Below, piece after piece: positions 1 through 37,913 of a stretch of DNA of 37,913 bases. How positions within the stretch are numbered: position 1 is the first letter of the stretch; each line of letters begins with the position of its first letter. Source of the DNA: a virus. The position numbers and the translations under genes were made by a program. The stretch covers positions 1 through 37,913 of IMG/VR virus record IMGVR_UViG_3300049855_000145; one strand, written 5' to 3'. The notes beneath the pieces are model-generated. The model saw only the letters and a list, made by a program, of their open reading frames with translations. It ran no database searches and was not told where the DNA came from.

Positions 1-776
1 TTCGCTGGAACGTGACCAGCCTTGTGACAGATACACTCGACCTTCGCTGGAACGTGACCAGCCTTGTGACCGACACGATTGACCTGCGCTGGAACGTCAC
101 CAGCCTTGTGACCGACACGATTGACCTGCGCTGGAACGTCACCAGCCTTGTGACCGACACGATTGACCTGCGCTGGAACGTTGCCAGCCTTGTGACCGAC
201 ACGATTGACTTGCGCTGGAATGTCACCAGCCTTGTTAATGACACTCTCGACTTGCGCTGGAATGTCACCAGCCTTGTGACCGACACGATTGACTTGCGCT
301 GGAACGTCACCAGCCTTGTGAATGACACTCTCGACCTTCGTTGGGACCTTATCGCACAAGTCAACGACACTCTCGACCTTCGTTGGGACCTTATCGCACA
401 AGTCAACGACACTCTCGACCTTCGTTGGGACCTTATCGCACAAGTCAATGACACTCTCGATTTGCGCTGGAATGTTGCCAGCCTTGTGACCGATATGATT
501 GACCTGCGCTGGGACGTGACCAGCCTTGTGAATGACACTCTCGACTTGCGCTGGGACGTGACCAGCCTTGTGACAGACACCCTAGACATTCGCTGGGATA
601 TACTGACCTCTGTCACTTCTGTAACAGACACCCTAGACCTTCGTTGGGACGTGACCAGCCTAGTCAATGATACGGTTGACCTTCGTTGGGACGTGTCCAG
701 CCTTGTGACAGACATCCTAGACCTTCGCTGGAATCTTAGCCAACTAGTTTTTGATACGGTTGACCTTCGTTGGAAT
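1..776 (+). repeat. 42-bp coding tandem repeat, 18 units in view
   Basis: In-frame 42-bp repeats encode the DLRW-containing 14-residue unit. Some neighbours are identical in DNA (for example 93-134 and 135-176, or 345-386 and 387-428), which points to recent duplication. Others differ by several substitutions. One unit is 51 bp long (codes 17 residues, around 597-647) and shifts the register by three residues. The array probably continues left of the window. Confidence 0.9.
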
Positions 777-920
777 CTCGGCTTCTTCTACTCGGGGTAC
801 AACATTGCAGGTAGGCGGGTAGACATCGTGAGTGATGCTAGGCGGGTAGACATCGTGAGTGACTCCCGAATAATCTCTGCTGGAAATTTGCCTCGAATTG
901 CTGTAATACCCGTCGAGTAG
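1..920 (+). CDS. Tandem-repeat structural protein, 5'-truncated by the window edge
   Basis: The frame is already open at base 3 (codons R-W-N before the first GTG at 12), so the true start lies upstream and at least 305 residues are visible. Eighteen copies of a 14-residue unit, consensus VTSLVTDTIDLRWN, fill the first 255 residues counted from position 12. The tail section contains two copies of ARRVDIVSD (bases 813-866) and ends IAVIPVE. The period equals two heptads with V/L and T/L at the a/d positions, which would suit a fibrous coiled coil. The gene sits just before the head-tail connector genes, where decoration or head-fibre proteins can be found. I recognise no named family. The role as a fibrous virion protein is inferred from repeats and position only. 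Confidence 0.7.
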   Translation, partial: RWNVTSLVTDTLDLRWNVTSLVTDTIDLRWNVTSLVTDTIDLRWNVTSLVTDTIDLRWNVASLVTDTIDLRWNVTSLVNDTLDLRWNVTSLVTDTIDLRWNVTSLVNDTLDLRWDLIAQVNDTLDLRWDLIAQVNDTLDLRWDLIAQVNDTLDLRWNVASLVTDMIDLRWDVTSLVNDTLDLRWDVTSLVTDTLDIRWDILTSVTSVTDTLDLRWDVTSLVNDTVDLRWDVSSLVTDILDLRWNLSQLVFDTVDLRWNLGFFYSGYNIAGRRVDIVSDARRVDIVSDSRIISAGNLPRIAVIPVE

Positions 921-930
921 GAGAAGAACG

Positions 931-1272
931 ATGACCACGCTAAAGATAGAGAGATACCGGGGTGATACCGTACCTGATAAGTACATCATGGTAGACGAGA
1001 ACGACGCCGTTCTCGACATCTCGACTGGTTACGCGTTTAGACTGACCGTCAGTAGTGAGCAGAATCCGATCAACACCGACAACCAGTTGTACGAGGTGGT
1101 GGGTGTGGTGACTGACGGACCTGCAGGTGCGGTGGACTTCTCACCATCGCCCGTACAAGCTGACCAGGAACCAGGAACGTACTTCTATGACGTAGAGGTG
1201 ACCTATCCTTCAGGATCAGTGAAGACAATCGAGAAAGGGAAGTACATCTACAAGCAGGACATTGGAAAATGA
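931..1272 (+). CDS. Small beta-rich virion protein, Ig-like/BppU-like
   Basis: This 113-residue protein starts at an ATG after AGGAG (about 919-923). The sequence alternates hydrophobic and polar residues and reads like a single beta-sandwich: an RGDT near the start, then FRLTVSSEQN, then GTYFYDVEVTYPSG and KGKYIYKQDI at the end. This resembles the N-terminal Ig-like domain of phage BppU-type proteins, but the resemblance is general. It overlaps the next gene by ATGA (1269-1272), so the two are translationally coupled in the head-tail joining cluster. The exact role is unknown. Confidence 0.6.
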   Translation: MTTLKIERYRGDTVPDKYIMVDENDAVLDISTGYAFRLTVSSEQNPINTDNQLYEVVGVVTDGPAGAVDFSPSPVQADQEPGTYFYDVEVTYPSGSVKTIEKGKYIYKQDIGK

Positions 1273-1751
1273 GCACAGTAGGAACAGATGTGTATGACAC
1301 CGTAGCGGCCGCAGATACCTACTGGACTGCTCGCGGTAACGAGACCTGGCTTGACTCCGATGACAAGGAAGTGTACTTGATTAAAGCGACCGATTGGCTC
1401 GACCGCAACTTCACTTGGAGAGGCACTCGCTTGACAGAGGCTCAGCGCCTCGGCTGGCCTCGTGCTGACGCCTACGACGACGACGAATACCAGATTGGTC
1501 TGACAGAGGCGCCATGGCAGGTCAAGGAAGCAATGTTCATTGTTGCTGATTTGTTCCGTGATGGTACTTATGATCTCACAGGCGTTTTAACGTCCAACAA
1601 TCGTTCGCTAAAGCGTCAAAAGGTTGACGTGATTGAAGTCGAGTACGATCCAGGTTCGCGCCTTCCGGGCGCAGACGTTGTCACTCATGTGATCAAGCTT
1701 TTGCGCCCTGTCATGCTGACAAGTGGCGAAGGTCGGTTGCTGCGGGTGTAA
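1269..1751 (+). CDS. Head-tail connector protein (DnaT-like phage family)
   Basis: This 160-residue protein resembles the phage family often labelled 'putative DnaT-like', which occupies the head-tail adaptor slot. Visible features are an N-terminal helix with YDTVAAADTYWTARG, then KATDWLDRNFTWRGTR, the conserved-looking LGWPRADAY, and the C-terminal LLRPVML. Such proteins form the ring under the portal (gp6/gp15-like adaptors). Order supports this: it is followed by head closure, tail completion and tail terminator genes. The DnaT label is historical and probably not functional. The start is set by the ATGA overlap with the upstream gene. Confidence 0.7.
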   Translation: MSTVGTDVYDTVAAADTYWTARGNETWLDSDDKEVYLIKATDWLDRNFTWRGTRLTEAQRLGWPRADAYDDDEYQIGLTEAPWQVKEAMFIVADLFRDGTYDLTGVLTSNNRSLKRQKVDVIEVEYDPGSRLPGADVVTHVIKLLRPVMLTSGEGRLLRV

Positions 1752-1752
1752 C

Positions 1753-2133
1753 ATGGCGTTTTACACCGACATGCGAGACAACGTGGTCGCGCCTCTCATC
1801 AGAGAGTACGGCGTCGCTGCAACTTTGCGGCAGGTTATGGTCACTTATGACCCAACCACAGGTGTTGGCTCAAACAGCAATACCGACACGGAAATTCGTC
1901 TCGTCAAGTTGCCTATTGAGCGTCCGAAGCTCCGCAACTTCTTTCGAGACGACTTGATCGAGCGCGCGTCCTACTTGTTCCTTGTCAGCGCGAAGGAGAT
2001 TGCCGAGGCGTCGATTACACCGACCGCCAACGATAAGATCATCTTGAACGGTACAACACATGCAATCGTTGCCGTCAACGAAGTTGCTCCAGGCGAAACC
2101 TGCGTCCTCTACAAGATCATGGTGGAAGGGTAA
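1753..2133 (+). CDS. Head closure-type protein
   Basis: The ATG at 1753 comes directly after the upstream stop. A longer in-frame start at 1723 would overlap that gene without benefit, so 1753 is preferred and gives 126 residues. The protein has an N-terminal helix (MAFYTDMRDNVVAPLIREYG) and then short beta strands such as ASYLFLVSAKEI and DKIILNGTTHAIVAV. That is the compact beta fold expected of SPP1 gp16-like head closure proteins. The assignment rests mainly on position between the connector and the HK97 gp10-like gene. It ends in a TAATG overlap with the next gene. Confidence 0.55.
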   Translation: MAFYTDMRDNVVAPLIREYGVAATLRQVMVTYDPTTGVGSNSNTDTEIRLVKLPIERPKLRNFFRDDLIERASYLFLVSAKEIAEASITPTANDKIILNGTTHAIVAVNEVAPGETCVLYKIMVEG

Positions 2134-2528
2134 TGGATGCTCGTGGATTTTCTCGCGAACTGAAGCGCTTTGTCAACGAGGACGTGAAGAAGCGCGCCCT
2201 CAAGAAGTACAAGCAGATCGTTCTAGACCTCGGTAGTTCAGTCATACGCGACACACCGGTAGATACCGGGCTAGCAAGGGCGTCTTGGCACTTCACTACA
2301 TCACGAGTGTCAGCCGCTTTTGACGAGCGCAAGCGCGATTCTACTGGCAGCGCTGCCCTTGGCCGACTGCAGGGCGTTGTATCACGCTTGGTGTTAAACC
2401 AGCCAGTGTACATGGCAAACAATGCACCTTATATTGAACGTCTGGAATACGGTTGGTCCCAGCAGGCTCCTAATGGCATGCTGGCCAAGAACATTGCTCG
2501 GGTCCGCTCAAAGTACAAGGTGCTGTAA
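2133..2528 (+). CDS. Tail completion/neck protein, HK97 gp10-like
   Basis: This 131-residue protein has the hallmarks of the HK97 gp10 family. It has a basic helical N-terminus, then VIRDTPVDTGLARASWH, where the 'TPVDTG..R.SW' pattern is typical. The C-terminal YIERLEYGWSQQAPNGML matches the common 'Y...lEyG.s.qap.Gm' ending. The family completes the tail top and joins it to the head. Start and stop both overlap neighbours by TAATG, so it is co-translated with the head closure and tail terminator genes. Confidence 0.8.
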   Translation: MDARGFSRELKRFVNEDVKKRALKKYKQIVLDLGSSVIRDTPVDTGLARASWHFTTSRVSAAFDERKRDSTGSAALGRLQGVVSRLVLNQPVYMANNAPYIERLEYGWSQQAPNGMLAKNIARVRSKYKVL

Positions 2529-2932
2529 TGGGTTACGAAAGCGCACATAACGCGATCAGGTCACGCATGGCGTCAAACTGGAGTACAACGACCATTGCCT
2601 ATCCTAACGTCGAGTTTCGCCCTCCCGCCGGAGATGTCTCTTGGGTTCGCTTAACAATCCAGGACGGCGACTCCTTTCAAGCGTCCATGGGCGCTGCGGC
2701 AAATATCTATCGACATCCAGGCACGATTATTGTAAACATCTTCACACCTCTGAACCAGGGGGACAAGCTGGCGTTGCAATATGCCGACTCGATTTCTGCC
2801 ATCTTCCGGAGCTGGCAGGATAACGGATCAGGGATCCGTTGCGGAGCACCACAAGTTCGTCAACTGGGTCCAGATGACAAGTGGTACCACGTAACCGTCA
2901 GCGTTCCGTTCGAGCGCGACACAGCATTCTAA
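2528..2932 (+). CDS. Tail terminator protein (DUF4128-like)
   Basis: This 134-residue protein resembles the DUF4128 / gpU-like tail terminators that cap the tail tube and stop its polymerisation. The visible pattern is an N-terminal helix (YESAHNAIRSRMASNW), then strands FRPPAGDVSWVRLTIQ and GTIIVNIFTPLNQGD, a helix ALQYADSISAIFR, and a final strand WYHVTVSVPFERDT. It lies exactly between the gp10-like gene and the tail tube gene, the usual siphovirus order. Confidence 0.75.
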   Translation: MGYESAHNAIRSRMASNWSTTTIAYPNVEFRPPAGDVSWVRLTIQDGDSFQASMGAAANIYRHPGTIIVNIFTPLNQGDKLALQYADSISAIFRSWQDNGSGIRCGAPQVRQLGPDDKWYHVTVSVPFERDTAF

Positions 2933-2942
2933 GGAGGGTCCC

Positions 2943-4142
2943 ATGACCTTTGCAGTCTCGAATCTCGTAGCCCTGCGCTACGTCGCGGAAAGCACTCTCG
3001 GCACGACTCCGTCTTCGCCGACGCTGACTCCAATCCGCTTCACATCGGAAAGCCTCAACTTCAACATCGACTTCGAGAAGTCCGAGGAAATTCGTTCCGA
3101 CCGTATGACACCCGACACGATCCAGGTCGGCGCCTCGGCCGATGGCTCGATTGAAGGTGAGCTGTCCTACGCGACCTACTCGGCCTTCATTGAAGGCGCC
3201 ATGTTCTCGACCTGGGTCACTTCGGGTTCGACTGTCGCGGCCGCAACGGACATCGCTATCAACAAGACAGCCGGCACACCGAACGCCTACGAACTGACGT
3301 CTGGTGCAACGAACTTCACGTCGCAGTCGTGGGTCGTGGGTCAGTTCATCAAAGTCACAGGCTTTGCTACTGCCGGCACCTTCTGGGCTCAGATCACGAG
3401 CATCGCCGCTTCTGCATTGGGCATCTATCCACTCACCGATGAGGTTGACGAAGCCGCGGGTGCTGCTGTCACCATCACGCCGCTCAACTACGTCCGCAAC
3501 GGCACGACAACGAAGTCCTTCACGATCCAGAAGGCGTTCACCGATCTCACCACGCCTGAGTACTACAACTTCACCGGCGCGGTGGTCGACACGATGACGC
3601 TGACACTCGAGACACGCTCGATTCTCAACGTCGAGTTCAGCTTCGTCAGCAAGAGCGCTGCGATGACTGAAACCCAGTTCTCGAGCGCTACCATCGGCAC
3701 GGCGAATACCAATGACGTGATGAACGCGGTCGGCAACGTCGCGGCCATCGTCTTTGACGGCGATCCAGGTGCGACTACCTTCTACTTCAACAACCTCGAG
3801 ATCGAGATCAACAACAACGTCCGCGGCCAAGAGGCCGTTGGCACCCTCGGCTTCATCGGCATCGTGCCAGGCCGCCAGGAGGTCATGGGCAAGCTTGAAC
3901 TGTACTTTGAGAGCTCTGCTCTCTTTGACAAGTTCCGGGCAGCCACCGCCTTCTCGCTGTCTTTCATGGTTGCGGATGCGGCAGGGCAGCGGTATATCTT
4001 CACCATCCCTCGGGCAAAGTACACGAGCATGGAAATCACCGCTGGCGGCCTCGACGAAGATATCTTCGCGTCGGCCGAGTTCGAAGGCTTGGTGAACTCC
4101 GCTGGTACCTACCAGTTCCAGATCTCGCGCGCCACGTCCTAA
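2943..4142 (+). CDS. Major tail tube protein
   Basis: This 399-residue protein is a phage tail tube subunit of the Phage_tube_2 type. The N-terminus (VALRYVAESTLGTTP) and the following SESLNFNIDFEKSEEIRSDR are typical: a strand, 'E.t.GttP', then a paired-strand segment. After it come GSIEGELSYATY and a long central part (about residues 85-180) that looks like an inserted beta domain. The second half (ITAGGLDEDIFASAEFEGL) closes the barrel. A very strong ribosome-binding site (AAGGAGGG, 2931-2938) fits a highly expressed virion protein, and a strong hairpin follows the gene. Confidence 0.85.
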   Translation: MTFAVSNLVALRYVAESTLGTTPSSPTLTPIRFTSESLNFNIDFEKSEEIRSDRMTPDTIQVGASADGSIEGELSYATYSAFIEGAMFSTWVTSGSTVAAATDIAINKTAGTPNAYELTSGATNFTSQSWVVGQFIKVTGFATAGTFWAQITSIAASALGIYPLTDEVDEAAGAAVTITPLNYVRNGTTTKSFTIQKAFTDLTTPEYYNFTGAVVDTMTLTLETRSILNVEFSFVSKSAAMTETQFSSATIGTANTNDVMNAVGNVAAIVFDGDPGATTFYFNNLEIEINNNVRGQEAVGTLGFIGIVPGRQEVMGKLELYFESSALFDKFRAATAFSLSFMVADAAGQRYIFTIPRAKYTSMEITAGGLDEDIFASAEFEGLVNSAGTYQFQISRATS

Positions 4143-4200
4143 CACTGACGGGAACAGTGTGAACACTCAGAGGGCCGGCATCCCGTTGCCGGCCTTCACT
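4142..4200 (+). terminator. Hairpin(s) after the tail tube gene, likely terminator or attenuator
   Basis: GGCCGGCA (4173-4180) and TGCCGGCC (4187-4194) form a perfect 8-bp GC stem with a 6-base loop, followed by TTCACTTTT. Upstream, ACACTG (4142-4147) pairs with CAGTGT (4155-4160). Such a site would lower transcription from the abundant tube gene into the chaperone gene. The T-run is interrupted, so termination may be partial. Confidence 0.6.
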
Positions 4201-4217
4201 TTTGAAGAGGATCTCAA

Positions 4218-4634
4218 ATGGATCTCGCGAAACTGCGTACCGACAAGTCAAAGATCAACGACGGCATCTGGGTTGAGGTGCTTCCGGACATCGAAGTCAA
4301 GATGATTTCAACCTCCTCGGTCGAGTTCAAGAAGTACGCCATGGAGCAGATGAAGCCTTACCAGGCCATTGGTTCTGAGCCAAACTTCGAAGAATCGAAC
4401 CGTCTCGGCGCCCGCGCCTTCTCGCACTGTGCAGTCAAGGATTGGCGCAGCAAGGACACTGAAGGCAACGTCAACCCTCACATCACACTCGACGGCGAAC
4501 AGATCACGTTCTCTCCTGACACAGCGCTGAAGGTGTTCCTCGAGATCGAGGAGTTCCTCACGGCGGTCGTCCGTGCGGCTGGCAACCTGTCGAACTTCCG
4601 AAAAGCTGCACTGGACAACACTTCGGGAAACTGA
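4218..4634 (+). CDS. Tail assembly chaperone, short form (lambda gpG-like)
   Basis: This 138-residue protein lies between the tail tube and tape measure genes, the conserved place for the tail assembly chaperone. It is acidic and helical, as seen in FLEIEEFLTAVVRAAGNLSN near the end. It begins MDLAKLRTDKSKINDG after a GAAGAGGA ribosome-binding site. The last codons are GGA AAC TGA, and the slippery heptamer GGGAAAC overlaps them. The protein is therefore made in two forms, as lambda gpG and gpGT are, to hold and deliver the tape measure during tail assembly. Sequence similarity to a named family is weak, so the call rests on position and the frameshift signal. Confidence 0.75.
   Translation: MDLAKLRTDKSKINDGIWVEVLPDIEVKMISTSSVEFKKYAMEQMKPYQAIGSEPNFEESNRLGARAFSHCAVKDWRSKDTEGNVNPHITLDGEQITFSPDTALKVFLEIEEFLTAVVRAAGNLSNFRKAALDNTSGN
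4625..4631 (+). other. Programmed -1 ribosomal frameshift site
   Basis: G-GGA-AAC in the frame of the short chaperone fits the X-XXY-YYZ rule and differs from lambda's GGGAAAG only in the last base. It is followed at once by the zero-frame TGA (4632-4634). The -1 frame is open from before the site to 5044. Downstream, bases 4648-4656 can pair with 4672-4680 (nine pairs, one G-U), a possible stimulator about 16 bases away. Confidence 0.8.
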
Positions 4635-5044
4635 GGGAGTACATCAGATGGCTCGTAGCCATGTCGCCGCGACGAGCCGTCTACCAGAAGATGATCCAGG
4701 ACGGCAAGGCCATCCCTAGTATTGAGGGTGCTCCTGCGGTGTCGCAAGGATCAGAGGTGTACTTGGAAACCTTCTTGTTGCTCTCAGCGGCTCGACCGGT
4801 CACAGAAGCGGGACCTCAACCGATTCCGATGGTGGACATCTGTGCATTGTTGGACACAATGAATGTGCTCGACGCAGACGAGCGGATCGGGTATATTGTG
4901 GTCATTCAAGCCTGCGACAATGAGTACCGAGATGCAGTAAGGAAGACCTCAAGTGACCGCGACTCTAGACGTCAACGTGAACCCGAAGGGGGCAGTAACG
5001 GGCGCGGCGGCGGCCGAAAGCGCGCTAAACCGCCTCGGGGTTAG
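4631..5044 (+). CDS. Tail assembly chaperone, frameshift extension (gpT-like part of a gpGT fusion)
   Basis: This is read after a -1 slip at 4625-4631, with the first new codon CTG at 4631. It adds 137 residues to the 138-residue short form, giving a product of about 275 residues. An internal ATG at 4661 exists but has no convincing ribosome-binding site, and the frame is open through the slippery site, so a fusion is more likely than a separate gene. The extension has a helical core (EVYLETFLLLSAARPV, ERIGYIVVIQACDNEYRDA). Its end is low-complexity, rich in Arg/Gly/Ser. The last 92 bases overlap the tape measure start at 4953, as is usual for this gene pair. Confidence 0.75.
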   Translation: MREYIRWLVAMSPRRAVYQKMIQDGKAIPSIEGAPAVSQGSEVYLETFLLLSAARPVTEAGPQPIPMVDICALLDTMNVLDADERIGYIVVIQACDNEYRDAVRKTSSDRDSRRQREPEGGSNGRGGGRKRAKPPRG

Positions 5045-8000
5045 CGCAGAACGGCTTGAGCAACGCCTCGGCACGACCTCCCAGACAATCGTCAAGGTTG
5101 GTGCGGCCTTCGCCGCAGTAACAGGCGCTTACTTCGTTGTCAAGCCTATCCTTGACGCCGCCGACGCTTACACGGTCGTCAACAACCGCCTCAAGTTGGT
5201 TACCTCGTCGAACGCAGACCTTGCCGACTCCTACAAGAAGGTTTTTGAAATTGCACAGCGCACCGCAGCGCCGCTAGAAGCAACGGCCAAGTTCTACTCC
5301 CAGTTGGCGCTGAACTCGAAAGAACTCGGGTTGACGCAGGAAAAGACCATGCGCATTACCGAGACCTTGTCGAAGGTCATTGCGTTGACAGGTCAGTCTG
5401 CCGAGGCATCAAGCAATGCCCTCATCCAGTTGCAGCAGGCCATGGGTTCGGGCGCGTTGCGCGGCGACGAGTTGCGCTCTATCATGGAACAGTTGCCATT
5501 GCTCGCACAGATTATCGCTGATAAGATGGGCACCACAGTCGGCAAGTTGAAGGAGTTCGGTGAGCAGGGCGCGATCACGTCAAAGATCGTTGCGGACGCT
5601 ATCCTCGCGTCGTCTGAGGACATTGACAAAGCATTCAGCCGGATCAATTTTACTTTCGCACAAGCATTCACTATCTTGAAGAACGGCTTCGTCGACTTCA
5701 TTGCCAAAATCAATGAAGCGTCAGGAGCACTCAGTGTACTGTCGAAAGCCATTGCTTGGGTCGGTAAAGAGTTCTCGTTCGTTGTGACTGTCCTCGGCTC
5801 ACTTGCTGCTGCGTGGGCGGTATTGAAGCTTGCGACCTGGTACAACCAGTTGTCCCAGGTTGCAGTGACCACAGTCGCGTTCTACCGCAACATGGCAATC
5901 GCCACAGGCACAGCGACTGGCTTCCAGCTCGCAATGACGCGCCTTTATCTCACGATTGAGCGCGCGACTATTGCTATGCGGACGTTTATGTTCTCGAACC
6001 CGTTCACCGCGATCTTTGCAGCGTTGACTATCGTGCTGCCGTTGCTGTATCACTTCCGCGACTCGATCAAGTTGTCCGCTGACGGCTCGGTCACGCTGGG
6101 CACTGTCATCAACCAGGCAGTCACCTACATTCAAGGAAAGATGCCCGCGATCATTGACGCGTTCTCGAAGGTCGGGACAGTCATCTACGATATTGTAAAG
6201 ACCATCGGCACAGGTCTCGTGCCTGTGTTCAAGGCCGCAATTGCCGCGTTCTCTCCGATCATCCAGGTGATCCAGGACGTGTGGAAGGCGTTCACCGGAT
6301 TGACTTCAGGCGTTGACAATGGAACAATCGCCATCGTCGCGATTGCGACCGCGATCAATCCTTTGCTCGGTGCGTTCACTTCCATAATCCTCGCACTGAA
6401 CAAGATCGACCCGGGTCTGAAGTCGGTCACGTTCGCCGTTACTGTGCTCAGCGAAGGTCTCGGACTGCTCCTGCGTCTCGCCATCACACCGTTGCTTGTT
6501 TCGTTTGCCGCAATCGTGTCTGTTCTCAATGCGTTCGGCGTTGTGTCAGACGAAACGGCGCTGAAGGTCGGCACGCAGGTTGCGGCCTTCATGGACTTCA
6601 AGACCGCACTTGTTGAGTCGGGTGAGCGTATGCAGATCGCATATGACACCATGATGGACGGCACAACCACAACGACTCAGAACACAAAGGCGACAGGCGA
6701 CCTCGCCAAGACTGCTAGCGGTTCGCTTGCTCCTGCGTTCAAGACCACTGCAGACGCGACCAAGACGATGGCCGACGAGACGAAGAAGGCCGCAACGAGC
6801 ACAGGTGATCTCGCAAAGAACGCTGCTGCAACACCGAAGCCTTTGAACGACACGACGCAGGCGATCCAGTCGTCAGGTGCAGCGGCCTCGCAAGCAGCTC
6901 AGCAGATTCGTGATCTTGCAGCGGCTTATCGTGAACTCGCTCAAGCAAAGGCGTCTGCTGGATCGTCTAGCGGCACTTCAGGTGGCACAGATGGTGAGCG
7001 CGCTAATGGCGGTCCCGTCACGTCAGGCAAGCGGTACCTCGTCGGTGAGCGCGGTCCCGAACTTTTCGTTCCGGGTTCTAGCGGCACAATCGTCCCGAAC
7101 GGTGCGGCGCAGGAGATGCAGCGCGCCTCCGGCCGTGGCGGGGATGCTGCTACCATCCAAGTGTCAAAGGCCGTCAAGGGTGTCGCTCGCGCGATTGACG
7201 GCCTCGCTTCTTCGCAGCGGACAACCCAGTCGAGCGTGCAAGCGTTCGAGGCATCAACGCAAGCTGTTATTGACAACAGTAAGGCGCTCAAGCGCGCGGC
7301 AATTGCGTACCAGCAGGCCGAGTCGTGGAAGTACACCGCGACCGACAATAACATGACTTTGCCAACTAGCCGATTTGGCGAGAACACGCCGACTGGTGTG
7401 CGATCTTACGGGGCACCGGCGACAAGCGTCTTTGACGCGGACTTCTATTCTGCTCAGATGCGAGAAAATCGTGTCCTCAAAGGCGACGAAGCGTACCGCT
7501 CTAACAATAAGAGTGGATTTGAGCGTTTAGGTGGTTCAGCTTTCTCGTACACGCAACGGGACTCAAATGATCCAGTCTCGCAAGAAATTGCATCGGCTCA
7601 AGCTCGCTTAGCGCTTGCCGTTAAGTCCTATGAGCGGTTTAAGGGCGTTGTGTCAGGCGCGATGCTCACAACGCTCGAGTATGCCGTGACTAGCTATACA
7701 CAGGAAGTCGAGTATCTGACACAGAAGCAGGGATTGATCAACGAGCAGTTGAAAAAGGCGCGCAACTCTATTGACGCTTACGAGCAGTTCTCTAAGGCTC
7801 TTCCTGAGATGATGAAGGCACCATCGAGCGTAACTGACTTCCAGACATATTGGCAGAATCAGGGTGGCTCGGTTGTGCCTAAAGAAGTCGACACGTATAA
7901 GTTGAGCAATAGCAAAGGCAGCGGACAAGCCAAGGAGGCGCCTACGATTGTGAACATGACCATCCACGCGAAGGATGCCAATTCCTACCGCAACAACCGA

Positions 8001-8063
8001 GCCGAGATCGAAGCAGGTTTGTACTCGATGGTCAAGAGCGCGAAGCGCAGGGCGGGTGACTAA
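4953..8063 (+). CDS. Tail tape measure protein
   Basis: This 1036-residue protein sets tail length and lines the tube. The GTG start at 4953 follows AAGGA (4939-4943). Residues about 90-280 match the tape measure N-terminal domain pattern (TAAPLEATAKFYSQLA, SGALRGDELRSIMEQLP, GKLKEFGEQGAITSK). Several strongly hydrophobic segments follow (near residues 275-300, 345-370, 455-490 and 500-530), as expected of a protein that enters the host membrane at infection. Around residues 680-715 is the common GERGPELFVPGSSG motif. The last 200 residues are helical. At about 1.5 angstrom per residue the tail would be roughly 150 nm long. That figure is an estimate from the usual rule, not a measurement. 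Confidence 0.95.
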   Translation: MTATLDVNVNPKGAVTGAAAAESALNRLGVSAERLEQRLGTTSQTIVKVGAAFAAVTGAYFVVKPILDAADAYTVVNNRLKLVTSSNADLADSYKKVFEIAQRTAAPLEATAKFYSQLALNSKELGLTQEKTMRITETLSKVIALTGQSAEASSNALIQLQQAMGSGALRGDELRSIMEQLPLLAQIIADKMGTTVGKLKEFGEQGAITSKIVADAILASSEDIDKAFSRINFTFAQAFTILKNGFVDFIAKINEASGALSVLSKAIAWVGKEFSFVVTVLGSLAAAWAVLKLATWYNQLSQVAVTTVAFYRNMAIATGTATGFQLAMTRLYLTIERATIAMRTFMFSNPFTAIFAALTIVLPLLYHFRDSIKLSADGSVTLGTVINQAVTYIQGKMPAIIDAFSKVGTVIYDIVKTIGTGLVPVFKAAIAAFSPIIQVIQDVWKAFTGLTSGVDNGTIAIVAIATAINPLLGAFTSIILALNKIDPGLKSVTFAVTVLSEGLGLLLRLAITPLLVSFAAIVSVLNAFGVVSDETALKVGTQVAAFMDFKTALVESGERMQIAYDTMMDGTTTTTQNTKATGDLAKTASGSLAPAFKTTADATKTMADETKKAATSTGDLAKNAAATPKPLNDTTQAIQSSGAAASQAAQQIRDLAAAYRELAQAKASAGSSSGTSGGTDGERANGGPVTSGKRYLVGERGPELFVPGSSGTIVPNGAAQEMQRASGRGGDAATIQVSKAVKGVARAIDGLASSQRTTQSSVQAFEASTQAVIDNSKALKRAAIAYQQAESWKYTATDNNMTLPTSRFGENTPTGVRSYGAPATSVFDADFYSAQMRENRVLKGDEAYRSNNKSGFERLGGSAFSYTQRDSNDPVSQEIASAQARLALAVKSYERFKGVVSGAMLTTLEYAVTSYTQEVEYLTQKQGLINEQLKKARNSIDAYEQFSKALPEMMKAPSSVTDFQTYWQNQGGSVVPKEVDTYKLSNSKGSGQAKEAPTIVNMTIHAKDANSYRNNRAEIEAGLYSMVKSAKRRAGD

Positions 8064-8671
8064 TGGTAATCGACGAAGTGCAGTTGCCGACTACTGTCGA
8101 GAAAGGTGTCCGCGGAGGCCCGCAATTCAACACGGTTGTCTTGCGGACGGATGGCGGTCGTACATCGACCAACCAGAACTGGACCTACCCACTTTACGTG
8201 GGACAGGTTGGTTACGGTATTCGGTCAAAGACCGACCTTTTCGATGTGATCAACTTCTTTTGGGCACGTCGCGGTCGACTACGTGGGTTCCTTTTCAAGG
8301 ACTGGTCCGACTACGAGTTCGCGGGCGATCAGATCGGGACAGGAAACGGCGTCGAAGATGACTTTCAGATAGTGCGTATCTACGACGATGACGCGCTACC
8401 GTTCTCACGTGTCATCACGCGTCCAATCGAAGACACGTTAGTCGTGAAGGTCAACGGTGTCACTGTTAGCACTTCGAACTGGTCGATCACGACTGGTGGC
8501 ATCTTGCACTTTGCGCCTGCTGCAGTTCCCGCGAACGGACATGCCGTCACCATTGACTCAGGCGAGTTTAACATCCCAGTCATGTTTGGCACAGACCGTC
8601 TAGAGACGCAGATGGAACTGTACAATGTCGGCAACATCCCGAACTTGCCAATCCTCGAGGTTCGCGAATGA
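8063..8671 (+). CDS. Distal tail protein, DUF2460 / GTA gene 12-like
   Basis: This 202-residue protein is of the DUF2460 family, the distal tail ring protein of alphaproteobacterial siphoviruses and the gene transfer agent. Typical stretches are GVRGGPQFNTVVLRTDGGR, FFWARRGRLRGFLFKDWSDY ('ar.gr..GF.fkDw.dy') and the end METQMELYNVGNIPNLPIL-like region. The middle section (FQIVRIYDDDA through the VVKVNGVTV strand) fits the family's inserted beta domain. It would join the tail tube to the hub. Its start overlaps the tape measure stop and its end overlaps the next gene by ATGA. Confidence 0.9.
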   Translation: MVIDEVQLPTTVEKGVRGGPQFNTVVLRTDGGRTSTNQNWTYPLYVGQVGYGIRSKTDLFDVINFFWARRGRLRGFLFKDWSDYEFAGDQIGTGNGVEDDFQIVRIYDDDALPFSRVITRPIEDTLVVKVNGVTVSTSNWSITTGGILHFAPAAVPANGHAVTIDSGEFNIPVMFGTDRLETQMELYNVGNIPNLPILEVRE

Positions 8672-9528
8672 GAACTCTAAATGCTTCGTTGCAAGCCCGC
8701 CTAGACGCAGGCACGACTAGCCTTTGTCACGTCTTGACAATAACGCGAAAAGACGGAACGGTCCTGCGGTTCACTGACCGCGACATTGACTTGACCATTA
8801 GCGCTAACGTGTACACGGCTTCGAACTCGCTTCAGGTGTCAGCGATCACAACAACCGCCAACAACGGTATCCAGTCGACTAACTGCGGCGTCATTTTCGA
8901 CTCGTCGGGCATTACCGAGGAGGACGCGATCCGTGGGCTTTACGACAATGCTCGCGTTGTGTTCGGTATCGCAGACTGGGCTTTCCCCGCTTACGGCATC
9001 ATCACGCTGCTGACTGGCACTCTTTCGACGTTCGAAGTCACCGACAAGTTGAAGGGCTCTTTCGAGTGTCGCGGTATCTTGACAACAGCGGACGCTCGCA
9101 TCGGTGAATACTACTCGCCAAACTGTCGAGCGGACTTGGGAGACGCTCGTTGTGGTGTAGACCTCGTGTCGATCACGACTACCGGTACAGTGACCAGCGC
9201 TCCCACAGCGAACCGCGTTGTCGCTGACTTGGCAGACAATCCTGCTGATGGCTACTATTCCTTCGGTGTCTTGACATGGCTAACGGGTGACAACGCAAAC
9301 TTTTCAATCGAGATCACGAACCAGTACGCAGTGAGTGGGACCGAAGACATGCTCTTCATGTCGCTCGGCATGCCATATGACGTCCAGGTAGGTGACACCT
9401 TTGAATTGGTCCCAGGTTGTGATAAACGATTGACTACGTGCATCACAAAATTCTCGAACGCAGCGAACTTCCGCGGAGAACCCTATGCTCCCCTCAACGA
9501 CTTCCCAACCGACTTCAAGAAAGTCTGA
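8668..9528 (+). CDS. Tail hub protein, DUF2163 / GTA gene 13-like
   Basis: This 286-residue protein is of the DUF2163 family with a C-terminal BR0599-type part. The N-terminus (TTSLCHVLTITRKDGTVLRF) is typical. Four cysteines are placed as in tail-tip proteins that bind an iron-sulfur cluster, such as lambda gpL: C153 and C162 in YYSPNCRADLGDARCGVDL, and C251 and C258 in PGCDKRLTTCITKFSNAANF. A 4Fe-4S cluster here is inferred from that spacing and the family. The protein should form the hub between the distal ring and the central fibre protein. It overlaps the peptidase gene by 44 bases. Confidence 0.88.
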   Translation: MRTLNASLQARLDAGTTSLCHVLTITRKDGTVLRFTDRDIDLTISANVYTASNSLQVSAITTTANNGIQSTNCGVIFDSSGITEEDAIRGLYDNARVVFGIADWAFPAYGIITLLTGTLSTFEVTDKLKGSFECRGILTTADARIGEYYSPNCRADLGDARCGVDLVSITTTGTVTSAPTANRVVADLADNPADGYYSFGVLTWLTGDNANFSIEITNQYAVSGTEDMLFMSLGMPYDVQVGDTFELVPGCDKRLTTCITKFSNAANFRGEPYAPLNDFPTDFKKV

Positions 9529-9955
9529 ACTCGCTAAGGCGGTCATCGAAGAGGCTCGCACCTATCTAGGAACGCGCTGGCGCCACATGGGACGTACTCG
9601 ACTGGGCATAGACTGTGTCGGCCTGATCGTCGAGGTAGGCAAGAAGTTTGGCTTGCACCAGTACCCAGACGACGTTCCCTACACGCGTCACTCGAACGGG
9701 CAAGCAATACTTGAACCTTTCATGCAGTACGGAGCTAAGGTTCCGCTTGAAGGTTCCTTTGATGTGTTGCAAGATGCAGATGTCTTGATCCTCCGCGAGT
9801 TGAGGTTTCCTCAGCATGTCGGTATTGTTGCGTCAAAAAACGGAATCAAGACACTAATCCATGCGTCAATCAGGCGGGGCCGGGTTGTCGAAGATCATCT
9901 CGATGACTTCTTGCACCAAGTTATCGGTGCGTTCAGGTACAAGGACCTAGCGTAA
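9485..9955 (+). CDS. Tail-associated NlpC/P60 cell-wall peptidase, GTA gene 14-like
   Basis: This 156-residue NlpC/P60 hydrolase would open peptidoglycan during DNA entry. The catalytic Cys is C44 in GIDCVGLIVEVG, the His is H111 in FPQHVGIV, and the third polar residue is probably H126 in LIHAS. The ATG at 9485 has GGAGA five bases upstream. No later ATG comes before residue 35, so this start is chosen despite the overlap with the hub gene. The order hub, peptidase, megatron is that of the GTA and related phages. Confidence 0.9.
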   Translation: MLPSTTSQPTSRKSELAKAVIEEARTYLGTRWRHMGRTRLGIDCVGLIVEVGKKFGLHQYPDDVPYTRHSNGQAILEPFMQYGAKVPLEGSFDVLQDADVLILRELRFPQHVGIVASKNGIKTLIHASIRRGRVVEDHLDDFLHQVIGAFRYKDLA

Positions 9956-12900
9956 ATGGCCGTCGAACTTGACTTTGGGCAGCAGTGGGACCTGGATCGC
10001 TTCCGGGGCGACTACAACTGGATGACCAGTCTTGAGTTGGGCATGGACTATACAGGTTGGAAACCTGAAGGCAATGACGTGATCTCGTTCAAGATCATCG
10101 AGCCACCTGATGACCGCTACATCCCAGGCTACTCGATTGTGCAGGCGGACGGTGACAAGAAGACCGTTGCGCCTCGCCTGAAGGATCTCAACGTTCCGTT
10201 CTCGCTATATGGCATTCCCATCCCGATCACGTTTGGTGTGCGGCGTCTTTACGGCAACATCATTTGGGCGGTCCCGCTCAAGGAGACCGTCAAAAAGCGC
10301 AAGAAGAAAGGTAAGGGTGGTCCTGAGGAGACCCTGATCGAGTATCTGTACTACGCGACTTTTGCGGTAGGGTTTGGATACGCAGGCATCACTGATCCTG
10401 TCAAGCGTGACATTTTGCGCATGTGGGGCGACGGTTCGCTGATGTACGACCGCCGCTCGTCTGGTCAGGTGTCGATTCCGGGACTCAACTTCAAGTTCTA
10501 CTCAGGCTCAGAAACCCAGCCTGTTGACTCAATCATTGAGGAGCGTGAAGGCGTCGGCGAGACGCCTGCGTTCCGTGGCCTCATGTACGCGCGAATCTAC
10601 GAACTCCCGGTTCAGGACTTTGGTAATCGTCCTCCTGCGGTCTCAATCGAGATTGGCGACGCGACGGCTGAGACCTACAAAATCAACAACTGGCAACCAG
10701 ACACCGTTGAAAGCGATGCAACGCAGGACCACGTCCTCGCGGACTTTTCTTCCGGTCAAGTTGTTACAATATCTGAAGCCAACGATGCTATGCGTACCTA
10801 CATAATTGAAGATGGCACGCAGATACTTGCTCAGCAGGGAAACCAGGTCGGTATTGGCTGGGACAACATCACGGGCGACTATTCTGATGCCGCACTCGCC
10901 AACAGCACGCAACTCGAGTTGGTGCAAGGCACTCCCACCTACTTCGACTGGCTTGAGTCAGTATGGTGTCCTGCCCAGACTGGATCGTCTGCGTGCCGAC
11001 CACTGGGCTGGTTCTCTCCATACACAGGCGAGGCCGCTAGATGGATTGGCTCTGTGCAAACGTTGCTCGACGCCGCTTACTCGTCTGCCGAACCTGACGG
11101 TATCACTCAGTTCAATGCGCAAGCGCGGCTGCCGAGGTCCGAGTGGTGCTACGGCACATATGTCTACGACTATACTGGCAGCAAGTCGTTTTTCCTTGTC
11201 CAAGGCTTCTACGGCGATGACAAGTACATGATCATGCACGACCGAAACGGTACGACCAAGTTGGTTGGTTACCGTAACAATCCGTCCGAGGGTCCGTGGA
11301 ACTGCGGTACTCACGGCTTGATTGAATATGGCAAGTCGCGCCTCTACATGGCGCAAGGGGCTCGCATTGACCGCTACACCGTCAACATGATGCTCGAGCG
11401 CAGCGGGACCGCAGCAAACCCCACAGGCCTCGAAGTTGATGAAGGATGGTTGACTCTCGGTTCGACACCGACCCACATGCTGTACCAAGAGTCCGATGAC
11501 TCTTTGATCATTTTCCATGGCACGACTTCGTGCTCAAAGTACATGTGCGCCGACGCGTCGCTTGCATGGACAGTTACAGTTGCTGGCAAGCCTCAGATTC
11601 ACCATTCGAAGATGCGCATGAATGAAATCAGCGCGGGTATCTATGCGTGGCAGACGACTTCAGGTGGCAACACTTATGAGATCAACCTTGCTACGGGTGA
11701 GATCACAACATTTACCGTGACTAATGGAAGGCTGTACAGTAACGGCACGCTTTTCAGCAGCACAAAGAAGATCCTTGTTGCTTGTGGCACCTCAGGCTCC
11801 GGCTCCTTCGGCACAAACCAATCGGAGTCAAAGAATGAAGCTTTGACGGTGTTCTACTACGACCGTCTTGATGATGAGCGCATGGCGCTGTCGGACTTCA
11901 TCCTAGGCATGGCGCTGTATGCAGGTTACGCGGAAGCAGACATCGAGATTGATGCCGAGATCGACGATATGATTGACGGCGCGATTATCGCTGGTACGAC
12001 TACCTATCGCTCGATCATCAACCCCATCTTGACACTATACCGGATCGACATGGTGGAGTCGGATGGTAAGATAAAGTTCAAGCGCAAGGCTCAGGGCGAC
12101 ACATCAGTCGACTTCACGGTCGAGGATGGTGATACGTTGCAGCGTGACGAAAGTGGCGAAGGCGCGTCCTTCACGTTGCGCCGTGAGGAGGAAGTCGCTG
12201 TACCGCAGCGTGTCAATGTGCGCTACATTGACAAGAGCTTGTCTTACAACTGGTCGATGCAGACCGCAACCCGCTCGCAGTTTATTCCGACAAACGACTC
12301 GACGACTCAAATCACGTTCGAGACCCCGTTGATGATCACGGCGGCTGAAGCAAAGGAACTTGCTTACAAGACGTTGTGGTACTCGTGGAACTCGCGCGTG
12401 TCGCATGTCTTCAGTTTGGGTCCTGAGTTTCTCAAGGTCGAACCAGGTGACGTTGGGCAGGTCACCGCGCGAGGTTTTACGTTCAAGGTAAAAGCAGTCA
12501 AAGTCACTTACAACAACGACTTCTCGCTCAACATCCAGTCGTCCTCGTTCTTGTCTGACGAGGCGGTCGTGATAGAGGCTGATGCAGGTGGTGGCTACGA
12601 CCAGACGATCCCGAGCACGTTTGCAGTCGAAGCGATCATCATTGACGGCCCACTGCTGCGTCCGGCTGATGACCTCGAGGTGGGCGACGAGTACCATATG
12701 TACACCTATATCGGCCCTAAGGCGCGTGCCGCGACAATGATCGGCGGCTCCGTGTACACGTCATTAAACTCAGGTACGACTTGGACACAGCAGGCCGCTA
12801 ACATCTTTGTTGGGTTCGTCGGTATTGTCTCAACCGTACCGACACTACCGACCGACAACTTGCAGACCGACTTCACCAACACGATCACAGTCAAATGGAT

Positions 12901-13798
12901 GTGGGGCGACTCAGACGAACTCGTCACCGCGACCAGTGCGCAGTTGCGCGAAGGCTACAACATCGCAGCATACGGCGCTGATGGGCGTTGGGAGTATATC
13001 CAGTACCAGACAGTTACAGACAATGCAGACGGGACTTATACACTGTCCGGCATCAGGCGTGGTTACAATGGCACTGAGTACGCCATGGACTCGCACCAGA
13101 TAAATGATCGCTTTGTCCTGCTTAATGAGGACTGGATTTCGACGTTCGGCCTCGCCAACGACACAATGGAAACGACCTTCCTTTACAAGTCGGTCACCAA
13201 CAACTCAACCTTTGATCTTGCTCCAACGAAGCAGTTGCTCACCGCGGGTTACGGCGCGTTGCCTTGGCCTCCTCATTGCCACAAGATTGAGCGCAGCATC
13301 GGTGTGGATGGCGACATTAGTCTCTCGTGGAAGCGTCGCTCGCGCACGCTCGACCACCTAAAGTCTTATATCGAGGCCGCGCCTCTCGGTACGCATGAGT
13401 CGAACAACTACAAGGTTTCGATCAAGCGCTGGCCATATTACACTTGGACGTTCTCGGGTGGCACGTGGAATGCGACTCTCGTTGAAGATGAAGTCGTTGA
13501 GTACACAGTCACGGGTGCAACGTCTTTGACGTTGACCGAAGCGCAGATTCGCACAGCCGAGCTCTACGAGTTCGAAGTGCCTGATGACATGGGAGATTCG
13601 ATGTCTACTTTTACCGCTCAGCCGGGTTCCTACATCATGGCAAACGAGGATGCTAACCTTCAGATTGCGGATCTCGGATACGATGATTTTGTTGCTTTCG
13701 CCTACCTGGATGTCATGATACAACAGGAAACCGATCTGCCCGTTGCTAGTGGATACGGCCCAGGGTTCTGGACCCGGGTCTACATCAAGGACTTATAA
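9956..13798 (+). CDS. Baseplate 'megatron' / central tail tip protein with a large insertion
   Basis: This 1280-residue protein is equivalent in position to GTA gene 15. Residues about 90-245 carry the family pattern GVRRLYGNIIWAVP, ITDPVKRDILRMWGDGSLMY, then FRGLMYARIYELPVQDFGNR. Residues about 638-860 match the Phage-tail_3 type region (ILTLYRIDMVESDGKIKFKR, then VPQRVNVRYID). Around residues 1010-1080 is the common GTYTLSGIRRGYNGTEYA ... H ... RFVLL segment. Between 248 and 635 is an extra block of short Trp/Tyr/Gly-rich strands with about six Cys that looks like a beta-propeller. The C-terminus is likely to touch the receptor or the fibres. GTA_TIM barrel signatures were not seen. Confidence 0.85.
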   Translation: MAVELDFGQQWDLDRFRGDYNWMTSLELGMDYTGWKPEGNDVISFKIIEPPDDRYIPGYSIVQADGDKKTVAPRLKDLNVPFSLYGIPIPITFGVRRLYGNIIWAVPLKETVKKRKKKGKGGPEETLIEYLYYATFAVGFGYAGITDPVKRDILRMWGDGSLMYDRRSSGQVSIPGLNFKFYSGSETQPVDSIIEEREGVGETPAFRGLMYARIYELPVQDFGNRPPAVSIEIGDATAETYKINNWQPDTVESDATQDHVLADFSSGQVVTISEANDAMRTYIIEDGTQILAQQGNQVGIGWDNITGDYSDAALANSTQLELVQGTPTYFDWLESVWCPAQTGSSACRPLGWFSPYTGEAARWIGSVQTLLDAAYSSAEPDGITQFNAQARLPRSEWCYGTYVYDYTGSKSFFLVQGFYGDDKYMIMHDRNGTTKLVGYRNNPSEGPWNCGTHGLIEYGKSRLYMAQGARIDRYTVNMMLERSGTAANPTGLEVDEGWLTLGSTPTHMLYQESDDSLIIFHGTTSCSKYMCADASLAWTVTVAGKPQIHHSKMRMNEISAGIYAWQTTSGGNTYEINLATGEITTFTVTNGRLYSNGTLFSSTKKILVACGTSGSGSFGTNQSESKNEALTVFYYDRLDDERMALSDFILGMALYAGYAEADIEIDAEIDDMIDGAIIAGTTTYRSIINPILTLYRIDMVESDGKIKFKRKAQGDTSVDFTVEDGDTLQRDESGEGASFTLRREEEVAVPQRVNVRYIDKSLSYNWSMQTATRSQFIPTNDSTTQITFETPLMITAAEAKELAYKTLWYSWNSRVSHVFSLGPEFLKVEPGDVGQVTARGFTFKVKAVKVTYNNDFSLNIQSSSFLSDEAVVIEADAGGGYDQTIPSTFAVEAIIIDGPLLRPADDLEVGDEYHMYTYIGPKARAATMIGGSVYTSLNSGTTWTQQAANIFVGFVGIVSTVPTLPTDNLQTDFTNTITVKWMWGDSDELVTATSAQLREGYNIAAYGADGRWEYIQYQTVTDNADGTYTLSGIRRGYNGTEYAMDSHQINDRFVLLNEDWISTFGLANDTMETTFLYKSVTNNSTFDLAPTKQLLTAGYGALPWPPHCHKIERSIGVDGDISLSWKRRSRTLDHLKSYIEAAPLGTHESNNYKVSIKRWPYYTWTFSGGTWNATLVEDEVVEYTVTGATSLTLTEAQIRTAELYEFEVPDDMGDSMSTFTAQPGSYIMANEDANLQIADLGYDDFVAFAYLDVMIQQETDLPVASGYGPGFWTRVYIKDL

Positions 13799-13801
13799 TA
13801 G

Positions 13802-15718
13802 ATGACCTCGAATCTCAACATCACTTCTCTGTCGGTTGGCCAGACCGATAAGGAAACAACGATCAATGACGCCGTGGGAGCACTGGACGCAGCGGTCACC
13901 GCTTCACTGACGTTTACTTGGACGGGATCTGAAGGCCTCAAGACCGCGTCAACTGCTCAGACACAGCAGAACGCAATCTTTGTTCTTGCGGGTTCTACAT
14001 CAGGCACTCCTTCGTTCAAGTTCGGTAACGTTCAACGCGGCGTTGTCGTTGTGCGCAACACGCAATCAGTCGATATTGTCGTCTCAGACTACTCGTCTGC
14101 AACCACGATCACAGTGGCGGCTGGCGAGACCGCCGCGATGTACGTCTCGGCGACTGGTATCTTTGCGCTTGTGTCGGCGTCTGTGTCGAGCGGTGTCAGC
14201 GCTTCGACAACTGAGGCCTTAACTGGCACGTCTGTCATCAAGTTTGTAACGCCGGACGCGCTTGCGGCGCTGTGGGAAAAAGGTTCAGACATTGCCTCGT
14301 CTGGAACAATCTCAGTCGGTGAAGGCGGGTACTTCCATATCACAGGCACGACCACAATCACCGACATTGACTGGTCGACGGCCAAGAATGGTCGCCCGGC
14401 AATTTTCGTTTTTGACGGCATCTTGACCTTGACTCACAACGGCACAACACTGGTCTTGCCTGGCGGCGCCAACATCACAACCGCTGCGGGCGATACTGCG
14501 ATCTTTGTCCAAGATGCGTCAGACAACGTTAAGTGCGTCATGTATCAACGTGCTGATGGCACACCCATCGCTGGAGGCTCGTTCACGGCTGCCTCTACAA
14601 CCGAAGTGCTGACAGGCACTGATGCCGCAAAAGGTGTAACGTCGGACGCGCTTGCGGCCGTGTGGGAGCAGGGTTCAGCCATCGCCTCGGCTGCAACCAT
14701 CAGCATTGGCGAAGGTGGACACTTCCATGTAACGGGTACCGCAACCATAACTGACATTGACTTCGCGACGGACAAGGCCGGACGCAAAGTCACACTGACC
14801 TTTGACGGTATTCTGACGCTGACTCACAACGGTACAACCCTCATTCTGCCTACAGGGGCCAACATCACAACCGCTGCAGGCGATACCTGCACCGTTGTGT
14901 CAGAAGGGTCTGACGCTGTGCGCATTGTGTCTTATATGCGCGCCGATGGTACTGCGCTCGTGTCGGGCGGCGGCACGGCCTCTAGCACAACGCAGATTCT
15001 CACAGGTACCGACACCACGACACGCGCAACGCCTGACGCGATTGCGGCCTTGTGGGAGAAGGGTTCCGACGTTGCGTCGGCCGGTACGGTATCCTTTGGT
15101 GAAGGTGGGTACTTCCACGTCACAGGAACAGCCACGATTACTGACATTGACTTTAGCACGGCCAAAGACGGTCGTTTCGCTTGGGTGATCTTTGACGGAG
15201 CTCTGACGCTAACGCACAACGGGACGACGCTTATCTTGCCAGGCGGTGCAAATATCGCGACTGCTGCCGGCGACCGCGCGTGCTTCATTCAGGACAACGG
15301 CGATAACGTGTACTGCGTCGCCTACATCCGTGCGAATGGTAAGCCTGTTGTTCAGACGAGTCAGGTTATCGCAATCGCTGTGTCTGACGAAACGACCGCG
15401 CTGACAACCGGGACTGCTAAAGTCACGTTTAGGATGCCGTTTGCTTTTACGTTGACTGACGTCCGGGCAAGTGTGACGACGGCGCCAACGGGTGGCACTT
15501 TGCTGACTGTTGACGTAAACGAGGCGGGCTCGACCATCCTGTCAACCAAGCTCACTTTCGACGCGTCTGAAAAGACGACGGTCACAGCCGCAACGCCTCG
15601 AGTAATCTCAGACTCGTCAATCGCTGACGATGCAGAAATCACAATCGACATTGACGCTATCGGTTCGACCGTCGCGGGCGCAGGCCTTAAGGTCTACCTT
15701 ATCGGGTACCCGACATGA
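13802..15718 (+). CDS. Modular tail fibre protein with three 130-residue repeats
   Basis: This 638-residue protein has an N-terminal part (1-134) with a strand-rich module, then three repeats of exactly 130 residues starting at 135, 265 and 395. Each begins STTE.LTGTD, continues TPDALAALWEKGS and has GEGGYFHVTGTATITDIDF and DGILTLTHNGTTLILPGG. The TG.TPDALAALWEKGS motif is common in phage tail fibres. Residues 517-638 form a separate beta domain (TALTTGTAKVTFRMPFAFTL, then a VRASVTTAPTGGTLLTVDVN strand pair), also seen at fibre ends. The protein probably forms a trimeric fibre at the tail tip. Its stop overlaps the next gene by ATGA. Confidence 0.85.
   Translation: MTSNLNITSLSVGQTDKETTINDAVGALDAAVTASLTFTWTGSEGLKTASTAQTQQNAIFVLAGSTSGTPSFKFGNVQRGVVVVRNTQSVDIVVSDYSSATTITVAAGETAAMYVSATGIFALVSASVSSGVSASTTEALTGTSVIKFVTPDALAALWEKGSDIASSGTISVGEGGYFHITGTTTITDIDWSTAKNGRPAIFVFDGILTLTHNGTTLVLPGGANITTAAGDTAIFVQDASDNVKCVMYQRADGTPIAGGSFTAASTTEVLTGTDAAKGVTSDALAAVWEQGSAIASAATISIGEGGHFHVTGTATITDIDFATDKAGRKVTLTFDGILTLTHNGTTLILPTGANITTAAGDTCTVVSEGSDAVRIVSYMRADGTALVSGGGTASSTTQILTGTDTTTRATPDAIAALWEKGSDVASAGTVSFGEGGYFHVTGTATITDIDFSTAKDGRFAWVIFDGALTLTHNGTTLILPGGANIATAAGDRACFIQDNGDNVYCVAYIRANGKPVVQTSQVIAIAVSDETTALTTGTAKVTFRMPFAFTLTDVRASVTTAPTGGTLLTVDVNEAGSTILSTKLTFDASEKTTVTAATPRVISDSSIADDAEITIDIDAIGSTVAGAGLKVYLIGYPT
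14204..15349 (+). repeat. Three 390-bp in-frame repeats in the tail fibre gene
   Basis: Units begin at 14204, 14594 and 14984 and each encodes about 130 residues (the third slightly shorter). Protein identity between units is high, with runs such as TLTHNGTTLILP in all three, while the DNA has diverged at silent positions. This indicates duplication followed by selection to keep the fold. Confidence 0.85.
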
Positions 15719-17019
15719 GCTTTCTTCTAGACCCATTCAAATTTGGTGGCGCGTTAACAGGTTTCTACGCACTCGCGTATAATACAGCAGCGATTGATGT
15801 TGACCCGGCTGTAGTCATTCCGCTAGACGGAGAGGTCGCTGATGCCAAAAGCATCCACAACACCGTGACCAATAATTCCCGGTTCACCATTCCATCCGGG
15901 TGGAATGGCCGCTACGGTCGTATGACCGCCAACTTCAACGGGGATACCGAGGTAGATGGGCGCATCCTCAAGAATGGTGCGACCTTCGTTGGTAGTGGCG
16001 TCCTTCGCGCAGGCGATACGTCTGGAACTGAGAATGGCTGGTACGCTAGCGCTCCGGTCGTTCTTGCAACCAGCGACTACTTCGAGGTCGAGGGATCAGG
16101 CACGTCTGCCAATTTGAACACCAGCGACAACTCGTGGGCCTGCTTCGAATTGATGCCTACTACCTTTGAAGGTGCCTTGGCCAAGAAGTCTGCGAGTCAG
16201 AATGTGACAGGTGGTGGCGGTAACACGGTGATGAATTGGGGTGCTGAAGAATACGACTTGAACTCCTACCACGACAACACAACCAACAACTCTCGCATGA
16301 CAGTGCCTTCGGGGGTTGATATTGTCAGATGCTCATTCAGCTTCAAGCCAACATCGGCGGTTGGTGGTCAGACGCTTGGAACGATATTCCACAACGGGTC
16401 GCTCGGAACACGAGGTCTGCCTCAGCAAGACTTGGATGGCGTCGGGGCAGAGGGTATGACCATCATGTCTGCCCCTATTGCAGTTTCAGCCAGTGACTAC
16501 TTTGAAGCGGTTGTCAACTCCTCAACTACAACGATAACTGTTGATGCAGTTGATGAGAATTGGTTCTCAATCGAAAAGCTGCCTTCGACTCTCAAGTACG
16601 CACTTGTCCATAGATCGGGATCAACCTTCTCAATATCTGGTGGTGGTGGCTTTCAAGCGGTTGACTGGGATGGTGAGGCTGCTGACACAGATGCGTGGCA
16701 TAGCACCGGGACCAACCCTTCGAGGTTGACGGTGCCTTCTGGCGTGAGTTACGTTCGAGTCGGGTTCTCTATTCAGAACTCAAGTGTCACGGGTCAGCTT
16801 GTTGCTCGCATCACAAAAAATGGTTCATCCTTCATTGGTGCACCACAAGTAGATTCCGACACATCTGGAACAGATAACATCAACGGATGGTCGGCCATCA
16901 TCCCAGTTACAGCGAGTGACTACTTCGAGTGTGAAGTTGCCGCGACTAATGCAACGTCTGTGGCTACATCAGTGAACACGTGGTTCTCGATTGAAGAGGT
17001 AACTGCCGATCCGGCGTAG
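15715..17019 (+). CDS. Putative receptor-binding fibre protein, three C1q-like beta-sandwich repeats
   Basis: This 434-residue protein contains three repeats of about 130-140 residues. Each has (N)NSR.T(I/V)PSG near the start, a strand pair like ITKNGSSFIGAP or ILKNGATFVGSG, then (A/T)SDYFE.EV and a final NSWACFE or NTWFSIE. Repeats two and three open with NWGAEE or DWDGEA. The pattern 'R.TVPSGV..VR..F' resembles C1q/TNF-like jelly-roll modules used in secreted and phage adhesins. This is inferred from strand order, not from a search. It is coupled to the fibre gene upstream and precedes the holin, the usual place for host-binding proteins. Confidence 0.7.
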   Translation: MSFLLDPFKFGGALTGFYALAYNTAAIDVDPAVVIPLDGEVADAKSIHNTVTNNSRFTIPSGWNGRYGRMTANFNGDTEVDGRILKNGATFVGSGVLRAGDTSGTENGWYASAPVVLATSDYFEVEGSGTSANLNTSDNSWACFELMPTTFEGALAKKSASQNVTGGGGNTVMNWGAEEYDLNSYHDNTTNNSRMTVPSGVDIVRCSFSFKPTSAVGGQTLGTIFHNGSLGTRGLPQQDLDGVGAEGMTIMSAPIAVSASDYFEAVVNSSTTTITVDAVDENWFSIEKLPSTLKYALVHRSGSTFSISGGGGFQAVDWDGEAADTDAWHSTGTNPSRLTVPSGVSYVRVGFSIQNSSVTGQLVARITKNGSSFIGAPQVDSDTSGTDNINGWSAIIPVTASDYFECEVAATNATSVATSVNTWFSIEEVTADPA

Positions 17020-17028
17020 GAGATAGAC

Positions 17029-17460
17029 ATGTTAGGACTAATTCTCAAATGGCTATCAGGTGGTGCGCTCACAGCCATCACCGGGGTCTTTGAAGCCTAC
17101 TTCAACAAGAAGATCACCGAGGAGGAACTGAAGGTTCAACTCGGAACGGCTCTCGCAGCCGGCATGACGGACATCGCCAAGACGCAAGGCGACGTGATCA
17201 AGACCGAGTTGACTGGTCAGGATTGGTTGCAGCGCAACTGGCGCGCGATCCTCGCGACGACTTCTTTCTTCTCCTACTGGTTCGTGATCTTCGCGTACCC
17301 GTTCTTTCTCGCGTGGGGCTGGCTCCCATCCGTGAAGTTCGGTGAGGTGGGTCTCGAGAACATGTTCTACCTGACAGTGGTCTGCGTCGGCGGGTACATC
17401 GGCGGCAAGTCAGTCGAGAACATCGTCGCAGCGCTAACGCGCTACGTGGTGAAGAAGTGA
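17029..17460 (+). CDS. Holin, GTA-type with C-terminal membrane segments
   Basis: This 143-residue protein resembles the 'holin of 3TMs for gene-transfer release' family. The first segment (LILKWLSGGALTAITGVF) is amphipathic or membrane-spanning. An acidic-basic helix follows (KITEEELKVQLGTALAAG), then the family-like QDWLQRNWRAILATTSFFSY. Two hydrophobic segments come next (FFSYWFVIFAYPFFLAWGW and FYLTVVCVGGYIGG). It would form inner-membrane holes at lysis. No separate endolysin or spanin is in the window. A good ribosome-binding site (GGAG, about 17020-17023) precedes it, and it is the last gene before the non-coding region. Confidence 0.8.
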   Translation: MLGLILKWLSGGALTAITGVFEAYFNKKITEEELKVQLGTALAAGMTDIAKTQGDVIKTELTGQDWLQRNWRAILATTSFFSYWFVIFAYPFFLAWGWLPSVKFGEVGLENMFYLTVVCVGGYIGGKSVENIVAALTRYVVKK

Positions 17461-17477
17461 CACTGTGCGGTTGCACC

Positions 17478-17728
17478 CGCCACATTCGAGAAACCGCTGT
17501 GCGCCTCATTCTACCGGTGTGCTTGCGGGATTTTCGCTCGGAACGTGAGTGGGCGACCGCATGTTGACATAGACGCGCACGAGAGCTGAAAAATTTTTTC
17601 GTTCACATGCGCGTGCCACAACCGCCACAACCGGTATATTCGTCAGCAACTACAAGCGCATAGGTGTGGCGGTGTCGAGCACCACATACCGCCACAACTC
17701 GAAATTCGGTAGTGAAATCAACGCCACA
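17478..17728. repeat. Iteron-like CGCCACA motifs
   Basis: CGCCACA occurs at 17478, 17623, 17690 and 17722 on the + strand and inverted at 17665-17671. TGCCACA is at 17614. GCCACAACC is in direct tandem at 17615-17632. TGTGGCGGT (17665-17673) and ACCGCCACA (17688-17696) make a 9-bp inverted pair. Five exact copies of a 7-mer in about 250 bases is far above chance. Confidence 0.55.
17573..17614. repeat. 42-bp interrupted inverted repeat centred on GAAAAATTTTTTC
   Basis: ACGCGCA (17573-17579) pairs with TGCGCGT (17608-17614), and A5 (17589-17593) pairs with T5 (17594-17598). All share one centre at 17593.5. Of 21 pairs I count 16 Watson-Crick, 2 G-T and 3 mismatches. There is no loop, so a protein-binding or cruciform-type DNA element is more natural than an RNA hairpin. 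Confidence 0.6.
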
Positions 17729-17822
17729 CCGCGTTACGGACTGATTTTAAGAACAGCTCACCAGCGCGCGTCTATACAGCCGCCCGACGAGGGACTACAG
17801 TGACAACGAAACAGGAGGCACC

Positions 17823-18611
17823 ATGATACTCACCGCACCAAAGACCCACATCATCGGTTCGACCGAAATGCAGCCAGTCGATGGCTGGGCCGCCGACTAC
17901 GGCCTGACGCCCGTCCTCATGGACGATGATACGCCGCTCGGTAACCTCGGCGGCATCCTCGATCCAGAAAACCTGATCGAGTTCGCAGGACGGCATTGCT
18001 ATCGGTCATGGAACAAAGGCCGCGGCACCGAGGACTACATCCGCAATCTGATCGAGCAGGGCCACGAATCTGTTCTCGAGCACGTGTCGATCAACTTTGC
18101 CATCGGCGGCGTTTCGCGCACGTTGACGCATGAGTTGCTTCGCCATCGCCCAGGCATCGCAATCAGCCAGGAGTCGCAGCGCTACGTCAATGCGAAAGAC
18201 ATCAACTTCGTCGTGCCGCCACTTTACTTGTGGTTGTGCCAGCACGACTTGAACCATCCGAAGATCAAGTTCTGGGAGTCGTCGGTCGAAGCGACACGTG
18301 CGGCCTACATCGAACTCATGAACGGTTCGCTTGCGACCGCAGGCCCCGCCTCGACAATCGAGCACAAACGCCTCGCCGAAGCCGCTCGCAGCGTCCTATC
18401 AAACGCGGCCGAGACGCGCCTCACATGGACGGCCAACATCAGGATCCTGCGCCACGTGTTCAAGATGCGTGGGCAGCAGGCCGCAGATCTCGAGATTCGC
18501 CGCCTCGACGCACAATTGTTCGACCTCGTCCAGCCGCGCTACGCAATCTTCTTTGAAGACCTCAAGAAGGTCAATGGGGACTTCGGCGTTCCGATGATCG
18601 TTCCCAAGTGA
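17823..18611 (+). CDS. thyX: FAD-dependent thymidylate synthase ThyX
   Basis: This enzyme makes dTMP from dUMP using FAD and methylenetetrahydrofolate. The 262-residue protein has the conserved GHESVLEHVSINF (about 80-92) and the ThyX signature RHRPGIAISQESQRYV (107-122). The spacing from RHR to Ser is eight residues, where the textbook motif has seven. The ending IFFEDLKKVNGDFG is unremarkable. A strong AGGAGG precedes the ATG, and this is the first gene after the control region. It overlaps the helicase gene by GTGA. It supplies dTTP together with the dCMP deaminase at 35677. Confidence 0.93.
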   Translation: MILTAPKTHIIGSTEMQPVDGWAADYGLTPVLMDDDTPLGNLGGILDPENLIEFAGRHCYRSWNKGRGTEDYIRNLIEQGHESVLEHVSINFAIGGVSRTLTHELLRHRPGIAISQESQRYVNAKDINFVVPPLYLWLCQHDLNHPKIKFWESSVEATRAAYIELMNGSLATAGPASTIEHKRLAEAARSVLSNAAETRLTWTANIRILRHVFKMRGQQAADLEIRRLDAQLFDLVQPRYAIFFEDLKKVNGDFGVPMIVPK

Positions 18612-20275
18612 AGATAACGGACGCCGATAAAGGGTTCTGCGTCCTCGACGGCGCGAACCTCAAGCAGCGGCAGTGGCTCGAAAAGAAGCTCCTGACGGAC
18701 GTCAACCTTGTTGGCGACCGCGTCTTCTTCAAACCGACGCCGCAAGTCATGGAGTTCTTCGGCGGTCTGAATAACATCGTGATCGACACGAAGGACGTGA
18801 AGACCCGCGGCATCAACCACGACTATACGCTGTCCCTCGCGATCCCGGACTACGACCACCAGGACGAGACGAAGCCAAAGATTCGCGAGATGGGTGACTT
18901 CGGATTGATCTGGGAAGTCGGCCTTGGCAAGTCAAAGACAGCAATTGACATTGCGATGGAGCGGTTCATCAATCGCCAGATCAACGCGGTGCTCGTCATC
19001 ACGTTGAAAGGCGTCCACAAGAAGTGGATCTCGAAAGACTTGAAAGAGCACATGACCATTCCTTGCGAGGCGAAGGCGTGGCCAATCTCGCCGACGAAGC
19101 AAGACAAGCTCCTCGCTCATGACGGCTTGATCGTCGCGACCATCAACTTCGACTCGATGTGGCGCAAGGCTGGCCTCGCCTTTGTGCACCGCATGCTCAC
19201 CATGCGCAAGGTTCAGATTGTCGTTGACGAGTCGCACGAAGTGTCTGGCCACGACGCGCAGCGCACGAAGGCGCTCATGAAGATTGCGCCGCTCGCAAAG
19301 TTCAGGATGATCCTGACAGGCACGCTCATTCCTTCGACGCCGTTGCAGCTTTGGTCTCAGTTCGAGATCATGCGGCCTGGGTTCTGGAACATGAACTACT
19401 ACCAGTACAAGGCGCGGTACTCGATTGAGAAAGAGATGCCCGGCATCACCTATCAGCGTTTCAACAAGAAGACGCAGCAGATGGAGGACAAGCCGGTCAA
19501 GACCGTTGTCGGGTACAAGAACCTTGAGGAACTCAACGCGAAGATTACGCCGTGGGTGACGCGCTACGACAAGTCGGTGTTGAACCTGCCCGAGCAATTG
19601 TATGCGCCCGAGTACTTCGACCTGACAGACGAGCAGCGCAAGATCTACAACAAACTCGTCAAGGACAAGATGGCTGAGTTCAAGGATCAGCCGTTGACCG
19701 CTGAAGCGTCGCTCAAGTTGCGCATCCGTCTGAACCAGATCACGCAAGGCTACTTTATAGCAGACGATGGGGCGGTTCATCACTTCGACGTTAACCCGCG
19801 CATGGACTCGCTCGTCAACGTCCTGCAGCAAATCCCGCCGAACAAGAAAGCGCTGATCTGGGCGCCGTTCCGAGAAAGCATATTGTTGCTTCGCGACACA
19901 TTGACTAAGTTCGGTGGTGGGCTTGTCGAATACTGGGGCGACACACCAGATAACGAGCGCGAAGCGAACGTGTACACGTTCCAGCACGATCCCAATGTCA
20001 GATGGTTCCTGGCCAATCCGGCCGCTGCTGGAACAGGTTTGACATTGACGGCAGCGACCTATGCGCTGTACTATGCGAACTCAACCCGTCGAGTGCATCG
20101 GGAGCAGTCAGAAGGACGCCCGCACCGCATCGGCCAAACTGAACCCGTGACCTACGTCGACTTCATTGCGAACGGGTCACAAGATGAAAAGCAGATTGAG
20201 ACCTTTCGGAAGCAAATGGACATGGCTGCCGTCATTCAAGGCAGCGAGCTTCCGAAATGGCTTGTCTTGGAGTAG
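18608..20275 (+). CDS. SNF2-family DNA helicase/translocase
   Basis: This 555-residue superfamily 2 ATPase has motif I WEVGLGKSKTAID (about 102-114), motif II VVDESHEVSGHDA (DESH at 207-210), and motif III LTGTLIPSTPLQLWSQFE. In the C-terminal lobe, motif V is GTGLTLTAATYALYYAN and motif VI is QSEGRPHRIGQTEPVTYVDF, the SNF2-typical 'R.HRIGQ'. The start is a GTG in GTGA overlapping the thyX stop. Phage SNF2 proteins are thought to act in replication, recombination or fork remodelling. The exact role here is not visible. Confidence 0.9.
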   Translation: MKITDADKGFCVLDGANLKQRQWLEKKLLTDVNLVGDRVFFKPTPQVMEFFGGLNNIVIDTKDVKTRGINHDYTLSLAIPDYDHQDETKPKIREMGDFGLIWEVGLGKSKTAIDIAMERFINRQINAVLVITLKGVHKKWISKDLKEHMTIPCEAKAWPISPTKQDKLLAHDGLIVATINFDSMWRKAGLAFVHRMLTMRKVQIVVDESHEVSGHDAQRTKALMKIAPLAKFRMILTGTLIPSTPLQLWSQFEIMRPGFWNMNYYQYKARYSIEKEMPGITYQRFNKKTQQMEDKPVKTVVGYKNLEELNAKITPWVTRYDKSVLNLPEQLYAPEYFDLTDEQRKIYNKLVKDKMAEFKDQPLTAEASLKLRIRLNQITQGYFIADDGAVHHFDVNPRMDSLVNVLQQIPPNKKALIWAPFRESILLLRDTLTKFGGGLVEYWGDTPDNEREANVYTFQHDPNVRWFLANPAAAGTGLTLTAATYALYYANSTRRVHREQSEGRPHRIGQTEPVTYVDFIANGSQDEKQIETFRKQMDMAAVIQGSELPKWLVLE

Positions 20276-20278
20276 TGC

Positions 20279-20626
20279 ATGCCAAAAGTGTATCTGGTAA
20301 ACGAACCGCGAGTCAACAACAGAGGCGAGATCCTCGATTACTCGAAAGCCGAGACGTACGGCGAGGTCGTCATCATCTTCGACGCGAACAAGTGGCCAAA
20401 GCCGTCGAAAGACGCGAGCGCCGCATTGAAGCACGCATCAGACGTTCTCGACGATCTAACCGAGGACGACTACATACTGTACTGCGGCGGTGACGCGATT
20501 GCTCTTGCAATCGTCGCGATGATCGCCGATAAGTTCCTCGAAGGCCGCACCAAATTTCTTCGGTGGGATCGGTACAAAGATAGCGACGATGGTCAGTACC
20601 GCGTGATCAAGGTTGACAATGAGTGA
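20279..20626 (+). CDS. Small hypothetical protein
   Basis: This 115-residue protein is not recognised. It reads as an alternating alpha/beta domain (MPKVYLVNEPRVN, GEVVIIFDANKW, DDYILYCGGDAIALAIVAMI, then YRVIKVDN). The segment DYILYCGGDAIALAIVA, a strand followed by a helix after GGD, suggests a small Rossmann-like or nucleotide-pocket fold, but this is weak. GGAG lies upstream. Its end overlaps the 31-residue gene that follows. Confidence 0.7.
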   Translation: MPKVYLVNEPRVNNRGEILDYSKAETYGEVVIIFDANKWPKPSKDASAALKHASDVLDDLTEDDYILYCGGDAIALAIVAMIADKFLEGRTKFLRWDRYKDSDDGQYRVIKVDNE

Positions 20627-20714
20627 AGCAGTCGCACTAGGTGGTGCCTTGATTTATTTCTCATTCCTCGCGTATGTTGTGCGGGAGTGGCTGAAACACA
20701 GGAAACCCAAATGA
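20619..20714 (+). CDS. 31-residue single-pass membrane protein
   Basis: ATG AGT GAA at 20619 starts inside the end of the upstream gene. The stop TGA (20712-20714) overlaps the next gene's ATG (20711) as ATGA, so it is coupled on both sides. The peptide has a short N-terminus, then one hydrophobic segment (AVALGGALIYFSFLAYVV), then a basic tail REWLKHRKPK. That fits an N-out, C-in membrane anchor. No homologue is known to me. The tight double overlap supports it as a real gene despite its size. Confidence 0.6.
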   Translation: MSEAVALGGALIYFSFLAYVVREWLKHRKPK

Positions 20715-21262
20715 ACCCCAACGACTTCGAAGACCTCGATCTCGACTCAACCGAGAAGGAAGCAGTCGACCTCAATCTTATCACGGCGAAAGCCGAGGAA
20801 ATGCTTCGCCTCGAAGGCGAAGTGTCGCGCCTCGAGCAATTGCAGAAGACGACCGCCGCGGCATTGCGCAAGATCTCCGAACAGGAGCTGCCCGAATTGC
20901 TCGACCGCGCCGGCATGAAATTTTTCGGTCTCAAAGACGGGCGCAAGATCGAGATCACAGAAGACCTCTACACGTCCATCCCGGCCGTGCGGAAGAACGA
21001 GATCCTCACCGCGGTGCGCGAACGTGGTGGCGGTGATCTGATCAAGAACGAGTTGTCCATCATGCTCGACAAAGGCAAGGACAACGCGGCGGCTCAGATC
21101 GAAGCGCAAGCGAAAGAGATGGGCCTCGAGGTCGAACGGAGCGAGACAATCGCGCCGCAGACCTACAAGAAGTGGGTCAAGACCATGCTCACTTCTGACA
21201 AGCCGATTGACCTCGCCTTCTTCGGCGCGCACAAAGTAACCAGGGCCAAGGTGGCCCAGTAA
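20711..21262 (+). CDS. Coiled-coil protein next to the SSB-like gene
   Basis: The ATG at 20711 (ATGA overlap with the small membrane gene) is preferred to an in-frame start at 20687 and gives 183 residues. The N-terminus is very acidic (NDFEDLDLDSTEKEAVDL). Residues about 25-65 form a clear coiled coil (AEEMLRLEGEVSRLEQLQK). A folded part follows (FFGLKDGRKIEITEDLYTSI) and a C-terminal segment QTYKKWVKTMLTSD. Proteins of this shape often sit beside single-strand binding proteins in siphovirus replication clusters. The function is unknown to me. Confidence 0.7.
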   Translation: MNPNDFEDLDLDSTEKEAVDLNLITAKAEEMLRLEGEVSRLEQLQKTTAAALRKISEQELPELLDRAGMKFFGLKDGRKIEITEDLYTSIPAVRKNEILTAVRERGGGDLIKNELSIMLDKGKDNAAAQIEAQAKEMGLEVERSETIAPQTYKKWVKTMLTSDKPIDLAFFGAHKVTRAKVAQ

Positions 21263-21272
21263 GGAGAAACAC

Positions 21273-22094
21273 ATGACCAACGCACTTGTGCCGGCGAGCA
21301 CCGCGCTCCCGGCCGAATTCCAAGAAATGGACATGTCAGGGTACGAGGAGACTCTTACCCAAGACGATGTGGCCATTCCATTCCTGCAGGTTCTGCAGTC
21401 CCTGTCGCCGCAGTGTGTCGAAGGCGATCCGCTCTACAACGAAGCGGCCAAGGCCGGCATGCTCTACAACACCGTCACCGGTGAACTGATGGACGTCCGC
21501 AAGGTGCCGCTCCAGATCATCCCGATCACCTACAAGTCGTCGGTGATCGAATGGATCACGCGCGCCCAGGGCGGCGGCTTCGTCAAGGAGTACGCTTACG
21601 ACCTGAAGGACAAGTTCAAGATCTCTCGCAACGAGCAGAACCTGGACATCATTCAGCAGGGTTCCGAGATGGGCAAGCCGGGCAACCAGCTCAACATCAC
21701 CCACACCCACGTCTTTGGCATCGTCCGCGGCGAGATCATTGAACCGGCTGTCGCCACGATGACTTCGACGCAGATCAAGTCGTCGAAGAACCTCAACGCC
21801 TTGATCAAGAACAACCCGATCAAAACGAAGAAGGGCCTCGTGCCGCTGCGCTTCGCGCACCTGATCAACGCGAGCACGCTCATGCGCTCGAATGACCAAG
21901 GCAAGTGGTTCGTCTGGGACTTCGAGCGTGTCGGCTTCCTCAACCCCAAGGGCCCAGTGTTCTCTGCGGCACGCGAGTTCGCTGACGCGATGAATGCCGG
22001 CGTCCACAAAGTCGACTATTCGCAGCAGCAGTCCGAGGGCGCCTCGGCTGCTCCCGGCGGCAAGGGAATGGATGACGAGGAAGTGCCCTTCTGA
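21273..22094 (+). CDS. Putative single-stranded DNA-binding protein
   Basis: This 273-residue protein follows a strong AAGGAG. It is an abundant-type replication gene just before the primase. The body has beta-rich stretches (VRKVPLQIIPITYKSSVIEW, ITHTHVFGIVRGEII). The C-terminus is low-complexity (DYSQQQSEGASAAPGGK) and ends in the acidic tip MDDEEVPF. This layout, a flexible linker plus a DDE..PF tip, mirrors bacterial SSB and phage SSB-like proteins, where the tip recruits partners. The ssDNA-binding role is inferred from the tip and the neighbours, because I cannot identify an OB fold by eye with confidence. Confidence 0.55.
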   Translation: MTNALVPASTALPAEFQEMDMSGYEETLTQDDVAIPFLQVLQSLSPQCVEGDPLYNEAAKAGMLYNTVTGELMDVRKVPLQIIPITYKSSVIEWITRAQGGGFVKEYAYDLKDKFKISRNEQNLDIIQQGSEMGKPGNQLNITHTHVFGIVRGEIIEPAVATMTSTQIKSSKNLNALIKNNPIKTKKGLVPLRFAHLINASTLMRSNDQGKWFVWDFERVGFLNPKGPVFSAAREFADAMNAGVHKVDYSQQQSEGASAAPGGKGMDDEEVPF

Positions 22095-22096
22095 TC

Positions 22097-23761
22097 ATGA
22101 CTGAAGTGACTGTTACCGGCGAGCAGGTCCATGCTTTCATGGGCCTGTTTCGCGGATACCCAAATCGGTTCGGTCGTTTTGTTGTAACGGGTGTAGACGA
22201 GACCAAAGGTAAGACCAAAGGTACAGTCAACACCGAATACCGGCCACCAAACGAAAGCGACTTCAGGCGTCACCTCGAAGGTCGCGAGCGCGTGGGCATT
22301 GTTCCATTGCGCGAGGACAACACCGTATCTTTTTCAGCGCTCGACATTGACATCTACAACGGCGACGTTACGATTGCCGACTTCTCGAAGCGCATCATGA
22401 AGCTACCTTTGATCTGCACCTCGTCGAAGTCGGGTGGTATCCACGTGTGGATGTTCACCGATCCTCCCGCGCCAGCAGCAGACATCATCAAAGTCATGAA
22501 ACACTGGGCCGGAGAGCTCGGGCATTCTCGTTGCGAGGTGTTCCCGAAGCAATCAGGTCGTGCCAACAAGGATGACGTTGGTAATTGGATCAATCTCCCG
22601 TACTTCGGCAACACGTGCAAGGCCGTGCTGTGGAACAATGACGGGACCGAGATGCGCACGCTCGAACTCGACGAGTTCCTGAAGGTTGCGAAAAACACAA
22701 ACCCAGATTTGAACTACATCACCGAAGGCGCGCTCAAAGTGACGTCTCGTGATAAAGGCGCGTCGGCCCATGACTTCAACGATGGACCGCCGTGCCTTCA
22801 AACAATTCTTCGCAACTTCTCGTCAGGCGAACTCGACCTGTCGGGAACGCGCAACATCGCCCTTTTCAACATTGCGACCTACTTGAAGCGCAAGCATGAC
22901 GGCCCGAAGGCGCGGTCGATTGTCGCAAACATCAACACAGGCGGTTACACACTGACCATTGACCACTCTCGGACGAAGAAGGCCGCTGAAGACGCTACCG
23001 AGGTCATCAACGTCCCAGCATTCGGCTTGCCTGAAGACGAGCTCAAGAAGACCGTCCTTCGCCAGACAGAGAAGGAGTATGGGTACCAGTGCAGTCAATT
23101 CCCGTTGTCAGAGTTCTGCCAGAAGACCGTCTGCAAGAAGCGCAAGTATGGTGTCGGTTCAGACAATCGAGGCGACTTCGACGTCTCGATTGAAAACTTC
23201 GTGCAGTACAACACAAACCCGCCGCAGTACTTCTGCGACGTGGGAGGTAAGCGAGTCATCATCAAGACATCTGACGATCTGATGAACTTCAAGAAGTTTC
23301 AGGCGAGGGTTCTCGACTATACGACCATCCACGTTCCCGACCTGACCGCGAAACAATGGAACGACTTCCTGCACAAGCACCTCGAGCACATTGAAGTCAT
23401 TGAACCTCCTTACGAAGGTTCGGACGTTGTCGCGGCGCTCTTCAGCTACGTCAACGAGCGCAAGGCGAAGACTATCGAGGACATGGCGAAAGACAAGAAG
23501 GCCTACAAGAACGTCAAGCTCGGCTTCTACGAGTTCATGCCTGACGGGTTCAGGCGCTGGGCGACAAGTGAGGGTCTGATCAAGAACTTTGACTCGCGTG
23601 TGGTGCGCGAGGAACTCGAGAAAGAACTTGACCTCAAGGTGAGCACCGATGTAACAAAACGCGTCGGCAAGAATTACATTCGCGTGTGGCGCGTCCCAAT
23701 CGAGGCAATCGAAAAGCAGGAGCGCGCAGAGATTGAGATTGCGGAAGAGAGCCCATTCTGA
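22097..23761 (+). CDS. Archaeo-eukaryotic-type primase (AEP/TOTE-like) with PriL-like C-terminal part
   Basis: This 554-residue protein has the AEP catalytic motifs in order: FSALDIDIYNGD with D83/D85, then SSKSGGIHVWMF (109-120, the S.GGIH motif), then EVFPKQ (147-152) and GNWINLPYFG (162-171). This arrangement is like primases of TOTE conflict systems and related phages. Downstream, PPC (C233) with C332, C341 and C346 recalls the four Fe-S cysteines of the archaeal/eukaryotic primase large subunit. The last third is helical and ends in an acidic EIAEESPF, similar to SSB tips. It should prime replication of the phage genome. The stop overlaps the next ATG (TGATG). Confidence 0.82.
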   Translation: MTEVTVTGEQVHAFMGLFRGYPNRFGRFVVTGVDETKGKTKGTVNTEYRPPNESDFRRHLEGRERVGIVPLREDNTVSFSALDIDIYNGDVTIADFSKRIMKLPLICTSSKSGGIHVWMFTDPPAPAADIIKVMKHWAGELGHSRCEVFPKQSGRANKDDVGNWINLPYFGNTCKAVLWNNDGTEMRTLELDEFLKVAKNTNPDLNYITEGALKVTSRDKGASAHDFNDGPPCLQTILRNFSSGELDLSGTRNIALFNIATYLKRKHDGPKARSIVANINTGGYTLTIDHSRTKKAAEDATEVINVPAFGLPEDELKKTVLRQTEKEYGYQCSQFPLSEFCQKTVCKKRKYGVGSDNRGDFDVSIENFVQYNTNPPQYFCDVGGKRVIIKTSDDLMNFKKFQARVLDYTTIHVPDLTAKQWNDFLHKHLEHIEVIEPPYEGSDVVAALFSYVNERKAKTIEDMAKDKKAYKNVKLGFYEFMPDGFRRWATSEGLIKNFDSRVVREELEKELDLKVSTDVTKRVGKNYIRVWRVPIEAIEKQERAEIEIAEESPF

Positions 23762-25227
23762 TGACGAAACTAATCCTCGGTGGACCGGGGTGCGGTAAAA
23801 CAACAGCGCTTCTCGGTGAGGTGAACCTTGCTTTGGAACGCGGCGTTGAACCATACTCAATCGGTTTTGTGGCCTTTACGCGAAAGGCTGCTGACGAAGC
23901 GCGCGACCGCGCATCGAAGCGGTTCTCAATCGCCGTCGAGGATTTACCACATTTCCGCACGCTGCACTCGATGGCTTTCGCTGTGGGCGGCTTCACGCCT
24001 CAAGAAATGATGACGTCTCGAGACATGAAAGAGTTTGGAGATTGGTGCGGCCTTACGATCAACGTGCCGGATCAGCCTCACGACGAGATCGTTCTCACAG
24101 CGCAAGCCGAACTCGACACCTACGCGTTATCACGCTTGAAGTGCGTCTCACTCGAGGAGCAATGCTATGAGAGCAACATCAACTACGAGCGAACGAAATG
24201 GGTCGCAGACCACTACAACAAGTGGAAGGCTCACAACAAGAAGCACGACTTCACCGACCTCATCGAGCGCTTCGTCGAGCGCAACGACTCGCCTCACTTC
24301 GATCTACTCATTATTGATGAGGCTCAAGACCTTTCGCCGTTGCAGTGGAAGATGGCTGAGATACTTTGTGCTAACGCGGACGAGGTCATTATCGCGGGCG
24401 ATGATGACCAAGCGATCTTCGAGTGGGCTGGAGCTGATGTTTCACACTTTCTCGCCATCCGTGCGGAGACACGGGTCCTACCTAAGTCCTTTCGTCTGCC
24501 TTCCACCATACACGGTCTTGTCCGTCGAATTGCTGACAGGATCGAGCAGCGGTTCACCAAAGAATTCACCTACAACAAAGAAGGTGGGACAGTAGAGCTC
24601 GTTCCGAAGATCAGTCGATTGAACTTCGAAACAGGTTCGTGGCTCGTGCTTGCTAGCACCAACTACCTCTTGAACATTCCGAGAGCGCATCTACGCGAGG
24701 AAGGTTTCCCGTATTACTCAAACGGGCTCTCGTCGACCGACACACCATCGTGCCGCGCACTTATCGCTTGGGAACGGCTTCGAAAGAATCTCGAAATCTC
24801 GTCTGATGACGCAAACCTCGTCTTGTCGCGTCTGCCTGACACTCTGCTCAAGACAAACTCGAAGTTCAAGGGCGGTCAGGTCGTGACCATGAATGACTTC
24901 ACCGCGCTAGGATTGACAACCTATCCTGATTGGATGGATGCACTCTTGATGCCTACGTCCGAGCGTGAGTATTTTCGTGCGATCAAGAAACGTGGTGAGT
25001 CGCTGATCAAGCCACCGCGGATCACGGTCGCAACAATTCACACCGTCAAAGGCGGTGAGGCGGACTCGGTCGCTCTTTACACCGACATGTCCGCTGCTGC
25101 GTATAGATCACTCGTGAAGAATCCTTCAACGGAATCTCGAGTGTTCTACGTTGGCGCTTCACGCGCAAGAGAGAACCTGCATATCATAGACCCACGCTCA
25201 GCAAAAGCTTATAGGATGCCAATATGA
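23761..25227 (+). CDS. UvrD/Rep-like superfamily 1 DNA helicase
   Basis: This 488-residue protein contains motif I GGPGCGKTT (7-15), motif Ia FVAFTRKAADEARDRA, motif II LLIIDEAQDLSPLQW (about 182-196), motif III AGDDDQAIFEWAGAD, and motif IV/Arg finger LPKSFRLPSTIHGLV. Near the end come VATIHTVKGGEADSVALY and FYVGASRARENLHII (motifs V and VI). It is shorter than cellular UvrD, close to phage Dda-like sizes. It likely unwinds DNA at the fork or in recombination, and its gene is coupled to the primase gene. Confidence 0.93.
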   Translation: MTKLILGGPGCGKTTALLGEVNLALERGVEPYSIGFVAFTRKAADEARDRASKRFSIAVEDLPHFRTLHSMAFAVGGFTPQEMMTSRDMKEFGDWCGLTINVPDQPHDEIVLTAQAELDTYALSRLKCVSLEEQCYESNINYERTKWVADHYNKWKAHNKKHDFTDLIERFVERNDSPHFDLLIIDEAQDLSPLQWKMAEILCANADEVIIAGDDDQAIFEWAGADVSHFLAIRAETRVLPKSFRLPSTIHGLVRRIADRIEQRFTKEFTYNKEGGTVELVPKISRLNFETGSWLVLASTNYLLNIPRAHLREEGFPYYSNGLSSTDTPSCRALIAWERLRKNLEISSDDANLVLSRLPDTLLKTNSKFKGGQVVTMNDFTALGLTTYPDWMDALLMPTSEREYFRAIKKRGESLIKPPRITVATIHTVKGGEADSVALYTDMSAAAYRSLVKNPSTESRVFYVGASRARENLHIIDPRSAKAYRMPI

Positions 25228-25772
25228 AACACTGGATGCAAACATCGACCGGCAAGGCGGTAGACCTTGAGAACCCAGACATCTCGTTCGAAGACATTGC
25301 GATCTCGCTCTCGAAGCAGGCGCGGTACGCCGGCCACACGAAAGGCTTTGGCCACTACTCGGTGGCTGAGCATTGTGTACACGTGGCGCGCCATCGGCAG
25401 TTCGAGAAAGGCTATCTAACCAAGCGTCAGCGCTGGAACTTGCTCATGCACGATGCCCGTGAAGGCGTTATGCAGGACATGATCTCGCCATGGAAGGCCC
25501 TCATGCCTGACTTCAAGCAGCACGAGTTGCGTGTTGCAGAAGCAATCGCCAAGAAGTTCGATCTCGACTGGCCTGATCCTGACTACGTCAAGGAACTCGA
25601 CTGGCGCATCCTCGCCGACGAGCGCGACCAGTGCATGGCTACCGCCCCACTCGACTGGGGCATTGGCGACGCGAAGCCACTCGGCATTGTCGTCAAGTGG
25701 TACGACGCGCACTCGGCATACCGTCACTTCACCAACGCAGCAAAGGAGTTCGCACATGTTCCGCTCGACTAA
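25224..25772 (+). CDS. HD-domain phosphohydrolase (YfbR-like 5'-nucleotidase type)
   Basis: This 182-residue protein has the HD pattern: R33 in KQARYAGH, FGHYSVAEHCVHVA (43-56, His at 44 and 50), the HD doublet H76-D77 in LLMHDAREGVMQDMISPWK, and a later acidic helix ELDWRILADERDQ. This matches YfbR-like deoxynucleotide monophosphatases and other phage HD nucleotide hydrolases. It overlaps queD by 17 bases and follows the helicase gene by ATGA. A link to the nucleotide pool or to base modification is an inference from position. Substrate cannot be read from the sequence. Confidence 0.8.
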   Translation: MKHWMQTSTGKAVDLENPDISFEDIAISLSKQARYAGHTKGFGHYSVAEHCVHVARHRQFEKGYLTKRQRWNLLMHDAREGVMQDMISPWKALMPDFKQHELRVAEAIAKKFDLDWPDPDYVKELDWRILADERDQCMATAPLDWGIGDAKPLGIVVKWYDAHSAYRHFTNAAKEFAHVPLD

Positions 25773-26244
25773 GGCCTGGACGCCTGAAGATGGTCTGTCC
25801 TGCACGTTTCGCCAATGGCGCGCCGAATCACACTGCAAGTACCTTCACGGGTACGCGCTTGGCATCGAGTTGACGTTCGAGGCCGAGGACCTGGACATTC
25901 GCAACTGGGTTGTCGACTTTGGCAGCCTGAAGTCGTTCAAGCAGATCCTCACCGACAACCTCGACCACAAGACCCTCGTCGCGTTCGACGATCCGCGCTT
26001 CAAAGACTTCCAAGCGATGCACGATCTCGGCATGATCGACATGGTGCGGGTCGAGGCCACCGGCTGCGAAAAGCTGGCCGAGATGCTCGGCGATATTGCA
26101 GACGGATGGTTGCGGGACGCAGGTTACAAGCCGCGCGTTCGCCTCGTGTCCTGCAAAGTCTGGGAGCACGACAAGAACAGCGCGACATGGTTCCCACCTG
26201 TTAACGATAGTGTGAACTGCGGTTGCAATATCTCGGTCGGCTGA
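25756..26244 (+). CDS. queD: 6-carboxytetrahydropterin synthase-like protein QueD
   Basis: QueD turns dihydroneopterin triphosphate into 6-carboxytetrahydropterin in preQ0 synthesis. The ATG at 25756 follows AAGGAG (25742-25747) and gives 162 residues. Family marks are RAESHCKYLHGYALGI (22-37) with H26, Cys27 and H31, WVVDFGSLKSF (51-61), NLDHKTL (68-74) and SCKVWEHD (132-139). In most QueD proteins the zinc motif reads HGH, but here it is HGY (Y33). That appears in an alphaproteobacterial-type subgroup as I recall it. The call is strengthened by queC, folE, queF and queE nearby. Another T-fold function is possible but less likely. Confidence 0.82.
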   Translation: MFRSTKAWTPEDGLSCTFRQWRAESHCKYLHGYALGIELTFEAEDLDIRNWVVDFGSLKSFKQILTDNLDHKTLVAFDDPRFKDFQAMHDLGMIDMVRVEATGCEKLAEMLGDIADGWLRDAGYKPRVRLVSCKVWEHDKNSATWFPPVNDSVNCGCNISVG

Positions 26245-26285
26245 ACTAACGTTTCACTGTCAACGTCAAACATGGAGTTCTACTC

Positions 26286-26960
26286 GTGCCGCTTTTGATT
26301 GTGAAAGACGTTTCTGACCGCTCGGTTGAAGTGTTCCAGGCGACGCCGGAACAAGTCAAGTCCTTCAACGAAGCCGACTACATGTCAGTCTCGGTAATGG
26401 GCTGGCAGGTCAACAACGCCAACGACCTCGCGATGACTTCGCTCACGCGTGAAGAAATGTGCGCCCTCAACAACCGCATCCATGGCAAGGAGGGTGGCCT
26501 CCTGCCCGGCGAACGTTCGAAGCGCGAACTCGCCCGTCTCGTGTTTGACGGTTTGCCGAAGGCAGCGAAGCCGTATGACTTGACTCCTTCGTCCTCTGAC
26601 AAGCATTACCCGCCGCCGAAGGCCGCCCTTGTAGCGCCTTCCGCTCCCAAGCAATCGACCAAGCGCTTGTCACGTGACGAGGAGTGGGAAACGTCGCCCA
26701 TGAAACTCGTACCGTTGCGCGCTTCTGGCTGCACGGCGAAGCTGGTCGACGCCCTCGCAACGCCCGGCGGCGTCACAATCGACGACTTGAAGAAGATCGT
26801 CCCGAACTGGCAGGAGTCGTCGATCACGTCAGCCCTGCACACCGATGTCCGTGGCAAGGGCGGATATGGCATCATCAAGAAGAAGGTTGAAGGCGTGTTC
26901 CGCTACTCGCTCAACTACCCGGAGGGCGTCACCGCACCGTTGCCGCACATCGGCAAGTGA
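26286..26960 (+). CDS. Hypothetical protein with C-terminal winged-helix (DUF3489-like) domain
   Basis: The GTG start at 26286 has TGGAG eight bases upstream and gives 224 residues. Residues 1-95 form a first domain that I do not recognise (LLIVKDVSDRSVEVFQATPE). A Pro/Ala/Ser linker follows (YPPPKAALVAPSAPKQS). The last 80 residues (KLVDALATPGGVTIDDLKKI, then WQESSITSALHTDVRG and GIIKKKVEGVFRYSL) look like a small winged helix of the DUF3489 kind. A DNA-binding or regulatory role is plausible since it sits between queD and the queC promoter region. This is inference. Confidence 0.65.
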   Translation: MPLLIVKDVSDRSVEVFQATPEQVKSFNEADYMSVSVMGWQVNNANDLAMTSLTREEMCALNNRIHGKEGGLLPGERSKRELARLVFDGLPKAAKPYDLTPSSSDKHYPPPKAALVAPSAPKQSTKRLSRDEEWETSPMKLVPLRASGCTAKLVDALATPGGVTIDDLKKIVPNWQESSITSALHTDVRGKGGYGIIKKKVEGVFRYSLNYPEGVTAPLPHIGK

Positions 26961-27052
26961 TCTGGCGCTTCTTGATGGCTGCGGTTGAGCAAATGTTCGA
27001 TGACGATTATGCTGACCGCGAAGTACAACCACAAGCCACTCAGGAGGATCCA

Positions 27053-27145
27053 ATGGCAAAGAGCAACAAACCTATCGCGAGCAAGAAGACAACAACCAAG
27101 CCGGGCGCTGGCAAGAAGAAGGGCGGCATGGGTAAGAATTGCTGA
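27053..27145 (+). CDS. 30-residue lysine-rich peptide
   Basis: The ATG at 27053 is preceded by AGGAGG at ideal spacing. The product is about one third lysine (SNKPIASKKTTTKPGAGKKK) and ends GGMGKNC. A longer in-frame form of 62 residues could begin at a GTG at 26957 that overlaps the upstream stop as GTGA, adding an N-terminus MIWRFLMAAVEQMFDDDYAD. The stronger ribosome-binding site favours the short form, but both could be made. Its composition suggests nucleic-acid binding. The stop codon lies inside a perfect hairpin. Confidence 0.5.
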   Translation: MAKSNKPIASKKTTTKPGAGKKKGGMGKNC

Positions 27146-27157
27146 CCTAGTCAGCAA
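27139..27157 (+). terminator. Perfect 7-bp hairpin at the end of the lysine-rich gene
   Basis: TTGCTGA (27139-27145) and TCAGCAA (27151-27157) enclose a 5-base loop and include the stop codon. There is no T-run after it, so it may be a weak terminator, an mRNA-end stabiliser or an operator. Confidence 0.4.
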
Positions 27158-27177
27158 CGGAGGTCCGGTCAGCTCAC

Positions 27178-27283
27178 TATACTGTGTCCAGGTGCACCTG
27201 TAGGCGATGAAGTAGCACAGTGAAACGGACTGCCTGAGTGAGACGAGTCGACGCCAATCGGCCGGAGGAGTGCAAGGCTCCTC
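27178..27283 (+). promoter_or_regulatory. Candidate promoter/operator and structured leader of the queC operon
   Basis: TATACT (27178-27183) would be a good -10 box, although no clear -35 is seen. A perfect 12-bp palindrome CAGGTGCACCTG (27189-27200) lies where transcription would start, a natural operator position. A leader of roughly 120 bases runs to queC at 27318. It includes a hairpin of GAGGAG (27265-27270) with CTCCTC (27278-27283). I could not match the leader to a known preQ1 riboswitch consensus. Confidence 0.35.
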
Positions 27284-27317
27284 AATCAACTGTAATGGTG
27301 AACCAGGAGAGAAAACC

Positions 27318-28112
27318 ATGAAGAAAGAAAAGGCCCTCGTCGTCCTTTCGGGCGGCCAGGATTCAACGACATGCCTGTACTGGGCGCTTGCCCAAGGCTA
27401 TGATGTCCAGTGCGTCACGTTCGACTACGGTCAGCGTCACAAGATCGAGATCGACGCCGCCCGACTGATCGCCGAGAAGGCCGGCGTCACGACCGAGGTG
27501 ATCGAACTCGGACCCATCCTCGCTGGCACATCGCCGCTTGTGTCGAGCAATGAACTCGACCAGTACAGTGACATGAACTCCCTGCCCGGCGGCCTCGAGA
27601 AGACCTTCGTCCCATATCGCAACCAGCTCTTCCTCACCGTGGCCGCGAACCGCGCCTATGTCGCAGGCATCAACGTTCTCGTGACTGGCGTCTGCCAGGA
27701 AGACTTCGGCGGCTATCCTGACTGCCGGCGCTCCTTCATCGACTCGCTGCAGCAAGCGTGTACACGTGGTTCCCACAACGGCGTTGACGGTGCGCCTGGG
27801 CCCTTGCGCATCGAGACCCCACTGATGTTCCTCACGAAGGCCGCATCGGTCAAGCTGGCCGCATCGCTGGCGCCTGCGCCGAACGGTTCGACGTGCTGGG
27901 ACGCCCTCGCGTACTCCCACACGGCCTACGATGGCAAGTACCCACCGACCGGCCACGATCACGCAACATTGCTCCGCGCAAAGGGCTTCTTCGAAGCCGG
28001 CCTGCCTGATCCGCTTGTCCTCCGCGCCGTCGAGGAAGGCGTGATGGATGCGCCCGGCACCGCCAACTATGACTTCCTGCGGATCGTCGCGAAGGAGGCC
28101 GCCGCGTCGTGA
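27318..28112 (+). CDS. queC: 7-cyano-7-deazaguanine synthase QueC (variant without the usual zinc cysteines)
   Basis: QueC converts 7-carboxy-7-deazaguanine to preQ0 using ATP and ammonia. The ATG at 27318 follows CAGGAG and gives 264 residues. The PP-loop is SGGQDST (11-17), and further family marks are FDYGQRHKIEI (35-45), FVPYRNQLFL (97-106) and GGYPDCRRSFID (131-142). The C-terminal zinc site usually has four Cys. Here C193 (STCW) is kept, but the 'CG.C..C.LRA' part reads GHDHATLLRAKGF, with H213 and H215. The rest of the C-terminus (GLPDPLVLRA) looks intact, so the enzyme is probably active. It overlaps folE by GTGA. Confidence 0.92.
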   Translation: MKKEKALVVLSGGQDSTTCLYWALAQGYDVQCVTFDYGQRHKIEIDAARLIAEKAGVTTEVIELGPILAGTSPLVSSNELDQYSDMNSLPGGLEKTFVPYRNQLFLTVAANRAYVAGINVLVTGVCQEDFGGYPDCRRSFIDSLQQACTRGSHNGVDGAPGPLRIETPLMFLTKAASVKLAASLAPAPNGSTCWDALAYSHTAYDGKYPPTGHDHATLLRAKGFFEAGLPDPLVLRAVEEGVMDAPGTANYDFLRIVAKEAAAS

Positions 28113-28687
28113 TTTTCTCGGACAAGGAAGCAGTGATTGAGCGTCTCCTGTCAATGACGGGAGACGATGTTACCCGTGAAGGCCTCAAGGAGACTCCAAG
28201 TCGAGTTGTTAAGGCTTTTGAACACTGGTTCGACGGCTACGGACAAGATCCTGCGGCCGTCTTGAAAACCTTCGAAGATGGCGCTGAAGGTTCGGATGAA
28301 ATGGTCCTCGAGACAGACATCCCGATCAACTCAAAGTGCGAGCATCACATGGCTGACATCTTTGGCATCGCCCACATCGCCTACATTCCAAATGGGCGCG
28401 TTGTTGGCTTGTCGAAACTGTCTCGTGTGGTCGACATCTTCGCACACCGCCTACAGGTGCAAGAGCGATTGACAACACAGATCGCTGACGCATTGCAGGA
28501 GCACCTCGCGCCGAAGGGCGTCGGCGTTGTGCTTCAGTGTCGGCACATGTGCATGGAGTCGCGCGGCATCAAGAGGCGTGGCATCGTGACGACCACGAGC
28601 GCCCTTCGTGGGTGCATGAAGAAGGAACCTAGTGCCCGCGCTGAACTCATGAATCTGATCGCTATGACAAGCAAAGGAGATATCTGA
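28109..28687 (+). CDS. folE: GTP cyclohydrolase I FolE
   Basis: FolE opens GTP to dihydroneopterin triphosphate, the first step of both folate and preQ0 synthesis. The 192-residue protein has all family marks: EGLKETPSRVVKAF (24-37), the zinc motif NSKCEHH (C77, H80), GLSKLSRVVDIFAHRLQVQE (100-119) and CRHMCMESRGIKRRG with C148 as third zinc ligand. Length is normal for the short bacterial form. The phage copy would raise supply for DNA modification. It sits between queC and queF with overlapping codons on both sides. Confidence 0.96.
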   Translation: MIFSDKEAVIERLLSMTGDDVTREGLKETPSRVVKAFEHWFDGYGQDPAAVLKTFEDGAEGSDEMVLETDIPINSKCEHHMADIFGIAHIAYIPNGRVVGLSKLSRVVDIFAHRLQVQERLTTQIADALQEHLAPKGVGVVLQCRHMCMESRGIKRRGIVTTTSALRGCMKKEPSARAELMNLIAMTSKGDI

Positions 28688-29205
28688 TGGCATCACTTCC
28701 TCCACACTTCTACTACTCGACCGGCTTCGAAGATCGTCCCATGACGCGCGAGCAGGCCGAGAAGATGTCGCAGACCAAGGACCTCAAGGCTCTTGGCAAG
28801 TCGACCGAGTACAACTTGACGCAAGCCGACTCGAGCATCCTCGAGACGTTCCCGTCCGTCTACAAGAACATCAAGGTCAAGGGCGCCTCTCCCATTGTCA
28901 AGCTGCCGCAGCCTGTCAAGGAGTTCACGTCGCTGTGCCCACTGACCGGCCAGCCGGACTTCGCAGACATCTACGTCGAGTACCAGCCGCGTGACAAGAT
29001 GCTGGAATCGAAGTCGTGGAAGCTGTATCTGTTCTCGTTCCGCACAACGGCCGAGTTCCACGAGGCTTGCGTCACCAAGATCTTCAACGACCTGCACGAC
29101 GCCCTCGACCCGCTGTATCTGCACGTCCAGGGCAACTTCACGCCTCGCGGCGGCATCTCGATTGTCCCGCGCATCGAATGGTGGGCGCCGGACTTCAATG
29201 CCTGA
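28687..29205 (+). CDS. queF: NADPH-dependent preQ0 reductase QueF (type I)
   Basis: QueF reduces the nitrile of preQ0 to the aminomethyl of preQ1. The 172-residue protein fits the short, YkvM-like type. LKALGKSTEYNL and SSILETFPSVYKN are in the N-terminal part, the catalytic Cys is C84 in TSLCPLTGQPDFADI with D91, and the QueF motif ESKSWKLYLFSFR is at 107-119. After it come FHE (124-126) and GNFTPRGGISIVP. A strong AAAGGAG precedes the TGATG start. Its presence means the phage base is likely to be preQ1 or a product of it, not preQ0. Confidence 0.92.
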   Translation: MASLPPHFYYSTGFEDRPMTREQAEKMSQTKDLKALGKSTEYNLTQADSSILETFPSVYKNIKVKGASPIVKLPQPVKEFTSLCPLTGQPDFADIYVEYQPRDKMLESKSWKLYLFSFRTTAEFHEACVTKIFNDLHDALDPLYLHVQGNFTPRGGISIVPRIEWWAPDFNA

Positions 29206-29515
29206 ACACTACGACCCACCGAAGGAAGTCGTCGAGCAAGGTCGGCGACTTCTTTACCATGGCTGGATCGAGATGCCTAACGGCTATGGTCTTTTCATGT
29301 ACACCGACCCATCAGTCAACGCGCTGGAATATTGGTCGGACGAAATCGGCGGCGGTGTTATGGTATGGCAGACAGCTTTAGTCGATCATTCGACACTTGA
29401 GTTCGCCCTCAAGCATTGGAGACAGAATTATGGCCCCTCGCTTCTTCGTCGAACGCAACACGCAATTAAGAGGTTCGGCAAATGGCTCAACCGTTATGGA
29501 CCGTTCAACAGGTGA
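29198..29515 (+). CDS. Hypothetical protein between queF and dpdA
   Basis: The ATG at 29198 lies eight bases inside the end of queF and gives 105 residues. The N-terminal half is aromatic-rich (RLLYHGWIEMPNGYGLFMYT) and looks like a small beta domain. The C-terminal third is basic and helical (HWRQNYGPSLLRRTQHAIKR). No family is recognised. Its place between two base-modification genes makes a helper role possible but unproven. Confidence 0.6.
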   Translation: MPEHYDPPKEVVEQGRRLLYHGWIEMPNGYGLFMYTDPSVNALEYWSDEIGGGVMVWQTALVDHSTLEFALKHWRQNYGPSLLRRTQHAIKRFGKWLNRYGPFNR

Positions 29516-29642
29516 GAAGATTGCCATCTGTCCTGAACATGTGACGGCTGAGATCATCGCATCAATGATGAACCAGCGCGTCCGTTACAGAGAGCCGCTT
29601 CACTCACTCAGCAAGAAAGATGCGGCCTATGCAGGTCACTAA
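29430..29642 (+). CDS. Small hypothetical protein upstream of dpdA
   Basis: The ATG at 29430 with GGAGA seven bases upstream is preferred over an in-frame start at 29397 and gives 70 residues. It overlaps the previous gene by 86 bases, which lowers confidence. The sequence is basic at the start (MAPRFFVERNTQLRGSANGS), then CPEHVTAEIIASMMNQRVRY. No family is recognised. Confidence 0.45.
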   Translation: MAPRFFVERNTQLRGSANGSTVMDRSTGEKIAICPEHVTAEIIASMMNQRVRYREPLHSLSKKDAAYAGH

Positions 29643-29657
29643 GTGCGTGAGGGAACA

Positions 29658-30653
29658 ATGAGATTTTACCATTCTGGTACACCACGCAACGATCAGTACC
29701 AACACTTCGAAGATTCAATTTGTGATCATCGTCTGTTTTCGCTCCACGGTGATTACTACAAGGCAGTCAGCAAGTGGGTAGATGCCCTACCTCCCGACCG
29801 CTCGGTGCGCAAGTACCCACGCACCTTGTTGCTTGACTCTGGCGCGTTCACCGCGTGGAACGCTGGACAACCAACAACGGTCGAGGAGGTCACTCGCACT
29901 TACGATAGCATCCTTAAGCGCGTTGAAGGCAAGTTCGACGAGATCACTTGCGTCAACTTGGACGTCATCCCAGGCGAGCGTGGCCGAACTGCGACGAGTG
30001 ATGAGATCCTCGCTGGTTTTGAACGTTCAGACATCAACTTCGAGATTCTCATCAAGCGTTTCGGCAAGCGCATCCTGCCGGTGTTCCACCAGGATGAAGA
30101 AGTCATTGCTCCTCACCGCCTGAAGATCGTCTGCGATCAAGCCGAGTACATCTGCTTGTCGCCGCGAAACGACGTCCACGAAGCGTCACGTCACGACTGG
30201 TCAATTCAGATGCACCAGCGCGTGTTCGCTATCGACCCGAAGAAACGCACCCACGGCCTCGCGACGACTGGTAACGCGATGATCCGCGATGTGCCTTGGT
30301 TCAGCGTCGATTCCGCGGCCTGGGTTCTGCATGGAGGCATGGCCGGCAAGGTCGACTTCTATGATCCGATGCCTGACGGGACGCCGCGCTACCGTAACTT
30401 CTTCGTCGCCCTCGAAGGCGGCAAACAAGCTATGAAAGATGCTCACCTTATCAATCGTGCGGATCGTGATCATTTCACAAAGATAATCGAGTCCTACGGC
30501 TTCACCTACCAAGAAGCCGAGACGTCAGGCCGTATCCGGTCGCTTATCTGCATGGGCGAGCTGTCGAAGTTCTTCGACGCGGCAAGAGCCGCTCAGACGA
30601 TAAGGATGGCGCGCGGTCAGGAGACCTGGCAAGACACCTTGTTTGACGGTTGA
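29658..30653 (+). CDS. dpdA: DNA guanine transglycosylase DpdA (TGT-like)
   Basis: DpdA exchanges guanine in DNA for a 7-deazaguanine base and is related to tRNA-guanine transglycosylase. With the ATG at 29658 it has 331 residues (an in-frame GTG at 29643 is possible). Motifs along the TIM barrel are LLLDSGAFTAWNAG (57-70, D60), CVNLDVIPG (98-106), ILPVFHQDEE (139-148), YICLSPRNDV (164-173), HGLATTGNAMI (199-209) and PWFSVDSAAWVLHG (213-226, with D218 the likely nucleophile region). The 'DSGAF' and 'PWFSVDS..W' pairs are typical of phage DpdA. The subfamily cannot be told by eye. It follows queC-folE-queF, which supplies its substrate. Confidence 0.88.
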   Translation: MRFYHSGTPRNDQYQHFEDSICDHRLFSLHGDYYKAVSKWVDALPPDRSVRKYPRTLLLDSGAFTAWNAGQPTTVEEVTRTYDSILKRVEGKFDEITCVNLDVIPGERGRTATSDEILAGFERSDINFEILIKRFGKRILPVFHQDEEVIAPHRLKIVCDQAEYICLSPRNDVHEASRHDWSIQMHQRVFAIDPKKRTHGLATTGNAMIRDVPWFSVDSAAWVLHGGMAGKVDFYDPMPDGTPRYRNFFVALEGGKQAMKDAHLINRADRDHFTKIIESYGFTYQEAETSGRIRSLICMGELSKFFDAARAAQTIRMARGQETWQDTLFDG

Positions 30654-30657
30654 GAAT

Positions 30658-30969
30658 ATGGATAGGCAGGTCGTACATTACGGCATGGATCTGCCAGAGA
30701 GTGTTCGAGTCAAGTTCACCTTCTATCTAACGTCAGACGACGCCGGTCAGGTGGTCATCGTGTCGACTCCTGAGTATAGGGTCTTGAAGGACGAACTAAT
30801 CGCCAACTACATCGCCGAGAATGCTCAAGGGTGGATCGGATACTTCAACGCAACCTATGACGTTGACGACTTCAGGAAGATGACTGACAAGGAGATCGTC
30901 GCGTATCATGCAGGTATCCTGCACCCATCCAAGGAGATGACAAGTGAGAACACTGATATTCGACACTGA
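30658..30969 (+). CDS. Hypothetical protein
   Basis: The ATG at 30658, just after dpdA, is preferred to a TTG at 30643 and gives 103 residues. The sequence has strands VKFTFYLTSDDAGQVVIVST and a helical second half (EYRVLKDELIANYIAENAQG). It ends inside the exonuclease gene (26-base overlap). No family is recognised. Confidence 0.6.
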   Translation: MDRQVVHYGMDLPESVRVKFTFYLTSDDAGQVVIVSTPEYRVLKDELIANYIAENAQGWIGYFNATYDVDDFRKMTDKEIVAYHAGILHPSKEMTSENTDIRH

Positions 30970-31537
30970 GACAACTGGCGTGCTCGATTGGAAGAAGCAA
31001 GTCGACGCCCCATCCCAGCCCTACATCGTGCAACTTGCAGCCTTGCAGTATCAGGACCGGAAACTCGTAGGCGCGATCAACCTACTATGCAACCCAATCG
31101 ACGCGACCGGCAACCGCGTCATGATTCCGGACGAGGCTTCAAAGATTCACGGCATCAGCAACGATATGGTCGAGGCGACCGGCCTATCACTGAAAGCCAT
31201 TGCCGCGATCTTCAACTCGCTGATCCGCAACACCGACCGCCTCGTCGCCCACAACATGGATTTCGACTCTCGCATCATGGCCAATACTTACTTGCGTAGT
31301 GGCTTCCCAATCGACTCCTTGCAAGTCCCGCACCGAGTTTGTACTATGAAGGCCAGCGAGAACGTTCTGAAACTGCCAGGCAAGTTCGCCGGCAAGTTCA
31401 AATGGCCGACGCTAGACGAGGCATACCGCCACCTCGTTGACCCTTCTGGGTTCGACGGCGCGCATGACGCTCTGGTAGACGCGAAAGCGTGTGCCGAGGT
31501 CCTTTGGAAGCTCGAGGATGCAGGACACATTCGCTAA
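30944..31537 (+). CDS. DnaQ-like 3'-5' exonuclease
   Basis: This 197-residue DEDDh exonuclease has ExoI LIFDTETTGV (D7, E9), ExoII RLVAHNMDFDSRIM (D108) and ExoIII GAHDALVDAKAC (H174, D179). Between them is the usual IHGISNDMV segment. The GTG start at 30944 has AAGGAG upstream, inside the end of the previous gene. It may proofread for the phage polymerase or degrade host DNA. The polymerase at 33615 already has its own exonuclease domain, so proofreading may be shared. Confidence 0.92.
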   Translation: MRTLIFDTETTGVLDWKKQVDAPSQPYIVQLAALQYQDRKLVGAINLLCNPIDATGNRVMIPDEASKIHGISNDMVEATGLSLKAIAAIFNSLIRNTDRLVAHNMDFDSRIMANTYLRSGFPIDSLQVPHRVCTMKASENVLKLPGKFAGKFKWPTLDEAYRHLVDPSGFDGAHDALVDAKACAEVLWKLEDAGHIR

Positions 31538-32477
31538 GGTCAAGTCAGCGATTGACTTGAGCAACGAGAAGTACTCAATCGTCACAGTCAAGGACGGCAT
31601 GATGTACGGGACCAACGGTCACATGATGGCCGCGGTCCCGACTGACTTGCCCGACTTCAACGTGTCGGCGTTCGCGCTAGACAAGTTCCTGAGCGTGTCG
31701 CCAACGCCAACGGTGAAGATAACCGACAAGAGCCTCGTGCTGACGCAAGGCAAGTCGAAGTCACGTCTGCCTTTGCTTGAGAAAAGCATCGAAGGCGTGC
31801 CACCTGAACCCACGACCTCGGTCGTCGTTGACGAGCAGTTCAAGAACGTCCTCAGGACGCTGCAACCTTTCGCAGGGCTCAGCCACATCTACTTGTGGCA
31901 GTGCGGTGTCTCCTTTGGTGGCGGCAAGTCACGCGCGACCAACGGGTCGATTGTCGCTGAGTACGACTACGACCTGGGCGGCGAGTTCCTGTTGAATTTC
32001 CGCGCAGTCGACTACGTGCTGAAGCGTAAGGAGCGCGTGACCAAGATCGACGTGACCGACAATGCGCTCGTGCTTCGCTTCGAAGATGGCTCATGGCTGC
32101 AAATCCAGCGCATTGCGAAGGAGAACCTCGAGAACATCCCGAAGATCATGGCGAACATGTACCGGCCGCCGCAGACCGAGATCACGGCTGAGCTACGGCA
32201 AGCTTTTGCTCAGGCCTTCTTGTCGAAAGCAGAAGTCATCGAGTTGTCGCGCGATGGCGTGAAAGCTGAGGTGTCCGGCGGCGACGTGAACGTTGAAGGC
32301 GAGACACTTCTCGAAACTGAGTCGGTATGGACTGCAAAAGCGATTAACATGGTGTTTGAGAACGCGACTCACCTCGACATTGACACCACAAACGAAAGCC
32401 CGTCCTCGTTCAAAGGTCCGCACATCCGCGGCCTCATTCTCAGGAGAAAGAAAGCATGCGACCGTCAACAGTCCTGA
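31518..32477 (+). CDS. Putative sliding-clamp-like DNA polymerase processivity factor
   Basis: The ATG at 31518 (rather than an in-frame GTG-type start at 31491) gives 319 residues. The protein shows a repeated internal pattern like the domains of the bacterial beta clamp. Domain 1 has MMYGTNGHMMAAVP (28-41), then TVKITDKSLVLTQGKSK. Domain 2 has RATNGSIVAEYDYDLGG (139-155), then VTKIDVTDNALVLRFEDG. A third part (VWTAKAINMVFENATHLDI, then HIRGLILRR) matches the clamp ending. '.TNG...A' stands where clamps have '.TDG..LA'. It is somewhat short for a three-domain clamp. Position between exonuclease and polymerase supports the idea. No clamp loader is in the window. Confidence 0.55.
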   Translation: MQDTFAKVKSAIDLSNEKYSIVTVKDGMMYGTNGHMMAAVPTDLPDFNVSAFALDKFLSVSPTPTVKITDKSLVLTQGKSKSRLPLLEKSIEGVPPEPTTSVVVDEQFKNVLRTLQPFAGLSHIYLWQCGVSFGGGKSRATNGSIVAEYDYDLGGEFLLNFRAVDYVLKRKERVTKIDVTDNALVLRFEDGSWLQIQRIAKENLENIPKIMANMYRPPQTEITAELRQAFAQAFLSKAEVIELSRDGVKAEVSGGDVNVEGETLLETESVWTAKAINMVFENATHLDIDTTNESPSSFKGPHIRGLILRRKKACDRQQS

Positions 32478-32878
32478 AGTCATCCGCCTCGCAGATGGCG
32501 GCGATCATGTCGCCGGCCTTCGTCAAGGCACGCCTCGAAGAGAAGGACTCGATGCTCGATCCGAGCGTCCTCGAGACCCTTCATCAGCTCAAGCGGGCAC
32601 ACTTTCCAAACCCGCCGGCGCGTCCTGGCAACATTCACCACACCGGCCGCGTCTACGAGGCTGCAACGCCTATCGTCGCCTCGCGGCATGAACCGCACAT
32701 CGTCAACGGCAAGCAGCACATGCAGCAGACTTATGTTCTGCGCGATCCCGAGAACCCAGACTCGCTGAAGAAGCTGCTGAAGGTTCCGGTCATGCTGCAC
32801 CGCGGCATGGACCGCAAGGTTCTGAAGAAGGCGCTCTACAACGACCGCCGTCTCGCGAAAGGACGCTGGGTGAACTGA
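32456..32878 (+). CDS. Hypothetical basic protein upstream of queE
   Basis: The ATG at 32456 with AGGAG nine bases upstream gives 140 residues. The protein is basic, with ETLHQLKRAHFPNPPARPG in the middle and LLKVPVMLHRGMDRKVLKKA near the end. No family is recognised. It overlaps the clamp-like gene by 22 bases and shares one base with queE (TGATG), so it is translated with both. Confidence 0.65.
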   Translation: MRPSTVLKSSASQMAAIMSPAFVKARLEEKDSMLDPSVLETLHQLKRAHFPNPPARPGNIHHTGRVYEAATPIVASRHEPHIVNGKQHMQQTYVLRDPENPDSLKKLLKVPVMLHRGMDRKVLKKALYNDRRLAKGRWVN

Positions 32879-33612
32879 TGTTCGGACAGAATCGCCCTCG
32901 CGGCAACAATGACGTGAAGGAAGGCCAACTGCAAGTTCACGAGATCTTCTACACACTCCAGGGCGAGGGGCCGTTCTCCGGCTACCCCGCCGTCTTCGTT
33001 CGGCTGTCAGGCTGCAATCTTCGTTGCTGGTTCTGCGACACGAAGTGGGATGATGACAATGACCCTTACTGCTATCCCGAGCAAATCGTCTCGAACGTGA
33101 AGGCCATACAAGGCCGAGCGCGCCTGGTTGTCATCACGGGCGGCGAGCCCCTTCGCCAAGACTTGACCGAACTGTGCGCCTTGCTGAACGCAGCCGGCTT
33201 CATGGTTCAAATCGAAACTGCCGGCACGTACTGGCAGGACGTTTGCGTGATGGGAAAACACGTGTACACGGTCGTCTCGCCGAAGAATGGTCGCGTCCAT
33301 CCGAAGTTCAAGAACCTTCACACTTTCGTAGGACCCACGGGCGTCCCGCTCGCGGTCTGGAAGTACGTGGTGAAGGCCGGCGAAGTCGCAGATGACGGAT
33401 TGCCCATCGGCAACTTCCAGCGCTTGAAGAATGGTGAGATCGGTGGCGGCGCCCTCGAGCGTCCACCTGAAGGTGCTCGCGTCTATCTCCAGCCATGCGA
33501 CGAGTACGACGAGGAGAAGAACAAGCTCAACTATGCGGCTGTCGCGAAGTCATGCCTCGAGCATGGCTACATCGGCGGCGTGCAGGTTCACAAGCACCTG
33601 AGCCTTGAGTAG
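32878..33612 (+). CDS. queE: 7-carboxy-7-deazaguanine synthase QueE (radical SAM)
   Basis: QueE rearranges 6-carboxytetrahydropterin to 7-carboxy-7-deazaguanine using S-adenosylmethionine and a 4Fe-4S cluster. The 244-residue protein has VHEIFYTLQGEGPFSGYPAV (20-39), the radical SAM motif CNLRCWFC (C46, C50, C53) followed by DTKWDDD, and VVITGGEPLRQDL. The C-terminus ends GVQVHKHLSLE, the usual QueE 'r.hk.lgv' type. It is separated from queC-folE-queF by about 4 kb of replication genes, yet it supplies the missing step of that pathway. Confidence 0.95.
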   Translation: MFGQNRPRGNNDVKEGQLQVHEIFYTLQGEGPFSGYPAVFVRLSGCNLRCWFCDTKWDDDNDPYCYPEQIVSNVKAIQGRARLVVITGGEPLRQDLTELCALLNAAGFMVQIETAGTYWQDVCVMGKHVYTVVSPKNGRVHPKFKNLHTFVGPTGVPLAVWKYVVKAGEVADDGLPIGNFQRLKNGEIGGGALERPPEGARVYLQPCDEYDEEKNKLNYAAVAKSCLEHGYIGGVQVHKHLSLE

Positions 33613-33614
33613 TA

Positions 33615-35675
33615 ATGGCAACATTCGACAACATCGAGAACCTATGGGCTCCTGACGATGACCGCATTATGCGGCAGCGTCCTGAACGTGAAGGCAAGGC
33701 TTCATTCAATCCGAATGTTCCGGTCAAGGATGGTTACGAGCCGCCGAAGCGTTACGACTCGATCCTGAGCCTGCCTCGTATCGGCCTCGACATTGAAACG
33801 TGGGATCCTGATCTCACTACACTTGGCCCTGGCGCTCGGCGCCCGAAAGGTTTCATTGTCGGCGTTGGCGTCGGTCCTCGTTCAAACATCAAGTATTATC
33901 CGATCAAGCACGGTCGAACCGGGCGCAACATCGACTTCGAATTCTGGGACAGATTCAAATCTGAAGTAGCCGAGTTCGATGGTGAACTCGTAGGCGCAAA
34001 TCTTCAATACGATCTTGACTGGCTCGGTGCACAGCGTCAGGACAAGCCGTCGATCATCTTTCACCGCGCGAAGATCCGGGACGTGCAGATCGCCGAGCCG
34101 CTTCTCAACGAGAACAGATTCACATACAAACTGAACGCCCTTGCCAAAGATTACCTCGGTGAGGCAAAAGCCGATCTCGCTACCGCCGGTTACGGTAAAG
34201 GCTACATCGAGAACATGCACCTCGTTGACCCAGGACACGCTGACTACTATTGTGTCCAGGATATTGCGCTCGCGCTCGACATCTACGCCCTTCAGGTTCC
34301 CGAACTTGAGCGCCAAGGCTTGTGGGATTTGTTTGTCCTCGAGTCGAAGCTGATCCCACTGCTGTTGCGGATGCGCTCGAATGGCGTCCGCGTCGATATT
34401 GACCGCGTTGAAGCCGCAATCGAAAACTTGACAACACGCCAGCGTGACTCGTCGAAGATCCTCGAGATGCAAGCTGGTATGCCTATCGACATATGGTCGT
34501 CAGAGTCGATCAAGCATGCTTTCGACAAGAATGATATTGGCTACCCAACGACTGCTGCTGGTCGCCCGTCCTTCACGAAAGATTGGTTGAACGCTCAGAC
34601 GCACCCAATCGCAAAGCTCATTGTCGAGCAGCGCGAACTCGACAAGATTAAGGGTACGTTCCTTCAGAATTACATGATGAACTCGCACATTGACGGGCGC
34701 ATCTTTTGCCAGTTCAATCAGCTCAAGTCGGATGAGGGTGGTACAGTATCAGGCCGCTTCTCGTCGTCCTACCCGAACCTGCAGAACATTCCAGCGAGGC
34801 ATCCTGAGCTTGGACCGTTGTGCCGCGGCCTGTTTATTCCTGAGGAAGGAATGCTGTGGGGCTGCACCGACTGGTCGCAGATCGAGTTTCGTTTCCTCGT
34901 TCACTATGCAGTCAGCACGTTCTACGACTACGACAAGCACGACCATGAAGCGATCAAGTCAGCGCTTGCTGCCGCAGAAGCGTACCGTACCGATCCATCG
35001 ACCGACTTCCACAAGATCGCTGCCGCAATCGCAGGCACAGACCGCAAGCAAGCCAAGAACATCAACTTCGGCGTTGTCTATGGCATGGGCGTCCCGAAGA
35101 TGGCGGCCTCCCTCGGCAAGTCGATCAGTGAAGCCGAACCAATCCTGAATGAGTTCCACACTCGCATGCCATTCCTTCGAAAGCTCTACGACCGCGTAGG
35201 CAAGCAAGCGAACGATGTGGGTTTCATCAAAACGATCCTTGGGCGTAGGCGCCGCTTTCATGAGTACGAAGTCGTTGCGTGGCCAAAGCAGCGCGGTGGA
35301 AAGCCACCCAAGTTTGTCGGTAACGAGGAAGCGTGCTACCAGTGGCTCGCAGAGAAAGAAGCTGAAGGTTTGTCGCCGGGCGGAAGCTTGCGGCGCGCCT
35401 ACACCCACAAGGCGCTGAACTCACTCCTGCAGGGATCAGCCGCTGACCTCATGAAGAAGTCCATGGTCGACATGTGGGAGTCAGGTATCTTCGAGACGAT
35501 CATCCCGCACCTGACTGTCCATGACGAACTCGACGTGTCTGTGCCACAGACTCCTGAAGGTGCGGAAGCCTTCGAGGAACTCAAGCACATGATGGCTATT
35601 GCAATCCCGCTCAAGGTCCCGGTGTTCGCGTCGGCATCGACCGGCGGTAACTGGGATGAGGCGAAAGGCGACTAA
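33615..35675 (+). CDS. Family A DNA polymerase with 3'-5' exonuclease domain
   Basis: This 686-residue replicative polymerase has no 5'-3' exonuclease domain. Proofreading domain: ExoI GLDIETWD (D59, E61), ExoII GANLQYDLDWL (D133/D135), ExoIII YYCVQDIALALD (Y212, D216). Polymerase domain: TVSGRFSSSYPNLQNIP, motif A GCTDWSQIEFRFLVH, motif B RKQAKNINFGVVYG, and motif C LTVHDELDVS. In motif B a Phe stands where E. coli Pol I has F762. All catalytic residues appear intact. It must copy or tolerate 7-deazaguanine-containing templates if the phage DNA is modified. Confidence 0.96.
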   Translation: MATFDNIENLWAPDDDRIMRQRPEREGKASFNPNVPVKDGYEPPKRYDSILSLPRIGLDIETWDPDLTTLGPGARRPKGFIVGVGVGPRSNIKYYPIKHGRTGRNIDFEFWDRFKSEVAEFDGELVGANLQYDLDWLGAQRQDKPSIIFHRAKIRDVQIAEPLLNENRFTYKLNALAKDYLGEAKADLATAGYGKGYIENMHLVDPGHADYYCVQDIALALDIYALQVPELERQGLWDLFVLESKLIPLLLRMRSNGVRVDIDRVEAAIENLTTRQRDSSKILEMQAGMPIDIWSSESIKHAFDKNDIGYPTTAAGRPSFTKDWLNAQTHPIAKLIVEQRELDKIKGTFLQNYMMNSHIDGRIFCQFNQLKSDEGGTVSGRFSSSYPNLQNIPARHPELGPLCRGLFIPEEGMLWGCTDWSQIEFRFLVHYAVSTFYDYDKHDHEAIKSALAAAEAYRTDPSTDFHKIAAAIAGTDRKQAKNINFGVVYGMGVPKMAASLGKSISEAEPILNEFHTRMPFLRKLYDRVGKQANDVGFIKTILGRRRRFHEYEVVAWPKQRGGKPPKFVGNEEACYQWLAEKEAEGLSPGGSLRRAYTHKALNSLLQGSAADLMKKSMVDMWESGIFETIIPHLTVHDELDVSVPQTPEGAEAFEELKHMMAIAIPLKVPVFASASTGGNWDEAKGD

Positions 35676-35676
35676 C

Positions 35677-36165
35677 ATGCGCAAAGTGATCTCGTGGGAC
35701 GAAATGTATCTGAAGATTTGCCGCTCGGCTGCTGAACGGTCGAAGGACGACTCAACGCAAGTCGGCGCCTGCATCGTCAAAGATCGACGCGTCCTCGCTG
35801 TCGGCTACAATGGCTTCCCTTCAGGTATCCATGAGGACGAGGAGCGCTGGACGCGACCGCTCAAGTACACTTATGTCGTCCACGCCGAAGCAAACTGCCT
35901 CATGTCGTCTGCTCGCTATGGCGTGCCTGTAGATGGTGCAACACTGTACTCAACCTTGCATCCATGCGCAAATTGTGCGAAACACATCGTCCAAGCAGGT
36001 ATCAAGGAGGTCGTCTACGACGCGACGATTCCACCCCGGGACGAGCATGAGCATTGGATAGCAGCGCAAATACTAAGCGAAGCCGGCGTGTCAGTCGTTG
36101 CGCTCAACTCGCCCAACCTGAACGGGAGTTCATCCTCCAACACTTCCCTTCAGGAGAACCTGTAA
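35677..36165 (+). CDS. Deoxycytidylate (dCMP) deaminase
   Basis: This enzyme turns dCMP into dUMP, the substrate of the phage ThyX. The ATG at 35677, just past the polymerase stop, has AAAGG upstream and gives 162 residues. Zinc-site motifs are VVHAEANCLMSSA (H69, E71) and TLHPCANCAKHI (C97, C100). VGYNGFPSGI (42-51) is typical of dCMP deaminases rather than tRNA deaminases. The tail after about residue 145 is Ser/Asn-rich and overlaps another open frame. Confidence 0.92.
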   Translation: MRKVISWDEMYLKICRSAAERSKDDSTQVGACIVKDRRVLAVGYNGFPSGIHEDEERWTRPLKYTYVVHAEANCLMSSARYGVPVDGATLYSTLHPCANCAKHIVQAGIKEVVYDATIPPRDEHEHWIAAQILSEAGVSVVALNSPNLNGSSSSNTSLQENL

Positions 36166-36311
36166 AGCGTTTCGAGATCACTGAGTTCTGGTTGCCCATT
36201 GCCAGGACCGCCCTCGAGAAGCTAGGCATCAGTCACGTTACTCGCAGCATAGATGGGGCTATATTCGTGGAGCTAGTCAATGCCAGTCCTGCAAATCGTC
36301 AAGAAGTATAA
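36054..36311 (+). CDS. Doubtful small gene overlapping the dCMP deaminase end
   Basis: The only start in frame is a TTG at 36054, and no ribosome-binding site is convincing, so the N-terminus is uncertain. The part beyond the deaminase stop reads FEITEFWLPIARTALEKLG and SIDGAIFVELVNA, a plausible small helix-strand domain. It fills the 114-base gap before the next gene and ends inside it. It may be a real short gene with an unusual start or a remnant. Confidence 0.35.
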   Translation: MDSSANTKRSRRVSRCAQLAQPEREFILQHFPSGEPVKRFEITEFWLPIARTALEKLGISHVTRSIDGAIFVELVNASPANRQEV

Positions 36312-36525
36312 CAACAAGTCGCCCCTCAACGGCATCGTTATCAGCGACAAAGTCGAACTCGCCACAAAGGACGACTTGACAGGATTTATACTCGGCGTGC
36401 ATCGTGCAAGTCGTACCGGCGAACTTGACTGGGACTTGATCGACTTCAACTGGGCGATCTCGGACAAGCCAAACATCGAGGTACTTGAGAACCCCGCTTC
36501 GGGCAAAACAGGGAAACTTGCGTGA
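36280..36525 (+). CDS. Hypothetical protein
   Basis: The ATG at 36280 with GGAG seven bases upstream gives 81 residues. It reads as a small alpha/beta protein (NGIVISDKVELATKDDLTG, then SRTGELDWDLIDFNWAIS). It is overlapped by GTGA with the next gene. No family is recognised. Confidence 0.6.
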   Translation: MPVLQIVKKYNNKSPLNGIVISDKVELATKDDLTGFILGVHRASRTGELDWDLIDFNWAISDKPNIEVLENPASGKTGKLA

Positions 36526-36920
36526 CCACATCTGAACAAGTCAGCCAAGCCATGGAACGTCTTCAGCAACGTGACCACACGATCATGGGCGCGATCATGG
36601 TGTACCTTCACGCTCAGACCGAGGATGCTGCTGAACGTGCGGCGGTCCTCAACCACGCGATTGACGCGGTCTTCAACCTCGCAATGATGGTGTGCGAAGA
36701 AGGCGAACGTGAAGTCGTGCAAGCTGAACTTGCTAAGCGCATCTTATCCATGAGCACAAGAGCCTACCCGAAGCGTGACGAGATGATCTCGCAGGGCGCG
36801 CTCAATGGGCTGTTCCGGGCCGGCCTCGCCAACATGTCAAACGACGAGACGCTGATGAATCTCCTCGGCGCCATGTTGCTCGCGAAGGCCAAACCAGCCG
36901 TTAACGATGTTATGCACTGA
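36522..36920 (+). CDS. Hypothetical helical protein
   Basis: The GTG start at 36522 overlaps the upstream stop and gives 132 residues. It is almost entirely helical by composition (EQVSQAMERLQQRDHTIMGA, VVQAELAKRILSMSTRA, LMNLLGAMLLAKAKP). No signal peptide or known motif was seen. It is the last gene of the run before a short control gap. Confidence 0.6.
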   Translation: MTTSEQVSQAMERLQQRDHTIMGAIMVYLHAQTEDAAERAAVLNHAIDAVFNLAMMVCEEGEREVVQAELAKRILSMSTRAYPKRDEMISQGALNGLFRAGLANMSNDETLMNLLGAMLLAKAKPAVNDVMH

Positions 36921-36921
36921 C

Positions 36922-36957
36922 CGTGTACACGCTCCTCGTGGTGTGCTAACGTAGCAC
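36922..36957. promoter_or_regulatory. Two palindromes upstream of the SprT-like gene
   Basis: CGTGTACACG (36922-36931) is a perfect 10-bp palindrome. GTGCTA-ACG-TAGCAC (36943-36957) is a perfect inverted repeat with a 3-base centre. Both lie in the 59-base gap before the gene at 36980. GTAGCACA (36951-36958) also occurs in the queC leader at 27212-27219. A promoter with operators is plausible, but no sigma-70 boxes are clear. Confidence 0.35.
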
Positions 36958-36979
36958 AATCGCAACATGGAGACCAAAC

Positions 36980-37570
36980 ATGGAATACCAGTTCAAGACG
37001 CGCGAAGAGTGGATGAATGCTTTCGCCAAGCGCTGCCGCAACAAGTTCGATGCAGTCGGTTATCCCCTTCCCGAGAACATCCGCTTCTCAATCGGCTTCC
37101 CGTCAACGGGCGCGAAGGGAAAGCGCATCGGTGAATGCTGGGCGTCGACCGCGTCGAAGGACGGCCAGTTTGAGATCTTCGTCACTCCCTTCATCGGCGA
37201 CACGTCCCGCATTGCTGACATCCAGGTCCACGAGATGGTCCATGCAGCAGTCGGCCTCGACAAGAAGCACGGCAAGATCTTCAAGAAGTGCGCGACCGCG
37301 GTCGGCCTCGAAGGCAAGATGACAGCGACGGTCGCAGGCAAGGCGTTCCACGAATGGGCAGGCCCCATCATTGACAGGCTGGGCCCAATCCCGCACGCTG
37401 AGCTCTCGAACTTCACCAACGGCCGCAAAGCTGACACCAACCGCCACATCAAATGCTCGTGCGCCGATTGCGGGACGATCTTCCGCATGTCGCGCAAAGC
37501 CATTGACGCAATCGAAGATGGGATCCGTTGCCCCAACGCCTCTTGCGACGGCACAGTGGAGATCGAATAA
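36980..37570 (+). CDS. SprT-like zinc metalloprotease-fold protein
   Basis: This 196-residue protein carries the HExxH motif in QVHEMVHAAVGLDKKHGKIF (H84, E85, H88, with H97 as likely third ligand), as in SprT/Spartan proteins. The C-terminus is a zinc ribbon: CSCADCGTIFRMS and RCPNASCDGTVEIE. SprT-like proteins in cells cut DNA-protein crosslinks, but phage versions are uncharacterised as far as I know. GGAGA lies upstream of the ATG. The stop overlaps the next start (TAATG). Confidence 0.82.
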   Translation: MEYQFKTREEWMNAFAKRCRNKFDAVGYPLPENIRFSIGFPSTGAKGKRIGECWASTASKDGQFEIFVTPFIGDTSRIADIQVHEMVHAAVGLDKKHGKIFKKCATAVGLEGKMTATVAGKAFHEWAGPIIDRLGPIPHAELSNFTNGRKADTNRHIKCSCADCGTIFRMSRKAIDAIEDGIRCPNASCDGTVEIE

Positions 37571-37913
37571 TGCCGACACTGAATCTACGCTGCCAGAACA
37601 ACCGCGACCGCTTCTATGTCCACATCGCAGACGATGACTACCACGTTGTCGAAGGCGCACGCTTCAAGATCAGCTATGTCGGCATGGGCGTCCTGCTACG
37701 TGCCGCGCCCGATGGCTCGATGTTCCGTGACCGTCACGGCAAGGAGAACTGCCACGAGGGCTACAAGCACGTCTTCGTGAGCAAGGCCGCACATCCTTGG
37801 TTGCCGTTGTTCGGCGCCCACGAAGTGACAGGTCACTTTGACGCTGGCAACACAATCTTCGTGACGCTGCCGACGACTTGCCTCCTGCCATGGCCGAGCG
37901 AGCACGCGTTCCG
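37570..37913 (+). CDS. Hypothetical protein, cut off by the window end
   Basis: The ATG at 37570 overlaps the SprT-like stop. The frame stays open for 114 codons to the last base, so the 3' end is missing. The visible part starts MPTLNLRCQNNRDRFYVHIA and has YHVVEGARFKISYVGMGVLL, then GHFDAGNTIFVTLPTTC. It appears beta-rich with many His. No family is recognised. Confidence 0.65.
   Translation, partial: MPTLNLRCQNNRDRFYVHIADDDYHVVEGARFKISYVGMGVLLRAAPDGSMFRDRHGKENCHEGYKHVFVSKAAHPWLPLFGAHEVTGHFDAGNTIFVTLPTTCLLPWPSEHAF

Follow-up and report, generated by a model that had tools for sequence, protein, structure and literature searches.

What function is served by the one long non-coding interval in this phage DNA, and which protein might read the repeats that it contains? 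The window (the whole stretch of 37,913 nucleotides that was analysed) is, judging by its sequence, a 37.9-kb fragment of a siphophage related to Nanhaivirus (phages R5C, R26L and Pan1). The interval, hereafter the gap, occupies positions 17461–17822 (362 bp) between the late (tail/holin) genes and the DNA-metabolism genes, and it is found in the same place in relatives. The last gene ahead of it is a putative holin ORF (17029–17460, plus strand; weak GTA_holin_3TM and PHROG holin matches), and the gene behind it is thyX (17823–18611, plus strand; Pfam Thy1, 3e-45), the first gene of the DNA-metabolism operon, with its ribosome-binding site AGGAGG at 17813–17818 on the plus strand. The next-longest gaps of the window measure 127, 124 and 114 bp, in agreement with the original prediction that no other gene-free stretch exceeds 300 bp. 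That prediction also described five CGCCACA motifs and a 42-bp dyad, and it proposed that the gap is an origin or a master control region.

CGCCACA does occur five times in the gap, with four copies on the plus strand and one on the minus strand, a count not attained in any of 1000 dinucleotide-shuffled versions of its sequence. In 200 shuffles, no 7-mer of any kind became as frequent (0/200). The gap represents 1% of the window length and contains 5 of the window's 11 CGCCACA copies, and no further cluster of the motif was found elsewhere in the window. Denser 7-mers than those of the gap are present only in the ORF at the window start (12–920, a tail/minor head protein), which begins with tandem peptide repeats like NVTSLVTDTIDLRW and is where DNA repeats are densest in the window. 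In the gap, CCACA cores also form two tandem pairs, a feature that had not been predicted, and both pairs contain the 11-mer ACCGCCACAAC. The first pair, GTGCCACAACCGCCACAAC at 17613–17631 (plus strand), has its cores 9 bp apart and CGCCACA at 17623, and the second, CACCACATACCGCCACAAC at 17680–17698 (plus strand), lies 67 bp from the first and has its cores 10 bp apart and CGCCACA at 17690. The two clusters are not significantly alike in an ungapped 25-mer comparison because of a 1-nt offset. The other copies are an outlying one at 17478–17484 (plus), an inverted one at 17665–17671 (minus) and a downstream one at 17722–17728 (plus). A search with CCACANNCCGCCACAAC returned 44 viral contigs with CGCCACA at most twice near the match in every one, which we took as chance.

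The dyad is likewise confirmed. It is imperfect, spans 17573–17614 with arms ACGCGCA/TGCGCGT around the centre AAAAATTTTTT, and has 16 of 21 positions paired, a value equalled by none of 300 shuffles; a perfect 10-bp inverted pair is borderline by itself (17/300 shuffles). In addition to the predicted features, an imperfect element of about 25 nt, CAGCTC...GCGCGTCTAT, brackets the repeat cluster in inverted orientation. Its left copy is at 17564–17588 on the minus strand and its right copy at 17754–17779 on the plus strand, the latter at the site of a putative TTGCGC-N16/17-CTAYRA promoter in relatives. Sigma-70-like hexamers in the gap are limited to two weak matches, at 17613 and at 17800 (9/12 each; 0.4 expected). 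An RNA element was rejected, the gap having no Rfam match and no tRNA, with unremarkable strand folding (z −1.1), and so was a hidden gene, there being no convincing ORF in the gap and no counterpart of a helix-turn-helix (HTH) gene present there in relatives.

The window shares with R5C, R26L and Pan1 the gene order thyX-snf2-small ORF-Pam3 gp33-like ('grpE')-gp34-primase-UvrD-...-PolA, at identities of 44–46% for thyX, 34–35% for the SNF2 helicase (18608–20275, plus strand, syntenic in relatives) and 55–57% for PolA. Searches with thyX only or primase only and a search among GTDB genomes yielded no nearer relative, although very similar records may have been hidden from them. At 27270–30653 and 32878–33612 the window also carries 7-deazaguanine DNA-modification genes, comprising QueC, GTP cyclohydrolase I and QueF-like genes, a queuine tRNA-ribosyltransferase-like gene (phrog_887) and a radical SAM (QueE-like) gene.

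The syntenic gap between the tail/late genes and thyX was found in R5C, R26L and Pan1 as well as in at least nine IMG/VR phages. In these relatives it holds a non-coding module whose letters differ from those of the window and which in most of them contains clustered short repeats of the phage's own. The usual order starts with a minus-strand HTH gene of about 65 aa, a palindromic site TAGCATAAGCGACTTATA next to that gene and a GC-rich dyad (for example GCGTTACGCGTGCGCG), and continues with clustered short tandem repeats, TGATCA/TGATCTA, the TTGCGC-N16/17-CTAYRA promoter-like element and the ribosome-binding site CAACGGAG. The HTH protein is conserved upstream of thyX in L002, L003, L004, L005 and other Nanhaivirus-like loci, and palindromic sites of the ATAASNNNSTTAT type are scattered 9–17 times per genome in R5C, Pan1, R26L and G001, a regulon-like pattern. 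Each phage or group has tandem repeats of its own (TGCAGGG, GCATCA, TGTGCCGC and GAGACGGTGATCAG among others). The repeat GTGCAGGG occurs in R26L, Pan1, L015, L012, L016 and L008, GCATCA in L061 and L007, GTGTGCCGC in R5C, GAGACGGTGATCAGTTGA in G001, and repeats of GTGATCA types in G006. They often form two clusters about 42–83 bp apart, a range that includes the 67 bp of the window. The window has this Nanhaivirus-like layout at the boundary between the late genes and the thyX-snf2 operon, a GC-rich dyad being followed by clustered short repeats. The relatives' HTH gene and its palindromic sites were not found in the window, and a CGCCACA cluster was not found in the gap of any examined relative. 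Conservation among relatives with the same gene order, which the original prediction had named as its test, is thus mixed: they keep a module at the same place with its own repeats and a GC-rich dyad, but not the letters of the CGCCACA clusters, the dyad and the A/T tract.

The variation of the repeats among relatives allowed a comparison with the divergence of the neighbouring genes. Seven operon genes from 12 relatives were used, and for each gene the average over the remaining six served as control. Primase divergence tracks the repeat class with a partial r of 0.74 (p = 0.0002; 0.66–0.86 when single relatives are left out), compared to values from −0.23 to 0.19 for the other six genes. The p values come from label permutation with no tree model, the other six genes acting as the control for the tree. 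The repeat classes were set by eye, after R26L, R5C and Pan1 had already pointed to the primase, and the fairer numbers are therefore those of a class-free score based on repeated 5-, 6- and 7-mers, which gave 0.58, 0.55 and 0.44 for the primase (p = 0.0002–0.0044) and 0.28–0.40 for the gene labelled grpE (p = 0.009–0.06). Because the genes between the repeat module and the primase do not follow the class, simple linkage is insufficient as an explanation.

Individual pairs of phages illustrate the relationship. L061 and L008 are 84–89% identical in snf2, gp34, grpE and a small ORF, but have different repeats and primases with 55% identity. R26L has a higher median gene identity to R5C (66%) than to Pan1 (59%), yet it has its repeats in common with Pan1, and its primase is 59% identical to that of Pan1 and 46% identical to that of R5C. 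All regions of the primase contribute to the covariation, the C-terminal part most (62% identity within the same class versus 43% between different classes). One observation counts against the coupling: the middle segment of the primase exists in two distinct forms (alignment columns 240–380), and Pan1 combines the TGCAGGG repeat of the R26L type with the form found in R5C, L061 and L007. The window's primase, at 29–38% identity, was too diverged to be included in the test.

The primase of the window (22097–23761, plus strand; PF22548, 2.5e-17; phrog_21866 primase, 1.3e-88) is encoded 4.3 kb downstream of the gap and is the best candidate partner of the repeats, which corrects the original prediction that the neighbouring genes offer no explanation of them. 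Pfam recognizes one domain in the protein, an AEP Prim-Pol domain (AEP-TOTE), and no helicase domain was found in it. A Foldseek search with its structural model matched CAPP (6e-11) and also the S-2L PrimPol and RSF1010 RepB' (3h20, E = 5e-4). In both models the C-terminal ~90 residues are predicted to form a helix-strand-helix-helix-hairpin-helix succession with medium confidence (pLDDT 69 and 72), an order of secondary structure elements that weakly suggests a winged helix. A fold search with this C-terminal domain gave no significant PDB match, and many of the non-significant ones were winged-helix DNA-binding proteins.

The relatives provide a further observation. When each long relative was searched with its own gap (BLAST; E values refer to the best piece), a second copy with the phage's own repeats was detected in six of the eight relatives read as long records, at a distance of 0.48–0.55 of the record. 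The copies were found in G001 (E = 9e-22, 0.480 of the record length), G007 (3e-20, 0.545), G006 (1e-14, 0.520), R5C (3e-10, 0.514), Pan1 (2e-7, 0.489) and R26L (0.493), the last with an E of 0.014 that is weak alone but is accompanied by several collinear short pieces. These six relatives have one common ancestral arrangement, and their copies therefore do not count as independent of one another. When first modules were scored against second modules in a matrix of five genomes, the within-genome score was the highest in four of the five rows; the exception is R26L, whose first module matches the second module of Pan1 better, TGCAGGG being present in both. G009 had no detectable second module and no TerS-like match on its contig, and G005 had several other self-matches. 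The window produced no self-matches, and any second module would lie outside the 37.9-kb fragment. Two pairs of contigs, L195/L015 and L194/L016, each from the same metagenome, resemble halves of one phage genome (sums of 68 and 80 kb), and a match between their modules supports this for L015/L195 (E = 5e-7) and only weakly for L016/L194.

In relatives, the second module is located directly ahead of a conserved gene of ~150 aa near TerL, which we take from its position to be TerS-like, no Pfam or PHROG match backing the label. Upstream of this gene, the second module of G007 (L198, 4493–4734) also has about eight AT.AT.A.TCGC repeats with a period of 28–29 bp, which is a textbook iteron layout. 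The identities of TerS-like and TerL proteins do not clearly track the repeat class: TerS-like proteins are 48–75% identical in same-type pairs and 44–60% between type A and types B or C, and TerL of G001, which is of a different type, is 75–77% identical, as in same-type pairs. These proteins were accordingly set aside as covarying partners.

Tests specific to replication origins gave a mixed picture. The clustered direct repeats of the window resemble those of iteron origins in their setting, a short non-coding stretch close to replication genes. GC skew, which had been proposed as a check, lends no support, its turning points being inconsistent over eight genomes, with no consistent turn at the position of the gap, and at four-fold sites no clear switch of a replication-like kind is visible. 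An upward step in AT skew lies no more than 1.7 kb from the gap in all eight genomes (the window, at 17461, and seven relatives, at the corresponding place), but the step is seen at codon positions 1+2 and not consistently at four-fold sites and therefore probably reflects gene content rather than replication. The absence of DnaA boxes (TTWTNCACA, 0 in the window) speaks against a DnaA-dependent origin. The modules of the relatives contain 60-bp stretches that rank among the 0.7% least stable in the respective genome; the best melting stretch in the window's gap is at 4.3% (4th percentile) and is not conspicuous.

These results lead us to interpret the gap as a control module heading the DNA-metabolism operon, most probably a replication-origin-type site whose repeats are read by the primase or by an initiator that evolves together with it, a reading to which we assign a probability of about 0.55. 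The proposal of an origin or master control region was thus in the right neighbourhood with respect to the same-place modules and their covariation with the primase, and went without support from GC skew. The clustered short repeats (CGCCACA here) beside the GC-rich dyad would be bound by the phage's own AEP-type primase, possibly directly through its predicted winged helix, or alternatively by the co-evolving initiator, and binding would lead to DNA synthesis primed at the module, which would overlap the regulatory region of the thyX operon. That primase divergence follows the repeat type favours iteron-like sites of a primase or initiator, that is, origin or priming sites. Where the window is concerned, this conclusion is drawn from position and layout, since its second module would lie beyond the sequence at hand and its primase has diverged too far to enter the covariation analysis, and we presume that what the relatives indicate carries over.

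The main rival is transcription control, in which an activator, repressor or antiterminator encoded by the phage would bind the repeats and drive the DNA-metabolism and the packaging/structure operons, with one module ahead of each. It owes this position to the fact that both modules of the relatives face long rightward operons in the same direction, and it fits the location of the holin-to-thyX interval at the late/early boundary, the promoter-like element just downstream of the relatives' first module and the adjoining HTH gene with its palindromic site. However, that conserved site (of the ATAAGCGACTTAT type) differs from the variable repeats, which makes the HTH protein an unlikely reader of them, and both the gene and the site are missing from the window. 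Moreover, among the tested genes only the primase clearly diverges along with the repeats, and CGCCACA forms no second cluster within the window. Transcription control is accordingly a possible but doubtful explanation. That the repeats are functionless products of unconstrained intergenic DNA would agree with the lack of conservation of the 7-mer and with the unremarkable strand folding, but it is rendered very improbable by the shuffle tests, the fixed syntenic position and the twin copies and covariation in relatives. A role as pac-like or terminase-recognition sites, suggested by the TerS-like gene and TerL beside the second module, is very improbable given that the first module is far from the terminase genes and that the terminase identities have no clear link to the repeat type.

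Within the preferred reading of an origin-type site, we tentatively propose a broader model that may well not hold as a whole: in Nanhaivirus-like phages, replication would start, or priming would occur, at twin modules separated by roughly half the genome, and an AEP primase would recognize their repeats through its C-terminal domain. The repeats at both sites and the primase would switch specificity together as a replication-compatibility set, CGCCACA being one such specificity. If true, each genome would have two candidate origin sites and a candidate initiator that is not a dedicated Rep protein, and the matched pairs of repeat and primase in these phages would form a natural series in which to study how two distant sites change their origin specificity in concert. 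Among open-access papers, we found no description of twin half-genome modules with repeats that switch alongside an AEP primase, and our literature search found no replication origin described for these dG-modifying siphophages, including R5C, R26L and Pan1.

The closest known counterparts of the module are the gaps upstream of thyX in R5C, R26L and Pan1, which resemble it in gene order, position, clustered repeats and GC-rich dyad and differ from it in the repeat letters and in the presence of operator sites and of the HTH gene. Phage origins of the iteron type are already a known kind of element, as are twin origins, and in phage P4 the second site is crr. Phage SPP1, with oriL and oriR and the origin-binding protein gp38 (PMC6316719, PMC3485210), is similar as a lytic siphophage with two similar direct-repeat sites, one at the replication genes and one in the late region. 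The SPP1 sites, however, are ~12–13 kb apart rather than about half a genome, they are served by a dedicated initiator and a DnaB-type helicase where the AEP primase is the partner candidate here, and in the present phages the repeats vary between close relatives. The P4 alpha protein, a Toprim-type primase in which a winged helix reads the origin repeats (PMC4234260), offers a parallel to a primase-containing protein that recognizes short origin repeats through such a domain, which here is weakly predicted, but it has a helicase domain whereas the AEP primase has none recognized. ORF904 of pRN1 is an AEP prim-pol with a C-terminal winged helix (PMC4234260) and thus resembles the arrangement predicted for the window's primase. 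It differs in having an SF3 helicase domain and an origin that is a stem-loop without iterons. In RSF1010, finally, the primase RepB', a fold match of the window's primase model, recognizes specific initiation DNA, the ssi sites, as is proposed here for the repeats; the ssi sites differ from the module in being single-strand initiation hairpins beside a RepC iteron origin.

What the first reader, a model, noticed from the sequence alone, without database searches (positions are those of the whole stretch)
25756..33612. Complete GTP-to-preQ1 pathway plus DpdA: predicted 7-aminomethyl-7-deazaguanine in phage DNA
queD, queC, folE, queF, dpdA and queE are all present with intact core motifs. Known phage systems of this kind carry preQ0, archaeosine, preQ1 or derivatives in DNA. 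QueF next to DpdA points to dPreQ1 or something made from it. No candidate archaeosine-type amidotransferase was seen.
Basis: partly seen in the sequence, partly recalled or inferred. Interest (0 to 1): 0.75.

Follow-up and report, generated by a model that had tools for sequence, protein, structure and literature searches.

The report
Phage preQ1-in-DNA operon with zinc-less QueC
This phage fragment carries a complete set of genes to build the modified base preQ1 and swap it for guanine in DNA, a known kind of phage protection against host enzymes, but one of its enzymes (QueC) belongs to a phage lineage that has lost the zinc-binding site thought to be essential.

Summary
A 37.9-kb IMG/VR phage fragment, syntenic with Nanhaivirus R5C, Pan1 and R26L, encodes QueD, QueC, FolE, QueF, DpdA and QueE between its helicase and DNA polymerase genes. 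QueF has the nitrile-reductase signature and passes the preQ1-synthase model; DpdA is DpdA1-type with a TGT fold. dPreQ1 in virion DNA is the best prediction. As a system this is a known kind (Streptococcus phage Dp-1; same operon already published for R5C, Pan1 and R26L).

One claim is wrong: the core motifs are not all intact. QueC keeps every ATP/substrate motif but has lost all four zinc cysteines; QueD has lost two of three zinc histidines. The QueC loss most likely arose once, in a large phage clade nested among canonical phage QueCs. It is probably functional: it co-occurs with QueF in 48 loci, and Brackiella oedipodis has such a QueC as its only one, alongside QueD, QueE, QueF, TGT and QueA. 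No phage whose bases I could find measured has it.

On the DpdA tree, QueF presence changes far less often than QueC or QueD type, with a loop switch (GG[ML]V to SP[RA]ND) in the probable 7-substituent pocket. This suggests DpdA inserts free preQ1.

The parts
25224..25772 (+). HD-domain deoxyribonucleoside 5'-monophosphate phosphatase, directly upstream of queD; a gene at the same place in Nanhaivirus is called phosphoglycolate phosphatase
   Evidence: phrog_318 4.3e-48; synteny
25756..26244 (+). queD (6-carboxytetrahydropterin synthase), variant metal site RQWRAxSHCxxxHGY: catalytic Cys kept, 2 of 3 canonical zinc His replaced
   Evidence: PTPS 1.3e-17; alignment; start ATG with AGGAG
26286..26960 (+). 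unknown gene between queD and queC (weak C-terminal DUF3489 resemblance)
   Evidence: PF11994 E 6.7e-4, below cut-off
27318..28112 (+). queC, zinc-motif-less variant: SGGQDS, YGQRHKIE, VPYRN, YPDC, Lys and Tyr kept; C(x)8CxxCxxC replaced by [18 protein letters not shown]
   Evidence: PF06508 2.2e-50; alignments and clade; AlphaFold2 pLDDT 94, fold of 3BL5
28109..28687 (+). folE (GTP cyclohydrolase I), zinc ligands CEHH...CRHMC kept
   Evidence: PF01227 5.8e-69; alignment
28687..29205 (+). queF, single-domain NADPH-dependent preQ0 reductase (preQ1 synthase)
   Evidence: TIGR03139 119.9 bits vs cut-off 86.9; QueF structures E 2e-34
29204..29515 (+). unknown small ORF between queF and dpdA
   Evidence: no significant family match
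29397..29642 (+). unknown small ORF overlapping the previous one, just before dpdA
   Evidence: no significant family match
29658..30653 (+). dpdA (DpdA1-type DNA guanine transglycosylase, 331 aa), pocket loop SPRND; lacks two inserts of about 50 aa present in R5C, Pan1 and R26L
   Evidence: phrog_887 1.1e-38; TGT fold; DpdA1 not DpdA2
30944..31537 (+). DnaQ-like exonuclease (replisome context)
   Evidence: PF00929 3.8e-14; phrog_192
31491..32477 (+). sliding clamp (DNA polymerase processivity factor)
   Evidence: phrog_947 1.1e-21
32878..33612 (+). [quoted passage not shown]
   Evidence: phrog_2076 9.3e-47; 6nhl 1.2e-19
33615..35675 (+). family A DNA polymerase
   Evidence: PF00476 1.8e-58

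Best explanation
A phage-encoded preQ1-to-DNA system. FolE, QueD and QueE make 7-carboxy-7-deazaguanine from GTP; a zinc-motif-less but active QueC turns it into preQ0; QueF reduces preQ0 to preQ1; DpdA exchanges guanine in newly made DNA for the free base preQ1, giving dPreQ1 (possibly decorated further), which shields the phage genome from host restriction enzymes. Shown here: gene content, folds, signatures, synteny, the shared loss of the QueC zinc site, and the DpdA-QueF coupling. Inferred: all activities, the order reduction-before-insertion, the base in the virion, and the protective role.
For: All six genes on one strand within the replication block; QueF reductase signature and cut-off passed; DpdA with TGT fold, invariant Asp60/Asp102/Asp218, and in the same clade as Dp-1 DpdA; Dp-1 DNA holds dPreQ1 (PMC6884629). 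Variant QueC keeps every catalytic motif, invariant across 57-60 aligned sequences, occurs with QueF in 48 fetched loci, 44 of them with DpdA, and is the only PF06508 gene in Brackiella oedipodis beside QueD, QueE, QueF, TGT and QueA, so it most likely makes preQ0. QueF presence needs 3 changes on the DpdA tree, against 7 for QueC type and 18 for QueD type on the same 73 rows; 20 of 20 loci sampled by a DpdA motif hold QueF.
Against: No modified base has been measured in this virus or, in the papers I could read, in any phage with variant QueC. Sequence alone has mis-sorted QueF and QueF-L before (PMC6884629). Nine QueF+ DpdA rows, in three places of the tree, lack the SPxND loop (L016/L087/L089; L315/L324/L351/L353/L358; L317). 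Most QueF+ rows of the tree were collected by a QueF motif. QueG was not found in Brackiella.
Confidence: 0.72

Rival explanations
1. Same end product, other order: DpdA inserts preQ0 and QueF reduces dPreQ0 in DNA.
For: Raised as open in PMC6884629; the related archaeal QueF-L acts on preQ0 already in tRNA; nine QueF+ DpdA rows keep a loop other than SPxND.
Against: DpdA has diverged together with QueF: few changes on the tree and a block of discriminating residues at 168-172 and 145, which would not be needed if QueF worked after insertion. QueF is single-domain with the usual free-base signature.
Confidence: 0.15
2. An auxiliary metabolic operon that boosts queuosine in host tRNA, as proposed for Pan1.
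For: The authors of Pan1 read the same operon so (PMC9837993).
Against: The transglycosylase is DpdA1-type, not TGT: a DpdA profile gives E 0.32 with a real TGT; no QueA or QueG was seen among the window proteins searched; the operon sits among polymerase, clamp and exonuclease genes.
Confidence: 0.05
3. dPreQ1 is only an intermediate and one of the small unknown genes converts it to a derivative (for example methylated or formylated).
For: Such derivatives exist in phages (recalled from Cui et al. 2023, PMC10516641, not held here); unknown genes lie between queD and queC and between queF and dpdA.
Against: No methyl- or formyltransferase match in the searched unknown ORFs.
Confidence: 0.15
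4. The variant QueC stops at the amide (ADG) or is dead, so the DNA would carry dADG or a host-derived base.
For: All four zinc cysteines absent; zinc is reported as required for QueC (PMC13329287).
Against: Invariant catalytic motifs in 57-60 relatives, QueF beside it in 48 loci, sole QueC of Brackiella with a queuosine pathway, and its core is nested among canonical phage QueCs near CAjan, a dPreQ0 phage.
Confidence: 0.1

Closest known systems
Nanhaivirus phages vB_DshS-R5C, Pan1, vB_DshS_R26L
   Same: Same operon and gene order from primase to DNA polymerase, same variant QueC and QueD, QueF and DpdA
   Different: Window proteins are about 36% (DpdA), 48-52% (QueF) and 66-67% (QueC) identical to theirs; DpdA is about 100 aa shorter; the exodeoxyribonuclease-5 gene after dpdA is absent from this place
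Streptococcus phage Dp-1 (dPreQ1 measured, about 1.7% of G; PMC6884629)
   Same: FolE-QueD-QueE-QueC-QueF-DpdA set; DpdA in the same QueF+ clade
   Different: Dp-1 QueC and QueD have canonical zinc sites; Dp-1 also has a QueT transporter gene
Seuratvirus CAjan and Nonagvirus 9g (dPreQ0 / archaeosine)
   Same: DpdA1-type transglycosylase and preQ0 pathway beside clamp and polymerase genes
   Different: No QueF; DpdA loop GG[ML]V; QueC canonical (CAjan) or Gat-QueC (9g)
Canonical QueC (PF06508 cluster 1; PMC13329287)
   Same: SGGxDS, YxQxHxxE, VPxRN, YPDC, Lys165 and Tyr189 equivalents all present
   Different: C(x)8CxxCxxC zinc motif absent

Membership tests
Phage 7-deazaguanine DNA modification, DpdA + preQ0 genes + QueF (Hutinet 2019 group 1) | folE, queD, queE, queC, dpdA and an amidotransferase or QueF/QueF-L in one genome | tested here: met
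Phage 7-deazaguanine DNA modification, DpdA + preQ0 genes + QueF (Hutinet 2019 group 1) | 7-deazaguanine in virion DNA | not testable with these tools
   needs mass spectrometry
QueF nitrile reductase | Cys/Asp pair in SLCPxTGQPD and NADPH motif E(S/L)K(S/A)hK(L/Y)(Y/F/W) | tested here: met
   FTSLCPLTGQPDF and ESKSWKLYL; TIGR03139 above cut-off
QueF-L archaeosine synthase | closest to QueF-L and lacking the NADPH motif | tested here: not met
   QueF structures 2e-34 vs QueF-L 4e-4; motif present
DpdA1 | homology to 9g/CAjan/Dp-1 DpdA, TGT fold, catalytic Asp residues, conserved His | tested here: met
   phmmer 1e-8 to 1e-11 to Dp-1, 9g and CAjan; TGT fold; invariant D60, D102, D218, H199
DpdA2 (Vibrio phage nt-1) | homology to nt-1 DpdA2 | tested here: not met
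   E 1.2
DpdA3 and DpdA4 | homology to those subfamilies | not tested
   paper defining them (PMC10516641) not held
Canonical QueC | SGGxDS, YxQxHxxE, VPxRN, YPDC and the zinc-region Tyr | tested here: met
Canonical QueC | C(x)8CxxCxxC zinc motif | tested here: not met
   four Cys replaced by A, T, D, T in ungapped register with L332/L349
Canonical QueD | three zinc His (H...HGH) and catalytic Cys | tested here: not met
   catalytic Cys and the first HGH His kept, the other two His replaced; NCBIfam cut-off not reached

The most novel reading that the evidence does not exclude
A large phage lineage has evolved a zinc-independent preQ0 synthase (QueC), and in its QueF-bearing members DpdA has re-tooled its 7-substituent pocket (GG[ML]V to SP[RA]ND) so that it inserts ready-made preQ1 into DNA, settling the order of reduction and insertion.
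Probability: 0.4. Interest if true: 0.65.

Novelty: new variant of a known kind. Interest (0 to 1): 0.5.

Why it matters
The operon itself is known, but it challenges the view that QueC needs its zinc site: a phage clade with all other catalytic residues invariant has lost the site and yet sits in a pathway that needs the nitrile. It also offers a concrete handle on an open question from 2019, whether phage DpdA inserts preQ1 directly or QueF reduces preQ0 in DNA: one loop swap between DpdA of 9g/CAjan and of R5C/Dp-1 would test it.

Tried and rejected
Single-protein locus searches with window QueF and DpdA found nothing, so motif patterns were used. A replacement metal site in QueC (invariant His200/Asp204/Asp213/His214 in model numbering, i.e. 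SHT, YDG and DHA) was considered; Iggy, MMDA13 and HD01 change the third of these, and L373 keeps only the first His, so zinc-free is favoured but not shown. Joint inheritance of the QueC and QueD variants was rejected: variant QueC occurs with either QueD type. A tRNA-type TGT role for DpdA was rejected. Rfam found no RNA element such as a preQ1 riboswitch in 25000-34000. hhalign against three TGTs aligned only residues 53-149, and weakly, so the placing of loop 168-172 rests on strand order in the model, not on a direct alignment.

Full report
What the window is. The window is a whole IMG/VR virus record of 37,913 bases, linear, probably about half a genome if it is as long as its relatives. 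It has no close nucleotide relative among isolate phages, but the gene order primase, helicase, phosphatase, queD, unknown gene(s), queC, folE, queF, small gene(s), dpdA, exonuclease, clamp, small gene, queE, DNA polymerase A is that of Nanhaivirus phages R5C, Pan1 and R26L. Tail genes fill much of the first half.

Check of the observation. All six genes are real, with strong family matches and mostly good ribosome-binding sites; starts that fit both homologues and Shine-Dalgarno sites are queD 25756, queC 27318, folE 28109 (GTG), queF 28687, dpdA 29658, queE 32878. The statement that core motifs are intact holds for FolE, QueF, QueE and DpdA but not for QueC and QueD.

QueC. Every motif that Libby et al. 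2026 (PMC13329287) found essential or conserved is present except one: SGGQDS, YGQRHKIE, VPYRN, YPDC, the Lys and the Tyr that equals E. coli Y189 are there; the four zinc cysteines are missing. Against related canonical phage QueCs (L332: SHTCYEGQFPPCGKCPACVLRAKGF) the window reads [25 protein letters not shown] without a gap, so Cys to Ala, Thr, Asp, Thr. Of 95 thinned variant tails 93 have no cysteine at all. A degenerate DNA pattern for DGxYPPxGxDHA found 94 IMG/VR stretches, and the variant is in isolates such as Me-ZS1, Baskent_P4_1, RHEph04, HD01, MMDA13 and Iggy. Part of the conserved tail (the pattern itself) is selected for by that search; the SHT, the Tyr and the LRxxxF stretch are not part of it. 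A tree of the catalytic core alone, without the tail, puts the variants in one clade (100/99) inside canonical phage QueCs near CAjan, with one row (L103) that again carries a canonical tail. The AlphaFold2 model is confident throughout (pLDDT 94) and has the fold of B. subtilis QueC 3BL5, TM-score 0.84 by target length.

Is it active? Three lines say yes. The catalytic residues are invariant across the alignments. Variant QueC sits with QueF, which needs the nitrile preQ0, in 48 fetched loci, 44 of them also with DpdA. And the scan of bacterial genomes gave six matches, of which Brackiella oedipodis DSM 13743 carries the gene in an ordinary chromosomal setting near phosphate-transport and oxidoreductase genes, as its only PF06508 gene, with canonical QueD, QueE and QueF plus TGT and QueA elsewhere in the genome. 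It was the only one of 251 genomes of its family with the motif, so it looks like a phage gene that replaced the resident one. QueG was not found there, so its pathway may end at epoxyqueuosine or use another enzyme. The phages whose bases were measured (PMC6884629; CP220 as cited in PMC8306585) have canonical zinc motifs where I could look: CAjan, nt-1, HVTV-1, Dp-1, 9g, CP220 and a Rosebush-type phage, MasterPo, standing in for Rosebush itself, which was not in the collection.

QueD. The window and its relatives read RQWRAxSHCxxxHGY in place of H...C...HGH. The type is common in viruses, often without QueC in the fetched stretch, and mixes freely with either QueC type. I treat it as a second, independent metal-site change; its effect is unknown.

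QueF. Single-domain, 172 aa, with the Cys and Asp of the nitrile reductase and the NADPH motif; it is far closer to QueF than to QueF-L structures and above the preQ1-synthase cut-off. Dp-1 and HVTV-1, with QueF of then disputed type, carry dPreQ1.

DpdA. It has no Pfam or NCBIfam match, but PHROG 887, a TGT fold and phmmer similarity to Dp-1, 9g and CAjan DpdA; nt-1 DpdA2 is not matched. On a tree of 118 DpdAs one block of 65 rows (window, R5C, Dp-1) is all QueF+ and another of 32 rows (9g, CAjan, Iggy) all QueF-; QueF presence needs 4 changes against 35 in shuffles. Genes in one operon travel together, so I used QueC and QueD type as controls: on the 73 rows with all labels QueF needs 3 changes, QueC type 7, QueD type 18. 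Sampling matters, because many QueF+ rows were collected by a QueF motif. In loci collected by the QueC motif alone, after thinning, the SP loop went with QueF in 6 of 6 and the GG loop lacked QueF in 36 of 39, and 20 of 20 loci collected by a DpdA motif had QueF. The positions that best separate the groups are 168-172 (SP[RA]ND vs GG[ML]V[GP]) and 145 (Q vs Y/F). By strand order these correspond to the TGT stretch after Gln203 that contacts the 7-substituent (established knowledge of Zymomonas TGT; the correspondence is inferred, not aligned directly). Smaller QueF+ lineages, nine rows, do not have the SP loop, so the coupling is strong but not absolute.

Conclusion. The most likely product is dPreQ1, made by reduction of free preQ0 before insertion, as protection against restriction. 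The system is a known kind and this operon has been described in relatives; what is new, as far as the papers I could search show, is the zinc-less QueC clade and the DpdA-QueF coupling. The 2023 paper that defines DpdA3, DpdA4 and the methyl and formyl derivatives (PMC10516641) was not available; what I say of it is from memory, and it could contain measurements on phages with variant QueC, such as Iggy.

Noticed in passing
L120:834-2882: A viral QueC gene is interrupted by what looks like an intein just before the YPDC motif.
   Followed up: no
L101-L218: Most viral contigs with the RQWRAxSHC...HGY QueD type carry QueE and/or FolE but no QueC in the fetched stretch; their deazaguanine end product is unclear.
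   Followed up: no
L241:8514-9347: Brackiella oedipodis carries a phage-type zinc-less QueC as its only QueC, apparently replacing the resident gene.
   Followed up: yes
L103:5079-5780: A QueC nested in the variant clade carries a canonical CYAGEVPPCGKCHSC tail, as if the zinc tail had been regained, perhaps by recombination.
   Followed up: partly
window:29658-30653: DpdA lacks two inserts of about 50 aa each found in R5C, Pan1 and R26L DpdA, and the exodeoxyribonuclease-5 gene that lies shortly after dpdA there is absent from this place.
   Followed up: partly
window:25224-25772: A deoxyribonucleoside monophosphate phosphatase gene overlaps queD; a phosphatase-like gene keeps this place across Nanhaivirus. 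A link to the modification is possible but untested.
   Followed up: no
L313:4068-4877, L342:4069-4875: QueF+ loci with an even more diverged QueC tail (KRTNTSYKPI...SASSIERIEAF) that has neither the zinc cysteines nor the YDGxYPP motif.
   Followed up: no
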